Source of the DNA: Aphrocallistes beatrix
Lineage: Eukaryota; Porifera; Hexactinellida; Sceptrulophora; Aphrocallistidae
Direction: 5' to 3'
Length of the DNA stretch: 64,000 nt
NCBI GenBank assembly: GCA_963281255.1
Contig: OY725495.1
Coordinates: 2,232,001 to 2,296,000, forward strand
Part shown: positions 1 to 64,000 of the stretch, piece by piece
Numbering within the stretch: the first letter of the stretch is position 1
Layout: every line of letters starts with the position of its first letter
Notes under the pieces: generated by a model
Databases searched by the model: none
What the model was told of the DNA's origin: nothing
What the model saw: only the letters and a program-made list of their open reading frames with translations
Translations under genes and position numbers: made by a program

Positions 1-221
1 ATAATTGATTGGTTCTCAAATAAACCAATGAATATCAATCACAGATAGTCCTTTTGATTGTATGCATAATTCACTACTATTTTATTCCAATGTATTTGCA
101 TTATAAAATAATGGAATTTGTTTGGTCAGCACATTTCGTCACCTATCTCGGCGAGATGTGAATATTTCGCTTAGATCTTCGAACTTAATCCTAGATTCAC
201 CATTTGACACCCACATGCCAA

Positions 222-330
222 TTTTCGTATCTCTACGACTCGCCAATTCTTCAATCAATTCGGACAAACAAACAAACAAACAAATCCTAGAGTTTTAATA
301 TATAATATACATGATGGCAATGAATTACCT
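222..330. repeat. Dispersed repeat end, family D
   Basis: A block containing CCAATTCTTCAATCAATTCG followed by an AAAC-rich run and AT-rich sequence recurs almost unchanged at about 8932-9025. Two copies in one window show that it is the end of a dispersed repeat. The class is unknown. Confidence 0.5.
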
Positions 331-361
331 ATGGTGGCTCAGGCTTACAAGATTGTTCATT

Positions 362-499
362 GAGTTGAGTAATTTATTAGATATGTTCAACTATGACTAA
401 TTCGAATGTGTAGATTTCGAATCTGAAATCAGATTTTTAGTATCTCTTTGAATTTGAACGTATTCCCCTTCATGAAAAAATCCAACCATTGTATACTAG
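362..499. repeat. Tc1-like MITE fragment, family F
   Basis: This stretch, with a core near GTGTAGATTTCGAATCT, matches parts of 14685-14860, 26160-26300, 26960-27105 and 62880-63075. The better copies end in a phrase like ACTTTTGTCCGGGTAGTGTA, which looks like a Tc1-type terminus. Here the terminus is lost and the sequence runs into the integrase exon that follows. Confidence 0.45.
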
Positions 500-1963
500 G
501 TAAAAACATGTGATGCTTGCCAGCAAAATAAAGCTTTGCCACCTCAGCCACATAAAAAGTTACAGCCGATTCCTCCTCCAGAGAGGCCGTGGAAACACAT
601 AGGGATTGATCTCGTATGTGATCTCTCTCCAAGTCCGGATGGTTACAAACACATTCTCGTTATCGTGTGCTACTTGAGCAAGTATGTGGTGGTGCGACCT
701 CTCAAGACCAAAACCGCCGATGAAGTAACCGAAAATCTGAAGGATATATATCTCGATGTTGGTGTTCCAGATATTATCCAACACGATCAAGGCAAAGAGT
801 TCACTAGCAATGTAAGCTATGATTTTGCAATCATATATGTAGAAGATAGGATAGTCATGATGTTTTCCCCCCTTTTAGATTTTTCAGCAATTTCATCAGA
901 AGTTAGAAGTTGACAACCGCAGTACTCGTGCCTATCACCCGATGGCAAATGGGTTGGTCGAGGCGCATAACAAGATTTTAAAATCGTATGTGGTAGTATT
1001 TCATCCATTTATAAGTTAATCAATTATCATTATTTAATGATGCATTAAATTCTAGCAAGTTGAACAGGATGACCTTTCAGACTGAGCAACATTGGTCTAC
1101 TCTACTAAAGCCTGCAGTCTTATGCATGAACTCTACTTTTAAGAAGTCTCACTCGTCTACTCCATTTCAGGTCATGTGGGGACGAGAATCTAAATACGAA
1201 AATTTAGTTTCTGATATATCTAAGATCAAAATAGCTCCTGATGAAGACTATGAACTAGAAGAGGCAATTTAATCCGAGACCTTACCAGCACAGGAGGAGT
1301 GCGAAATGCTAGATACCTTTTCCCCTCCAGAAGACCACCTTGAATCAATTCACCTCCTGAATGAGACAAGGAACAATACCCGGAAACGTGCAAATGTCTT
1401 GATTAGATCAGAGCAGCAAAGCAGAAGAGGCAATATGATAAGAAAGTTAACGAAAAGAGGTATGCTACTTTTATTATTTACACTAACATGTAGTTCATAT
1501 TGATTATTATTTTTAATACGTGTGTAGGTTCAAACTTAAGGAAGGGGACAAAATCCTATTCACCAACATGCCTAAATTAAAACAGATGCCCAACACTAAA
1601 AGCCAGGGTAAATTTTTGGGACCTTTTACAACGTCTAGAATTACAGACAGTCATGCTATCATTTCAATAGAAGAATTAAATTCCAAAAGAGATAAGAAAG
1701 TACCCATCCACGTCACACAACTCTATTACGAGCGTCAAGAAATTGATAGTCGACTCTCTAATACGAAATCTACGGAAAAGAGGAATGTTGATCTGACATC
1801 TGATAGCCGAGAGACCAAAATAATGAAGCTTTCACTAGTATGTTCAATATTTCGCTCAATGCATCATGATATGATTTGCTTATTTGCACTTCTTCTCTAG
1901 ACCCCACACATTGAATTTGGGTTTACAAGTGAAGCAATTCATAATCATCTCTCGAACCTCAAG
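500..1963 (+). pseudogene. Integrase part (rve core plus GPY/F)
   Basis: Exons 1-5 of the split gene. Introns lie at 812-878, 986-1055, 1460-1527 and 1838-1900, each 63-70 bp with GT-AG borders. The catalytic core has two visible acidic residues (GIDLV and HDQGKEF), and the glutamate lies in NGLVEAHNK. The C-terminal part after GKFLGPF resembles the module that binds DNA in Gypsy and Ginger integrases. An LTR retrotransposon copied through spliced RNA would not be expected to keep introns, which argues for a DNA transposon or a host gene. Confidence 0.75.
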
Positions 1964-2375
1964 GTGATTTGAATAGTTATTTGTTTGTAAAGTAATCATC
2001 TCATGATTTGTTTCCATGACTTGTTTCATAAGAATGCTGACGCCATACTACTATTTTTTCATCAAAATTCTTGTACATGTTTATTTTAAAATTATCACTA
2101 GACAAGATAATTGTGCAACTGTATGTTGTGAGCTTTTCATGAGAGTCAATTTCTCAATCACTAGATTATTCTCAATGAAAACTTGAGGAGAGGTACTTTC
2201 ATGACACTCTTACATGAAGATCTACATAGGAAACTGAATAGATTCCACCATTACGTCCCCAATATCTTCATTTTTCAGTTTCTTAAGGACTCGAACGCGG
2301 ATCAGTTGGTATTTTTGATCATTTAGTAATTGCCAATTCTAAAACTTATGATTTAAAATAACATATTGACTTTAG

Positions 2376-2479
2376 AGAAAAGAAATCAGGGAAACTGTTC
2401 TGAGCTGGACTTCAGATTTATATCCAGAATTCGGAGATATTATGGCTGCAAATACGCTGATAAAGTACTTTATGGACTT
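2376..2479 (+). pseudogene. Linker exon between integrase and OTU domains
   Basis: An open 104-base exon lies between TTTAG and the strong donor GTGAGT. It starts in phase 0, exactly as exon 6 (2279-2308) ends, which ties it to the integrase exons. Its product (starting RKEIRETVLSW) has no recognised domain. The following intron has been enlarged by the foldback element at 2540-3601. Confidence 0.5.
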
Positions 2480-2539
2480 GTGAGTTATATTTAATAAATA
2501 TTGTCCAGATACAATGCATAAAAATAGTCTAATGTATAT

Positions 2540-3601
2540 CCATAGCCTACTCTAATAATGCCTCACAGTAGACTGAAAATTATGGACTAGGGATGAAGTA
2601 GTAGCCGAATGGATTAATACACGATTAGCCTAAAATCGTTAACCATACAGAATAGGCATTAAGAATGTATTACCAGCATTATAAACATGGTATCAAAGTA
2701 CATATATCCATTGGAAAAATTTCGATTAGTCATCATATCATTGCGCAACAGGTCATTCTAAGGACAATTTTAGCGATTTTCTAAGCTGTTTTAACCCTAT
2801 TTCAAAATGTTATTAAGGTGTGATTTTTGAATCAAGATTAGTACGAGTTGATTTGAAAAATTTAGAATTTTTCAATGGAATGTTCTTACACTCCTGCGTT
2901 GCTATGGTAAAGCATTTTGGTCAGTTTGGGCCATTTCGTGCAAACTGTAGTAACTAGATCTTCAAATTTGGTCGTGTTTGATAGGAAATGGACTACTTCC
3001 TATTAGGTGATAATACAACTTGAACTTCTAAATTCAACGAGTTTTGAGTTATGGATTGATTTTAAGAATGTGATCAAAACACTAAATTGTCGCATTACTC
3101 TATAGTCTGTGAATTTAGAAGTTTAAATTGTATTATTACTTAATAGGAAGTAGCCAATTGCCTATCAAATACGATCAAATTGAAGACCTAGTTATTACAG
3201 TTTGCAGGATATGGCTCAAACTGATCAAAATGCTTTACCATAGCAACGTAGGAATATAACAACATTCCATTGAAAAATTCTAAATTTTTCAAATCAACTC
3301 GTACTAATCTTAGTTCTACACAAAAATCCTACCTTAATAACCTTTAGAAGTAGGCATAAAACAGCTTAGAAAATTGCCAAAATTGTCCTTAGAATGACCA
3401 GTTGCGCAATGATATGATGACTAATCGAAATTTTGACAACGGATATATATACTTTGATACCATGTTTATATATGCTGGTAATACATTCTTAATGCCTATC
3501 CTACATGGTTAACGATTTTAGGCTAATCGTGTATTAATCCATTCGGCTATTACCGCATCCTTGGTTATTATACTGTGAGGCATTATTAGAGTAGGCTATG
3601 G
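2540..3601. mobile_element. Foldback element, family A, full copy
   Basis: The left half reads CCATAGCCTACT then a GCCTCACAGT block. The same sequence runs back in reverse at 3420-3601, giving arms of roughly 500 bp around a centre near 3070. Many relatives lie in this window (9025, 34976, 36893, 37369, 38288, 48935 and 61009). No protein is encoded. It sits in the last intron of the integrase-OTU gene. Confidence 0.75.
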
Positions 3602-3700
3602 TATATCAAACTATTCTATGAATTCATATTTATAAGTGCGCAGTTCGAAACATTCGAATGACCACGTTTTAAAATTTATATTGTAATATTTATACTTTAG

Positions 3701-4409
3701 GCTATCCAGTATTTGAGTTCCATTCTTTGGGATTCATTCCCTGACAACTCGAAATCCAGAAGCCCGGAGATCCCTAGCTCCAGTCCTAAAATCCAAGTTC
3801 TCTTAGCTGTTATCAACCATGGGAGACCGAGAGCATAGTACAGGGCCGGCGGAACTGGTCCGACTTTGGCCGGACCAATTTTATGCCATTATGGCTTATT
3901 TTCATATGCAAATTTGCTTTTGGCCGGACCAATAAAAAGTTGCTTCCGCCGGGCCTGTAGTAGGTGATGGTAATTGTTTGTACAGATGCCTAGCGAAAGT
4001 CTTTACTGGCAAAGAAGAAAACTATCATCAAATGCGTAAAATTATATCTCATTTTATCGCCTCTGAAGGAGCAACGAAACTTGCCTGGTACTTCAAACAA
4101 AAACAAATAACCCCATGTGACTACCTTCTAGATGAAAATCCCTGTCATCTTAATGGAATTTGGGGAAGCGATGTGGAAATAATGACGGCCTCTTGTATCT
4201 TCAATGTGGATATATAAGTAGCGCCCAATAACAATCAAGGAAGCTCGCTTATTCGAGTTGTTAGATGGAACCTGCATATAGCCACTGACAATCCTGAAGC
4301 AGCCATCTACATCCAAAATTTTAATATCCATTATGAACCAGTCATCTCAATGATAAACTGCGCCACTCCTTATGGAAACATATCCGGAGATGTTCAGACT
4401 CTTGACTAA
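3701..4409 (+). pseudogene. OTU-type cysteine protease domain
   Basis: After removing the MITE at 3841-3957, the frame carries the OTU signature: GDGNCLYRCLA with the catalytic Cys at about 3975-3977, the motif WGSDVEIMTAS, and NFNIHYEPVI with the catalytic His near 4333. OTU proteases cleave ubiquitin chains. The spacing of about 120 residues between the Cys and His boxes is normal for the family. One in-frame TAA at 4215-4217 and an upstream frameshift inactivate it. The domain is otherwise well preserved up to the stop at 4407-4409. Confidence 0.75.
3841..3957. mobile_element. 117-bp MITE with 5-bp target duplication
   Basis: Terminal inverted repeats CAGGGCCGGCGGAA and TTCCGCCGGGCCTG enclose subterminal GGCCGGACC motifs. 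TAGTA is duplicated at 3836-3840 and 3958-3962. Removing the element and one TAGTA restores the OTU reading frame across the DGNC box, which confirms the insertion. Confidence 0.8.
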
Positions 4410-4960
4410 ATAGCTTCTTCACACTTTACTGTACGGACTCGGTGTTTACAAACAAACAATACTATACGGACTACGTGTTTACATATGGACCTAGTTGGCA
4501 ACTAGCCAGCCTGATGAGTCTTAGATAGACGAAAGGCCCGTATTTTTTCTGATGATAATAGCATTAATTTAACAAAGAACACAACACCTATCTTCAAGTC
4601 AAGAGGAGAAAATTCTGATGTGTAATTAATGGATGCAAAAAGTATTTCGATGTCCCAAAATTAGAACGCAGTAGTACACTTTATAAGTTAACTTAACGAC
4701 AGCACGATTATCTGATTTATTGCAATATATGAGTGTTATGAAATCATGTACTACCGATTGCTAAACTACTAAATAACCAACAATATAATTCCTTTATAGT
4801 AAATATCTTTATATTTTATTTATTTGGTAAAATAAACATTTTTATGTTGGTATATGTATTTTATTTATTTATTATCAATCATGTTCACGTTCTTCCGATT
4901 ATCTTGTAAAGTACACCCTAGAGGAGGGTTTGATTTAGTTATTAGGATATCCTGTATTAA
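4410..4960. other. No gene seen
   Basis: AT-rich sequence with no recognisable coding or repeat structure. A short repeated phrase near 4430-4490 (TACGGACT) is the only pattern noted. Confidence 0.5.
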
Positions 4961-4969
4961 AATAATTGA

Positions 4970-5402
4970 CACTAAATCTAATAGAATGTCTCAAAATTCT
5001 ACGCTCGCTATTTGCCTTATAAATCTAATAGAATGACTCAAAATTCTACGCTCGCTATTTGCATTATAAATCTAATAGAATGTCTCAAAATTCTACGCTC
5101 GCTATTTGCATTATAAATCTAATAGAATGTCTCAAAATTCTACGCTCGCTATTTGCATTATAAATCTAATAGAATGTCTCAAAATTCTACGCTCACTATT
5201 TGCATAATAAATTTAATAGTATGTCTCAAAATTCTACGCTTGCTATTTGCATTATAATTTTAATAGAATGTCTCAAAATTCTACGCAATCCATATTTCTA
5301 TAACACTAGTGTCTCAGAATTCTATGCGTCTCAAAATTCTACGCAATCCATGGTTCGATAACACTAGTGTCTCAAAATTCAATGCGTCTCAAAATTCAAC
5401 GC
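4970..5402. repeat. 47-bp tandem repeat
   Basis: The unit contains AATAGAATGTCTCAAAATTC and CGCTCGCTATTTGC. Copies start at 4981, 5028, 5075, 5122, 5169, 5216 and 5263, exactly 47 bases apart. After about 5285 a second variant with AACACTAGTGTCTCA takes over for two more rounds. Open frames across it are repeat products, not genes. Confidence 0.9.
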
Positions 5403-5417
5403 AACAGGCCTTATATA

Positions 5418-6780
5418 CAGTGCGTTCGGAAATTATTGGCAGTGAATTAAATTAAGTGTAATTCAACATCTATGTTAAGATTGGTCACTTTTTTGAAGAC
5501 AACTATTAATTCGGGGCTCCCTCTTACAAAATATAATGGAGAAACTAATGTATTGCTAATAATTTATTTTTTTGCCATTTCCTTTGACACATAACCGAAT
5601 TCTTTTGTCCATGCTTAGACAAAATGGCTGTAAAAAGTCTAGATCAAATGTGTCCCATACCTCCAAAATAGCTTCCTTCAACTCATTTGTGTTAGTGAAT
5701 CTTTTTTTGAGGAGTCTTTTCTTCATTACAGCCCAAAGATTCTCAATTGGGTTGAGATCGGGGCTATTGGACGGCCAGTCGATCTGGTGGGGGACAAATT
5801 CTGTTTCCAAGCCCTTGTCGCCTTTCCAGTGTGAATAGGACTGTTATCCTCTTGCAATACCCATTGATTTCCATAAAAGGCATTAGCTTCATGTATAAGA
5901 CACTCATTTAAAACGGTTTTATATCGTTCCTGGTTGAAGTTTTCGGTGAAAATTTTGAGGTTCGTTTTACCTATTACCGAAATACCACCCCAAATATGAA
6001 GCTTCGATGGATGTTTGAAAGTTGGCAGATTAATGTCCTTTCTTTGTCCATACATAGATCTTGCCAGTATTCATCCATATACGTAGAGCATTCATCAGTA
6101 AAGAACACTTTAGACCAGTCCTGACCCCTCATTTTCCTACACCATTCCATTCGCTTAGCAATATGGAGAGGTGACAAGGCGGGAATTCTGTCTGCCTGGC
6201 GATATTGTAGGCCTCTCCTCTTCATTTCCTCCGATAGTGTAATTTTGGCAACTGGAGTACTCAATTTTGCTCGGCATTCATTCAGGGTAATCCTTGGATT
6301 GTGTTGAACGAGTGCCATAATCGGGTTCCTATCGGCTTTGTGCAATTTAGGAGGTCGACCTGCTCCTTTCTTATGAGTCAAGCTCTTTTTGTCAGAAATT
6401 GACATCAAAACACGATAGACTGTCCGCTCAGGTATCGTGAGGCGTCTCGATATTTCAGTCGCATTTGTTATCCCAGCTTCAAAGAGTCCCTTTATCTTGA
6501 TTCTATTCTTTTCCTGAGCCTTCATTCCAAAGTTGTGGAAAAATACAGACAGTCGAAATTAGAAAAGATGGGTCAAAAAGTGTGAGCAAAAATAATACGT
6601 ATAAAATTTGATTGTCATAATTTTTTTATAGGTTTAGCATAAAATAAGGCTATGCCTATGGATTTTTTAAAAGTGGAGTGTATACTTTAAGTTTTTATAA
6701 CTGATACAACTTATGTATGGTGAGTTAAGAATATATGTGAAGGATAATGAAATAATATTTACTGCCAATAATTCGCACTG
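5418..6780 (-). mobile_element. Tc1-type transposon
   Basis: TA dinucleotides at 5416-5417 and 6781-6782 flank inverted ends beginning CAGTGCG and containing AATTATTGGCAGT. The 1363-bp length is typical for Tc1. The flanks (CCTTATATA before, CAGCAGGCTATG after) together look like a family A foldback terminus, so the element appears to have jumped into one. Confidence 0.8.
5556..6525 (-). pseudogene. Tc1 transposase (DD34E), frameshifted
   Basis: Cut-and-paste transposase read on the minus strand in three frames. The N-terminal helix-turn-helix part starts MKAQEKNRIKIKGLFEAG and includes a GRPPK linker. The catalytic residues are D in VFFTDECS, D in LQEDNSPIHTG and E in DLNPIENLW; counting across the second frameshift gives 34 residues between the last two. 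Frameshifts near 6050 and 5800 break the protein into fragments of 183, 109 and 84 residues. All three acidic residues survive, so decay is moderate. Confidence 0.85.
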
Positions 6781-6794
6781 TACAGCAGGCTATG

Positions 6795-7085
6795 CTGTAT
6801 CGAATTGATTGAAGAAACTGCCAGGCACAGAAAGCTGATATTTGGCATGTGGGTGTCTTTTGGCTATGGCTCAACTAAGTACTGAGCTCAGACCAAAATG
6901 TCGACTCATCATTGAATTATGACGTCATTGTCATCATTAGAAATTTAACAGTAGGACAGACGTATTTAGTGATGTTATCCCCGTTATAATTAATCAAAGT
7001 GACCCCAGGTGCCCAAACTTTGCCTCCGGGGACACACAGTGTCTGTCAGCCCCGCAGCGCAAGCAAGCGAAACGCGCTTGTCGAT
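6795..7085 (+). repeat. Family B repeat, internally deleted
   Basis: It begins with GAATTGATTGAAGAAACTGC and ends in a GC-rich block ending AAGCGAAACGCGCTTGT. Compared with the fuller copy at 17340-17890 it lacks about 250 bp of the middle. Confidence 0.7.
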
Positions 7086-7299
7086 AGTAAATACCCGTGT
7101 TATTATATTTAATAATTTCAAACCTTTCAAATGATTATTCTCTATGAACTAGTCAGATTTATGAAAAATAAGCATGTTTGTTTTTAAAACAAAATTTTCG
7201 ACTTTGACATTCTGATCCATGGTGCAATTACAATCAGTAAAAATTAAAAAATTTCTTCCAATGTCAATATTGCTATCCATGGTTTAAAGACACTTCTGA

Positions 7300-7640
7300 A
7301 TGTTTTTAAGGTTGGCATTGGCCATGGACAATTTGTATTTTATCAGGAATTTGCCAAACGCATTTAGTTTATCATTTTTATATCCTGCATGGATTCTAAA
7401 CATTAATAATGTTGGCCTTTCCAATAATATCTTAATTTTGACCACACATGTTGATGCAATTGTAGGTTCAAGTTCTGAATATAAATAACAATATTTAATC
7501 TATTAAGGTTGGCCTGTCCTATGGGCATTTTGTTTTTGATCAAAAATAGTATGCCAAAAGTCCTTTTTAACCATTTTAGAATCACTAAAGGGGTTCTAAA
7601 CATTAATTTTGATTTTTAGAATTTCAATGCTAATATTTCG
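7300..7640. repeat. Diverged direct repeat, about 200 bp
   Basis: The phrase AAGGTTGGCATTGGCCATGG near 7309 returns as a diverged version near 7506, each followed by an oligo-T/ATCA stretch and TTCTAAACATTAAT. It looks like two diverged tandem units. No gene was recognised. Confidence 0.4.
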
Positions 7641-7708
7641 CCACTTAGAGCCACTTGTACCACTGGTGTCGCCTAAAAAAGGACACAATTTTGAAACGGA
7701 AAGTCTCA

Positions 7709-7998
7709 TATCCATAACTTCTTTGAACCATGTCAGATCATCATTTACTGCTAAATTTGTGTTCAGCACTAAATTTCCAGCAATTTGATATATATATTGG
7801 ACATATTTGGAGAAATTCTTTGGCCGCGGGTTCCTAGCAACGGCCAGGAATGTTAATAAATTCCTGGCCGTCGCTATGCAAGGACATCCAAAAAATTCTC
7901 CAAATATGGTCAATATATATCAAATTGCTGGAAATTTAGTGCTGTGCACGAATTTGTCATTAAAATGATGATCTGACATGGTTCAAAGAAGTTATTGA
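7709..7998. mobile_element. Hairpin MITE-like palindrome
   Basis: CATAACTTCTTTGAACCATG at the left is mirrored by CATGGTTCAAAGAAGTTATT at the right, with the match continuing inward to about 7857 (TTCCTGGCCG). The arms are about 140 bp. No protein is encoded and no clear target duplication is visible. Confidence 0.65.
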
Positions 7999-8154
7999 TC
8001 TTGGATTCCGGCGGACAATATTGAATGTGGTTATTTTTGGGTAGCCAGTCAGCAATGACCAGTTTTTCCACTTTTGATAGATAAAAATTTTGATATACCA
8101 TATTTTGAGTTAAGTACTGCTATAAGTTGTCGAATGAGGATATTTGCATGTTAT

Positions 8155-8245
8155 TTAATAGCAAACAAGCACGCTTCGCTTGTTTGCGCTGCGCGGTTTG
8201 CGGACACTGCGTGTCCGCAGAGTCGCCCTGCGGGCGCCTGGAGTT
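8155..8245 (-). repeat. Family B GC-rich end
   Basis: Reverse-oriented copy of only the GC-rich hairpin terminus, with AGCACGCTTCGCTTG and GCGGACAC...GTGTCCGC pairing. Confidence 0.6.
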
Positions 8246-8249
8246 ACTC

Positions 8250-8700
8250 AATCTAGCATATTTTGGAACTTCTATTTTTATATAAATATTGTAAACAAAG
8301 GCCGACGAATAAATTCTCTAATGGATCCGAAAATATAATATTTAAATCTACAGCACTAAAAATCTCATGGCAACCGTTGGAAGCTAGTCTCTAGCCCATT
8401 TTTGTAATTTGTTTACTTTATGTATCTATTGTAAACAAAAGTAAACAAATTGATCATCCAATTTACTCGAAAATGTGATATTCGAAATCTATACCCCTGA
8501 AAACCCCATGTCAACCTTTGGAAGATAGTCTCTAGCCCATATCTTTAGTTTGTTTACTTTATGTATCTATTGTAAACAAAAGTAAACAAATTGATCATCC
8601 AATTTACTCGAAAATGTGATATTCGAAATCTACACCCCTGAAAACCCCATGTCAACCGTTGAAAGCTAGTTTCTAGCATCATTTTCAAAATTCGTCAAAT
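8250..8700 (+). repeat. 141-bp tandem repeat, family C
   Basis: Units start at CTAGTCTCTAGCCC: the marker recurs at 8388, 8529 and 8670, a period of 141. Each unit has TTTGTTTACTTT and, about 18 bases on, its inverse AAAGTAAACAAA, so each can fold into a hairpin. Single or double units are scattered at 11700, 14870, 21640, 22330, 24480 and 58560. Confidence 0.8.
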
Positions 8701-8929
8701 CTTGTGAAAATATGTATATAATGGTGTGAAAATATACAAATAACCTTTTTAACTGCCATATACTATAATATATAATTGAGACATTCATATAAGTTATTGT
8801 TTGAAGTATTAATTACAATTACAGCCTACAATATTGTCGTATAATGATTTCTATTGTGAGAGTGAAGCCGTACATAGTATTGTATAGAAAAGGTGTGAAA
8901 ATTGTTTTCCATTTTTTTTGCAGAGGTGT

Positions 8930-9025
8930 GAAAATTTTTCGTATCTCTACGACTTGCCAATTCTTCAATCAATTCGGACAAACAAACAAAAAATCCTAGC
9001 ATTTTAATATATAAGATATACTACT
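8930..9025. repeat. Family D repeat end
   Basis: Second copy of the 222-330 block, abutting a family A half-element. Confidence 0.5.
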
Positions 9026-9648
9026 TCCTATTATGCGATATTATAATTTCTAAATTCAATGGTTTACGAGATATTCGACAAATTACCAAATGTGACCAAT
9101 ATGATAAATTGTATAATAACTCGTAAACCATTGGATTTAGACGCCGAAATTATATTATCGCTTAATAGGAAGTAGTATATTTGCTATCAAATGGAATTAC
9201 ATTTGAATGTCTAGCTATCGTGGTTTTCAAGATATGATCCCAACTATTCAAAACACGTTTCCATAGCAACACTGGAATGTAGCAACATTCCATGAAAAAA
9301 TTCCAAATTTTTCGTATTAAAACCAATTCACTCTCAGTTCTCTGCGAAAATTTTTATAATAAAACCACTTAGAAGTGCCCTTAAACGACCTATAAAAATC
9401 ACCAAATTTGTCACAAATATAACCTATTACGCAACCATATAGTGACTACTCTAAATTTACAAACAGATATGGGTACTTTGACACCATATTTATACATGCT
9501 GATAATACATTCCTAAGCTCTATTGTGCTTTGTTAATGATTTAAGGCAGCTCATGTATTAGTTCAATCATCTTCTACCGCATCCCTAGTCCCAAATCCGC
9601 AAGCGACTGTGAGGCCTTATATACCCTTATATACAGTAGGCTCTGGTT
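9025..9648. mobile_element. Family A foldback, right half
   Basis: Begins near the foldback centre (CTACTTCCTATTATGCG) and runs to the terminus TGTGAGGCCTTATA followed by CAGTAGGCT. The left arm is missing. Confidence 0.65.
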
Positions 9649-9651
9649 ACA

Positions 9652-9673
9652 GATATATATATATATATATATA
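9652..9673. repeat. AT microsatellite
   Basis: A run of alternating T and A of about 20 bases at the junction of a family A end and a reversed family B end. Confidence 0.8.
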
Positions 9674-9845
9674 ACCGCATTTCGCTCGCTTGTGCTGTCC
9701 GCCAGCGCCTAGGCTCGCATTGATTCATTATAAGGTAGATAACATCTCTAAATACGTACTATGTCTTACTGTTATAATCGAATCTATTCGAATGTCACGT
9801 CACGTAAAGTTTGTCCGTCAGTGACTTTATGTCACGTCAATTCAC
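9674..9845 (-). repeat. Family B fragment, reversed
   Basis: The GC-rich terminus (CGCTTGTGCTGTCCGCC) is followed by the TAAGGTAGATAACATCTC and ACGTACTATGTC phrases seen in reversed family B copies such as 60505-60808. Confidence 0.55.
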
Positions 9846-9869
9846 GATGGCAATAAACATTAGTCGAAT

Positions 9870-10480
9870 GAAATCAGTAGCAATGTTGGTGTTTCTGCAT
9901 CCACAGTTTTCAATACAATTTCTAGACCTAAGTCCGAATTGTCCCTTTTTCATAAGCTAGGAGCCTGTAGAACTAGAAAACCACTACCTCGAATTGTAAG
10001 ATATGTTGCTCGTGTCGTCAACTTCAATCCAGTAATTTAAATTCGTAATTTAATTGTTAATTGTTAATTATCTTTAAGGGCAAGAGATACCGCTACTTGT
10101 CTGCACAAATTTGTTTACTCCAAGCCTTACCGAAACCTATTCCACTAATATCAGAAACAAACCGGCATATAATATTTCCTCGGGGGATAAATAACATTAA
10201 TACTCAATGGCAACATCTTATCTTTGCAGATGAAGCATTTGTATGGTAGTGTAGATAACGTAATAGAATGTGGACTAAAATACGCACATTGAGAATCCAA
10301 TCAACAGTCAAGCACATTCAAAAAATACATATTTGGGCTACTTCCTCGTCGATAGAAACGTTTTAATGTTCATTTTCTCAAAAATACTCAATACTGAGTT
10401 ATGACGAATTTAGAAGAGCAATGAGTAGTGCAAGCAGCTGTCTTCCAATTAATGATCTAAAAATTGTGAATAATTATCTG
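9870..10480 (+). pseudogene. Tc1/mariner-like transposase remnant
   Basis: A helix-turn-helix-like piece (NVGVSASTVFNTI at about 9880) is followed by a frame ending QWQHLIFADEAFVW at about 10200-10245, which resembles the first catalytic aspartate box of Tc1 transposases (IFSDE). A further piece near 10335 resembles the WG-box region. Several stops and shifts separate the parts. It is a different lineage from the 5.4-kb element. The call rests on two motifs only. Confidence 0.5.
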
Positions 10481-10862
10481 GCAGGCTGTAAGTGACTGTA
10501 AATTAAATTTGAAATCTATAAATATCCTAAATTATCAGTTGATATATGATAGCTTCTACATGAAATACGTTTTCAAAGGCGTGATTAAAATTCATAAAAT
10601 ATATAGTGAACATTGGGAGGAGTTAGTTAATCTGTATAAATTATTTGTTAGTAGTTTTGTTTCGAAGTGCTATATAAATATTCTATTTTCATCGTCATCA
10701 TCAATCAAAATTGGAGTCAGTAAAAGGCATCGTAAAAATTTAAAGCGCGCTTTTGGTACTTGGATAACAGGACTAACAAACACTTGTGTCCGCATGGTTC
10801 ACTTGCATGCGCCTCGAAATATGAAATAATCTACGGGTACCTAGCATTGATTACTTTCAATA

Positions 10863-11102
10863 CCGTAAACTGGGGCGACTTTGGCCCGAAGAGGTGACTT
10901 TGTCCCACAATAGCAATTTTAATAAAATATACTCCAACTTAGAAATACTGCAGTTTAAATATCTTAAGGTACTTATATTGAGAGTTGCATTCAACATATT
11001 AGCAATGTGATTACATTGATTCATAAGTTGGAGTATATTTTATTAAAATTGCTATTGTGGGACAAAGTCACCTCTTAGGGCCAAAGTCGTCCCAGTTTAC
11101 GG
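10863..11102. mobile_element. 240-bp TA-flanked MITE
   Basis: Inverted repeats of about 85 bp begin CCGTAAACTGGGGCGACTTT and are mirrored at the right end. TA lies on both sides (10861-10862 and 11103-11104), which fits a Tc1/mariner-type MITE. The two arms match closely over their whole length, so it may be fairly young. Confidence 0.85.
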
Positions 11103-11104
11103 TA

Positions 11105-11690
11105 ATCTATTTTAGAAATTCGTTTACTTGTACAACCATTGTAAATACGTACATTAGATATTGGATAAAGTGATAATAAGAAATATCATAACCAATTCTC
11201 AGAAAAGTGATGTACAAATAGGTTTGTAAATAGAGAATAATTGACGAATAGTACTGTTGCGTAAAATCGTAAGATCGTAGATGCGTGAGATTCTTATACA
11301 GCATAACCATGGATGGTTTTGTAGCGTAGAATTCTGAAATTATCCGTATAATAGTGAGATTTTGTTCCGCTTACTCAAACGGTCTTGTGGTTCAATCGAT
11401 TTCATCGTAACTTGATGACCATCGCCACCTAATTGTGGCACATGACACAATTTGATGGCACACGACCAAATTTAGAAGCAAGCTGTTCTGCAGATATTGG
11501 TCCCCCTTACGATATTGGTACGGGGAGACCAATAGCTCAAAATTTCTGCAGAAATCGGACTCCTTGCTAAAATAGTCCCTCCATCTCAGATTCATTCGTT
11601 TATCAACAGTTTGAAATAACATTAATTTAGTTAATACTTGGATGCAATACTTATGTAGATGTCTCAATCATATTATAGTGTATTGCAATA
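11105..11690. other. No gene seen
   Basis: A 91-codon minus-strand open frame at 11392-11667 has no recognisable motif and is probably chance. No repeat partner was found in this window. Confidence 0.4.
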
Positions 11691-11699
11691 AATTAAGTG

Positions 11700-12045
11700 T
11701 ATATTTTGACACCAGTTTCCAAAGGTTAACATGGGGGTTTAGGGGTATAGATGCCGAATATTATATTTTCAGATTTCTATGCTAAATTGTTTGCTTAATT
11801 TTGTTAACAATTGATATATAAAGTAAACAAACATCAAAATATGCAAGAAACTAGCTCTAAACGGTTGACATTGAGTTTTTAGGGGTGTAGATTGCAAATA
11901 TGATTTATTCAGATCCGTAAATAAATTATCTACTTAATTTCTTTCGATATACCGAAGTAAATACATTTCGAAAATATGCTAATAACTAGCTTCCATCGGT
12001 TTGACATTAAGTTCGAAATATGCACGCTCGAATAACTCAGTTTAG
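11700..12045 (-). repeat. Family C tandem units, reversed
   Basis: About two and a half diverged units read in reverse, with GTAAACAAAC and AACTAGCT markers. Confidence 0.6.
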
Positions 12046-12073
12046 AAGTTTTATATATATCAATTATGCTTAA

Positions 12074-14540
12074 GGATACCACCCGCGAAAAATGCTTAGG
12101 TTTGGCTTATAGCATATGTTAAGAAGAGATATATATAAGATGTTAAGCGTGGGCACGTGCCGGCTTTAAAAAATATTGACGGATGACAAACAATTTTTTG
12201 TTTCAAAGTCGATTCTTTTCGATTTTCGTTATCACATCCTAATGGTAGACGCTCCTACACTCTGTGTATTTTTTGGAACATACCATAAGAACAAATGCTT
12301 CCAAAATTGATTCATACATATCTATCATATTTGCAATCCTATAGGACCAAAATCGATTATTTTATAAGGGTTTGAAAAAGGAAGTGTAAAAAATGGCAAA
12401 AAAAGTCCGCTTTTTTAGATATCGAAAATCAAGTGGTCCTACGTTTACCGCACAATGATATTGAACAACTCTTGAAATTTTCAAACCGCTATCTCAAAGC
12501 AATTTGGACTTTTTTTATTTTAAATACGGTCAATTTTGAAATTTTAGTTCCGAGATATTGTCCCGAAATATTGAGATTTCACGTTTAAATGTTGAGATTT
12601 CACGTAAAAAGGCCAGTACTGGTAGCTGACGCGAAATTTTTGATTTGAAGTTTTGTGTATTTTTAAGTTCATATGTATTCTTAATATTCGTACGAAACAG
12701 CTTTTGGACATTCAAAGTAGTTTTACCGTTATGTCACCATTAGTAGGTGCCATTTCAATGGGCATGATTGGGGATAAAAATTTATTTAAATAGTAAAAGT
12801 GCGATTTTATGCGCACTCCTAGTAATTTTTTTTTTCCATCAATTGCCGTTCTTAGTGCTTTAATCCATTGTAGGTATATTGCTTTAAATAACTGACTAGA
12901 ATCTAAGCAATCTAAGTCGTCTTCAGTAGAATTATTCAACAGTATTTTGGAAATTTGCCCAATTTTAGATACTATTTTGGGATTTCACCAAAAATTGGAA
13001 AATATCAATGTGTGTTCTAAATTGAATGATTATAGTCAAATTTTATCAACAGTATGCAGAGATCAGATTGCAAGCCTAATAACCAGATTACAATCAAACT
13101 ATTTGAGTTATTTTTGCGCACATATTTTATACTCGTATAGGAATTTAATATTACGCAATCTGGAACTATAGCATTAAAGTCAGAACATTCGATGAGAGAA
13201 CAATTTAATTGGTGGAATAATAACTACTATGCGTAGGTTTAAAAGAGTTAAAACAATGGATAAGCTAGCATAAGAAAACCTATGCACCCAGTACTGGCCT
13301 TAAGAACAATGTAAAATGAGTTATTAAGGATAAAAAAAGGATTAACAGAAATTTATTCGCATTTATACTGATGATTTAGGTATAATCCAACAAAATCTTA
13401 AATATAAAAAATAACAAAAGTACATTGAAAATCCGCAAATTTTCGTGAGGGCCCTAACCCCGAATATTTTGAGATAATTGTGATTGATAATTCATATTCC
13501 TAGCACTACGAAGTATAATCCATCAGTTGAGAATGAATAAAGAGCTTCTAAAAAGTATATTAGGAAGTTAGAACGAAAGTCTACGACTTTTAGTTTCCAA
13601 GTTAGGATTTTCGAAAAATGCTACGTCATCAGATTATAAAAATCTAAAACTTAACATTCCATTGGATGTGGTGCAATTATTATCAATGAATCATATATAT
13701 ACCGTTATAAAGAGTAAATTAGGATTGAGAACTAAGAATTTTGGCATTTATTCACAGAGATATAGAGATATCTCTTTTTCGACCCCAAATGGGGGGATTT
13801 TGACAAATCTGGGAGGTCCAAGGCCAGAACTTCCAAAATATTTATGAAAAGTGCTCCAATTTTTCTGTCACATTATTAACAACAATTGTATTGATTGTTT
13901 AGCTTAATAGCCACATTTGGACACATATTCCATGATTAGGTTCGCCATTTTCTAATATATTCAAAATATATATCCTTCCATTTACCGTTATAATAGATTT
14001 TATATCTTGAATAGTGTAAGATTTAACATCGGCCTCGTTCGGGACCATAGAGAGTATTATGCCCGAACTTTACCTATAATAAGAGATAACTCACAAACAA
14101 ATGGTCGGATCTGAATAATTCTTTTTTTTAAATGATCAAAATTTTATTTCTGATGAAATTGTCGCTAAATATCTGATATCAAACTAGCCATTTCCCCAGC
14201 ATTTTAGATATGAACTCCCTTATAGAGCTATTTTGATTGGATTCTATTTCCCTTCTTTTTAAATATTTGTGTTATACGATCGCCAAAGGGGCCAAACCAA
14301 TTTTGTGGTCCCTATAATTAAAAGAATATCCAAATACTAAGAAACTAATTGATGAATCGCCGAAAAATTTTTTCAATTTTCTGGAATGCTAAACTTTAGG
14401 GGGCTAACTCATAAAATCAAAATAAATACCGTTCAACTAGAACGATTGGATGGTAGACCACTCAGTAATACAATGGAATTAACAATAAAAAAGTTTTCCA
14501 TTTTTTTTACGTGGGGCAAAGTATTTCGAGGGCGGTATCC
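12074..14540 (+). mobile_element. TTAA-type element, family E, copy 1
   Basis: Inverted ends GGATACCACCCGCGAAA and TTTCGAGGGCGGTATCC are flanked by TTAA (12070-12073 and 14541-14544). The length of 2467 bp matches copy 2 (2468 bp), partly by coincidence because each carries its own inserts. TTAA duplication is the hallmark of piggyBac-type insertion, although the ends do not start with CCC. No transposase is recognisable inside. Confidence 0.75.
12611..13299. mobile_element. Insert within family E copy 1
   Basis: This 689-bp stretch is absent from family E copy 2, where the flanks join (about 16555). Its ends are GGCCAGTACTGG and CCAGTACTGGCC, followed by TTAA on the right and the degenerate TAAAAA on the left. 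Small open frames inside (12530-12939 minus, 12947-13171 plus) match nothing I know. Confidence 0.55.
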
Positions 14541-14684
14541 TTAAAAGGTAATTAATTTCGTTTGGGCCAAATTGATCCACTTCTTCTAAAAATATATACT
14601 GGTGATTACAAGTTGCAAACTGCACAAGTCGACACAGATGCTAGTAGGTACGCTTTGGAAAAGATTAATTTAAAGATAGCTTAT

Positions 14685-14862
14685 AAATTGATTCATTCGA
14701 GTATCTAGATTTCGAATTTTGAAGTTGGATTTCATTAACTCTGGTGGTTTTATTTGATTGGCATCCATAGATAGAGCAATTTTAGCAAGATTATTTATGA
14801 TGCAAAGCAATATGGTGTTCCAATACTTTTGACCAGGCAGTGTAGATACCAGAGGTAAACAA
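14685..14862. repeat. Family F Tc1-like MITE end
   Basis: Contains GTATCTAGATTTCGAATTT and ends ACTTTTGACCAGGCAGTGTA, a diverged copy of the family F terminus seen at 27060-27105. Confidence 0.45.
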
Positions 14863-15000
14863 ATCTCAAAATATGCTAGAAACTCGCTTTCGAAGGTTGA
14901 AATGGGGTTTTTAATGGTGTAGATTGCGAATATTATTTTTTCTGGTCTAAATGATCATTTTTTCCAAGCTTTTTTGGTTACAATAGATACATAGATAGGG
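14863..15000 (-). repeat. Family C unit
   Basis: A single diverged unit with GGTAAACAAATCTCAAAATA and TAGAAACTCGCTTTC. Confidence 0.5.
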
Positions 15001-15970
15001 TTTTCAATGATACCGCCATCGAAAAACTTTGCCTGAAGTAAAAAACGCCAAAAATTTTTATTATTAATTCCATTGTATTACTGAGTTGTCTACAATCTGA
15101 TCGTACTAGTTGGACGGTATTTATTTTTATTTTTATTTATTAACCCCGTAAAGTTTAGCGTTACTAAAAATTGAAATATTATTGGTGGTTTTTCGACGCA
15201 TTCATTAATTAGTTTCTTACTTATTTGATATTTTTTTAATGATATGGACCTCAAAATTTCTTGGGCCCCATTGGAGATTATATAACACAAAGATTTAGTA
15301 GAAAAGCCAAATAAAATCCAATCAAAATAGCTCTATAAGGGAGTTCATTTATATTTAGCATTAAAGAAATAAAATTCTGATAATTTTTTTAAAAAATGGT
15401 TCGGATCCGATCATTTTTTCGTGAGATATCGCTTATTATAGGTAAAGTTCGGGGATAATACCTCTCTATGGTCCCAAAGAGGCTGATGTCATATCTTAAA
15501 AACTAATTGAAGATATATAATCTATTATAATCTTAAATGAAAGGATATATACGATAATATATAAGTTCTTCAAACATCTCTTTGCCAAAAATAAACATTT
15601 CTTGACTTATCATTGATTTGATTGTAATAAAGATTCTATAGAGAACTTTGAGTATATTAGAAAATGGCGAATCTAATCATGAAATATGTATCCAAATGTG
15701 GCTATTATGCTAAATAATGAATACAATTGTATTTAATAATGTGTACTTAAAAACTGGAGCACTTTCATAATTATTTTGAAAGTTCTGGCCTTGGACCTCC
15801 CAAATTCGATTAAAACCCCACATTTAAGATCCAAAAATAGATATCTCTCTATTTCTGTAAATATAAGCCCAAATTCATAGTTCTCACTTCCTAATATACT
15901 TTTTATAAGGGTATATATATATATGATTCGTTGATAATAATTGCACTACGTACATCCTATAAAATGTTAA

Positions 15971-18438
15971 GGATACCGCCCTCTAAAAAACATATGATTT
16001 GGCTTACGGCATACGATGAAAGTAGAGCTATAAGAGATGTTAAGCGTGGGCAGGTATCTCCGTCAGGAAATACTCGATCATTCCAAACCGTTTTTGATTC
16101 TCATTTCTAGTTTTTGAGATACAGTGTCTCAAAGTCTGTTTTTTTCGTTTTCCGCTAGCACATCTTAATGGTAGAAATTTGGAAACTCAAGGAATTGTTT
16201 AGGACATACCAAGGAATCAAATGCTTCCAAAATCGAATCATAGATAGTCTACCGTATTTCAAATTCATGGGACCAGAAGAAAGTTAAAATGACAAAAATT
16301 GTAAATTTTATCGGTGTCCGAAAAAAAAGGGCCAAAAATGTTTGTTTTTTGGGTAAATCAGGAATAAAATCACAGAGTTAGAATATCTCAAAAAAATGGT
16401 CGTCCTACGTTCATCGCCTAATGATATGGAACAACACTTGAAATTTTCAAACTTCTATCAAAACCAAATTTGAGAAATAATTCTGTAAAGACGGTCAATT
16501 TTGAAATTTTATAGTCCGAGATATAGAGATTTTGAGTTTAGGTATTAAGAAGAATGTAAAATGAGTTTTTAATAATGAACAAAAGCATTCACAGACATTT
16601 ATTCGCATTCATACTGCTGATTTAGGTATATTAGAACCAAATATTTACAAAAAATAGCAAAAGTACCCTGAAAAGCCACAAATTTCCTTGAGGCCGCTAA
16701 CTCCGAATATTTTATGATAATTGTAAATAATAATTTATATTCCTGGCACTGCGAAGTATAATCTTTCAGTTTAGAATGAATAAAAAACTTCCAAAAGTAT
16801 ATTAAGAAGTTAGAGCGAAAGTCTACGACTTTTAGTTTCAAAGTTAGGATTTTCGAAAATGCTACGTCATCATATGACAAAAATCTAAAACTTAACATTC
16901 CATAGGGTGTAGTGCAATTATTATCAAAGAATCACATATGTAAACTCATAAAAAGTATATTAGGAAGTGAGAATTAAGAATTTGACTTATATTTACAGAG
17001 ATAGAGAGAGATATCTCTTTTTGGACCCTTAATGGGGGTTTTTGACCGAATCTGCGAGGTCCAAGGCCAGAACTTTCAAAATAATTATCAAAAGTTTTCC
17101 AATTTTTCTGTACATATTATTAACGACAATTGTATTCATTATTTAGCATAATAGCTAAATTTGGACACATTTTTAATGATTAGATTCGCTATTTTCTAAT
17201 AGATTCAAAGTTATCCATATAATTTGTATTACAATTAAATCAATGATAAGTCGAGAATTATTTATTTTTTGACAAAGGAATGTTCGAAGAACCTATATAT
17301 TTTTGCATACATCCTTTTATTTAAGGATATAATATCCTAACTATTAAAACTCGATTAATCTGTGTGTATGTGTGTATATATATGTATATCTGTAACGAAT
17401 TGATTGAAGAAACTGCGAGGCACAGAAAGCTGATTTTTGGCATGTAGGAGTCTTTTGGCTATGGCTCCACTAAGTTCTGAGCTCAGACGAAAATGTCGAC
17501 TCATCATGCAATTATGACGTCATTGTCACATTTTCAAAAGTTAAGCAATACAGTTATTCGAGCATAACTCAGCCATTATAGGAGATAGAAGGCTGAAATT
17601 TTAATAGAATCTGTATATTAACATATCTCACTTATGATGCAACTATCATCAAAAAGTGATGACTCTTCACTTTGTTATGACGTCATCATTACTCATCAAA
17701 AATTTTTAAAATTGATAAATTTGGTGATTTTTCGTACGATTGCGATTATAACAGTAGGACAGACGTATTTAGAGATGTTATTTCCCTTATAATGGATCAA
17801 TGTGACGCCAGGGGCCCAAAGGGCGCCTCCGGCGGACACAGTCTCCGCCAGCCGTGAAGCACAAGCAAGCGAAGCGCGCTTGTATTATATATCTATAATA
17901 GTTTTTAAGATATGACATCGGCCTCTTTCGGGACCTTTGAGGGATATTATTCCCGAACTTTACCTATAATAGCGATATCTCAACAACAAACGGTCGGATT
18001 CGAACAAATTTTTTTAAAAACGATCAGAATTTTATTTCTGACCCTGTGAGCACTAAATATCTGAGATCAAACTTGCGATTTCCCGAGCATTTTATAAATG
18101 AACTCTCTTATAGAGCTATTTTGTTTGTATTTTATTTGCCCAATCTTATAAATCTTTGTGTTATATAATCTCCAAAGGTGCCAAAACAATGTTACGGTCC
18201 ATATCATTAAAAAAATATCAAATAAGTTAAAATCTAATTGGTAATTGAGTTAAAAACCTCCAATAATTTTTCAATTTTCACTAACTCTAAACTTTAGGGG
18301 GTTATCTCATAAAAAATGAAAAAATACTGTCCAAATAGTGCTATCAGATAGTAGACCGATCAGTAATACAATGAAATTACCAATAAAAATTTTTCCGTTT
18401 TTATTTACGCCAGGCAAGGTCTTTCGCGTGCGGTATCC
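15971..18438 (+). mobile_element. TTAA-type element, family E, copy 2 (nested)
   Basis: Ends GGATACCGCCCTCT and GTGCGGTATCC, with TTAA at 15967-15970 and 18439-18442. Joining the outer flanks at one TTAA recreates the phrase AAAACTTAACATT present in copy 1, which shows insertion with a 4-bp duplication. It contains a nested family B copy (17340-17890). No protein is recognisable. Confidence 0.8.
17340..17890 (+). repeat. Family B repeat, near full length
   Basis: Starts near CCTAACTATTAAAACTCG, passes through AATTGATTGAAGAAACTGC and two TGACGTCAT motifs, and ends with three GC-rich hairpins: GGGCCCAAAGGGCGCC, GGCGGACAC with GTCTCCGCC, and CAAGCGAAGCGCGCTTG. About 450 AT-rich bases precede the GC-rich end. 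No coding capacity is seen. At least ten copies or fragments occur in this window. Confidence 0.8.
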
Positions 18439-18991
18439 TTAAGTTTTATTTTAAAATTGGCCGTCTTTAAAAAAGAAAGTCATATTTGGTTTAGATAGAG
18501 GTAAAATTTCAAGGGTTGTTCTATATCATTAGACGATGAATGTAGGACCACTCGATTTTCGATTTCTTATAACTTGGTGATTTTATTCCTGATTTACCAA
18601 AAGAACCAGACGTTTTAAGTCGTTTTTGGCACTTTTTTTTCAGATACCAATAAAATTCACTATTTTTGTCATTTAATCTTTATTTTGCTCCTATGAGGTG
18701 GCAAATATGATAGATGATCTGTGATTTGATTTTGGAAGCTTTTGTTTCCTCTGCATGTCCAAAAAAAACTTTTTGAATGGCCGGGTTTCTAACGTTAAGA
18801 TGTGCTAAAAACGAAAAAAACAGACTTTGAGATACTGTATCTCAAAAACTAGAAATGAGAATCAAAAGCTGTTTGGAATGCGCTAGTATTTCTAGACGGA
18901 GGTACGTGCCCACGCTTAACATCTCTTATAGCTCTACTTTCATCGTATCGTGTAAGCCAAATCACTGGTTTTTCGCGGGCGGTATCCTTAA

Positions 18992-19045
18992 TCCCGGGAT
19001 TTCGGGATTTCCACATTAAAATCCCGGGATTCCGGGAATCCCTTG
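18992..19045. repeat. Subterminal repeats of the BED-hAT
   Basis: ATCCCGGGATT and CCGGGAATCCC palindromic motifs, echoed at 21330-21425 on the other side of the hAT gene. Paired subterminal motif clusters of this kind are typical hAT transposase-binding regions. Confidence 0.5.
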
Positions 19046-19499
19046 ATAAATGATGATAGTTATCTCTCTAGCATTAATTAAATTTGTTTATTTTTATGAT
19101 AGTCTGATAGAAAAGATGGATATGTATGAATAATAATTAAGTTTTTGATATATTAGTATATTATCAATTTCTTTTCTAGTTGATCCTTGTGAACGCTAGC
19201 ATATCCAAGTAATACCACTGAGTCTTGTTCTAAATTTGTTTCATAAATATGCCGAACAAGCAAATGCTCGTTTCGCTTCGACTGAGGTTGCAGGTATTGT
19301 TAGTAGCATTTGATATATTAGTACCTTTTCCAAATGATATCCTCATTTTCTTGTCTGTTCTCCAACATTAAGTTCATATTTAATATATTGGATAATGATT
19401 GTTGAACTTGTATATCTTCTCTCTTTCTAATTGATACGTCTATCGCTCATTGTAATCCTTTTGCGAGGGAGCTGTCATCTAGGTCAGATATAGTTTCAG

Positions 19500-21035
19500 A
19501 CGTATCAGGTGAGTGAGGTACCATTGATACTTCTTAACTCACAAGTTCCTCATATTCAATTCCTTCCCTTCGAATTCTTGATAATATAACAGCACAAAAT
19601 GTGTTTACTACAGCCTTTTTTGCAAGTCGTGCCGAAGGATTATGTAGGTATTGAAGTATCACTGAAGCTTCAGTGTACCTCTCTTGTACCATCCGCTGGC
19701 TTAGTGCCTCCAGGATTTGTGAATGATAGTGTGTGCTAGATTTCTGAATATCTTCCAATAGAAATTTATAGTTGCTTCAGCTGTAATTAAATTTGTTTCT
19801 CTCATACATATAGCTTCTATAGCAATCTTAATTGGATTCAAAGCTTCAAATATAGAAGAGATACCCGCAATTTCTTGGTCGCTAAGGCATATATCTTCCC
19901 CAAAATCTAACAGAGCTTTTTAAATTGGTAATTTGATCTGAACTATCCTCTCGAGCATATTAACAAGTGAGCTCCATCGATTCTTACAATCAAGAACCAC
20001 ATTCAGTCCATTTGGATAATTCTATTTTACTAACGTTTGCAATCTTTCATTCTTCAAAGGTGATCACTTGAATATTTTCACACTTCTACGTACTTTGTTT
20101 CTATTTTGGAAATATCAAAATTTAGTGCAAGAGCATTCTGAGGGTCCATCGATTCCGAAACAATGAATCCATCATCATTAAAATCATCAAACATTTCCAT
20201 ATCCTCATCTTCATCGGTTTCATTTGTATTAGAGCAAATTTCTTCAGTTTCACTAAGTTGCTTTTGATTGAAAACGTCTTGTATTACAAGCTGGAGTCCA
20301 TGTGTGTAGCATAACTTCTGACATGTGGGTACTATTCGTCCCAACTTCTTCATAATTCAACACCAGTCTGTTGTAATAGAAATAACATTTGTTTCGAAAT
20401 CTATTCCAAATTCATTTAGTTTAAGTGAGATTAACTTGGAACAAACCTCTGAAGAAAATCTTCCCTTAATCCTTACCAATCCTAAGTTCCAAAAGAACCC
20501 AATGCTGTGCACATTAATATTGATATATCTTTTGTTTTGCAAGGATGTCTACTCATCAATGCTAAGACTGAAATATTGAAATTTTGTTTTAATAATGCTC
20601 AGATTTCTGGTAATATCTTGCCGCAATTGCTGCCCATATTTTAGCACTTGATCTCTTATTCCGACAACGGATCTAGGGTAGTGAGTGTCCTAGTGCAGCA
20701 AGAGATTTTCTCAAGTCCATTGATGTAGTAAATATATTAAATGAAAGCCCATCGCAAGCTGTCAACCTGGCTAACATAGCTGGTAAGCTACCATCATTCA
20801 TGTAATAATCTAATTTCCCAAGCGCACACGCATTTGAGATAGCACTTTCTTCATTATTTGAGCGTTTTAATAAATCAATTTGGTGCTTTGATTTAAGATG
20901 ATTGTGTAGCCCCCCTTCGCATTTAAGTACCTTTTTACAGGAATTACACTCAGCTAATTTACCACATTCTGAGCGCTTAAAATGATTCCAAATTGTAGAT
21001 CCTGCAAAATCTTTAAATATAACTTTTCCAGCCAT
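19500..21035 (-). pseudogene. BED-type hAT transposase, decayed
   Basis: The N-terminus (frame at 20673-21035) has a zf-BED finger: IWNHF, CNSCKKVLKC and HNHLKSKH. It is followed by the hAT segment LARLTACDGLSFNIF. Further frames at 20357-20542 (TTDWC) and 20078-20353 (KLCYTHGLQLVIQDVF) match the next hAT blocks. Pieces to 19534 (SARLAKKAVVN) approach the C-terminal dimerisation region. Stops and frameshifts occur roughly every 80-120 codons. Subterminal CCCGGGAT motifs on both sides suggest a whole element once spanned about 18992-21425. Confidence 0.75.
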
Positions 21036-21329
21036 TCAGGTAGGAAATAACGATAATGTAACAAATACGATTTAGAATGAAATTGAGGCTTTTCGGACGA
21101 TTCGACTTATATTTGAAGTTTGAACAGCTAGAATGGTTATGTGGTACCCACAAGTTTAATTGAATTCTCTGACTTGTTATGCATTTATTAATTTTGGTGT
21201 CTTATTCATATTGAAAACATGTTTCATTCAATGTTAACAATATGAAACCAATTAAATCCCTATATCATTTGAACACAATGACACAATTGTGCATAATGAT
21301 CATAGAGCATGTCAATATGCTACCAAAAC

Positions 21330-21425
21330 GACATCCCGAGATTGAAGAAATAATTCCGGGAATTAATCCTGGAACAATAACCTTCGGGATCCCGAGATCA
21401 AGGGATCGGGAAAGCCAACCTGAGC
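21330..21425. repeat. Right subterminal repeats of the BED-hAT
   Basis: CATCCCGAGATTG, TTCCGGGAATTAATCC and GGGATCCCGAGATC form a cluster matching the motif type at 18992-19045. A clean 8-bp duplication could not be identified. Confidence 0.45.
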
Positions 21426-21439
21426 CATGATAAAAGCGG

Positions 21440-21612
21440 GACGCAGCGTTGAATTTCGCGGGATATGGCGAGACGCAGTAGAAAAGTATTATACACAGAA
21501 TCCAAAGAAAACGAGACATAATGGGGAGATTTCATGTAAAAACGGGACACAAGATTAGCTCAGGAGAAGAGTGAAAAAGCAGGACGTCCCGAACAAAACG
21601 GGACGGTTGGCA
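21440..21612. mobile_element. hAT-type MITE end
   Basis: Repeated GCGGGAC and AACGGGACA motifs lead to a terminus AAACGGGACGGTTGGCATG. Many hAT elements have such GTCCCG-rich ends. Only one end is clear. Confidence 0.45.
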
Positions 21613-21624
21613 TGTATGCTCAAA

Positions 21625-21740
21625 ATAAATCATCTATTTACTTTTGTGTACACAACAGATACATAAAGTAAACAAATTTCAAAAATAGGGTTGAAAAAGC
21701 TTGACATGGGGTTCCAGGGGGTGTAGATTTATCATATTTT
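21625..21740 (-). repeat. Family C unit
   Basis: One unit with ACTTTTGTGTACACAACAGA, GTAAACAAATTTC and CATGGGGTT. Confidence 0.5.
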
Positions 21741-22329
21741 CAAACCATATGACAAACTACAGTCTGTCAACTTGAAATTAGGAAGATGAATAGTTTCCTT
21801 AAATTACTTATATGTTTTCTACAGTCTCTATTCACTTTGTATTTGTAGTTTTTATTTGCTTCTTAACTTTTGGTAGTCATATGACAACTAAAAAAAATCA
21901 TTTGTGGTGCTGAGTTTTCAGATTCTATTACCTCCAACCTAGATATTTATCTTAAATAACCAACATAATATCAATACTAGTTCTTTGAACATTTCTTCAT
22001 TTTTCTCATCGAATCTTCAAGTCTGAATTCACTTTTCGCAGTATTATGAACGAACTAGAACAGCGCAAAATATTAAAATATTATTTAACTCAGGAATTAC
22101 TACTAACTGTGTTGAATGACACATGGAATTCCTTAGAACCGGTGTTTTTAGAACCATTTTAGACATCAATGCACAAAAGAGTCAAACTAGTAATATCAAG
22201 TGGTGGGAATAAGATAAATTATTAAATACAATACATTATTTAGTGTTAGGGCATTCTATTAAAACCTGTAGAATTAAAATAGAATAACAGAGTTAGAAGG
22301 TTAGGGAAGAGAAATATTTTCCCAATTTC

Positions 22330-22475
22330 AAGTTGACATACGTATTTGTTTACACTTGTTTACAATAGATACTGGAAGTAAACAAATCTCTTTAGAAGCT
22401 AGAAACTAGCTTTCAAAATTTGATATTGGGGTTTTAAGGATGTAGATTGCGAATATTATATTTTAAGATCTGGAT
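22330..22475 (-). repeat. Family C unit
   Basis: One unit with TTTGTTTACACTTGTTTAC, TAGAAACTAGC and GATGTAGATTGCGA. Confidence 0.5.
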
Positions 22476-22493
22476 GATAACTTATTGACCTAC

Positions 22494-22560
22494 CCCATAG
22501 CCTACTACATACAGGCCATTTCACTACTTTAGACCAGGGATAAGATAAAGTCGAGTTTTT
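22494..22560. repeat. Family A terminus fragment
   Basis: CATAGCCTACTACATACAGG matches the foldback left end. The rest of the element is missing. Confidence 0.4.
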
Positions 22561-22722
22561 AATACAATGAAATTTAACACGATATCATTTTGATATATTG
22601 AATATCGTGTAATTATACATCCTCTACCCCACAATAATGATATTACTGACTGCTGCCATAATTTAGTTGACGGACAAGGAATACTACATAAATATATAGG
22701 TGTATATATATACATTCGTATA

Positions 22723-24200
22723 TTAATTAGAGGTAAGTTTAAGTATCTTCCTTTGAGTATCTTTGGGACAAGAGGTGGTAGAAGTAATATTCTTGGCCTT
22801 GTTGAGTAAACAGTTACTTGAAGTCATTAAAATACAACGTAGCATATCTTTTCCGTCAATACAGCAATCAGTACACTCAAAAGCCCAATCCTCACATTCT
22901 TCATCCTCAATTTTTAGAATAGCCAACTGAGCCTCATCCAAATGCTCCAGGTGCGTATCGAAACTGGGAGAGTGGACACATGTGTCATCAACAAATGCCT
23001 GTACATTCGGATTCCCTCGTAGAGCCTGGTCTACCGCTCGCTGATAGGTAGCCTGTGAGTTTGACAATCCAAAAGGCATGCGGTTGAATTCAAACTGGCC
23101 GCGGTTGAAACAAATGCAGTGAACTCCCTATGCTTTTCCTTCACAGGCACGCTCTAGTATGCGAATGCCCCATCCAGTGTAGAGAATACAGTTGCCCCTC
23201 CCATACGATCGAAAACATCTCGGGGATCCGGCATCGGATAGGCATCTCGCTTCGTCACATCGTTGAGATCCCGGTAATCTACGGCAAATCGATGGGTCCC
23301 GTCCTTTTTCTTCACTAAGATCACTCGACTCGCCCAAGAAGAAGAAGAGGGACGTATGATCCCATTCTCGAGCATTTCATCTACCTGCTTGGATACCTCC
23401 GCCTCAATTTCCGGAGAAACACGCAACGGCCGGCTTCTGGTCGGCCGCTCATCCAGAAGAGTGATAACGTGTTCCGCGGTTCCAATTTCGCGCGGGCTCT
23501 TCGGGTTTTCCACGAAAACGTCTTTCCATCTCGACTGTATCTTCTCGCGGTGATAGTTTCGGGTTTATATCGAACATGGCCTCCAAGCTATCTCCCTCCT
23601 TTCCCATCTCAGTCTGCATAATTTCTGCAGACTGAGATGAGAAAGGAGGGAGATAGCGAGGGAGATAGCTGAACCTTCGCCCCAATATAACCACCCTATT
23701 GTTAGTATCGAGTGCTTCGATTTCGTGTTCTAGTGGTCGACCATCCCCCACATCTATCGTCACGCAGGCCGTACCACAGACCGCAAGCGCTGTCCGCCCT
23801 AGCCCATACACTTGACTTTACTTTGTGCTGTAAGGGATATTCATCTTTTGTACGGTGCCTCTGTCCACCACCGAAGGATCCGCCCCCGTGTCCATCATTA
23901 CATTGATGGGTTTGCCGTTCCATTTAACTGGTACCACAACCACCGTCTCATGTACAACACTATGCTGCGTCGTGGCCTGAAATACCCCTCTTCGACTTCG
24001 TGTATGTGGGCAATAGCGGACCTCGTGTCCTCTTTCGCCACATTTCGCACAGTGCCGTTCCGGGTATTGGGCCATAAAGTGCCTGTCCGAGTCAAAAATA
24101 AAGCACCAGGGAATTGGCTTGCCGGATACTTCCTTGTAGGTGCATCCCGCCTCCACATTGCCCCTTTGCTGCGTGGCGCATCCTTATATGTATAGAAACA
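22723..24200 (-). pseudogene. Ty3/Gypsy gag-pol remnant 1
   Basis: Read on the minus strand: a CCHC knuckle HCAKCGERGHEVRYCP (about 24040), a retropepsin motif MMDTGADPSVV (about 23890) continuing to ILGRRF, then reverse transcriptase blocks IIRPSSSSWAS, KKKDGTHRFAVDYRDLN, MPFGLSNSQATYQRAV and FVDDTC (catalytic box, with F in place of the usual Y). Several frameshifts separate the parts, including one near 23110. After FVDD the frame continues into an unrelated Cys-rich tail, so the thumb, RNase H and integrase are missing. No LTRs were found. The related copy at 30.3-33.75 kb has the same order. Confidence 0.85.
23585..23660. repeat. Hairpin inside Gypsy remnant 1
   Basis: AGCTATCTCCCTCCTTTC and CATCTCAGTCTGCA are followed, after a 7-base loop, by their inverse (TGCAGACTGAGATG and GAAAGGAGGGAGATAGC). 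Arms of about 33 bp lie in the protease-RT linker and look like a local inverted duplication. Confidence 0.75.
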
Positions 24201-24215
24201 GTTGAGAGCTAACAT

Positions 24216-24478
24216 TCAAGAACAAATACAACGTAAAAGTAAAAAGGAACCATATAGCAGAGAAAGAAAATAGCCATAACATTGATATATACGTAATTTA
24301 TTGGAACGTAGACTAGTTTCAAATAGTTATGCATCAAACAATGATGAATTAGATTTGGAACAAAAATTATTCATTCATATTATGGGTGCGTAAGAAAATC
24401 CACTTTATCTTATCCCTGGTACCATGGAAAATTGTTCAGTGAAAAGGCCTTATTGTAGTAGGCTATGCCTACCCTTAT
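24216..24478. other. No gene seen
   Basis: AT-rich spacer upstream of the Gypsy remnant. No LTR or primer-binding site could be identified. Confidence 0.4.
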
Positions 24479-24479
24479 T

Positions 24480-24840
24480 TTCGATGGATGCCTAATGTAA
24501 ACAAATCTCAAAATATGCTGGAAACTAGCGTTAAACTTTTGATATGGTGTTTTTGTGGTGCGAATTGCGATAATTCTATTTTAAAATCTGTATGATAAAT
24601 CATTTGTTTACTTTTGCGTACAACAGTTGCATGAAATGAAAAAAATCAAGAAACAAGCTTCCACCGGTTGATAAATGCTTTTACGGGTGTAGTTTTGGAT
24701 ATCATATTTTCGAAAAATATGATAAATTACTTGTTTACTCTCATTTACAAAACGTATGTATATAAATTCAGAAAATTTCAAAAATATGTTAGAAACTAGC
24801 CTTCAACAGTTGACCTAAGATTTTAAAAGCATAGATTCTT
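24480..24840 (-). repeat. Family C tandem units
   Basis: About two and a half diverged units with AATGTAAACAAATCTC, TGCTGGAAACTAGCG and TTGTTTACTCTCATTTAC. Confidence 0.55.
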
Positions 24841-25144
24841 AATTTTTGCATTATCGAATCTATCACTTCTGAATTTGTTGTCCTGTATTCGTTGAATGTC
24901 CTCAGCGATTCAACGAATGCAAAGTGCTCGCTAGCGGGGCTACAGAAGTCCGCAATGCGCGCATGTTTTAATAAATTTGTTCTATTAGCTATTATAGAGT
25001 AGGGTAAAAGTTGGACAGTATTAACTGTGTTAAATTTGAGAAACTCCAATAATATTCATTTATATAATAATGTAGATATTTTCAATAATATTATGAGATT
25101 TTTAAACTTAGATCTGGAAATTGGAACTGATTTTTACATAGTGG
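24841..25144. other. No gene seen
   Basis: An 86-codon minus-strand frame crosses this stretch but overlaps repeat sequence and has no motif. Confidence 0.4.
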
Positions 25145-25455
25145 GTTGTATAACTTAGCAGGATTGTAGGAATGAAACAGGTATGTAATACTTAGTGGGA
25201 TTGTAGTACTTAGCGAGATTGAAGGATTAAGCAGGATTGTCGGATTTAGTGGGAATGTTATAATTAGCGGATTGCAGGACTTAGTGAGGTTGTAATATTA
25301 GTGGCTTGCAGGTTCTTAACGGGATTGTATTACTTTGTGGGATTGCAGGACTTAGAGGGATTGTTGTACTTAGCTGGATTGCAGGATTAAGCGCGATTGT
25401 GGTTGTTAGTGGAATTGCTGGATTTAGCGAGATTCTAGTACTTAATTACATTGTA
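25145..25455 (+). repeat. Minisatellite, about 18-20 bp unit
   Basis: Roughly sixteen imperfect copies of a unit close to GGATTGYAGKACTTAGYG. Units differ at many positions, so the array is old. Confidence 0.8.
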
Positions 25456-26160
25456 TCTAGAGGTTCCAAAGGCTGAAGATCAGTAATCACTTAGTCTGAA
25501 TCTGGTGGTGACAATTCTCAAAGTTAAAAGATCTGATATGTCAATTTGTATAATCTATTTGTCCAATGTAAGATTACGATGTACTAACCAGATTTATATT
25601 TGACACTGCACCGATGGCCCCGGGGTGATGAGGTTAAGCGTTGAAGAAGGTATACGGAACAATGCCGGAACAGCTTCTTCATCTGCATACTCGTGTATAC
25701 TCTCTCCGACCCCAAACTGCAGTAGATATATGTCAATATGCGCCTGGCAATTTTTATGTGGGATATAAACTTTAACTTTTTACAAGTATGTTTAAAACTA
25801 GTGGACTTTGCGGGGTAGGCTTCCCTCTAGACGTAGGAATGAATTTCTAACAATCCAGCCATTTAACTACGTCGTAAAAAATTTTAATCTCGGATCGTTT
25901 AAGTAAAGTGGGGCAAAAATTGGATTGTTGAAGCGAATATCTTTTCCGACCCAATTAAAATGAATTTGCTCCAGATTTTATCTATCAAATTTATGAAGTT
26001 CACTGTATGATTTGATATGTTGTATTCTCAGTATAAATAGTTGAGAGCTCCGCAGCTGTAGATTCATCCAAAATCTTATAAGCCAAGTTTACATTTTGTC
26101 GTTCTAAATGAGAATCCCAACATGCCTTCGATGTTAATTTGGGGGTCTCTTAATAGAAAT
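25456..26160. other. No gene seen
   Basis: Mixed-composition sequence. A GC-richer block at 25610-25740 (GGCCCCGGGGTGATGAGG) was examined as a tRNA-derived element, but I could not fit A and B boxes. Confidence 0.35.
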
Positions 26161-26300
26161 CATCAACTATTACTAATTCGAAATTTAAGGATTTCGAATC
26201 TTAAATCAGACTGAATACTTTTCCGTTCCTGAAAGATCCAATTTAGCACTATTGGTATGGGGAATAATATAGTGTACAAATACTTTTGTCTGGTTAGTGT
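26160..26300. repeat. Family F MITE end
   Basis: TTTCGAATCTTAAATCAGAC and the terminus-like ACTTTTGTCTGGTTAGTGTA precede a family B palindrome directly, as they do at 62880-63075. Confidence 0.5.
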
Positions 26301-26790
26301 ATATATCTCTGTAACAAACTGATTGAAGAAACTGTAAGCCGCAGAAAGCTGATTTTTTGCATGACGTAGTCTTTTGGCTATGGCTCCGCTAAGTTCTGAG
26401 CTCAGAGCAAAATGTCGACACATCATGGAATTATGACGTCATTGTCACATTTTTAAAAGTTACGCAATACAGTTATTCGAGCTTAACTCAGCCATTATAG
26501 GAGATAGAAGGCTGAAATTTAAATAGATTATGTATATTAATATGGGATATATTAATATACATAATCTATTTAAATTTCAGCCTTCTATCTCCTATAATGG
26601 CTGAGTTATGCTCGAATGACTGTATTGCTTAACTTTTAAAAATGTGACAATAACGTAATAATTCCATTAGGAGTAGAAATTTTGCTCTGAGCTCAGAACT
26701 TAGTGGAGCCATAGCCAAAAGACTCCCATATACCAAAAATCAGGTTTCTGTGCCTTGCAGTTTTTTCAATCAATTCGTTACAGAGATATA
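26301..26790. repeat. Head-to-head family B palindrome
   Basis: The first 240 bp of family B run forward to about 26543 (TATTAATATGG) and then run back in reverse to CAATTCGTTACAGAG. The arms match closely, so the duplication is inverted and nearly perfect. Confidence 0.75.
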
Positions 26791-26799
26791 CTATATCCT

Positions 26800-27140
26800 T
26801 ACTATTAAAACTCGATTAATGTATATTTATATATATACAAGCGCACTAAATATCAACATTTGATACTTGATACTACTTGTCCCAAGTCACAGCCATTATA
26901 TATGATGGTGTTTAGTGACACAAAGTGGCATAGGTTAATAATTTTCTATATAAGGATAAGTAATTGAGTTAATTATGAGTAATTAGAATGTGTAGATTAC
27001 GAATTTGAACTAAAAAATATAGTATTTTCTACTGTTTAAGGACATTTAATACTATTTGTATGGAAGTTTTCGTGGTGGTCGAATACTTTTGTCCGGGTAG
27101 TGTATATATACATTAATCGAGTTTTAATAGTAAGGATATT
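26800..27140. repeat. Family F copy framed by inverted family B starts
   Basis: TCCTTACTATTAAAACTCG at 26805 is matched by the inverse CGAGTTTTAATAGTAAGGAT near 27118. Between them lies a family F segment ending ACTTTTGTCCGGGTAGTGTA. Confidence 0.5.
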
Positions 27141-27438
27141 GACTATATTTTGAGCAAAAAATTGATAGGCCCTCCCTAGCTACAACCTGGAATGTAAAAT
27201 TTCCGATCTCCAAATTTGGTGTAAACCATATCAAGTGACCCCTTCTTTTTCTCGGCTATGCTTGCTGAGTACGAATTTCTTAATATAAATAATCTAGACG
27301 TTAGTTTTAAAATATTATGGTTTGAGGCTGGTGGTATTCTTGTATTATTAACGGTAAACATACTCATACATTTTTGTTTTGTCCCTTTAACTCCTATATA
27401 AGAATGGACAAATTGGGTGGCATAGATGGATTGATATG

Positions 27439-27776
27439 TTAACATTTCAATTTCATTTTCGGTTTCATCATCCGATGCAATTACCTTCTTTCATAATACC
27501 ACAGCTGTCATCTTTGCATTGTCCGCATGCTTGGGAACAGTTGAGTCCTTGTTTTCTGCAGCTACATCTGAGACTACTACAGCCTGTGGAACAGTTACAG
27601 TGGATCATTTTCAGAAGTGCTTCGGGTGCAGGGTTACTGTCCAACATGACTGGGATTAGGCTGTTATCTTGGTAGTTTCATCCCCATTCGGTGACCTCCA
27701 TACCATCAGCTATGCCCATCCACAGCATCACCTGGAAATATCACGTCAAAGAGTAAAATTTCGTGGCGAAGGCTGT
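27439..27776 (-). pseudogene. CXC-domain fragment, left arm copy
   Basis: The minus-strand translation repeats the C-terminal part of the plus-strand gene, including CNCSTGCSSLRCSCRK, with stops and substitutions (for example in the EVTEWG stretch). It lacks the PIN-like part and its own start, so it is simply the mirrored arm. Confidence 0.75.
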
Positions 27777-27779
27777 AGT

Positions 27780-28456
27780 AATAAGGAGGATCCCCTTTCC
27801 AATCAAGCCAATGAACAGGCCCTCTTCCGTCTCATTTCTGAACGTATGAGAGAAAGAGGGTGCCATGTAATACAGGCTGAGGAAGATGCCGATGTTGACA
27901 TTGTGAAGGCAGCATTAGCAATGCCCTCCTTCAAGACAACAACTCTCATAGGCGAGGATATGGATCTATTAGTTCTGTTGCTGCATTACACTACAAACAA
28001 CAATGCAAAGAAGATATGCTTCCGCAAGTCATGATCGCGTTGTTCAATGCAAAACTTGGGGACAGTCTTCGCGACTTGAGATACAGTATCCGCTGCAAGA
28101 AAGTGAGTGCAGCCAAAAGCTGCGTTACAACCGAAAGATAGCCACCTACAGCCTCCGCTACGAAATTTCACTCTCTGAGGTGCTATTTCCAGGTGATGTT
28201 GTGGATGGGCATGGCTGATGGTATTGAGGTCACCGAATGGGGATGGAACTACCAAGATAACAGCCTAATCCCAGTCATGTTGGACAGTAACCCTGCACCC
28301 GAAGCACTCCTGAAAATGATCCACTGTAACTGTTCCACAGGCTGTAGTAGTCTCAGATGTAGCTGCAGAAAACAAGGACTCAACTGTTCCCAAGCATGCG
28401 GACAATGCCAGGATGACAACTGTGGCAATATGAAAGAAGGTAATTGCATCGGATGA
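27780..28456 (+). pseudogene. PIN-like plus CXC-cluster protein, partial
   Basis: The first part (about 27800-28030) includes NEQALFRLISERMRE, EEDADVDIVKAALAM and TTLIGEDMDLLVLLLH. The spaced acidic residues resemble PIN/FEN-like nuclease folds. After a frame change the second part (28035-28456) carries FHSLRCYFQV and EVTEWGWNY, then a Cys cluster CNCSTGCSSLRCSCRK and CSQACGQCQDDNC resembling a CXC zinc-binding region. From memory, multi-copy unnamed proteins with this order exist in invertebrate genomes. The segment joining the two parts is deleted, a stop lies near 28139, and the N-terminus is missing. Nuclease activity is inference. Confidence 0.55.
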
Positions 28457-29049
28457 TGAAACCGAAGATGAAATTGAAATGTGAACATATCAATCCATCT
28501 ATGCCACCTAATTTGTCCATTCTTATATAGGAGTTACAGAGACAAAACAAAAATTTGTGAGTATATCTACCGTTAAAAATACATGAATAGCACCGGCCGC
28601 AAACCATAAAATTTTAAAACTAACGTCTATACTATTTATATTTAGAAATTCGTACTCAGCAAGCATAGCCGAGAAAAACAAGGGTCACTTGATATGGTTT
28701 ACAACAAATTTAGAGATCGGAAATTTTACATTCCAGGTTGTTGCTAGGAAGGGTCCATAATTTTTTGCTCAAAATGTAGTGAATATCTATTTCAAAATTG
28801 ATGGTGTGCACGAATATGATACTAAAAACTGATTTGCAATCATTTGAAAGGTTAAATCTCAGTTTTCAAAACCTGCGATATTTTTGTCCGGGTTCAACGA
28901 CGGGGTCGTGCCAAATCACTTTCTGATATTCTGATTTCGGTAAACTTTTAGTAAGTGGTATGTTACTCCTAAGACATGATACAACGGAAAAATGCAATAA
29001 AACAATTTCTTGCAATTAGTTTGGGGTTGGGACTATTTGCTTCATATTT

Positions 29050-29940
29050 TGACCTGACTACAAGTCAAGCGCTCTCAATACTCTTCTCTTCCGATTATGA
29101 TGCCAAGAATTTGATGATGAACAAAATACGCTGCTCTTTCACACCGAGGTTCGTCGGCTTTCTCGCGGAAACATGTTGTCTAGAGTGCACTCTTTGAGAA
29201 AAGAGATGGCAAAATTCTTTGAGCGCAACGATCGAGCCAAATCAAGAGTTCTTTTCAACAAATTGGCAGATAAAGCATGGATTATTAGTCTATATTACTT
29301 AGAGGATCTTTGCTCACGCTTAAATTACCTCAACAAGTCACTTCAAGGAAAGTTCACAACTGTAATTGATTTCATTTATAACATTCGAGCTTTCATAATG
29401 AAATTGAACTTATGGGAAAGAAAAGCCAAGGACGGAAATCTAGACATATTTGAAAATGTCCTAACTCTTCTTGAGGGAGAAGAAATGAAAAAGGACATAA
29501 TGGAACTAGTGCAAGCGCACCATTCCTACTTGAAAGAAGAGTTCAAATTATACATCCCAGACCTGAGTGAATTGGATCTTAGGTTGATTCGAAATCCGTT
29601 CATTGTAGACGTGCGCTTAATACTCAACAATGTGCAGGAAAAATTCATTGAATTTTTGAACAGTTCTACAGTACGAGATACATTTGAAACTTTGCCATTG
29701 ATGAAGTTCTGGTCTAGAATGAGTCAACATTTCCCTAGTGGCGCTGCCATGGCTGTGCGTGAGCTGCTTATGTTTCCAAGTACATATCTCTGCGAACAAG
29801 GATTCTCGACACTGTTATATATTAAAAACAAGTATCGTGCTCGTTTATGCGTAGAGCCTGGCCTCCGTGTAGCTTTATCTAAAACCGAACCAAAAATTGA
29901 TGAACTTGTAAAAGCAAAGCAGGCCCAGCCATCTCATTAA
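29050..29940 (+). pseudogene. ZBED5/FAM200-like hAT transposase, C-terminal part
   Basis: The main open frame (29173-29940) reads through the hAT helical region and the C-terminal dimerisation block: MFPSTYLCEQGFSTLLYIK, then the ending AKQAQPSH. Just upstream, in line with it, is HTEVRRLSRGN, which corresponds to the conserved RWLSRGN box with W changed to R. A frameshift near 29100 separates an earlier piece (ALSILFSS). The BED finger and the first two catalytic acids are gone. The hAT at 43.6 kb has the same ending, so they belong to one lineage. No TIRs are visible. Confidence 0.8.
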
Positions 29941-30300
29941 ACTTTGTTCTAATTATTTAACTTTTTCTAAATACGTAAATTATTTTCTGTTCATCATATT
30001 ACAAATTATATCAACATATAATAATTTAGTGGAATCTTGCTAGATTTGAATCGAGGGTACCTGGGCTTTTCCTTTCGCCTCCCTGATCTAGGGCATATTT
30101 AGGAGTGTAGATCTCGAAATCATAATTTGAAAATTATGTTGCAAATATTTTACTTTTACAGTAGATATTGATTTATTGGATATTGTGATTATTTGGACAA
30201 AGAGTCCCTGCCCCTGGCATTATCACTCTATCCAATTTCTAATGTATGTAGTAGAATGGTTCCATAAAATAAACAAATTCTCAAAATAGGAAATTTTGGA
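29941..30300. repeat. Family C and hairpin-MITE fragments
   Basis: GTAGATCTCGAAATCATAAT (30105) is a family C-like trace. ACAGTAGATATTG (about 30158) through CTATCCAATTTC is a diverged copy of the MITE at 58361-58541. No gene was seen. Confidence 0.4.
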
Positions 30301-30548
30301 AATATGCAAGAGACACTTGGGTCCTTTTGCTGCTTAAGCCACTGGAGGGGACAGTGGTCCGTGAGAAACGTCACCTCGGTTGCCCCTTTCAGGTAAACAG
30401 ACCATTTCCTCGTTGCTGCTACGATTGCCCAGGCTTCAAGTTGTCCGGATGAGTAGTTCTTCTGACTCGGACTCAGGGAAGATGAGAAGTACTGGATCGG
30501 CCTTAGTTTTCCTGTTTCTTCGTCTAACAGACAGCACTACCGCGACAC

Positions 30549-31502
30549 CTACCGAGCTTGCGTCTGCCTCAACATAGAACTCACTGTTCCAGGAAGGGTG
30601 ACCGGCTCATTCGTCAATCTTGCTCTCAGCTCCTCGAATGCTGTCTGACATTCCTCATCCCAGTTCCATTGCTGACCTTTCCTCAATAGTCTGTACAGCG
30701 GCTCAGCGATAACGTACATGTTTTTTATATAGCACCTATAGTAGTTGGCTGTCCCCAGAAACCGCTGAAGTTCCGCTACGCCCTTTGGCTGAGGGAAGGA
30801 CCGAAGCCTTTGAGTGTATCCAGGGACTGGTGTTGTCCCCTCAAAGGAAATGCGGTGCCCGAGAAATTCAACCGAACTATAGCCGAATTGGCATTTCTCC
30901 TTACGTAGTTGCAATCTAGCGGCTTGTAAACGCTTGAGGACCTCCCGTAGATGACTTAAGTGTGTGTCAAAATTCGGGAAAAATATCAAGATGTCGTCGA
31001 CGTAACTCTCGGCGTGGTGTACCCTATACAGTGCGTGATCCATCACCCTCTGAAAAGTGGCTGGCGTATTGCAAAGCCGGAAGAGCATCACGAGCATCTC
31101 GTACATCCCTCGAGTGTGAAACGCGGTCTTTTCGACATTTTCCGGTGCAATGGGAATCGTCCAATAGGCAGAGGCAATATCGAGCTTGGAAAAGAACCTG
31201 CTTCCTCCTAGTTTATCAAATATCGATTGAGGATTCGGCAGGTTGTACTCGTCCCGCTTGGTAACAGAATTGAGCTTGCGGTAGTCCACGGCGAATCTCA
31301 TGCTCACCTCCTTCTTTTTCACCAAAACGACGTCAGATGCCCAAGGAGAGTTGCTTGGCCTACAAATGGGCGGATCTGCAGCGAGCATCTCGTCCAATTG
31401 CCTGTCAATTTCGTGCTCCCAGTGAGGGGGTCTCTCCTCGGACGTACTTTCTGAGGTGGTGCGTCGCCGGTCAAAATCCTGTGGGTCTCCGTCAATTTGC
31501 AC
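30549..31502 (-). CDS. Gypsy reverse transcriptase, intact frame
   Basis: The 317-codon frame covers the RT fingers, palm and thumb: RPSNSPWASDVVLVKKK, MRFAVDYRKLN, SKLDIASAYW (first catalytic D), YVDDILIF (catalytic pair), EFLGHRISFEG, and FLGTANYYRCYI leading to the connection. The RNase H start EADASSVGVAVVLS follows in another frame at about 30540-30580. Losses are a frameshift into RNase H and truncation. Palm residues look intact, but the usual FGL before the primer-grip region reads FRL. Confidence 0.8.
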   Translation of the reverse strand: MQIDGDPQDFDRRRTTSESTSEERPPHWEHEIDRQLDEMLAADPPICRPSNSPWASDVVLVKKKEVSMRFAVDYRKLNSVTKRDEYNLPNPQSIFDKLGGSRFFSKLDIASAYWTIPIAPENVEKTAFHTRGMYEMLVMLFRLCNTPATFQRVMDHALYRVHHAESYVDDILIFFPNFDTHLSHLREVLKRLQAARLQLRKEKCQFGYSSVEFLGHRISFEGTTPVPGYTQRLRSFPQPKGVAELQRFLGTANYYRCYIKNMYVIAEPLYRLLRKGQQWNWDEECQTAFEELRARLTNEPVTLPGTVSSMLRQTQAR

Positions 31503-32008
31503 CTCTCCAACACCACTCTCCTCAGCCTGGATTCTTCCTTTTCTCCCAACTCGCTCGAAATGAGTCTGGCCTCAGTTCCTTCCTCGATATTGATCCCCTC
31601 GTCCTCTTTGTCCAGTTTAGCTGTTAGTGCTCTAGCCAGTGGGGTTGCCCCACTTAGTAAACTTTGCGCTGTAACCCAGGTGTGTCCCAATTTGGCGCGA
31701 CTGTTAGCCCAATCGAATGTCACTGGTCCGAAATGTCCCATAAACCTTCTGCCCAGTAGGAGAGTCGCCTCTGTGCTATCTAGCACCTGCACACGGTCGA
31801 TAACAGGCTTTAATGTTCCAATCTGAATGGCAACGTCAAGGTATCGCAAACCTTCACCGGGTTGTTGCACAATCCGTATACCTTGCTAGGTGCTGCCACT
31901 AACCTATCCTCCAGTTCCAGCTGACGCACCGTGCCCATACCTATAACGCTTGGCCTAGCTCCAGTGTCGATGCTGCCTAATTCGAATGAGTACCAATCTT
32001 TACTTCTA

Positions 32009-32889
32009 CAGGGTGGGGAATAAGTTCTGCCACAAGCTTCATTAGGTATAAAATTCCTTATACTCAAACGATCTTAGTTATTATGGTCCTTAGAGATTGT
32101 AATTCGAATATCCTCAATGATTTTAAAAGATTTTTCGATTCTATGACTTAGAAATGTGTTTTGTATGGTGAGTTTTGAGAAAAAAAAGTGTGTCCTGGTC
32201 CGCAGCGAAAATCGTGAATCAGGGCCACTGCTTTTCAAGTTATCTTCCCAGAGTCTTCAAATTCTAGGAAAAATTAGCTCACACATTTTCCTCGAACACT
32301 CTAAATTTGTAGAGATATAAGATGTTCAGATCAGTGCATTTTGAAGACCAATTGGATTAGATTTCTTTGAGAATTGAAAAAAAGTGCCATTTGGGGGAAT
32401 TTTGCAAAATATACCCAATTTGAACTGCGACTGAATAACTTTTTCTCGTTTCTGATAACGAATTCAGTGGATTTATGAAATATTTCTATGGCGAATGAAA
32501 GCTGCCAGGTGGTAAATCGTCATGGGAAATCGATTATGAAGACATTTTTTACAGAAGCAGTGGGCCCTTATTCACGATTTTCGCTGCGGACCAGGACACA
32601 TTTTTTTTCTCAAAACTCACCATACAAAACGCATTTCTAAGTCATAGAATCGAAAAACCTTTTAAAATCATTGAAAATATTCGAATTACAATCTCTAAGG
32701 ACCATATTAACCCTGGAACAACTTCGCTTGAAAAGTATAAATAGGATTCATTTTCACTTTCAGTTTACTTCAATTCATTTTCAATTTCACTTTCAATATC
32801 CCAAGTTGTTCCAGGGTTAACTAAGATTGTTTGAATATAATAAATGTTATACCTAATGAAGCTTGTGGCAGAACTTATTCCCCACCCTG
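32009..32889. mobile_element. TA-flanked foldback MITE G
   Basis: Long inverted arms start CAGGGTGGGGAATAAGTTCT and are flanked by TA (32007-32008 and 32890-32891). It lies between the Gypsy knuckles and protease. The arms pair for about 250 bp inward (for example TCCGCAGCGAAAATCGTGAA against its inverse). A partial relative lies at 60395-60498. Confidence 0.85.
32711..32816. mobile_element. 106-bp piggyBac-type MITE nested in MITE G
   Basis: Ends CCCTGGAACAACTT and AAGTTGTTCCAGGG are flanked by TTAA on both sides (32707-32710 and 32817-32820). The opposite arm of MITE G preserves the empty site, reading CTTAGTTATTATGGTCC, with one substitution in the TTAA. Confidence 0.9.
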
Positions 32890-33117
32890 TACATTGACAT
32901 AGCCTCCTCATGGTTGGAAACTTGGTAAATGTTCGACCTTGGAGTGCGAGACTTCGATCCGGTCCTGCTCCTTATCCCTCTTGGACAGTCCGAGGGGTTA
33001 TGGCCGGCTTCACCACACCTTGAGCAAAACCGATTTGGGCATGAACGAATGAAATGGTCAGTTGAACCGCATGTGTCGCATTTGGGAGCCTGTCTCCTAT
33101 CGTGGCTCCTGTACCTC

Positions 33118-33750
33118 CTATTCCCGACCACCTTGCGCCCGTGCCTCGCGTTCTCCTCCGTCGGATTCATTATTCTTCTCTCCCGCTGGTCCTGATTCGT
33201 CATCAGCAACGGTAATCTGCTGTATTCGGCACCCGCGATCTGTTGGTATCCCCTTTTCTTCGAGCAACCTCTTCAATAACGATCCGAGTCCGAGTGCGTC
33301 CTCTACAGAGAGGGACCCCTCCTTTGGCCTGACCCAGTCTTTGAGCTTTCGTTGAACTTCTAGTGGTGCCTGGGATACCATAAATGTACAAGCCGCTCTC
33401 GGCGTGAGTTTAGCCTTCATTGCTTCCTCGAGGTATCTAGCAAAAAAATCTTGCACCGCCTCATCGGGAGTCCAAGTCATTCTGCGAAAGTTCGCGGCCG
33501 CCAGGAATTCATCTTCCTCTGGGTCGAGTCTCTCTTTCAAATAGTTGAATTCCTCCGCAAGTGATTCTTTTTGAATGGCACTTAGGACTATCTTTTCCTT
33601 TAATCTGCCTCGCTTCAGGTACGCAGGAAGGAGTTTTATCGCTGCCCCATCTCCCAGTGCAGAATCGGAAGCTGTGAACAACGATTGCCAGGCAGCGATT
33701 GTTTGTCCGTCGCGCAAAGGAGGAATCGCTATAGTGAGGAGAGTTGCCAT
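33118..33750 (-). CDS. Gypsy gag (capsid), nearly intact
   Basis: A 210-codon frame starting at ATG 33750 encodes a capsid-like protein rich in charged helices (for example AWQSLFTASDSALGDG and DFFARYLEEAMKAK). It shifts frame near 33200 into the knuckle region CDTCGSTDHFIRSC and CSRCGEAGHNPSDC. The frame has no internal stops although its element is dead. This 633-bp frame is the best preserved part of the retroelement. There is no signal peptide or membrane segment. The family assignment rests on position upstream of the knuckles and protease. Confidence 0.7.
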   Translation of the reverse strand: MATLLTIAIPPLRDGQTIAAWQSLFTASDSALGDGAAIKLLPAYLKRGRLKEKIVLSAIQKESLAEEFNYLKERLDPEEDEFLAAANFRRMTWTPDEAVQDFFARYLEEAMKAKLTPRAACTFMVSQAPLEVQRKLKDWVRPKEGSLSVEDALGLGSLLKRLLEEKGIPTDRGCRIQQITVADDESGPAGEKNNESDGGEREARAQGGRE

Positions 33751-33954
33751 GCGACAAACGTTTGTTATTTATGTTAAGTAGATATTCTAATATAGATCGT
33801 AATAGAGAGAAATAACAAACAGTAAGTCAACTATCCTAACGATAAGAAGACTTGCCTATATACTACCTAATAGCCTATTGTTTACTAGCCTGCTTGGGTG
33901 GGCTTCTATGTCAATACTGTGAAACTCATAACACTATACATAAGGCCTCTCAGT

Positions 33955-34085
33955 AGTGGTGGCACCCGGATCTCAAATATCCGGGTATTACACGGTTCAT
34001 AAATTTATATTGCTATTCAAAACCCGGCTATTTCAAGTCAAAGGAACCGGGTAATTGAAGCCAATTAACCAGATGTTATACGATA
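33955..34085. mobile_element. hAT-like end with CCGGGTA repeats
   Basis: CAGTAGTGGTGGCACCCGG is followed by repeated CCGGGTA and TACCCGG-type motifs on both strands. This resembles hAT subterminal structure. The other end was not identified. Confidence 0.4.
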
Positions 34086-34970
34086 AATACCGTTAAGATA
34101 TAACAAGTTTGTGAGAATGGAGCAAGGCGTAAAATTACCTGAGTAAGCATACAATTCAACAGTACAGTAGTTATACGTATACACAAGTACTACATACGAG
34201 GGAATGCTTCATTTATCAATAAAATCAGTGCAAATTACCAACATATATTCGACTGGCATTTTATCAACAAGTGTTGTCATTTACCAACAATAGGATTCGT
34301 ATTGTTGGTAAAATGAAGATAATAATGCATCCTTTTTACCAATACATGTTGTCATTTTACTCAACACATTTTGCCATTTTACTAACAATAGACGTTGCTC
34401 TCGTAGGTACTTTGTCTATTAAGAAAATATTATTTTACTTCCTTGCAAAGGAAAAGTTGTGAAAATAAATGTAATATTAATTATTGGTAAGAACAATACG
34501 ATCCAATTTTATCGCAATTAGAACTCTATTTATTTGTTGAAGAGTCACCATTAGCTGTAGTATGATTTTACGACATTGATTTGATTTACAGAATTACAGC
34601 AAAAATGTTTTCATCACTCAATATCTTATGTAAAATGAAGCTGCTGAATAATCATTGCATGGTACGAGTAATATAATGATAATTATTATGAACTCAAGAT
34701 CGTTGAATGAGTCGATGGGATTTAAGTCATTTGACCTATCTCTAAATATCCTTTGATTGGCCAAACTATTAAATACAGTCTACTTAGTTGCTATGTCAAA
34801 ATGAAACAAAAACTTAGTATGTGATTATTAAACTAAGTAAAGGAATAAGTAATAAAATACTTATCCAAACTAAGTAAATACTAAGTAGTTCTTAAGTTCC
34901 TTAATGAAAACTAAGTAATTACTTAGTTTATGTGAAGTTTAAGTTAAGTCGATCTGAGAATAAGGCCCCC
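34086..34970. other. No gene seen
   Basis: AT-rich. TTACCAACAATAGGA and its inverse ATTGTTGGTAAA make a short hairpin near 34280-34320, and CTAAGTA is repeated in both orientations at 34790-34940. These are probable MITE remains. Confidence 0.4.
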
Positions 34971-34975
34971 AGTTC

Positions 34976-35224
34976 TATGCCAAAAATTGTATAATACAAA
35001 CACTTAAAAGTCCCCTTAAACAGCCTCTGAAAATCACTAAATTTGACATAAATATAGCCTATTACGCAATCATATGCTGACTAATCTAAACTTTTCAATT
35101 GGTGGGTATTTTGACACCATATTTGTATATACTGGTAATACATTCCTAAGCTCTATTGTACATGGTTAATGTTTTTAGGCAGGTCATGTATTAGTTATTG
35201 TGAGGCTGTATATCTAGTAGGCTA
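34976..35224. repeat. Family A foldback, right end
   Basis: AATAGCCTATTACGCAATCA through GTCATGTATTAGTTATTGTGA and the terminus matches the right arm of the 9025-9648 copy. Confidence 0.55.
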
Positions 35225-35550
35225 TTGAATTAGGGTATTTATGCTTATGCTAGATAATTATTAACAAAGAGTAAAACAATTAAATCGCTGTGCATTGGCA
35301 GCAACTTTGGCCCCCCTCCAAGAAATTACTAGCGCCGCCACCGACCTCCTCTCTTGTTACATTGTCATAATTTCTTATATTCCCACTTCAATTTAACATA
35401 CGGAGCTAAACAAATTGTTGTTAACACAAGTTTTTTGCCTAAACTAAATCTTTAATTGTTACACATATTTGAGATATTTAATTAGCAAAATTCAAATTCA
35501 CAACAGTAGCTATTATTTTTATTCCTTTGATAATATGAGTACTAGCAACG
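35225..35550. other. No gene seen
   Basis: No recognisable feature apart from a short GC-richer phrase at 35290-35345. Confidence 0.4.
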
Positions 35551-35781
35551 TTAACTTCTACCACTTTGCAAATTGTAATGTTGATCATCTTCGGGGTCAC
35601 TTCCAGTTATCCAGTTTCCTTTGCCAAATATGTTAACATATTGGTTCTTCTGCAAACTACTTTCAACTGCTGGAAAGAGTGATGTTTGAAATGCCGATTC
35701 TAAATACTTTACCTTCACCTGCTGTTTGTTAGTCCAGTGAGTGGATATTTTTGATCGTATGATTCTGTTGTTGAGTAATGT
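35551..35781 (-). other. Possible terminal coding exon, unassigned
   Basis: A stop-free minus-strand frame of about 76 codons ends at TAA 35551. It includes KVKYLESAFQ, FGKGNWITGSD and PEDDQHYNL. Composition is protein-like and does not look like low-complexity translation, but I recognise no family. Overlapping frames upstream (to 36250) are also open without motifs. It could be a host exon or chance. Confidence 0.25.
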
Positions 35782-36244
35782 TTACATTTGTAATCCCAAT
35801 AACTACGCAGAAGTTAACAATTGCTGCCAACATCGGCAGTTCTTTGACCCTTCGAGCCTGGTAGATAAAAGTTTTTATCAGGATATCCAGGAAAATATTT
35901 AAGATGTTTAACCAAACATGAAACAAATAGACTGGAGAAAGAGTTGGAGACAGGTAATGATTTAACAGCCATACATCCCAGCGATGAGAGCTCAGAGGCT
36001 TGACAACTTAATATCTTATGTATAATCCCCACAACCTATGATCACGAGATGAACATTTTGTGATAGCATAGATCAGTACTGTATGTGGCAGGGTCCTTCT
36101 CGGAGCATCCGGAATGGGCATAATTGTTCCGACAGATTCATGATGAAAGGTTGGGAGCAGTGATTCCCTCAAGATTATTGGAAAGTGGGTTAAATTTTGA
36201 AATTTTGTGCGTTCTTTTGGGTAAATTGAAATATTTAACAACAA

Positions 36245-36330
36245 AATCATGTTATTCTACAAGCGAAGCGTGCTAAATAGCGCGCTTAACGCGCTCGGGG
36301 GGAACCACTGGTTGGGAGCGTCTTGTAGAA
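36245..36330. repeat. Short hairpin with TTCTACAAG ends
   Basis: TTCTACAAGCG at the left pairs with CTTGTAGAA at the right, and GCGCGCTTAACGCGC lies inside. It may be a tiny MITE. Confidence 0.4.
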
Positions 36331-36484
36331 AAAGGCATCAGGAACTTGGACCAAAGAAAGGAGGGAATGTCACATAGATGTACTACTTAATGGAGTTGAA
36401 AGAATTGCGTTAACTGTCATTTCTCCGAAACATAATTTTAGGTTTTTTTAGAATGAATGGGAGATTGAAAGTCAACATTTTGGA

Positions 36485-36890
36485 AATTATATATACTTAC
36501 TATTAAAAGTCGATTAATGTATATATAATATATATATATCTGTAACGAATTGATTGAAGAAACTGCCAGGCGCAGAAAGCTGATTTTTGGCATGTGAGAG
36601 TCTTTTGACTAAGTTCTGAGCTCAGACGAATATATCGACATATCATAGAAATGTGACGTCGTTATCATCTTTTTTAGAATTAGAAATTTCAATTTTTCGA
36701 CCATAACTATTTTAAGTGATAGAAGGCTGAATTTTTAATAGAATGTGTATGTATATTAATATACCTCACATATATTACTAGTTTGAAAAAATGATGACTT
36801 ATCACTGTTATGACGTCATCATTACGTGTCAAAAATAGAAAATTGACAAATTTGGTGATTTTTCGTGCGATATCGATTAAAAAGTTAAAC
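36485..36890 (+). repeat. Family B repeat, 5' part
   Basis: Starts with TACTATTAAAAGTCGATTAA and AATTGATTGAAGAAACTGCC and runs to GATTTTTCGTGCGATATCG. The GC-rich end is displaced to 37140-37215 by inserts. Confidence 0.65.
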
Positions 36891-36892
36891 AG

Positions 36893-36985
36893 ACCATAGC
36901 CTACTGTATATAAAGCCTCAGAGTAATTTGACTGTGGATACAGTAGAAGATGGTTGAACTAACACATGAGCTGCCTTAACCCTTG
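36893..36985. repeat. Family A left end
   Basis: CATAGCCTACTGTATATAAA through GATGGTTGAACTAACACATG matches the foldback left terminus. Confidence 0.55.
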
Positions 36986-37034
36986 GAGTATGTTTTTTAA
37001 AAAGGTTGATTTTGATTGAGAAATTATTAAGTGT

Positions 37035-37130
37035 GAAAGGGACATTTCAGGGAATGAAAATTCCAGGGACGAATATTCCGGGACGAAATGTCTGAGTGAC
37101 GAAGTGTCCAGCGACGAATTGTCCCCCACT
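37035..37130 (+). repeat. GGGACGAA short tandem repeat
   Basis: Four to five imperfect copies of a roughly 16-bp unit near GGGACGAAATGTC. Confidence 0.6.
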
Positions 37131-37139
37131 CTAATTAAT

Positions 37140-37215
37140 AAGTGCAAGGCTTGGCGTCCAAACGGCACCTCCGGCCGACATTAAGTGCTCGCCAGCTGCG
37201 CAGCGCACGCAAACG
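37140..37215 (+). repeat. Family B GC-rich end
   Basis: Hairpin block with GGCACCTCCGGCCGACA and CGCAAACGCAGTGCG, a diverged form of the terminus at 17810-17885. Confidence 0.5.
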
Positions 37216-37368
37216 CAGTGCGTTTGTTCATTATAACCTGTCAGATTCACTTTGTATTTGTAGTAAATATTATGTTTTGTTCTCGCAAACAGCTAAAAAT
37301 ATTGGGGATTCTTTTATTTTTACACTTCTTCAAATCCGTTTCCTTATTTTGTTTCGAAAATGTTGGAG

Positions 37369-38287
37369 CATAGCCTACTACATATAAAGCTTCTAGCAAT
37401 AATTGGCGGATTATGGATTAGGGATGCTGTAAAAGATGGTTAAACTAATACATCAGCCTTAAAACATCAACCACGCACAATAGAGCTAGGAATGTATTAC
37501 TCAAGTACCCACATCCGTTACTAAAATTTAAATTATTCATCATACGTTGCGCAATAGTTTATATTCACAAATTTCAAATTTAGCGATTTTCAGAGACGTT
37601 TAAGGGCACTTCTATGTGTTTTATTATAAACTTTTAAATTATTAAATATGTAATGCTTTTGTAAATACTCTACAAAATTGGTAGCATCAAACCCCCTCTT
37701 TTCGGGACTAGGTTGAAATCTATTAAAAATATCTTGATAAGTCCAGGTTATAGATCGATTTTGGTTATGAGCCTTGCTAATAAAAACTTGATTAATCTTT
37801 GAGGCTGATAGACCAGCACGCTTTAGTTCGAATCCAAGAGAAATAAACTGTTCTGGAATTTGTCTTAGAGCTGCTTCAGCAAGACTAGCACCTTCTCTTT
37901 CCACCAGATCATGGTTGTGCTAAAAACACCTGAAGCAATTGCCCAATCTGACCAAAATACATCTCCCTAGCAAACTGGACATTCCTTGAAAAAACCCTAA
38001 ATATTTCGCATCAATCCATTCACAGTTCAGTTTTATGAACAAAATTTATAATCAAAACACTTAGAAGTTCAATTAAATGGTCTCTGAAAATCGTTATATT
38101 TGTCGTAAAGTATAGCGTATTGGGTAATGATATGATGGCTAATTTAAATTTAGTACTGGATTATGAGAACTTTAACACCATATTTATATATGCTGGTGAT
38201 ACATTTCTGAGCTCTATTGTACGTGGTAAATGATTTAAGGCAGCTCATGTATTAATTAGTTCAACTATCTTCTACCGCATCCCTACT
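37369..38287. mobile_element. Family A foldback carrying a captured fragment
   Basis: The left arm (CATAGCCTACTACATATAAA onward) and the right arm (to CTTCTACCGCATCCCTA) are both family A. The centre, about 37625-37920, does not match other copies and contains an open minus-strand frame. Confidence 0.65.
37590..37920 (-). CDS. Captured coding fragment, unassigned
   Basis: A minus-strand frame of about 104-108 codons reads EGASLAEAALRQIPEQF, FELKRAGLSASKINQVF and NRSITWTYQDIFNRFQP. It looks like real protein: mixed hydrophobic and charged residues, no low complexity and no stops. It begins just after a splice-like TTTTTAG (minus strand, near 37920). The last dozen or so codons read into family A sequence. 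I recognise no family. The likeliest reading is an exon captured by the foldback element. It lacks a convincing start and end, so it is probably not functional here. Confidence 0.5.
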
Positions 38288-39228
38288 AATGCATAACCTG
38301 CATTAAATCATTAATCACGCACATTAAAGCATTGGGATGCATTACCAGCAAATATAAGATGGTGCCAAAGTACCCATATCCGTTGTTAAAACTTAGATGT
38401 CATTATCTGATTGCGAAATAGGTCATATTTGTGAAGAAATCAGCGATTTTCAGAAACCTTTTATGAACTTTTGAAGTGTTTTTGATATAATGTTTTTGCA
38501 TAAAACTGAGTTGTGAATGTGTTGATGCGTAAAATTTAGAAATTTATTGAAATTTTGCTACATTCACTGTTGCTATGGAAACATATGTTATAATACGTGG
38601 GAAAAGCAAAAGCTAGACATTCAAAATGTTCCATTTCATAGCGAAGACTTCATTTCAAGCGATAAATAACTTCAACGTCTATATTTAATGGTTGACGAGT
38701 TATCAGACAACTTATCATATTGGACACATTTGCTCGTTTGTCAAATATCTCGTAAACATTGAATTTAGACATTGAAATTATATTATCGCTTAATAGGAAA
38801 TAGTATACCCATTATCAAATGGAATTAAATTTGAATGCCTTGCCCTTGCAGTTTACAAGATATGACCCCAACTGACCAAAATACGTTTCCATAGCAACAC
38901 TGGAATGTAGCAACATTCCAAGTTTTCGCATCAACCTATTTACAATTCAGTTATATACGAAAAAAACTATGTTACATACACTAAGAAGTATCCTCAAAAC
39001 ACAAATATAACTTATTGAGCAATCAAACCATGACTAATCTAAATTGTAGCAACATATAAGGGTACTATGACACCATATTTATATATGCTGGTAATTCATT
39101 CCTAAGCTATATTATGCGTGGTTAATGATTTTAGGCAAGTTATGTATTAGTTCAATCAAATTTTCCCGCATCCCTAGTTCAAAATCCGCAAGTTACTGTG
39201 AGGCCTTATATGTAGTAGGTCATGGCTG
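38288..39228. mobile_element. Family A foldback, nearly complete
   Basis: The left arm lacks its tip. The centre near 38720 has GTTGACGAGTTATCAGACAA against CTCGTAAACATTGAATTTAG, and the right arm ends ACTGTGAGGCCTTATA. Confidence 0.65.
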
Positions 39229-39389
39229 CATTAATAGGAAAAAATGTTAAATTTGGCTTGAGATAGAAGGCTGAGATTTTCCACATTGGTTTACATCATT
39301 GTGCAATATAGAAAATACCATAACATTTTAATTCTTGTATTTCAGAAATTTTATCGTCGAATTTAGGAATAAACGGACTTTTGTAGGCA

Positions 39390-39710
39390 ATTTTTGTCAT
39401 TTTTTTCAGCCCCCTATAAAATTGACATATTTGCATTCTTAACTATATTATGTTCTTTTATGGTAGAAGTATTTGATAGAACGGTTTATTAAAAACTTTA
39501 TATTGAGTGGATGGGAGTCCACCATTAAGATGTCCTAGCGAAAAACGAAAAAATCCGACTTTGAGACGCTTTCTCAAAACCTAGAGATGAGAATCAAAAA
39601 CGGTTTGGAATGGCTCGATTTCTCTAAAACGTGAGAAGTGCCCACGCTTAACATCTTAGATAGCTCTCTTTTCATCATATGATGCTAGCCAAACAGAGTG
39701 GGCGGGATCC
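39390..39710 (-). repeat. Family E left-end fragment, reversed
   Basis: TTAAGATGTCCTAGCG, CTAGAGATGAGAATCAAAAA and GCCCACGCTTAACATCTTA match the family E left arm. It ends GGGCGGGATCC next to TTAA (39711-39714). Confidence 0.65.
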
Positions 39711-39714
39711 TTAA

Positions 39715-40145
39715 ATGATGAAAATACTAATATAAAATTGCTGACATTTTTTACTCCTCTTAAATATTCAATGTAGAATTATAGCTCTAAGTTATTGTCA
39801 CTGTCTTTGCCTATTTTGTTGAGTACAGGAGTACCATTAATGAATTTAGGCTTGTCATTCAACAATAGTGACATTGTTTATTGGGATATGACCATTTTGG
39901 TCAGTCTAGGATTGTGTGGTAATTGTTGTTTTTCTAAAACACGACACAAAGAGATACAATAAAGGTTGAATAATTCTCAGAAAATCATTAATCTTAATTT
40001 AAATAATATTTACTGCGAAAATCCAAAATTAAAATTAATTGAATACAAATGATTAATTATAGAATAAGATCTTGTATTATTTGAACAAAATATCTTAGAA
40101 ACAAGATAGAGAATAATAAATCAAAAAGAATATGTAGTAAATGAA
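39715..40145. other. No gene seen
   Basis: AT-rich sequence that would be the 3' side of the DDRGK1-like exon. AATAAA occurs near 39958 but on the plus strand, so it is not that gene's signal. Confidence 0.35.
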
Positions 40146-40404
40146 TCATTTAACAAATTTAAAAAATGTTTCTGATTTGTGAGCAATATCTAGTATATTT
40201 ATTCGCCCTTTGTTTATAAGATAAGCAGCCATATTTTTCAATTCTTCTGGATTTATTGTTATAAATCTTCCTCGTTCATCAAATATTCCATCAATGTCAC
40301 CAATAGTTAAAATTCTCTTTATCCTCAAGGAAACAACTTCTGGTGTTAAATTGAAACTAGCACCAACATCAGCTAAATCAATGATTTTGTTTGAAATAAT
40401 GAAG
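40146..40404 (-). CDS. DDRGK1: DDRGK1-like gene, last exon
   Basis: Probably encodes the C-terminal winged-helix/PCI-like domain of DDRGK1 (UFBP1), the ER-membrane adaptor that works with the UFL1 ligase in UFMylation. The frame reads LADVGASFNLTPEVVSLRI, IDGIFDERGRFITINPEEL, then GRINILDIAHKS before the stop at 40146-40148. DERGRFI stands where the family has DDRGKFI, and the helix order and the short tail after it match the end of the family. A pyrimidine-rich acceptor ends at 40405 (CTAACTGTAG on the minus strand). Upstream exons, including the ER anchor and coiled coil, were not found and should lie at higher coordinates. No stops or shifts are present. Confidence 0.7.
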
Positions 40405-41025
40405 CTACAGTTAGGAAATAATTTAGATAAAATGGAACACAATAGTTGACAGCTGAAGGGGAATTTGACCATCAAACTCCTGAGATGACGAATAACATGG
40501 GCTACATCATCATCTCAGGAATGTGGAAGCACATTATATTCCCATTTGTGAGAATTTACAAATAATTTTCTTAAATAGGGACACAAGGGTGCACTGCGAG
40601 TCCCAGGAGAGCCGGTTCCCCCTCCTAAAATATTTAATTTTTGATATTTCCGTATGTTTGCACCCTCATCTCTATCAAAATATATTTCCGCGAACCTGTT
40701 GAGTAGGAACGAAGACAATACGGTGACTGTCCCAGATTGTGTCCGCATTTTCAAAACTTGGGAGCATGGATATTGTTCTCTTCAAGCTTTACGGGGGGAT
40801 AAATTCTTGAATCTTTTGCTATAAGATCTTACCTCCAGGAAAATCATTTTGTACTTGTCCAGAAATTTGAGGGTATTGGCTCTTATGGATAGTCTAAATG
40901 GATGAATTAGGGCATGTATATGCCCCTCCCACCGGAAATTCTTCTGTCTGATGGTTCTCAATGATTAATAAAGTTAGCAATTTGATTCAAGGATAAAATT
41001 GCTGACCATTATTTATCATACCAGG
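40405..41025. other. Probable intron of the DDRGK1-like gene
   Basis: No further DDRGK1 exon was recognised. A 79-codon minus-strand frame at 40515-40754 has no family match. Confidence 0.35.
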
Positions 41026-41029
41026 ACCG

Positions 41030-41170
41030 GCGCGACCGGGGGTGTCCTGGGTGTCCAGACACCCACTGCGTCCTGTTTTATTATATTGTACAATATATAT
41101 CCCTCCATAAATGGACACCCACTTTCAGGGAAATCCCTCTTAGGACACCCACTGCCGATAAAACATGGCG
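41030..41170. repeat. Short element with inverted GTGTCC/GGACAC motifs
   Basis: GGGTGTCCTGGGTGTCCAGA and GGACACCCACT recur in both orientations, with GCGCGACC and GGCGCCGG near the two ends. It is probably a small MITE. Confidence 0.4.
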
Positions 41171-42035
41171 CCGGCCATGCATACAAATATCTAATGGATA
41201 ATTCTGGTATCAACACATGTTTCCTTTGAGTTCACTTCGCTTGCGAATCTAAATAAAAATCGGTTCAAATACAGATACTACAGCTCATGTAATTGACAAA
41301 ATGAGTGCTTAAAATTTCTCAAATCAGTTATTTATAAACATTTTAAACCTTGACATCGAACGAGACATGTGGGCAGATACTAACGAAGATTAGAAACCTT
41401 TAATAGTACATTTTAAATCGCAGATTATGGATATACCTACTTGAATCTACTTCTATATGGTTTTCTATTGTAAATACTTAAGATTGTATAAGGTAATAAA
41501 AATTTGTTTTGCAGCTGTTGTTCGTTGAAATAGAGCTCTGAACTCGCTGTCCTTTTAATCGTGGATAGAAGTGAAGAATGGCTGATGCAACTAGTGGATT
41601 ACCATGTAAAAAGAGGAATAACCTGTATATGTATAGAACAGATAATGTATTTATAATGTATTTGTATTTGCACGATCGTGGTGCCTTCATGCGGATTAGC
41701 ATGAGATTATCGATAAATATCTATAGCACCCTCGGTTTCTCCATTCCATATCGGATATGCAGGCAAATTCCAGACTCCTCATTAGGATTGTCTGTTACAG
41801 GGTATCATAAGAACTGATATCAAAATTTCTCAAGGACATCTGACAGTCTAAAATATCACAGATCATTCAGTGTTAGCTGCCTCTAATCATCACTCTATTG
41901 GAACACTGCTTCACGTGAACTATACTATTTGGGGTATAATGCATTTTCAGTCATAAAGAGGAATCCTGTCACATAGCCATTTACAATACTCGGAAAATTT
42001 AATGTAGTATAGTTTAGAATGACTAAGCATTAGAA
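41171..42035. other. No gene confirmed
   Basis: An open frame at 41578-41817 plus (79 codons) overlaps a minus one and has no motif. The rest is AT-rich. Confidence 0.35.
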
Positions 42036-42039
42036 TTAT

Positions 42040-42941
42040 TGAAGATTTAACAAAGAAAACGGCAAAGTCGCATGGAGCGAGGTCTGGTTAGTAGGGAGGA
42101 TGATCTGGCTCTACAACTCTCAGACTTTCCAACTTTTCCATTACCAGCTTGGTCTTGTGGGGTTGGGTTATCATGCAATAATCTCAATCCTCGAGTCCCA
42201 GTCCTTGGCCGTCGATTGTGGTAGAATTTCTCAACCACAGATAGGCACTCATTCATGTAAAATGATCTAGTAATAGTGGTATTCTTGGGGACAAAAATCT
42301 GGCACACGGACCATAAGAATCAAAAATATACAGTACATAACCTTGGGGTTCCGGAAGTCATGTCGAGGGATCATTTGTGGGTCCTGGCCTTTAGCTACCC
42401 ATACTTTGTTAGCTTCCTTTGATAAAGGCTCGCTATAACGTACCCAAGTCTCACACCAGTCACGATCTCAAATAGTCTCTTGGAGTCGGTTCTATCGAAG
42501 TTAGAAAGTAACTTTTGAGCACATTGAACCCTCTTAGTTTTCTGGGCCTGTGTAGTGCATGCGGGACCGACCTAGCGCAGATTTTCCTAAATTCCAAATT
42601 GTCATGCACAATGATATGAGCGGTTCCCGTTGATACCCCAATTGCATTAGCTATCTCCACCAATGAAATATGACGGTCTGCCTCAAGTAATTCGGAAACC
42701 TCGAGGACAAATTTGTCACTGGCGCCGGAAATTGGCCTCCCTGCTCTGGGCCTATCTTCTATCGACTCTCTTCCATCACGAAAAACGTCGGGCCCAGTCA
42801 ACTATCGTGGAATATGAGAGAGTTCTATCATTATTAACCTCCATCAAATCCTTGTGGATGTCGGTTGAAGAAACTTGGAGCAGTGTACGAATCTTTACAT
42901 AGGCTCGCTGCTCAATTTTGGAATCTGCACTCTCGGAAGTC
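42040..42941 (-). pseudogene. Mariner transposase, decayed
   Basis: Minus-strand reading from ATG 42941: N-terminal MTSESADSKIEQRAYVKIR, the helix-turn-helix GRESIEDRPRAGRP, then ISLVEIANAIGVSTGTAH. Later parts show TGDETWV (first catalytic D, about 42440), GLRLLHDN (second D, about 42180) and PDLAPCDFAVF (third D, about 42080). This DDD pattern and the PDLAPCDF box are mariner hallmarks. Stops (for example TAA just before PDLAPCDF) and several shifts kill it. The length is about that of a normal 340-residue mariner gene. Flanking TIRs were not recognised. Confidence 0.8.
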
Positions 42942-42949
42942 ATAATAAA

Positions 42950-43627
42950 TGCCAGTATATAAAAATGCCAAACTATTAATAGCTATAGTATAAACAAAAG
43001 CTCAGAATTGAAAAAGTAAAGTATCATTTGAAAGAGCATCGGTAAGGTTACATTAGATATGCTAACCCAATTCTGAATCAAATGAAACAACCAAGATAAA
43101 TCGCAATAACGACTACTTATTGAACGCCCGTAGTATTATATTGTTCTCCACTTAAAATGGTCGAATCTTGGATCGTGTTACAAAATATCAGCTAAATACA
43201 GTAGAACATCGTTAATGTAGACACCCAGGGTACAGTAGAAATTTATTCATATTATCCGATTTGAATTGAACGAAGCTCAAGCAGCAACGAGATCAACTCA
43301 TATCACCTTCCGAAGAAGTGATTGATTTTTATTGTTTCTATTGATATATAGGACCTTCTCGAACATCATGCAAGGATTCTGAAGGAAGACAGGTTCAGTG
43401 CGATGACTCAACATAATTACGAGGTTCAATACTGCAAAATAATAAAATAATACATACACATCTAGATGCTAGTACCTATAGGTGCCAGCTTAGGAGCGAC
43501 CGAGCAGCCAATGATTGGCACTTAAATATAGGATAGGACATATTATCCTATATTTTCTTATCTTAAATAAATATCGTACAATACTAAATGTATAATAACT
43601 GAAATAGACGATATTTATAGTAATTTA
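42950..43627. other. No gene seen
   Basis: AT-rich spacer between the mariner and the hAT. CAGTAGAA occurs twice (43199 and 43233), without a clear element. Confidence 0.4.
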
Positions 43628-43635
43628 CTCTAGAT
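43628..43635. repeat. hAT target duplication, left
   Basis: CTCTAGAT, identical to 45634-45641. Confidence 0.9.
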
Positions 43636-45633
43636 CAGTGGTTCCCAACCTTTCTTAACTCACGTACCCCTTCGAGATAGAAAATTTACCGCGTACCCCT
43701 GTGAAAAAGTATAGTTGAGTTTATTGTATGAATGTTTACTTACTTAGTACTAGAAAGAATTGCTTTGAGGAGTAGATTTATATATAACGTACTGTATAAT
43801 AAATTACGTGTGTTAATGAGACGGTTGCGATTGCTTCAATGCAGCTAGTTTCTTAATGTCAAGCGAAGTCTTAGCAATTGCACATCGCATGTCGTCTTGA
43901 ACAGACAATCGATTCCTGTGTTTGGTTTTTATGTGAAACAGTGTCGAAAAACCGGATTCACACAAGTAAGTGGAAGGAAATGGGAGTAGCAGTCTATTTG
44001 CCAGTTTAGATACTTTGGGGTAGGCATTGACCATCTTGCACCAGAAACTAATCAGATGAACTTCAGCGAACAATTCTTTTGCATTGCTATCATTGATCAA
44101 TTCAATGAATTCTTCCTGTTCGGCTTCTGGGATCGAATTAAAATCAACTTTGAAAGGATTTCTGACAAATTTGAAATCTCTGTCATTCACATCTTCAAAA
44201 TATGACAAAAAATATTTCTGTAGTGCTCTCAAGTGCACCAGAATTACCTCTTTCGTTTCAACATCTAAAACTGTCTTCTTCTCCGTAGTGAGTGCATTCA
44301 AAGTATGAAACTGGTCCAATTTTCCTTTGCTAATTTGACCACTCCACAGCTCTAGTTTCATTATGAATGCATTGACCTTATCCACAAAGTCAAGTATCGT
44401 GTTTTCTATTCCTTGAATGGATAAATTTAGTCTATTCAGTTGAGAAAAAATATCAACAAGGTAGGCAAGTTTTAGGCTCTGCTCGACAATGTTAAAATGC
44501 AACATAAAGTCTTGTTTATTCTTTTGCAAAATAAACTCTTGAATTTCGGCTCGTAATTCAAACACTCGCTTAACAACATTGCCTCTAGATAACCAGCGCA
44601 CTTCTATGTGAAATAGAAGGGTTTCTGAACTCGCATCTAGATCTTTACATAACTCTCGAAATAGACGTGTATTCAAAGAACTACTCTTAATATAGTTTAC
44701 CAATTTTATAACCCCAGACATAACATCCAAAAGCAAAGGTGGGAGTGTTTTAGCAGCAAGAGCATGTCTATGTATCATGCAATGAAGTGACAAAACTTCT
44801 GGAACTTGAGTTCTAGCTCGGGCTTGAAATCCTGAATGACATCCTAACATTGCAGGAGCCCCATCAGTACAGACACCACATAGGTTTTGCCAGACCAAAC
44901 CGTTATCGATAAAGAATTCGTAAACTTTTTCAAAAACATCAATTCCTCTTGTTGTTGTTTGTAAAGGCAGACAAAAGAGAAAATCTTCTTTGAATTCCCT
45001 ATCATGGATATCTCTGGCAAAGCAAATTAGCTGAGCACATGAAGCTACATCTGTTGACTCATCTAACTGGATACTGAATAAACCCAATGGTGCTGTTTTC
45101 ATCTCAGATACAACTTGTAACTTGACATCTTCTGACATATCTACGATACGACGGTGAACAGTGTTATTGGAAATGGATAATGGTGCTAATTTATTAACGT
45201 TATCTTCACCTAACATTAACTTAACTGCTTCTTTGATGCAAGGAAGGATCAAAGTTTCCCCAATTGTATGTGGTTTCTTTTGTTGAGCTATTTTCAAGGA
45301 AATAGCATAAGACGCTTCAATTGCCGAAACTGAAAGCTGATTAAACGTTCCAGTGGTATCTAATCGGGCTTTCTTTACACCACTTTCTTTTCGGACTATC
45401 TATTTATATTTATGACTGAAATATTATGTTTATATAAAACACTAATGAATACATACGTAAGTAGGATACAGTGAATCACAGTAAGTTTTTAGCGCCAACT
45501 TTATTATGATTCGTCTACTTGAATCCACAAGTTACCAATAATCTAAGATATCTCAATTAAGTAGTTCGCGTACCCCTAACAAAATGGCTCGCGTACCCCT
45601 AGGGATACGCGTACCCCAGGTTGGGAACCACTG
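43636..45633 (-). mobile_element. hAT transposon with 8-bp duplication
   Basis: The termini CAGTGGTTCCCAACCT and AGGTTGGGAACCACTG are perfect inverse matches over 16 bp. Both sides show the 8-bp duplication CTCTAGAT. Subterminal GTACCCC and CGCGTACCCC motifs lie inside both ends. The length is 1998 bp. Confidence 0.95.
43813..45395 (-). CDS. hAT transposase (ZBED5/FAM200-like), BED-less
   Basis: Uninterrupted frame of about 526 codons (open from 45399, stop at 43813). Counting from the Leu codon at 45295-45297 as residue 1, it has D79 (SIQLDEST), D145 (GVCTDGAPAM), the C/H cluster LHCMIHRHAL (173-178), RWLSRGN (234-240) with E247 in FELRAEI, and the dimerisation block FPSTYLCESGFSTL near the end, finishing KQSQPSH. 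These are the conserved hAT blocks and the acidic residues are present. The usual N-terminal BED finger is missing. The frame enters at an acceptor-like ATAG, and only about 240 bp remain before the TIR. No early ATG lies in the open frame. It is either an internally deleted copy or needs an exon I cannot see. It shares its ending with the remnant at 29.9 kb. Confidence 0.85.
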
Positions 45634-45696
45634 CTCTAGATGATATGTCTTGTGCTCTGTATCCATTTATGATATACTTAGTCAATAAGTAGTATT

Positions 45697-46132
45697 GGGT
45701 CCGCACATTTTGATCAAATTTTCAGTAGAACTTTGATCGAATTCTCGGATGTCGAATTTTGATCAAAAAGTCAAAATTGATGAATTTGATCAAAGTTCTA
45801 CATTAATTGACTCATGTAGAACTTTGATCAAAACAATGTAGAACTGTGATCAAAATGACAAATGTCGAAATTTGATCAAAGTTCTACATCAACTGGCTCA
45901 TGTAGAACTGTGATCAAAACGATGTAGAACTTTGATCAAATAGGTAGAACTGTGATCAAATCAGTAGAACTGTGATCAAATCAGTAGAACTTTGATCAAA
46001 TCAGTAGAACTGTGATCAAATCAGTAGAACTTTGATCAAATCAGTAGAACTTTGATTTTTTTAATGATTTGTAATCTCGTATGATTATTTTCCGTATTTG
46101 TTTTCTACTTGTGTGTCCCCATTTAGTTTAGA
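45697..46132 (+). repeat. MULE left TIR with 20-bp motif array
   Basis: GTAGAACTNTGATCAAATCA repeats about eight times at 45940-46060, and looser copies fill the outer part. TGATCA is palindromic. The inner part (TTTCTACTTGTGTG region) is duplicated again at 46142-46235. Confidence 0.9.
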
Positions 46133-46257
46133 TATTCACTTTGATCAAATCAGTAGAACTTTGATTTTTTTAATGATTTGTAATCTCGTATGATTATTTT
46201 CCGCATTTGTTTTCTACTTGTGTGTTCCCATTTAGCCCAGTAATTCCTAAGTAGTGG

Positions 46258-46265
46258 TATTTAAG
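46258..46265 (+). promoter_or_regulatory. Possible TATA-like box of the MULE gene
   Basis: TATTTAAG lies 84 bp before the ATG at 46349, just inside the left TIR's duplicated segment. Placement is plausible, but no start-site data support it. Confidence 0.35.
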
Positions 46266-46348
46266 TCTAATTCCTTTGATTCTTCATCTTTTTCTATCTT
46301 GTCAACTACTTCATTTTATCGATCTTTCACTCGTAATCTGGATAATTA

Positions 46349-47953
46349 ATGAATTATAGGATTTTAGAAGGTAAGAAGTTAGGCTCTCGGAACTACGAAA
46401 GTCAAGGGTATCTCTATACAGCTTCTTCGTCTAATGAAAAATGCATCTATTTGAGATGTACCCTTTGGCGAACTAACGGAATTGAGTGTTCTGGATCTGG
46501 ACGAATAGATCTATCAAGCAATCTTTTCTATTCTAAACAAGTTCATTGTCATACACAAGAGACTTATCACTCAGATATCATAGCTCTCAAAAATCAAATT
46601 AAACTTGCTGCTCAACGGTCAACTGAGAACCTCCGACAGGTATTTGATGATGTGACCTCGGTGGATGGTGCAGGTGCTTTAGTAACTTATAAAAATCTAC
46701 GTAACACAATGCTCAAAAGAAGAAGGTTAGAAATACCCGGCAATCCAAAAACACCCGAAGAATTTGAAGAAATGTTATTTCAAACCCGTTTTTCAATTTT
46801 TTTCCGATCAATGATCATTCATCAAGAAGGTTTTGCTGCAATATTTTGGTCCGATCTTATGTTTGAATCTCTGAAAGATAGTCAATCCGTAAATTTCGAT
46901 GGGACTTTTCATGTAGTACCGAAATTATTCTATCAGTTGTTTACAATTTTCATTCAGGACGGTCATCATGCTTTTCCCGCTATACACGTTCTAATGTCTA
47001 AAAAGTCTGAATTCCTTTATGAAGAGGTTCTGCGGAAGATTGTACATTTGATACCTGAATTTCAACCAAAATTAGCAGTCGGTGATTACGAAAAGGCTCC
47101 AAGAAATGCCTTTCGTACAATTTATACTACTATTGAAGTATCTGGCTGTCTCTTCCATTATACTAAAGCTATTTGGAAAAGAGTGAAAAAACTACAGCTT
47201 TCTTCTACCTATACAAAAAACTGCAATTTCAACAAATGGATAAGGTCTATAATGGCTCTTCCCATGCTACCCAAAGAAGAAATTGCAACAGTATATCGAT
47301 TATTATCAGATGTTTCATGTTTGAATCTAAACCAAACGGAAATAGCTCCTCTCAATAAACTTAGATGTTACATTAAAAAAGAATGGATTAACAGAAATGA
47401 TTTTTCAGTCTATGGTTCGATACAGAAAACTAACAATTGCTGTGAAGTTTATCATAAGTCCTTGAAGTCCATTATTCGGGTTAAAAGGCCTAATTTATGG
47501 GCATTTATGGAATTTCTTGAGAAAAATTTGAAAAAATATGATCTTGAATACCAGAGGAAGAAAAATGGTTTAGAAATTGGGAATCGAAGTAAAAAGGATG
47601 TTGATAACGAAGAGAAGAGAAATCGCTGTAAAGCAAAGCTTGAGAATAAAGAATTTACCCCTGTCGAGTATCTCGAAGAAGTTTCAAATACTATTGGTAA
47701 TCAACAATATTATAACTACTCTGATTCCACAGATTCAGAAGAAAATTATGATGAAGATTCTGATGATATAATTGATGAAGAAACGGTGATAAATCAATGT
47801 GTTATTTGTTTGCAAAATAGAGTTTCGACATTTGTCTTACTTCCTTGTGGTCATGCACAAATTTGTGGAAATTGTGAGCCAAATTTCAACCTAGGTGATA
47901 GATGTCCTACTTGTCGTTCTCTGATAATGAACAAGCAACAGATTTTCCAATAG
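46349..47953 (+). CDS. MULE transposase with FLYWCH and RING fingers
   Basis: Intact 534-residue protein. Residues about 12-68 look like a FLYWCH-type zinc finger (C32, C37, C47, and H66/H68 in VHCH), the usual DNA-binding module of animal MULEs. The MULE catalytic domain follows: D184 in NFDGTF, D246 in AVGDYEKAP, the C267/H270 pair in GCLFHY, and E366 in NNCCEVYHKS. An acidic Ser/Asp/Glu-rich linker (about 455-480) leads to a C-terminal C3HC4 RING at 484-522 (CVICL, LPCGHAQICGNC, CPTC), as in ubiquitin E3 ligases. It has a single exon and no stops or shifts. ATG 46349 is the first in frame. Transposase function is well supported; ligase activity is inferred from the eight RING ligands being present. 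Confidence 0.92.
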   Translation: MNYRILEGKKLGSRNYESQGYLYTASSSNEKCIYLRCTLWRTNGIECSGSGRIDLSSNLFYSKQVHCHTQETYHSDIIALKNQIKLAAQRSTENLRQVFDDVTSVDGAGALVTYKNLRNTMLKRRRLEIPGNPKTPEEFEEMLFQTRFSIFFRSMIIHQEGFAAIFWSDLMFESLKDSQSVNFDGTFHVVPKLFYQLFTIFIQDGHHAFPAIHVLMSKKSEFLYEEVLRKIVHLIPEFQPKLAVGDYEKAPRNAFRTIYTTIEVSGCLFHYTKAIWKRVKKLQLSSTYTKNCNFNKWIRSIMALPMLPKEEIATVYRLLSDVSCLNLNQTEIAPLNKLRCYIKKEWINRNDFSVYGSIQKTNNCCEVYHKSLKSIIRVKRPNLWAFMEFLEKNLKKYDLEYQRKKNGLEIGNRSKKDVDNEEKRNRCKAKLENKEFTPVEYLEEVSNTIGNQQYYNYSDSTDSEENYDEDSDDIIDEETVINQCVICLQNRVSTFVLLPCGHAQICGNCEPNFNLGDRCPTCRSLIMNKQQIFQ

Positions 47954-48225
47954 TTAGCGATAAACATTTTAGGAACTCGTGTATAGCATACAGAAGCTAT
48001 TGCGGACTAGTTTTAGAAGTTTCTAGCTTTATTCGTGTAACCAGTTAGTTTCTAGCAACCTACAATTCAGTATACGTATCATATTGTTAACTTTATGTGT
48101 GACTTGTTACTAGGTTTTATGTTACACTTGAGAATCTACATTGTAGTATCTCTTTCTGATGTGAATAACATAATTACAGCTAGAGTAGTCATTAAATTAA
48201 CTAGCAAGCTGAATATCTGAACTAA

Positions 48226-48569
48226 ATGGGGACACACAAGTAGAAAACAAATACGGAAAATAATCATACGAGATTACAAATCATTAAAAAAATCAAAGTT
48301 CTACTGATTTGATCACAGTTCTACTGATTTGATCACAGTTCTACTGATTTGATCACAGTTCTACATGAGCCAGTTGATGTAGAACTTTGATCAAATTTCG
48401 ACATTTGTCATTTTGATCACAGTTCTACATTGTTTTGATCAAAGTTCTACATGAGTCAATTAATGTAGAACTTTGATCAAATTCATCAATTTTGACTTTT
48501 TGATCAAAATTCGACATCCGAGAATTCGATCAAAGTTCTACTGAAAATTTGATCAAAATGTGCGGACCC
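48226..48569 (-). repeat. MULE right TIR
   Basis: Mirror of the left TIR with only about four tandem 20-bp units, hence about 90 bp shorter. Outer segments match the left end closely. Confidence 0.9.
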
Positions 48570-48577
48570 GTAGTATT

Positions 48578-48930
48578 GATTCGAATTTCTACCATTTTCT
48601 ATCACCTATGATTAAAGGGCAAGTAATGCCATTGATTTCTGGTAATTTGGGTCCTTGTTTGCTAATTCAAGCAAGTTGTTTCAAATGAGCTGGGGTTAAA
48701 GATTTGCGCCTGTTCTCACCTTAGTTAATATAATTTTGGGGTTTAGCTGTAACCTATAAGTTTGTGTGAAGTCCTGCCATACCACAGCTTCCTCCACTGC
48801 TCCGCTCCCCGGCACCACAGCCCTTCTCCCAGCTCCAGATATGGGGGTACTGCCCCCCACAGGCTCCAGACCTAGGGGGGGCAGTCCCCCCAGGCACTAA
48901 CACTTAGCGCCTATGGACATCATGTTTATA
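48578..48930. other. GC-rich hairpins, no gene
   Basis: At 48780-48905 the phrases GGGGGTACTGCCCCCCA and GGGGGGGCAGTCCCCCC form strong local hairpins. This is typical of a MITE end. No coding sequence was seen. Confidence 0.4.
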
Positions 48931-48934
48931 TTAT

Positions 48935-49290
48935 GTGGTTGTACATTCTTAAGGTGTATAGATTTTCGGCTAATCATGTATTATTTCAATCTGGTACTAA
49001 TTCATCCCTAGTCCATAATTTTCAGTCTACTGTGAGGCATTATATTGAGTAGGCTATGTTATATGATATTATTCATCATATAGAATTCAAATATCATATT
49101 TGTGCTCTCACGAGTTAACGACGCAGAATAGAGCTGTTAAAAGAAGTGATTTTCAGAGGCCGTTTAAGGACACTTCTAAGTGTTCTAATAATATTTTTTC
49201 ACTTAGAACTGAGCTGTGAATGGGTTGATGCGAAATATGAAATTTGTTTCCATAGCAACGCTGGAATGTAGAAACATGCGCAATACTTCA
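48935..49290. repeat. Family A foldback fragments
   Basis: The right terminus at 48935-49065 ends ACTGTGAGGCATTATATTGA. A further arm piece at 49140-49285 holds GATTTTCAGAGGCCGTTTAA and TTTCCATAGCAACGCTGGAA. Confidence 0.55.
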
Positions 49291-49299
49291 TGAATCTAT

Positions 49300-50250
49300 T
49301 CAAAGTTTACGAATTATCGATATTCCAGGGTTTTATAGATTTCCCCAATTTTCGTTTAAATAACTTGATCACTATTCTTCTAATCTGTACCGCCTTTCAG
49401 AAAAATTGTTGAAGGAATCGAGCAAGCTCTCGTAATATTCTGTAAGGATTCTAATCCGAACATGGAACACTTAAACCTTACTGCCCAAATAACATTGAGC
49501 ATCATGCAAAGTGAAATTATCCTTCATATATTTACAAATAATATTTGGTTGTGCAAATAATCCTTTGTGCGCAATTAATTCTTAATTTTAGACCCTGGAA
49601 AAGAGTTATGAAATATAAACATGTTAATCCTTATAAAATACTCGCATTGTAATTAGTATAATAGAATATCTCATATCAACGGATGATATTTCCGCCATGA
49701 GATAGGAACGAATAAAAAAGGGTTTAAATGATGATTACTTTATATAGGATAGTACACCGCTATAATTATTTTTTAATTATTTATTTTCAAATCAATTCAA
49801 TGAGATTTTAAGTTGAGGAATAGTGAAAACTTGTTTTATGTATTAGGTATTTTCCAATCTCCAAAACTAATATTCAACTTTAGTCATAATAAATAAATCC
49901 CAGTAATTTCGTTAATCAACACCATTGATGTCTTGAAGGAAGAATAAACACTACAAGCTTCACACCTGATAAGTCCAATAATTATTTTACTCATTCAACA
50001 AAATATATTTCTCTATTTTGATTTTAAACCATTAACGGATATCACATAATAGTCCGATTGACCCAGATTATTGCTTGCGGTCTGGTTCAGAAATACACAC
50101 ACATAGAGAGAACACTCGAGGTGAGGGGAACCAAAGCCATACTCTATTCTTTTTATATAATTGAGCTTTGAATTATTTTAAGAGATTTACCGAGTCTAAG
50201 ACCTAGTAGAACTGTATTTTGCATGATAAATTTAGTGATACGTGATGCAA
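49300..50250. other. No gene seen
   Basis: AT-rich with many short oligo-A/T runs. No motif or repeat partner was recognised. Confidence 0.4.
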
Positions 50251-50254
50251 ATAG

Positions 50255-50370
50255 ACCAATACTTCATAAAATTTGGCGACCTAGTTAGCCACCACCATCA
50301 GGGATTTGGTGGGCTGTCGTTTAACTTTGATCGCTGTCGCCACCAAACCGCCAGATTTGTCGAGCACTTG
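50255..50370. repeat. Left inverted repeat of THAP/P-like remnant
   Basis: CACCAAACCGCCAGATTTGT near its right side mirrors ACAAATCTGGTGGTTTGGTG at 52210. The whole 116-bp block corresponds to 52201-52318 in reverse. Confidence 0.7.
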
Positions 50371-50560
50371 TAACCACAATAAATATAAATCAATATTATT
50401 TATTAATATTGTCATTAAATATGACTAGGAAAGTAAATAAGAATAATTGAAATTTGTTTGTTGTCGAATAAATGATTTATTTGATTAAACAGGCATGATT
50501 TCAACATACATTTTGATCTATTTTTGATCAATTCAATGATTACTATCAGTCTATCAGCTA

Positions 50561-50639
50561 ATGCTTAGTAGATGCTCGGCTCCTGGTTGTACGAGTAAAT
50601 GTAACCGAGATGATCGAGTTCCAATATTCAGAATGCTAG
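50561..50639 (+). pseudogene. THAP-domain first exon
   Basis: ATG 50561 begins a 26-codon exon, MLSRCSAPGCTSKCNRDDR continuing to VPIFRML, ending at a GTAAGC donor (50640). CxxxxC near the N-terminus followed by a VPIFR-type stretch is how THAP zinc fingers start, and many THAP genes have an intron at this point. The Cys and His of the second half were not found downstream. THAP fingers bind DNA and occur in P-element transposases. The flanking inverted repeats support a P-like transposon. The assignment rests on a short stretch. Confidence 0.5.
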
Positions 50640-50899
50640 GTAAGCCAACTGAACTCGGACAGGCTCATTGCTCTACATCATGATGAAATATACACCCTCA
50701 AAGTCAACGTATGCGTTAAGTATTTAATATAATTTCTCAATTTTATCATTCTTATTTTCAAAATCTAGACTGTCTCACTTTACCACACGTTATTACCTTA
50801 GATAAATTATAATCTCCATTTGGTTTTGAAAATGATTTCTGTGCCATTCTATCCAAAGCTATACCACCACCCACAAGTCCACAAGAAAAAAATGTTATC

Positions 50900-51285
50900 C
50901 TCCAAATGGACTAGATTAATGCGAATTCTGATATTTTATATAAAGGAGGAAAGATTACCGCTCAAAATTTAAAAGATCCCACCGAAACTGTCTCCCGCCT
51001 AATTCCATACCCATCAATCACAGCTGAAAGATTTTTCCTATTATTAAATCTTGCATCATTGATATAGAAAATTGTATCAGCACTTTAAGAGTTGATAAAG
51101 AAGTTATGTTTGATTTTGATTCACCTGATGAGTTTAAACATTTCTAGTTAGTAGTTCATGGTGGACATAAATATCCATCAGAACCAAAGACTCTAGCTAG
51201 TATTGAAAAGAATGATGATTTTTAGCTATGTTTGTAGAATGCCCACAAGGAAATTCTAATTTTTCCGGAGGAGACTACTGGTGAG
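50900..51285 (+). pseudogene. Decayed coding stretch inside THAP/P-like remnant
   Basis: Plus-strand pieces such as GGKITAQNLKDPTETVSRL and VHGGHKYPSEPKTLAS are open over 30-40 codons between stops. They have protein-like composition but no motif I can assign. By position they could be the remains of the P-like transposase body. Confidence 0.3.
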
Positions 51286-51828
51286 GTTTTTAGCGTTACT
51301 AACAATTATTGGAGGTTTTTCGGTGCATTAATCAAAATTCAAAATTGGTTTCTGATAGAGGTTTGAAAAGTTCAAGAGTTGTTCCATATCATCAGTCGAT
51401 TAACGTAGGACCAATCGATTTTCGAAATCTTATAACTTAGCGATATTATTGCTGATTTACCAAGAAAAAAAGACGGGTTTTTTGTACTTTTTTTCGAACC
51501 CAAATAAAGTTCACAATTTTTGTCATTTTAACTTTCTTTTGGTCCCATGAGGTAGCAAATATGATAGACTATCTATGATTCAATTTTTGAAGCACTATTT
51601 TCCTTGGCATAAAAAAGATTTTGATTGACCGGTTAGGATGTGCTAGCGATAAACAAAAAAAAGACTTTGAGACACTATATATCAAAAACTAGAAATGAGA
51701 ATCAAAAGCGGTTTGGAATGCGTAACTATTTCAAGGAGGAGATACGTGCCCGCCCTTAACATCTCTTATACCTCTACTTTCATCGTATGCTTTATGCCAA
51801 ATCGTATGCTTTTTCGCGGACGGTATTC
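51286..51828 (-). mobile_element. Family E copy, reversed, internally deleted
   Basis: From TTTTTAGCGTTACTAACAA to CGCGGACGGTATTC next to TTAA (51829-51832). It matches the left arm and a piece of the right arm of the 12-19 kb copies. Confidence 0.65.
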
Positions 51829-52200
51829 TTAAATTGTTTATTTACTCACCAATAATTACATTTTATTGACTTATTTAGGTTTCGTTTCATTACCCGTCAG
51901 AAATAGATTCAGCGAGCAAGGAGAAAAGTGGACTTGTGTACACGCCAATATAAGTTTGTCAGAGCAAACAAGATTTAGACTCAGAAAGGATAACAGAGAT
52001 TATAATTATATATATGCTTATTAGTATGAAACATTTAGTATTCTCTGTTGTTTATACGTAAAATCGTATTGTGGTTGCTAAATATCATTATCACATTCAA
52101 AAATTATTTTTCAAATTGACAAATTTATAAAGGGTTCGCAAAATCAGTCGAATTCCTTTGTACTAGAAGAAATTTAATAATATTGAATTAGTGTAGAATA

Positions 52201-52318
52201 CAGTGCTCGACAAATCTGGTGGTTTGGTGGCGATAGTTACTAAAATTTAATGATAAGTCACCAAATCCCTGATCGTGGTGGTGATTAACTAAGCCACCAA
52301 ATTTTATGATTCACTGGT
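52201..52318. repeat. Right inverted repeat of THAP/P-like remnant
   Basis: Inverse of 50255-50370. Because each repeat also carries a hAT-like CAGTG-type tip on its inner side, the pair could instead be two separate MITE copies. Confidence 0.6.
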
Positions 52319-52399
52319 TTATTTATATCTCGTATTTAAGATTTGGTGGCTATTAGCCACAAGAAAAAGGGAAATGGTGGTTAATATTATCCCTTAAAT

Positions 52400-52515
52400 G
52401 GCGCTAGATTTTTGCTAACTCATTTCCGGTTAAGTCATTTTGGGCGGGGAAACCTTAGAAGTGTGGGGTTTTTGCTATAAATAGAAATGACCCCAGGTAA
52501 TTTAAGGGTTAAGAT
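52400..52515. mobile_element. Possible small TTAA-type MITE
   Basis: CCCTTAAATGG at the left and AATTTAAGGG at the right form short inverted ends around 100 bp. TTAA motifs lie at the ends, but the duplication is not clean. Confidence 0.35.
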
Positions 52516-52599
52516 AGCCACAACCACATATTGATTTTGTGAAACACTGGTAGAATATCATGATTTGCATCACAATATTGGCTATTAATGCATCCAATG

Positions 52600-52645
52600 T
52601 TACTTTAACTGTGAGGAATTATTACAGTAGGCTATGGATGACTAT
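52600..52645. repeat. Family A terminus fragment
   Basis: ACTGTGAGGAATTATTACAG then TAGGCTATGG. Confidence 0.4.
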
Positions 52646-52989
52646 TTTATGAGATAATTGAGCAGTCTAGTCATTATAGTTTTCAAGAAATGGCGTAAAA
52701 TATTGAAAAATGCATTTCAACACAGCACAGGATGTAAAACATCTGTAAAAACACCTTGCATCAAATGCGGCAAATGTGGTAACAAATAAAATTGAAGGGT
52801 TTTAATCTGAAACTAGAATTTAATATCGTTGGTTTATATAGGATAGACCTGACTCAATACAAATAGACAACAAACTAAACTTGAAATTTGATTGGCTGAA
52901 GCGAAAAAATATTCACATAAATAGTTCTGTTCACCAATGAATTTGCAGTGTTTTAATAACAGTTGGTTTGATTATATCGACCAATAGGA

Positions 52990-53245
52990 ATAGACCTAAT
53001 TCAATGGACATAAAAACTGAAATTTCCAATTCTAAAAAGATGACCGTTATGTTAGAGTTCCATGATGAGTACGACATTTTCGTCTGAGGTCAGAACTTAG
53101 TGGAGCCACAGCCAAGGCTCCAAAAGGCTAAAAATAAGCTTTCTGTGCCTGGCAGTTTCTTCAATCAATTCGTTACAGATTTATAAATATCCATAGATGT
53201 ATACATACGCACATTAATCAAGTTTTAATAATAAGGATTACTGAG
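52990..53245 (-). repeat. Family B 5' part, reversed
   Basis: Runs backward from CATTTTCGTCTGAGGTCAGA through CTTCAATCAATTCGTTACAG to ATTAATCAAGTTTTAATAA, matching the start of the 17.3-kb copy. Confidence 0.65.
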
Positions 53246-53479
53246 TGTTTTAAAATTTATTATTTATACATTATTTCGTTAATCTGATATTTTTTCTCAT
53301 GGCTACTCGATCAGCAACAACTATCTGGTCAATCGGACAGCCCACCCCGCAATTGAGGAGTTCGGTCAATTGCTTCTATCCAGCGCGACTCTTCGGTGTG
53401 TATTCTTCGAGATGAAGACGTGAAAAGCAATCTACCCGCTGCTGGTAGTACCGTCGATGACGAAGTAATATCTTTTTGG

Positions 53480-53715
53480 GGCCGTGCGAACAGCCTTAAT
53501 TTAGATGCATGTTAGTATCATGTTGGATGTCGTCATCAAAGACTGGCAGAAAGCGACTAAAGTACTCGCTGACCGCCAAATCCTTGTTGATCAACGTGTC
53601 AGACGGAAGAATGGCAATGTCTACTGAGGACATCAACTTCAGACGAGGTATCGAAAAACGGCATAAACGCAAGCTTGTCGAGCAACAACGTCTAGTAACT
53701 CAAAATTTGGTAAGA
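53480..53715 (+). pseudogene. Transposase-like unnamed gene, 5' piece
   Basis: An open stretch, VIKDWQKATKVLADRQIL then DQRVRRKNG, is followed by stops. From memory it resembles the N-terminal region of an unnamed multi-copy invertebrate protein family in which a Trp-containing helix is followed by a basic linker. Its likely continuation lies beyond the inserted TIR element, at 55125-55520. Confidence is limited by the short match. Confidence 0.35.
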
Positions 53716-55083
53716 TGATTCTATACAACATAATATTCATTTGAAGATCAGGACCCACTTTCAAAAGTGCGAATTTGGCTGTGGCGCCAAATTAAAATTT
53801 TACACCATTCCATATATAGTTTTGCTGGTTAAAACTCAAATTTGGCTCTGGTTAGACATTGCAAATGTACTATATTTATTCAAATTTGACTGTTTTTTTA
53901 TCTTGCGTTTTTCATAAATTCTATATATGGTGATGCTGGTTAAAACTCGTATTTGTTTGGTCACAAATGACGAGTATGTTATAGTTGAATAGGAAATCAT
54001 TTATCGTCGAAAGGATCTGAAGGATAAATTAAAATTCCAAATTTTTAATTCGTTTTGTGGATTTACCTTCCTATATTACTGAAATTCCTTGATATCTCTA
54101 ATTTCTTTATGTTGGTTCTTGTTTGTTAACTTGATAAACATTATCTACGAGTATATTAACATTTAATCCTCCATCAGGTCGAGTTTAGCCAAGTATTTAC
54201 TTCTAATTATTGAATAACTCTCTCCTGTTAGCTTAGTTATTAGATATTTCTTATATAATGGCTAAGCATTTCATGCAGATCGATCCTGCTTATTTTAGCT
54301 GGTGAAAGCAGCCCAAGAGTTTTACATCCACCACTAACTAGTTGTGTGTATTGTGCCAGAAAAATAATGGCAATCCCCTGTAGTCACCTGATAGAAATAC
54401 TAATCCAAATGCTCGAAGTGGATTTAGTTCTCTAGCAACCAAACTAAATGAATTTCAGGTAGAAGATTGATCGCCCAGGATTTTGAGCTTAAAAGGCTCT
54501 TAGTTCTTCATCGAGTCTCAGGTGAATGGGTATCATTGGCTGAACTAGGTAGAACCGCAAATTCAAACCAATATATATATTAAAGTGATTCCAGTAAAGC
54601 CTTTTAATTACACATTCGAAGTTATTAGTAAATTGACGATATCGAATTAGAGTCAAATACGAGTTTTAACCAACATAACCATATATGGAATGGTGTGGAA
54701 ACCGCAAACTCAAAAAACAGTCAAATTTGAAAAAATTATGTATACTCAGAATACATTATTTCTAATTAAAGAAAGCCACTTGCCATGCCTAGCTAGAGCA
54801 AAATTCGAGCTTTCAAAGGCATGATCATATATGGAATGGTGTGAAAACAGAAAATAAAAAAACAGTCAAATTGGAATATATTAAGGATAGCATTTCGAAA
54901 CAGTATACGTATATGATTTTTCGTTTAAAGAAAGTATATTTGTCATGTCAAACTATAACCAAATTCGAGTTTTAAGTTGTATTACCATAAAGTAAGGTGA
55001 AAAATTAAAATAGGGGCCAAAGCCAAAATAGTCACCTTTGAAGGTGGGTTCCTGAACTTGAATCTTATGTTGTATAGTATCAT
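53716..55083. mobile_element. TIR element of about 1.37 kb splitting the unnamed gene
   Basis: CTATACAACATAATATTC and CAGGACCCACTTTCAAA at the left are mirrored at the right (GGGTTCCTGAA, ATCTTATGTTGTATAG). Inside, ATATGGAATGGTGTG with CAAATTCGAGTTTTAA recurs at about 150-bp spacing (54655, 54801, 54959), with reversed versions at 53800-53960. No protein is encoded. Confidence 0.6.
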
Positions 55084-55124
55084 CGTACCCAAATTTCATG
55101 CTTATATCATAAAATGGACAATTC

Positions 55125-55520
55125 CTTCGCTACTCTGCTGCATTAGAACAGAAACATTAACTCGTAAGGCGATGGTGAATATCGTCGCGGCACTTGTTGT
55201 AGCAGGAGTGAACGTCTACCAGCTGAAAAGAGTCGCGTGAGTTAATGGCTGCGAGTTTTAGGCAGAATTTTCAGCTAATTGTGCCACTGATTGCACATTT
55301 CTACGGAAAGCTTTTGCTAATCAAGAAGGGATGAAGAGGGATCATCTGGCAATTGGTCTGGATTCGGATAAACTGCTGGGCATACCTGTTTTACCGAGCG
55401 GAAGTGGACAGGTGATAGGTCAGAAGATGATGGAGTTCATACACGAATGGTCAGGAGTCCAAGAGAATCTGGCAGGGCTTTGCTTTGACACAATAGCGAG
55501 CGACACGAGAGTACATACAT
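55125..55520 (+). pseudogene. Transposase-like unnamed gene, 3' piece
   Basis: Open pieces TRKAMVNIVAALVVAG, PLIAHFYGKLL, then DSDKLLGIPVLPSGSGQ and ENLAGLCFDTIASDT. The order (a basic helix, a HWDGK-like box, a KLLGIP-like box and a LCFDTTASNT-like box) matches, from memory, an uncharacterised high-copy family in arthropods and other invertebrates that looks like a DDE-type transposase: the D in CFDT could be catalytic. There are at least two frameshifts, and it ends near 55520 before the expected later acidic residue. Confidence 0.45.
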
Positions 55521-55897
55521 GAGCGATCACAGTTAATCAGTAATTCTTCAAACGCAAACTGTTATTTCTTCCGTTCTGGGAATCACACGCTGCAGCTATA
55601 TACAGCTTCGAAATCTTCTTTACTTCGTCGAGACCATACATAGAGCTAAAAGTCTGAGTATTTATTTACAAAATTATAAAATAATTGATGAAAGGGGAGT
55701 GCAATCGGAGTAATTTGTATTTCTAGAACCTCATTATATTTAGGTGCCAGTATGGTATTGTACGAGGAGCCAAGGTGCTTGCAGTGTGATTCGATTTTGG
55801 TGCTGGGTTTCCATCACCCCTGGAATTACAAGATAACCCCCTGTTTGGGTGTCATTTAACTTTTATCACCTCCAAAAAAGTGCCGGACTCGAAAATC

Positions 55898-56285
55898 CTA
55901 GATAAAACCATGCCTTTCGTAAAGAAATGGTGCAATCGTCCGAACAAAATGGGAAATCCACTTCCCCTTCGATAGACGGGATGCCAACTTTAGAACTAAA
56001 CGATTGCCCATATCGAAAATAATGATGGCCCTTCCCAGGAATAGGGTACCGCCCCTCTCACTCTTCAAAAAAAATGGATCCGCCCTGCCCCCTCGAATAA
56101 AAAGAGTGATCCTCCAGATCAAATGGGTTGCTGCCCCACTCGAACAAATGGTTCTCTTCCCCGTACAAAATAAAAGGGTCTCTCCACTCGAGCAAATGTT
56201 ACCCTGCACCACTTCGAACAAAAATAGTGGTGCTTTTGGAACAAAGGGGTTGTCCCACCTCAAACAAATAGTGCTCCCACCATCG
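55898..56285. repeat. GC-richer minisatellite, about 27-35 bp unit
   Basis: About eleven imperfect copies of a unit near CTCGAACAAATGGTTCTCCC. Long open frames on both strands across it (121 and 95 codons) arise from the repeat period. Confidence 0.75.
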
Positions 56286-56289
56286 TCAT

Positions 56290-57690
56290 GATTTTAGTTA
56301 CAAATGAACATTTATAAAACATTTATTATTTCTTAAAGTAAATGTAGAGGAAACTCTGGGTAAATTTTCACTTTGAAACATCATAATTGGTCTAAAGAAA
56401 ACCTCGTTGATAGGATAGGAGTGTGTTCCTAACTTATTGTGAAAATACACAAATGAAAGCTTCTAATTGATAAATTTACTCCAATATTTTTTGGTGAATC
56501 ATCAGACGCATTCATAATGATATTAGCATAATATGTTCACTTCTATCTCTTCCTTCAGAGAGATATCAGCTTCGAATAATTTGTGACTGCACAACATTTC
56601 TTTTAGGTTAATAATCCTGTGATACAAAGACATAACGGAATGAAATTGCATTAGATACAAGCAAGCTTCAAGTACTTGCGTAGCACGGCTAGCGAACACT
56701 TCGTGACCGCACAGCACAGTGAAGAAATAATCGGTAATAGCTCGATTTTTGAGGTCTTAGAAATGGCCTATTGTGCTACACATTTGCTTCTAGGATACGA
56801 AAAGATCATAGAGATGAAATTATTTGATCAGATCTCATTAGCAACCTAGAAATATGTTTGAATTACAATCACCAAATATGGTTTCAAAAAATTACTTTTA
56901 GAATTTTTAAATATTTTCCAACACTTATTTTGATTATTTTTTCATGTAGATTCCAGTTACCTACCTAAAATTAGCACAATTCTTCCAGTTGCTGAATTAA
57001 CTTAAATTTAATTTGTATTGATCAACTTTTTAGATGAAATACAATTGAATATTTAGTCTTCGATCTTTTTCGATCAGATATGGCGAATTGTTAAACCTAA
57101 ACTAGCTAAAAATGGAGAAAATTTACAATGAGATAGAATCGGTCACCAATTGACATCACCTGACCAAAAATGTCAAACAAAGACTTTATTTTAGTCATAT
57201 GGCCTAAAATTTTAGAATTTTTCAATATTTTCCAACATTTCTATAGAAAATCAAAATCTGGAATTACTATTTAAATGACAATTTGCATAAATCAATGTGA
57301 ATATGATTGTATACACTTAGAAATGAACAATCTTTAAGCATACAATGCTCTGGAAGCATGTGACTCCCAAAGACGTGTTCATTCGCCTTATTTCTCAACC
57401 AAAATGTATTCTCTTTTTATCAAAGAAAGTTTATTGCTAACAAACCAGCTAAAAAGATGTTGAGATAAATTTATAAATACGACCGTTATCTGAAAGTGTA
57501 GTTATTTTGTAACGATCCATCATAGTTTCGATCATAATAACCCAGCAGAGTTGTATCTACCTGTCAAAATTGGTCAACATGACCAATTCTATTCGGATAA
57601 ACAAACCTTTTACAAAACAAATTTTGCAGCGTTATTAAAACTCGAAAAATAGAAACCAAATCAAAAAAGTTAGGTCAATCAATTGCTATA
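56290..57690. other. No gene seen
   Basis: AT-rich and without a repeat partner in the window. The 64-codon minus frame at 56523-56717 has no motif. Confidence 0.4.
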
Positions 57691-57706
57691 CAAGATATCT
57701 TATAAG

Positions 57707-58237
57707 CAAGGTTGAAACCGATTGAACCGAATATCAGTATTCATGAATAGTTCCTGAACCGAATACGAATAGTGATCATATTCGGTACTCTAACCGAATA
57801 CGAATAGTGATAATATTTGGTACTCTAACCGAATACGAATCGTGATAATATTCAGCTACTCTAACCGAATACAAATACTGATATTATTCGGGCACTTCAT
57901 AAATTCTAATACTGCGCAGCTGAAATAAATAACCTTTAATAGAGGACTGTGAATTGTTATAGTACTGTATATGTTGACCTATTTTACAGATTGTGACTGG
58001 ATATGATAGGTAAATCAGTTAGAAAATATATTATAACCAAGGCTGAAACCGATATAAATATTCAGGAATATTCCCTAACCGAATACGAATACTGATAATA
58101 TTCGGTTAGTTTAACCGAATACGAATCTGATATTCGGTCACTCTAACCGAATGCGAATACTGATATTCGGTTCTCAACCGAATATCAACTATTTGCCAAA
58201 TAGTAACCGAATATTGAACTATTCGGTTGCAACCTTG
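57707..58237. mobile_element. 531-bp hAT-type MITE
   Basis: Ends CAAGGTTGAAACCGA and CGGTTGCAACCTTG with 8-bp duplication CTTATAAG on both sides (57699-57706 and 58238-58245). Inside, AACCGAATACGAATA repeats many times in both halves. Confidence 0.85.
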
Positions 58238-58360
58238 CTTATAAGTAAATAATACATTTAGTACCTCTAACTTGCACCTAGAAACCTAATACCGCTGATG
58301 TAGCTGTTTTTGCCCACTGTACACAGTCATCATGCGGTTGCCTGGTGATCTTAAAAAATA

Positions 58361-58541
58361 CAGTAGATATTGGGTACTATTGCGATATTAGATATAGTGA
58401 TATCATGGATATATTGATAATTTTGTTCGGTTTGAGGTGTCCCAGTTCGATGACATTCTAATATTAATTTTATTGGATATAATGATAATTTTAACAGAAA
58501 TTATCTGTTCCAGGCGCTATCATTATATCCAATATCTACTG
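58361..58541. mobile_element. 181-bp TA-flanked MITE
   Basis: CAGTAGATATTGGGTA and CCAATATCTACTG are inverse ends flanked by TA (58359-58360 and 58542-58543), suggesting a Tc1/mariner-type MITE. A diverged relative lies at about 30158-30250. Confidence 0.8.
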
Positions 58542-58559
58542 TATAAGTATTGGCTAGTT

Positions 58560-59105
58560 TCACTAATCCATTCGAAAACTTTCTGAATATATATATCAAT
58601 TGTAAACAAAACAAAAAGTGGTCACAAAGTTCTACATCCCTAATAAACCCAGATTAACTAATGAAAGGTAATATCTAGCATATTTTTAAGTTTGGGATAC
58701 ATTATATGACTATTGCAAGCAAAAACAAACAAATATATCAGATATTCGAAATCTACAAACACCCCTAAAACTAATATCAACAGTAGAACGCTAGTTTATT
58801 GTAAATTTTTGAGGTTTTATTTTCACTTTATGTATTTTTGCAAACAATGGTAAAGAAATAATTTATGTTGTTGGAAATCTACACATCTAATAAATCCAGG
58901 AAGCAAGCTATTGAGACTTAGTCTCTACCCAATTTTATGAGATTTATTTACTTTATATAACTATGTAATATCAAAATAATAAACAAAAATTTATCATCTA
59001 GCTCGACATTTGAGATACTAAATCTACAAAGCTGAAAACTCCATGTCCACCGTTAGAAGCTAGCCTTTAGAATATTTTTGAAATTTGTTCCCAAAAATAT
59101 TCTAA
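58560..59105 (+). repeat. Family C tandem units and hairpin
   Basis: About four diverged 141-bp-type units (ATATCAATTGTAAACAAAAC and AGCTAGCC markers). The last ends in the hairpin GCCTTTAGAATATTTTTG and CAAAAATATTCTAAAGGC. Confidence 0.6.
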
Positions 59106-59392
59106 AGGCTAAGCAAAAATTCACACACCATAAGTATTATCATATCTCTTACTAATCGTCAGATAACCTTCAGTAAGAGTTTGATAAAACAAGTCCCAAA
59201 ACGAAAGTTTGTGGTTTTTTGCCAATCCTCAAATATCACATACTATTTTGTCCCAAAGTGAGATTTTTATTGTTTTCAAATATCTCTCCTAACAAAGTAA
59301 TTCAACCTAACCATATCATTAGAATTAACCTCTATTGCTCAATTATAGAGATATTATTTAAGTCTAAAGCAATGTAAGGAAACTCCAAGCAG

Positions 59393-59525
59393 AGGCGTAG
59401 CAAGGGTGCGACACATATGGCCTCGCCCAAAACCTCAAAGGTTGAGTCCACAAAAAATTCACAAATTAGAATTGGGTCCTGCCACCGTCTCACCGAATGG
59501 ACAGGGATTGCTGCACCCTAAAAAT
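59393..59525. mobile_element. hAT-type MITE end
   Basis: CAGAGGCGTAGCAAGGGTG is a common style of hAT terminus. The right end around CTGCACCCTA is less certain. Confidence 0.4.
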
Positions 59526-59587
59526 TGGGCAGGCTATCCCTCTGACTACATGACCAAATTAACGTAAATTTTGTTGAATCATGAACA

Positions 59588-59625
59588 TTATATATATATA
59601 CTATATATATATAATATAGATAATC
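59588..59625. repeat. TA microsatellite
   Basis: Alternating TA runs with a single C interruption. Confidence 0.8.
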
Positions 59626-59834
59626 TAGATATACGAAAAAATACTTAATATTTCACATACGTATAAAATACATACATATATACTACAAGGTATGCCTTGG
59701 GTTGATCAAAACTATCTGGCTCTTCAAATGTTATTCAAGAAATAACTATGCGAAAGAAAAATTCAATACAAAATATTAATTTGAACGACCTTTGCAAGGG
59801 TAATAAAGAATCAATTATAAAAAAAAATGTAAAC

Positions 59835-60190
59835 CTCAAAAAGTTTTCTGAAAGTTGTTCACACAAATCCCAGTCGTAACCCACTCCGTCTACACGTATA
59901 TCTTTGGCAATTTGTGCATATTGCACATTCTCTTCCAAATTCTTTCTTGCCATTTCTTCTTGCAATGCTATTTCTTTTTCAAATAATTCATCAGATTTTT
60001 GCACAAGTTCTAAAGCAAATTTTTGAGCCTTATTTTTCCTATATTGTAAGAAAGTTTCAAATTCCTGCCTCGAAATATCTTTTTTGTTTGAATTTTTCAC
60101 CCTTTTTGTACTAACTTTCGATTTTACATTGAAAGTAACACTAGAATCTATAAATGAAATCCATTGTAAACATTTAGAGATATAACATTA
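59835..60190 (-). CDS. Probable host exon, charged helical protein
   Basis: A stop-free minus-strand frame from about 60190 to a donor-like GTTTAC after 59835. Its middle (FALELVQKSDELFEKEIA and LQEEMARKNLEENV) is strongly helical with heptad-like spacing, probably coiled coil, followed by IRVDGVGYDWDLCEQLSENF, which looks like a conserved end segment. There are no stops or repeat similarity, unlike the surrounding decayed sequences. I do not recognise the family. The upstream border is uncertain: frame opens near 60194, the first ATG inside is near 59960, and an acceptor could lie anywhere between. Confidence 0.45.
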
Positions 60191-60394
60191 AAAATTTGAA
60201 ATATTTTTTACCTCCATTGAATTGATTTCAGAGATCAAAAAAGTTCATTCATTTGCGAGTTCAAATTAGATACATTTTGCAAAAGCACCCTAAATTGCAC
60301 CTATTTCGCATCACCCAAGAAATTGATCCAAATGGTCGTGATTATGGACTGATCTCAGCATTCAAATATCCTATAAATTTAGGGCATTCGAGGA

Positions 60395-60498
60395 AATTGT
60401 GAGCGAATTTATCCCCGAATTTGAAGTCTTTGGAAAGACAACTTGAAAGCAATGTGCCCTGATTCCCGATTTTCGCTTCGTTCCAGAAGGACCTTTTA
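60395..60498. repeat. Fragment of MITE G
   Basis: GTGCCCTGATTCCCGATTTT and CGCTTCG followed by CAGAAGGAC match the 32240-32190 region of MITE G in reverse orientation with changes. Confidence 0.5.
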
Positions 60499-60504
60499 TA
60501 TAAA

Positions 60505-60808
60505 TATAAGCGCGCTTCGCTTGCTTGTGCTGCGCGGCTGGCGGACAGTTTGTGTCCGCCAGAGGCGTCCTTTGGACGCCTGGGGTCATATTGATTAATT
60601 ATAAGGGAAATAATATCTCTAAATACGTCTGTCCTACTGTTATAATCGATATCGCACGAAAAATCACCAAATTATCAATTTTTAAAATTATGATGAGTAA
60701 TGATGACGTCATAAAAAAGTTATGAGTCATCATTTTTTGTGGATAGTTGTATCATATGTGCGGTATGTTAGTATACACATTCTATTAAAATTTCAGCCTT
60801 CTATCTCC
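60505..60808 (-). repeat. Family B 3' half, reversed
   Basis: Starts at the GC-rich hairpins (GCGCGCTTCGCTTGC, GGCGGACAGTTTGTGTCCGCC region, GGCGTCCTTTGGACGCC) and runs back to CAGCCTTCTATCTCC at the assembly gap. Confidence 0.75.
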
Positions 60809-61008
60809 NNNNNNNNNNNNNNNNNNNNNNNNNNNNNNNNNNNNNNNNNNNNNNNNNNNNNNNNNNNNNNNNNNNNNNNNNNNNNNNNNNNNNNNNNNNN
60901 NNNNNNNNNNNNNNNNNNNNNNNNNNNNNNNNNNNNNNNNNNNNNNNNNNNNNNNNNNNNNNNNNNNNNNNNNNNNNNNNNNNNNNNNNNNNNNNNNNNN
61001 NNNNNNNN
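60809..61008. other. Assembly gap of 200 N
   Basis: Exactly 200 unknown bases between a reversed family B half and a family A half. Both are repeats, so the join may be approximate. Confidence 0.99.
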
Positions 61009-61450
61009 AAGATCAAATTTGAATGCATAGTTATTGCGGTTTCCAAGATATGACCTCAACTGATCAAAATGCGTTTTCATAGCAACGCTGGAATGTAGCA
61101 ACATTCCATGAAAAATATTCACTTTTCGCATCAACCCATTCACAGCTCAGTTCTATACAAAGAAACTATATTAAAACAAACTTAGAAGTGCCCTTAAACA
61201 ACCTCTGAAATTCACTAAATGTGTCCCAAATATAACCTATTGTGCAATCATATGATGACTAATCGAAATTTTAACAACGGATATGGATACTCTGGCGTCA
61301 TATTTATATATGCTGGTAATACATTTCGAAGCTCTATTCTGCGTCGTTCATGATTTTTGGCAGATCATGTATTTAATCAACCATCTTCGACCGCATCCCT
61401 GGTCCATTTTTGAGATTTAGATGGGTGGCCTTATATACAGAGTGCTATGT
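61009..61450. mobile_element. Family A foldback, right half
   Basis: From GATCAAATTTGAATGCATAG through CATAGCAACGCTGGAATGTA to GGTGGCCTTATATACAGAGT. The left part is lost in the gap. Confidence 0.6.
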
Positions 61451-62279
61451 TCGGACTAAATATCGGATTGTTTAGCAAATATTAGCCCTCTAAAATTAGC
61501 TTTTCAACTCATTAGTGACATCTATTGCATTCCTATTACATAGCAACAACAGCATTACACACTGTTTATGTTTAGTCTGTCTGTGGTCAAATATACAACA
61601 TACTTATAATTCCAAGTGCACATATCAATTGCAGAATGTTGTAAGAATTAGTGATATTATAGAGGAAGACAAAAAAGCATTTTCAAAATGGTAGAATTGA
61701 GAGTTGTCAGGTCAATTTTATATTTTTACAAAAGGCATAAAATTTTGAATTATATATATAGAAAGCGTTTACAGGTACAAAAATGTGAATAACTCAAAGA
61801 GAACATATGGAAACCAAAAGAATTTTTTTATACAATGAATTATGAATATAAACAGTAAAATACCCAAAAATAAAACAGTTTCAAAAATATACATTTTTGT
61901 TACGTCATAGTTCCGGTTTGCTTCGGGAGTTGGTTTCAGTTCCAGTTTTCACAAAGAAAAGGAACTCAAAACTTAATTTACTCAAGTTTTTCGTTTTCTC
62001 CATATGTAAAAACATAAGTATTGCAATTTATGAAAGAATTTGATGGATATTTTTCGAGTTATTCGAGTTTAAAATGGGATGGGATTTTACCATTGTGAAA
62101 ATCCTTGGTCAAAACAGCAAAAATTCAAAAATTTGTGACGTCATAACTCAAAAACCACATGACCGATTGATCTGAAATTTTCACAAAAGTAAAGACATAT
62201 ACGTGCCCTGTCACACAGCAAATTTCAGACCAATCGGTTGATGGTGGTGAAATTATTGGTTTTTTGACATGGAATTCCC
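61451..62279. other. No gene seen
   Basis: AT-rich. No open frame or repeat partner was recognised. Confidence 0.4.
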
Positions 62280-62630
62280 CTATTAGAAATTTCAGTTTTC
62301 GACCATAACAACTATTTTAAGTGGTAGAAGGCTGAAATTTTAATAGAATGCGTATATTAATGTTTCTCACATATGATACAAATTTCCTCAAAAAATGATG
62401 ACTCATCACTATGTCATGACATCATCATTAAGCATCAAAAATTAAAAAATTGACATTTTTTTAAATTATTAGAGTTATATCGATTGTGACAATAAGACAG
62501 ATGAAATTAGAGATGTTATCTCCTTTATAATTAATTAATGTGAGCCCAGGCGCCCAAAGGGCGCCTCCAGCGGACACAAAGTGTCCGCCAGCCGAGCAGC
62601 ACTAGCAAGCGAAGCGTGCTTGTGTGTAAT
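62280..62630 (+). repeat. Family B 3' half
   Basis: From GTGGTAGAAGGCTGAAATTT through GATGACTCATCACTATG to the hairpin terminus GGCGCCTCCAGCGGACACAA and AAGCGAAGCGTGCTTGT. Confidence 0.75.
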
Positions 62631-62879
62631 ATAATCCACCCGGAAAATGTATTTGCATACTCTTACTATTTTATGTTCATTTAAAACTAAAATGGGTTTA
62701 TTCGTGAAGATCAAAACCGAAATCTGCGCATTCGAAATAGTTATGGTCTGCTATTTCTAATCAATTTTCAATTCCTGATTTCAGATTATCAATAACTGTC
62801 AACTTGTCCCATATATATCCCTGTTTACCACTACGTATACATGGATGATGTTGAAATACCCTTTGTGCCAAGGTTGATA

Positions 62880-63075
62880 ATTTACGTATTGTGTAGAGCA
62901 ATTTATTAGAAGTCTTCAACTATTACTAATTCTAATGTGTAGATTTCGAATCTTGAATCAGACTGTTGGTATCTCTTAGATTTTGAAAACATCTCCCTTG
63001 ATGAGAATATTCAATTTAGTGCTATTTTATGGGAAATAATGTAGAGCACAAACTCTTTGGTCCAGTTTGTCTATA
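62880..63075. repeat. Family F MITE end
   Basis: Same order as 26160-26300: GTAGATTTCGAATCTTGAAT, then a terminus-like TTTGGTCCAGTTTGTCTATA directly before family B. Confidence 0.5.
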
Positions 63076-63700
63076 TATCTCTGTAACGAGCTGATTGAAG
63101 AAACTGCCAGGCAAAAGTAGATTTTGGCATGTTATAATATTTTGGCCTATGGCTACATTAAATTTTGGCCTCAAACTAAAATGTCTGAACATCACAGAAT
63201 TGTGAAATCATTGTCACATTTTTATAGTTAAAGATGTCAGATTTTCGACTATAACTCAACCATTTTCGATGATAAAAGCCTGGAATTTTAATAGACTGCG
63301 TATATTAATCTTCTTCACATATGATGCAACTATCATCAAAAATAATTGTTCATCATTCTATAATGACGTCATCATTACGCATCAAAAAGTGAAAAATTGA
63401 CAAATTTTGAGATTTTCTGAGTGATATCGATTATAGCAGTAAATCAGATGTCAGTGTTTCATACAGGATTTGCATGTAAGGGGGGGCAATCTGTGATATC
63501 TAAATATTCAAGAGGGGTTGGAACTAAATCATTTCTCTTCATTTTATGATTCATTTCATTTCAAAGGGGGCACTTGAATGAGCAGGGGGGGCAAGTGCCT
63601 CCCCTATCACCCTTTGTATGAAACCCAGGATGTACAAGTATTTAGAGTTGTTATTTACCTTATAATTAATTAATGTGAGCCTAGGCGCTTCAAGTTTGTG
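63076..63700 (+). repeat. Family B copy, diverged, with insert
   Basis: From GAGCTGATTGAAGAAACTGC to AATGTGAGCCTAGGCGC, where the GC-rich hairpins are lost. A 177-bp MITE sits inside. Confidence 0.65.
63452..63628. mobile_element. 177-bp MITE with 5-bp target duplication
   Basis: CAGTGTTTCATACAGG and CTTTGTATGAAACCCAG are inverse ends. GATGT is duplicated at 63447-63451 and 63629-63633. Other family B copies read GACGT at the empty site, which supports the insertion. Confidence 0.65.
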
Positions 63701-64000
63701 CACTTAAAACTGCATACAGTACACTACCTAGACCAAAGTATTTGAACAATTAATTATTTCCATACGAATATAATTGGGTTTATCTATAACGCGAATTGAA
63801 TTCGAACTGCAATAGATATGAATAATCTTATTAAAGATTCAAATCCACACGTTTAAAAGTCATAGTAGAAAATTTGAAATCAAACAGTTATTTCCAACGT
63901 GTAAATAATCAATCAGTCCCATTTATGCCCATTTTAAAGTCTATACATGATGGTGATGAGTGCTAGCTAACAGGTAGCAGAGGTTGTTGCATTAATAGAG
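63701..64000. other. No gene seen
   Basis: AT-rich tail of the window without a recognised feature. Confidence 0.4.

Follow-up and report, generated by a model that had tools for sequence, protein, structure and literature searches.

Why should a transposase end in a RING finger, and what might the finger do there? The window analysed here, the whole stretch of 64,000 nucleotides of Aphrocallistes beatrix DNA, carries a Mutator-like element (MULE) in which a FLYWCH-like finger, a DDE catalytic domain and a RING follow one another in a single frame. A sequence-only reading had seen in this locus an intact MULE whose transposase carries its own E3-ligase potential and might use it to control the stability of itself or of host factors. 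The explanation favored by the analysis below, at a probability of roughly 0.6, is that this is a foldback-ended animal MULE with the C-terminus of its transposase fused to a RING of the IAP/MDM2 type, and that the RING would serve as a ubiquitin ligase during transposition.

An intact element and its near-identical copies

The Mutator-like element is complete, 2,873 bp long, and lies at 45697-48569, exactly the limits that the sequence-only reading had drawn. Its ends are as follows.

45689..45696, unstranded: target site duplication, left copy, 8 bp, GTAGTATT; the same 8 bp stand on both sides
45697..45918, unstranded: left terminal inverted repeat, perfect part, 222 nt, first letters GGGTCCGCAC; 100% complementary to 48348-48569
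45919..46246, unstranded: remainder of the left foldback-like arm, with most of the 20-bp repeat array and the 109-bp direct duplication
48205..48347, unstranded: right foldback-like arm, inner part; most of its 20-bp repeats lie at 48292-48364
48348..48569, unstranded: right terminal inverted repeat, perfect part, 222 nt, from the arm comparison
48570..48577, unstranded: target site duplication, right copy, 8 bp, GTAGTATT

Beyond the perfect part, weaker inverted similarity extends the arms inward to 46246 on the left and 48205 on the right. Both arms are repetitive: the 20-bp unit recurs at 45902-46056 and 48292-48364; the 109-bp duplication occupies 46029-46235; and 14 TGATCA sites fall in the whole 550-nt left arm. 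The motif GTAGAACTKTGATC occurs 12 times in the left arm and eight times in the right, with 0 occurrences in the 61,127 bases of the window outside the element.

The catalytic domain, the 8-bp duplication (8-11 bp expected) and the long inverted repeats place the element in the MULE superfamily. The description "intact MULE" holds: the terminal repeats are perfect over 222 nt, the 8-bp duplication is exact, the 534-codon frame runs without a stop, and all eight RING ligands are present. With frame and ends intact, the element is autonomous-looking.

Target duplications were also sought around relatives. A perfect 8- or 9-bp duplication was found in six of 19 elements tried (the window element, L016, L017, L029, L033, and L035), which span five subfamilies; none was accepted in the other 13. 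Mispaired ends of the same 19 elements gave 0 perfect duplications in 380 trials. Flanking inverted repeats were found at 16 of 18 RING-lineage loci tried (absent at L018 and L030), with element ends proven for some of these loci only.

The exact ends of the window element recur in the one assembly searched, giving three elements in all: the window element, a C17 copy, and a C1 copy. Both copies are internally deleted, with 99.2% (C17) and 98.9% (C1) identity to the window element over 927 bp, and both retain only about the first 240 codons, so that neither could encode a whole transposase. The two share seven differences from the window element, with three more in C1, and on the strength of those seven are taken to be sister derivatives. 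An 8-bp duplication of its own flanks the C17 copy; for the C1 copy none was accepted by the test. A count of near-identical copies, one of the checks first proposed, thus yields two besides the window element. The accompanying search for an empty site yielded none: in this single assembly, the joined flanks matched only the two flanks themselves.

The sequence-only reading had also suggested recent or current activity. The first half fares moderately well, since three elements have common ends and two of them are 98.9-99.2% identical to the third, which fits recent movement; the copies are not proof of current activity.

The transposase

The frame is the longest of the seven open reading frames of at least 150 aa in the window. 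Its parts are listed here.

46349..47953, + strand: transposase frame, beginning with ATG, 534 codons without an internal stop (open reading frame list and translation)
46403..46552, + strand: FLYWCH-like finger, aa 19-68 (C37, C47, H66, H68); weak alone, backed by relatives
46889..47167, + strand: MULE DDE catalytic domain, aa 181-273 (D184, D246, C267xxH270); PF10551, E 1.3e-9, over the cut-off
47444..47446, + strand: codon of the third catalytic residue, E366, in a TNNxxE motif; E in 16 of 18 rows
47669..47788, + strand: linker, acidic and Ser-rich, variable, aa 441-480; dN/dS 0.32-0.55 between subfamilies
47792..47926, + strand: C3HC4 RING finger, aa 482-526; PF13920, E 6.2e-10, over the cut-off
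47915..47950, + strand: C-terminal tail of the RING, aa 523-534, with linchpin-type R523 and aromatic F533 at +11; the spacing of cIAP1 R606/F616

The DDE residues are confirmed as D184, D246 and E366, and aligned relatives keep them: D184 in 18/18 rows, D246 in 14/16, and E366 in 16/18, together with C267 (16/16) and H270 (15/17).

The FLYWCH-like finger needed more help. In the window protein alone the Pfam match is not significant (E 0.89; score 10.2 bits, cut-off 23.6). The assignment is rescued by the family: nine of 32 family fragments reach E <= 0.01, and the ligands are kept in the aligned rows (C37 and C47 in 17/17 each; H66 and H68 in 16/17 each). Several FLYWCH places from the genome search coincide with RING-MULE loci (L026, L030, L032 and L034, for example).

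At E <= 1, the Pfam search of the window protein gave neither a BIR nor any other substrate-binding domain. AlphaFold2, run on the single protein sequence, returned a confidence too low for the fold to be used (pLDDT 36.9).

A RING with the marks of dimeric ligases

All eight zinc ligands of the RING are present in the window protein: C484, C487, C500, H502, C506, C509, C519, and C522. Their invariance in the aligned rows is partly circular, because those rows were chosen by the ligand pattern; among 18 relatives with a RING stretch taken irrespective of that pattern, 15 keep all eight, and the other three (L013, L016, and L035) are incomplete, as expected for decayed copies.

Neither of the two key residues of the tail was a criterion when the RING rows were selected. 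An Arg directly follows the last zinc ligand (+1) in 14 of 14 rows, which include two near-copy pairs (L024/L026 and L025/L031). At +11, a Phe or Tyr is present in 13 of the 14; the exception is L026, which differs in its tail from its near copy L024. In the same 13 rows the frame ends one or two residues past this aromatic.

Both positions have counterparts in known ligases. In cIAP1, the linchpin Arg606 directly follows Cys605, and Phe616, 11 residues past Cys605, packs on the donor ubiquitin in trans (PMC6349121). In XIAP, the F495A change abolishes ligase activity (PMC3944466; also PMC5503512); the linchpin place there is taken by Tyr (PMC12326332).

Matches to solved structures agree. By sequence, the window RING is closest to cIAP2, cIAP1, and XIAP. 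For the family RING profile, BIRC3 (cIAP2) and BIRC2 (cIAP1) come first, followed by CGRRF1, MGRN1, XIAP, MUL1, and MEX3C, with MDM2 lower (among the best 60 of 89 matches).

The RING, then, resembles the dimeric IAP/MDM2 type. Judged by sequence, with eight ligands in C3HC4 order, the linchpin Arg, and the tail aromatic at the cIAP1 spacing, it fits that type, and the E3-ligase potential first ascribed to it gains in substance from carrying residues of active dimeric E3s (Arg at +1, aromatic at +11). Its composition, judged by eye, is slightly basic.

A RING-bearing lineage

The genome searched comprises 100.5 Mb in 28 contigs, with the window on contig C9; all match counts are lower bounds. 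The window protein has at least 87 matches. When two sets of RING matches are joined, they give at least 141 RING places, of which 38 sit immediately 3' of a MULE catalytic place and on its strand. The remaining 103 start at least 3 kb from any catalytic-place start found, on either strand.

These 103 distant RING places are an unsorted mixture of host genes and copies in decay, L013 and L030 among the latter.

Seen from the other side, the window protein matches at least 61 catalytic places, 36 with a RING in range and 25 without, which counts against the favored reading. The 25 include deleted copies (L017 and L019) and members of non-RING lineages (L039, L044 and L045, for example); another, L032, is seemingly split by an insertion.

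The RING is part of the transposase in these relatives as well. In P0001, L021, L022, L028, and L034 a single frame spans both the catalytic part and the RING, and L028 offers a second intact frame, of 545 aa and with 30% identity to the window protein. The claim that the RING ends the transposase is thereby borne out: catalytic part and RING lie in one frame, and relatives have the same fusion. Family RINGs are 33-69% identical to that of the window. FLYWCH-MULE proteins without a RING are present too, and end soon past the catalytic domain (L037, for example).

A tree of the catalytic domain (28 rows) places the RING lineage (19 rows) and the non-RING MULEs (9 rows) on the two sides of one branch with 100/100 support, a split that holds for the sampled rows, which were picked either by similarity to the window protein (20 loci) or as RING-less MULEs (10 loci). 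The RING side includes L018, in which no RING is visible; L017 and L019 were too short for the tree, and L040, one of the 10 non-RING loci, was left out. In 15 rows, RING distances correlate with catalytic distances (r 0.37; 9 of 2000 permutations as high), as expected under joint descent.

Because so many diverged relatives in one genome share it, the RING is an ancient component of the transposon and does not represent a stray host gene; its inheritance with the transposase throughout a multi-family lineage is supported. Two outcomes that the sequence-only reading had named as counting against it did not occur: the element is not a single old copy without relatives, and the RINGs of its relatives lie inside the transposon frame, not in a separate host gene.

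Neither the window protein nor the alignment, used as query, found relatives in viral contigs, and none were found in prokaryote genomes.

A programmed stop was considered for the lineage and rejected: single in-frame stops in relatives fall at differing places (about 204 in L021, 239 in L022, 338 in L024, and 430 in L020), which fits decay. (As a separate observation on this genome, the invertebrate code gives a good reading of the mitochondrial COX1 frame, with AGA at serine-like positions.)

Selection on the RING

Between subfamilies, dN/dS is 0.11-0.25 for the RING (6 pairs with finite dS), 0.06-0.24 for the catalytic part (6 pairs), and 0.32-0.55 for the linker (7 pairs), figures that are rough because dS is near saturation in most of these comparisons and infinite in some. 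On this measure the RING appears about as constrained as the catalytic core, and the linker looser. Among four near-copy pairs, whole-length values are 0.64-1.26, and those of single regions 0.25-1.38. The window element compared with L017 and L019 gives no ratio, since synonymous changes are zero and nonsynonymous changes few. Taken together, this is the pattern of a domain that would be retained while elements are mobile and released after insertion.

What the RING may do

A working scheme can be drawn from these parts. The FLYWCH finger would bind the repeat-rich transposon ends; the transposase would assemble on paired ends, so that the RINGs could pair in the synaptic complex; and the tail aromatic of each RING would help hold the partner's ubiquitin-charged E2, in trans. 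The complex would then ubiquitinate a target, most likely the transposase itself or proteins at the cut ends (here we are guessing). The outcome might be either a limited dose of transposase or clearance of the complex after strand transfer. Such self-limitation or clearing seems likelier than attack on a distant host protein, since the RING is attached to an enzyme that sits on DNA, and no substrate-binding domain was recognized in the protein.

A broader proposal extends this scheme to a whole animal MULE lineage: its transposases would be dimeric ubiquitin ligases of the IAP type, with ubiquitin transfer at paired ends either required for transposition or regulating it, and their RING would be independent of that in RAG1. 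This is put forward tentatively, at somewhat less than even odds.

The main rival would make the RING a structural or DNA-binding cross-brace zinc finger whose task is to pair subunits or to bind the 20-bp repeats of the ends, without any transfer of ubiquitin. The model is piggyBac, in which the C-terminal domain, a PHD-like cross-brace finger, binds to a motif that is repeated in the ends of the transposon (PMC8086355); the wealth of GTAGAACTKTGATC in the arms and the slightly basic RING would suit such a role. However, the linchpin-type Arg (14/14) and the aromatic at exactly +11 (13/14) are unexpected for a plain DNA-binding or dimerization fold; the solved structures matched by sequence are RINGs of E3s, IAPs first, and PF13920 is matched over its cut-off; and the element already has a DNA-binding domain in its FLYWCH-like finger. 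We consider this rival unlikely.

IAPs and MDM2 both restrain cell death. With IAPs as the closest solved RINGs, and MDM2 lower among the matches listed, the RING could be imagined as an effector turned on the host, ubiquitinating a host protein of silencing, DNA damage or cell death and thereby letting cells survive the breaks that transposition makes. Yet the likeness to IAPs stops at the RING, with no BIR or other substrate-binding domain beside it, and with the transposase bound to DNA, its RING would more probably act on what is present at the ends of the element. Such a role seems quite improbable.

MULEs in general tend to acquire fragments of host genes (PMC6446971), and the RING might be a functionless piece of a host RING gene captured by this one copy, in the manner of a Pack-MULE; but the relatives already contradict capture by a single copy, as many families have the same fusion, their RINGs diverged yet constrained and conserved in the tail residues, leaving very little room for this origin. 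Domestication, by which a host gene would keep the frame open for a function of the cell, is scarcely credible: in its favor, no other full-length element with exactly these ends was found, and the frame is intact, but the perfect 222-bp arms, the exact 8-bp duplication and the two deleted, nearly identical copies are what a transposon that moved recently would show.

The favored reading, a RING acting as a ubiquitin ligase during transposition, lends itself to experiment. The element is an intact, single-frame 2.9-kb system in which mobility could be measured after removal of R523, F533 or the entire RING.

Comparison with known systems

Among MULEs, a close likeness in anatomy is offered by the Phantom elements (group 20, PMC6446971; Tm1 of root-knot nematodes, PMC3169594), which likewise combine an N-terminal FLYWCH finger with a MULE domain. 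The Tm1 transposase has 496 aa (PMC3169594). Some Phantom elements have foldback-like arms of short tandem repeats and 8-10 bp target duplications, and aphid members contain a mini-satellite (PMC6446971, PMC3169594). Unlike the window element, they are given no RING in the table of PMC6446971, and the Tm1 text contains no word starting with "ring". The element is filed here as a MULE, Phantom-like in anatomy, a likeness drawn from published Phantom descriptions.

A RING does accompany one Ghost MULE. Ghost elements (group 7) occur in aphids, spiders, and cnidarians, and their most complete member, from Myzus cerasi, has a RING open reading frame adjoining that of the MULE transposase (PMC6446971). 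There, in contrast to the window element, the RING is in a separate 420-bp frame, the transposase frame is truncated, and the survey found neither arms nor a target duplication (PMC6446971). The spacing of the first and second catalytic Asp is 84 "amino acids and gaps" in Ghost and 60-76 in other clades (PMC13359780), against 61 residues between D184 and D246 here, a difference that is suggestive only, as the published figure counts gaps.

Extra domains are known from other MULEs. The Phytophthora element 37_Pi has a C3HC4 ring finger, but it is one oomycete element in the MUDR group, whose members are mainly from plants, whereas a whole animal lineage is at issue here; the same survey table includes MuDR-6_HM, with an extra OTU domain (PMC6446971). 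In a 2026 survey of 4,268 arthropod genomes, the terms "RING finger", "FLYWCH" and "zf-C3HC4" are absent from the main text (PMC13359780), and no description of a MULE transposase with an in-frame C-terminal RING was found in the open-access literature searched. The nearest published case found is the broken aphid Ghost copy with its separate RING frame, and the window element suggests what a complete RING-associated animal MULE may look like.

Among ubiquitin ligases, cIAP1, XIAP and MDM2 likewise have a C3HC4 RING at the C-terminus, cIAP1 with the same Arg at +1 and aromatic at +11; in the window protein, the BIR or p53-binding domain is missing and the RING is fused to a transposase. The RING of RAG1, by comparison, is N-terminal.

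RAG1 and the RING-bearing Chapaev elements also join a RING to a DDE-type transposase or recombinase in one chain, and the RAG1 RING shows ubiquitin ligase activity (PMC4411706). They differ from the window element in belonging to the Transib superfamily (with Chapaev) and in their Chapa domain (PMC4411706); the window element has an IAP-type RING at the extreme C-terminus of a MULE. According to a 2015 paper, no known transposable element beyond the Chapaev kind encodes a RING (PMC4411706), a claim that is too broad, since the gag proteins of Osvaldo-type retrotransposons carry one (PMC3630058). In a figure legend on elements of Drosophila virilis, RING is likewise listed as a domain name (PMC12910113).

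RING-bearing transposases have precedents, then, in RAG1, some Chapaevs, and the separate RING frame of an aphid Ghost MULE; set against the published descriptions found, a MULE with an in-frame C-terminal RING is a new variation. If transposases have gained a RING more than once, it becomes easier to ask why RAG1 carries a ubiquitin ligase.

A second intact MULE-RING frame

Beyond the frame in the window, the host genome holds a second intact MULE-RING frame, at locus L028.

L028:2897-4531, intact MULE-RING frame, 545 aa

Its product is 30% identical to the window protein, and its FLYWCH match (E 2.6e-4) falls below the cut-off. Inverted repeats flank the frame, with a repeat unit that differs from that of the window element; a search for a target duplication at the element ends found none.

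Other elements

Three further frames in the window have transposon or retroelement matches in Pfam.

5974-6525 (-), Tc1/mariner-type transposase fragment (PF01498, E 7.1e-10)
30549-31502 (-), reverse transcriptase frame (PF00078, E 6.1e-27)
43813-45297 (-), hAT-type frame, 494 aa (PF05699, E 6.4e-6)

By its looks, the reverse transcriptase frame is a remnant of an LTR-type retroelement; for the adjoining frame, 31319-31870, Pfam gave nothing at E 0.001. The hAT-type frame adjoins the MULE element on the left, and a CAGTGGTTCCC-like hAT end, seemingly at ~45633 as judged by eye, would be about 60 bases away from where the MULE inserted. Elsewhere in the assembly, L015 (the mitochondrial contig, C28) has a series of frames that, judged by eye, resemble nad2, nad3, cox1 and cox2, in this order.

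A MULE lineage without RING

The same genome carries a second MULE lineage, which lacks the RING. It comprises L036, L037, L038, and L041, along with the more diverged L042-L045. In L037, both the FLYWCH and MULE matches exceed their Pfam cut-offs. Because L036, L037, L038, and L041 are open frames, near-identical to one another, this lineage too may have moved recently.
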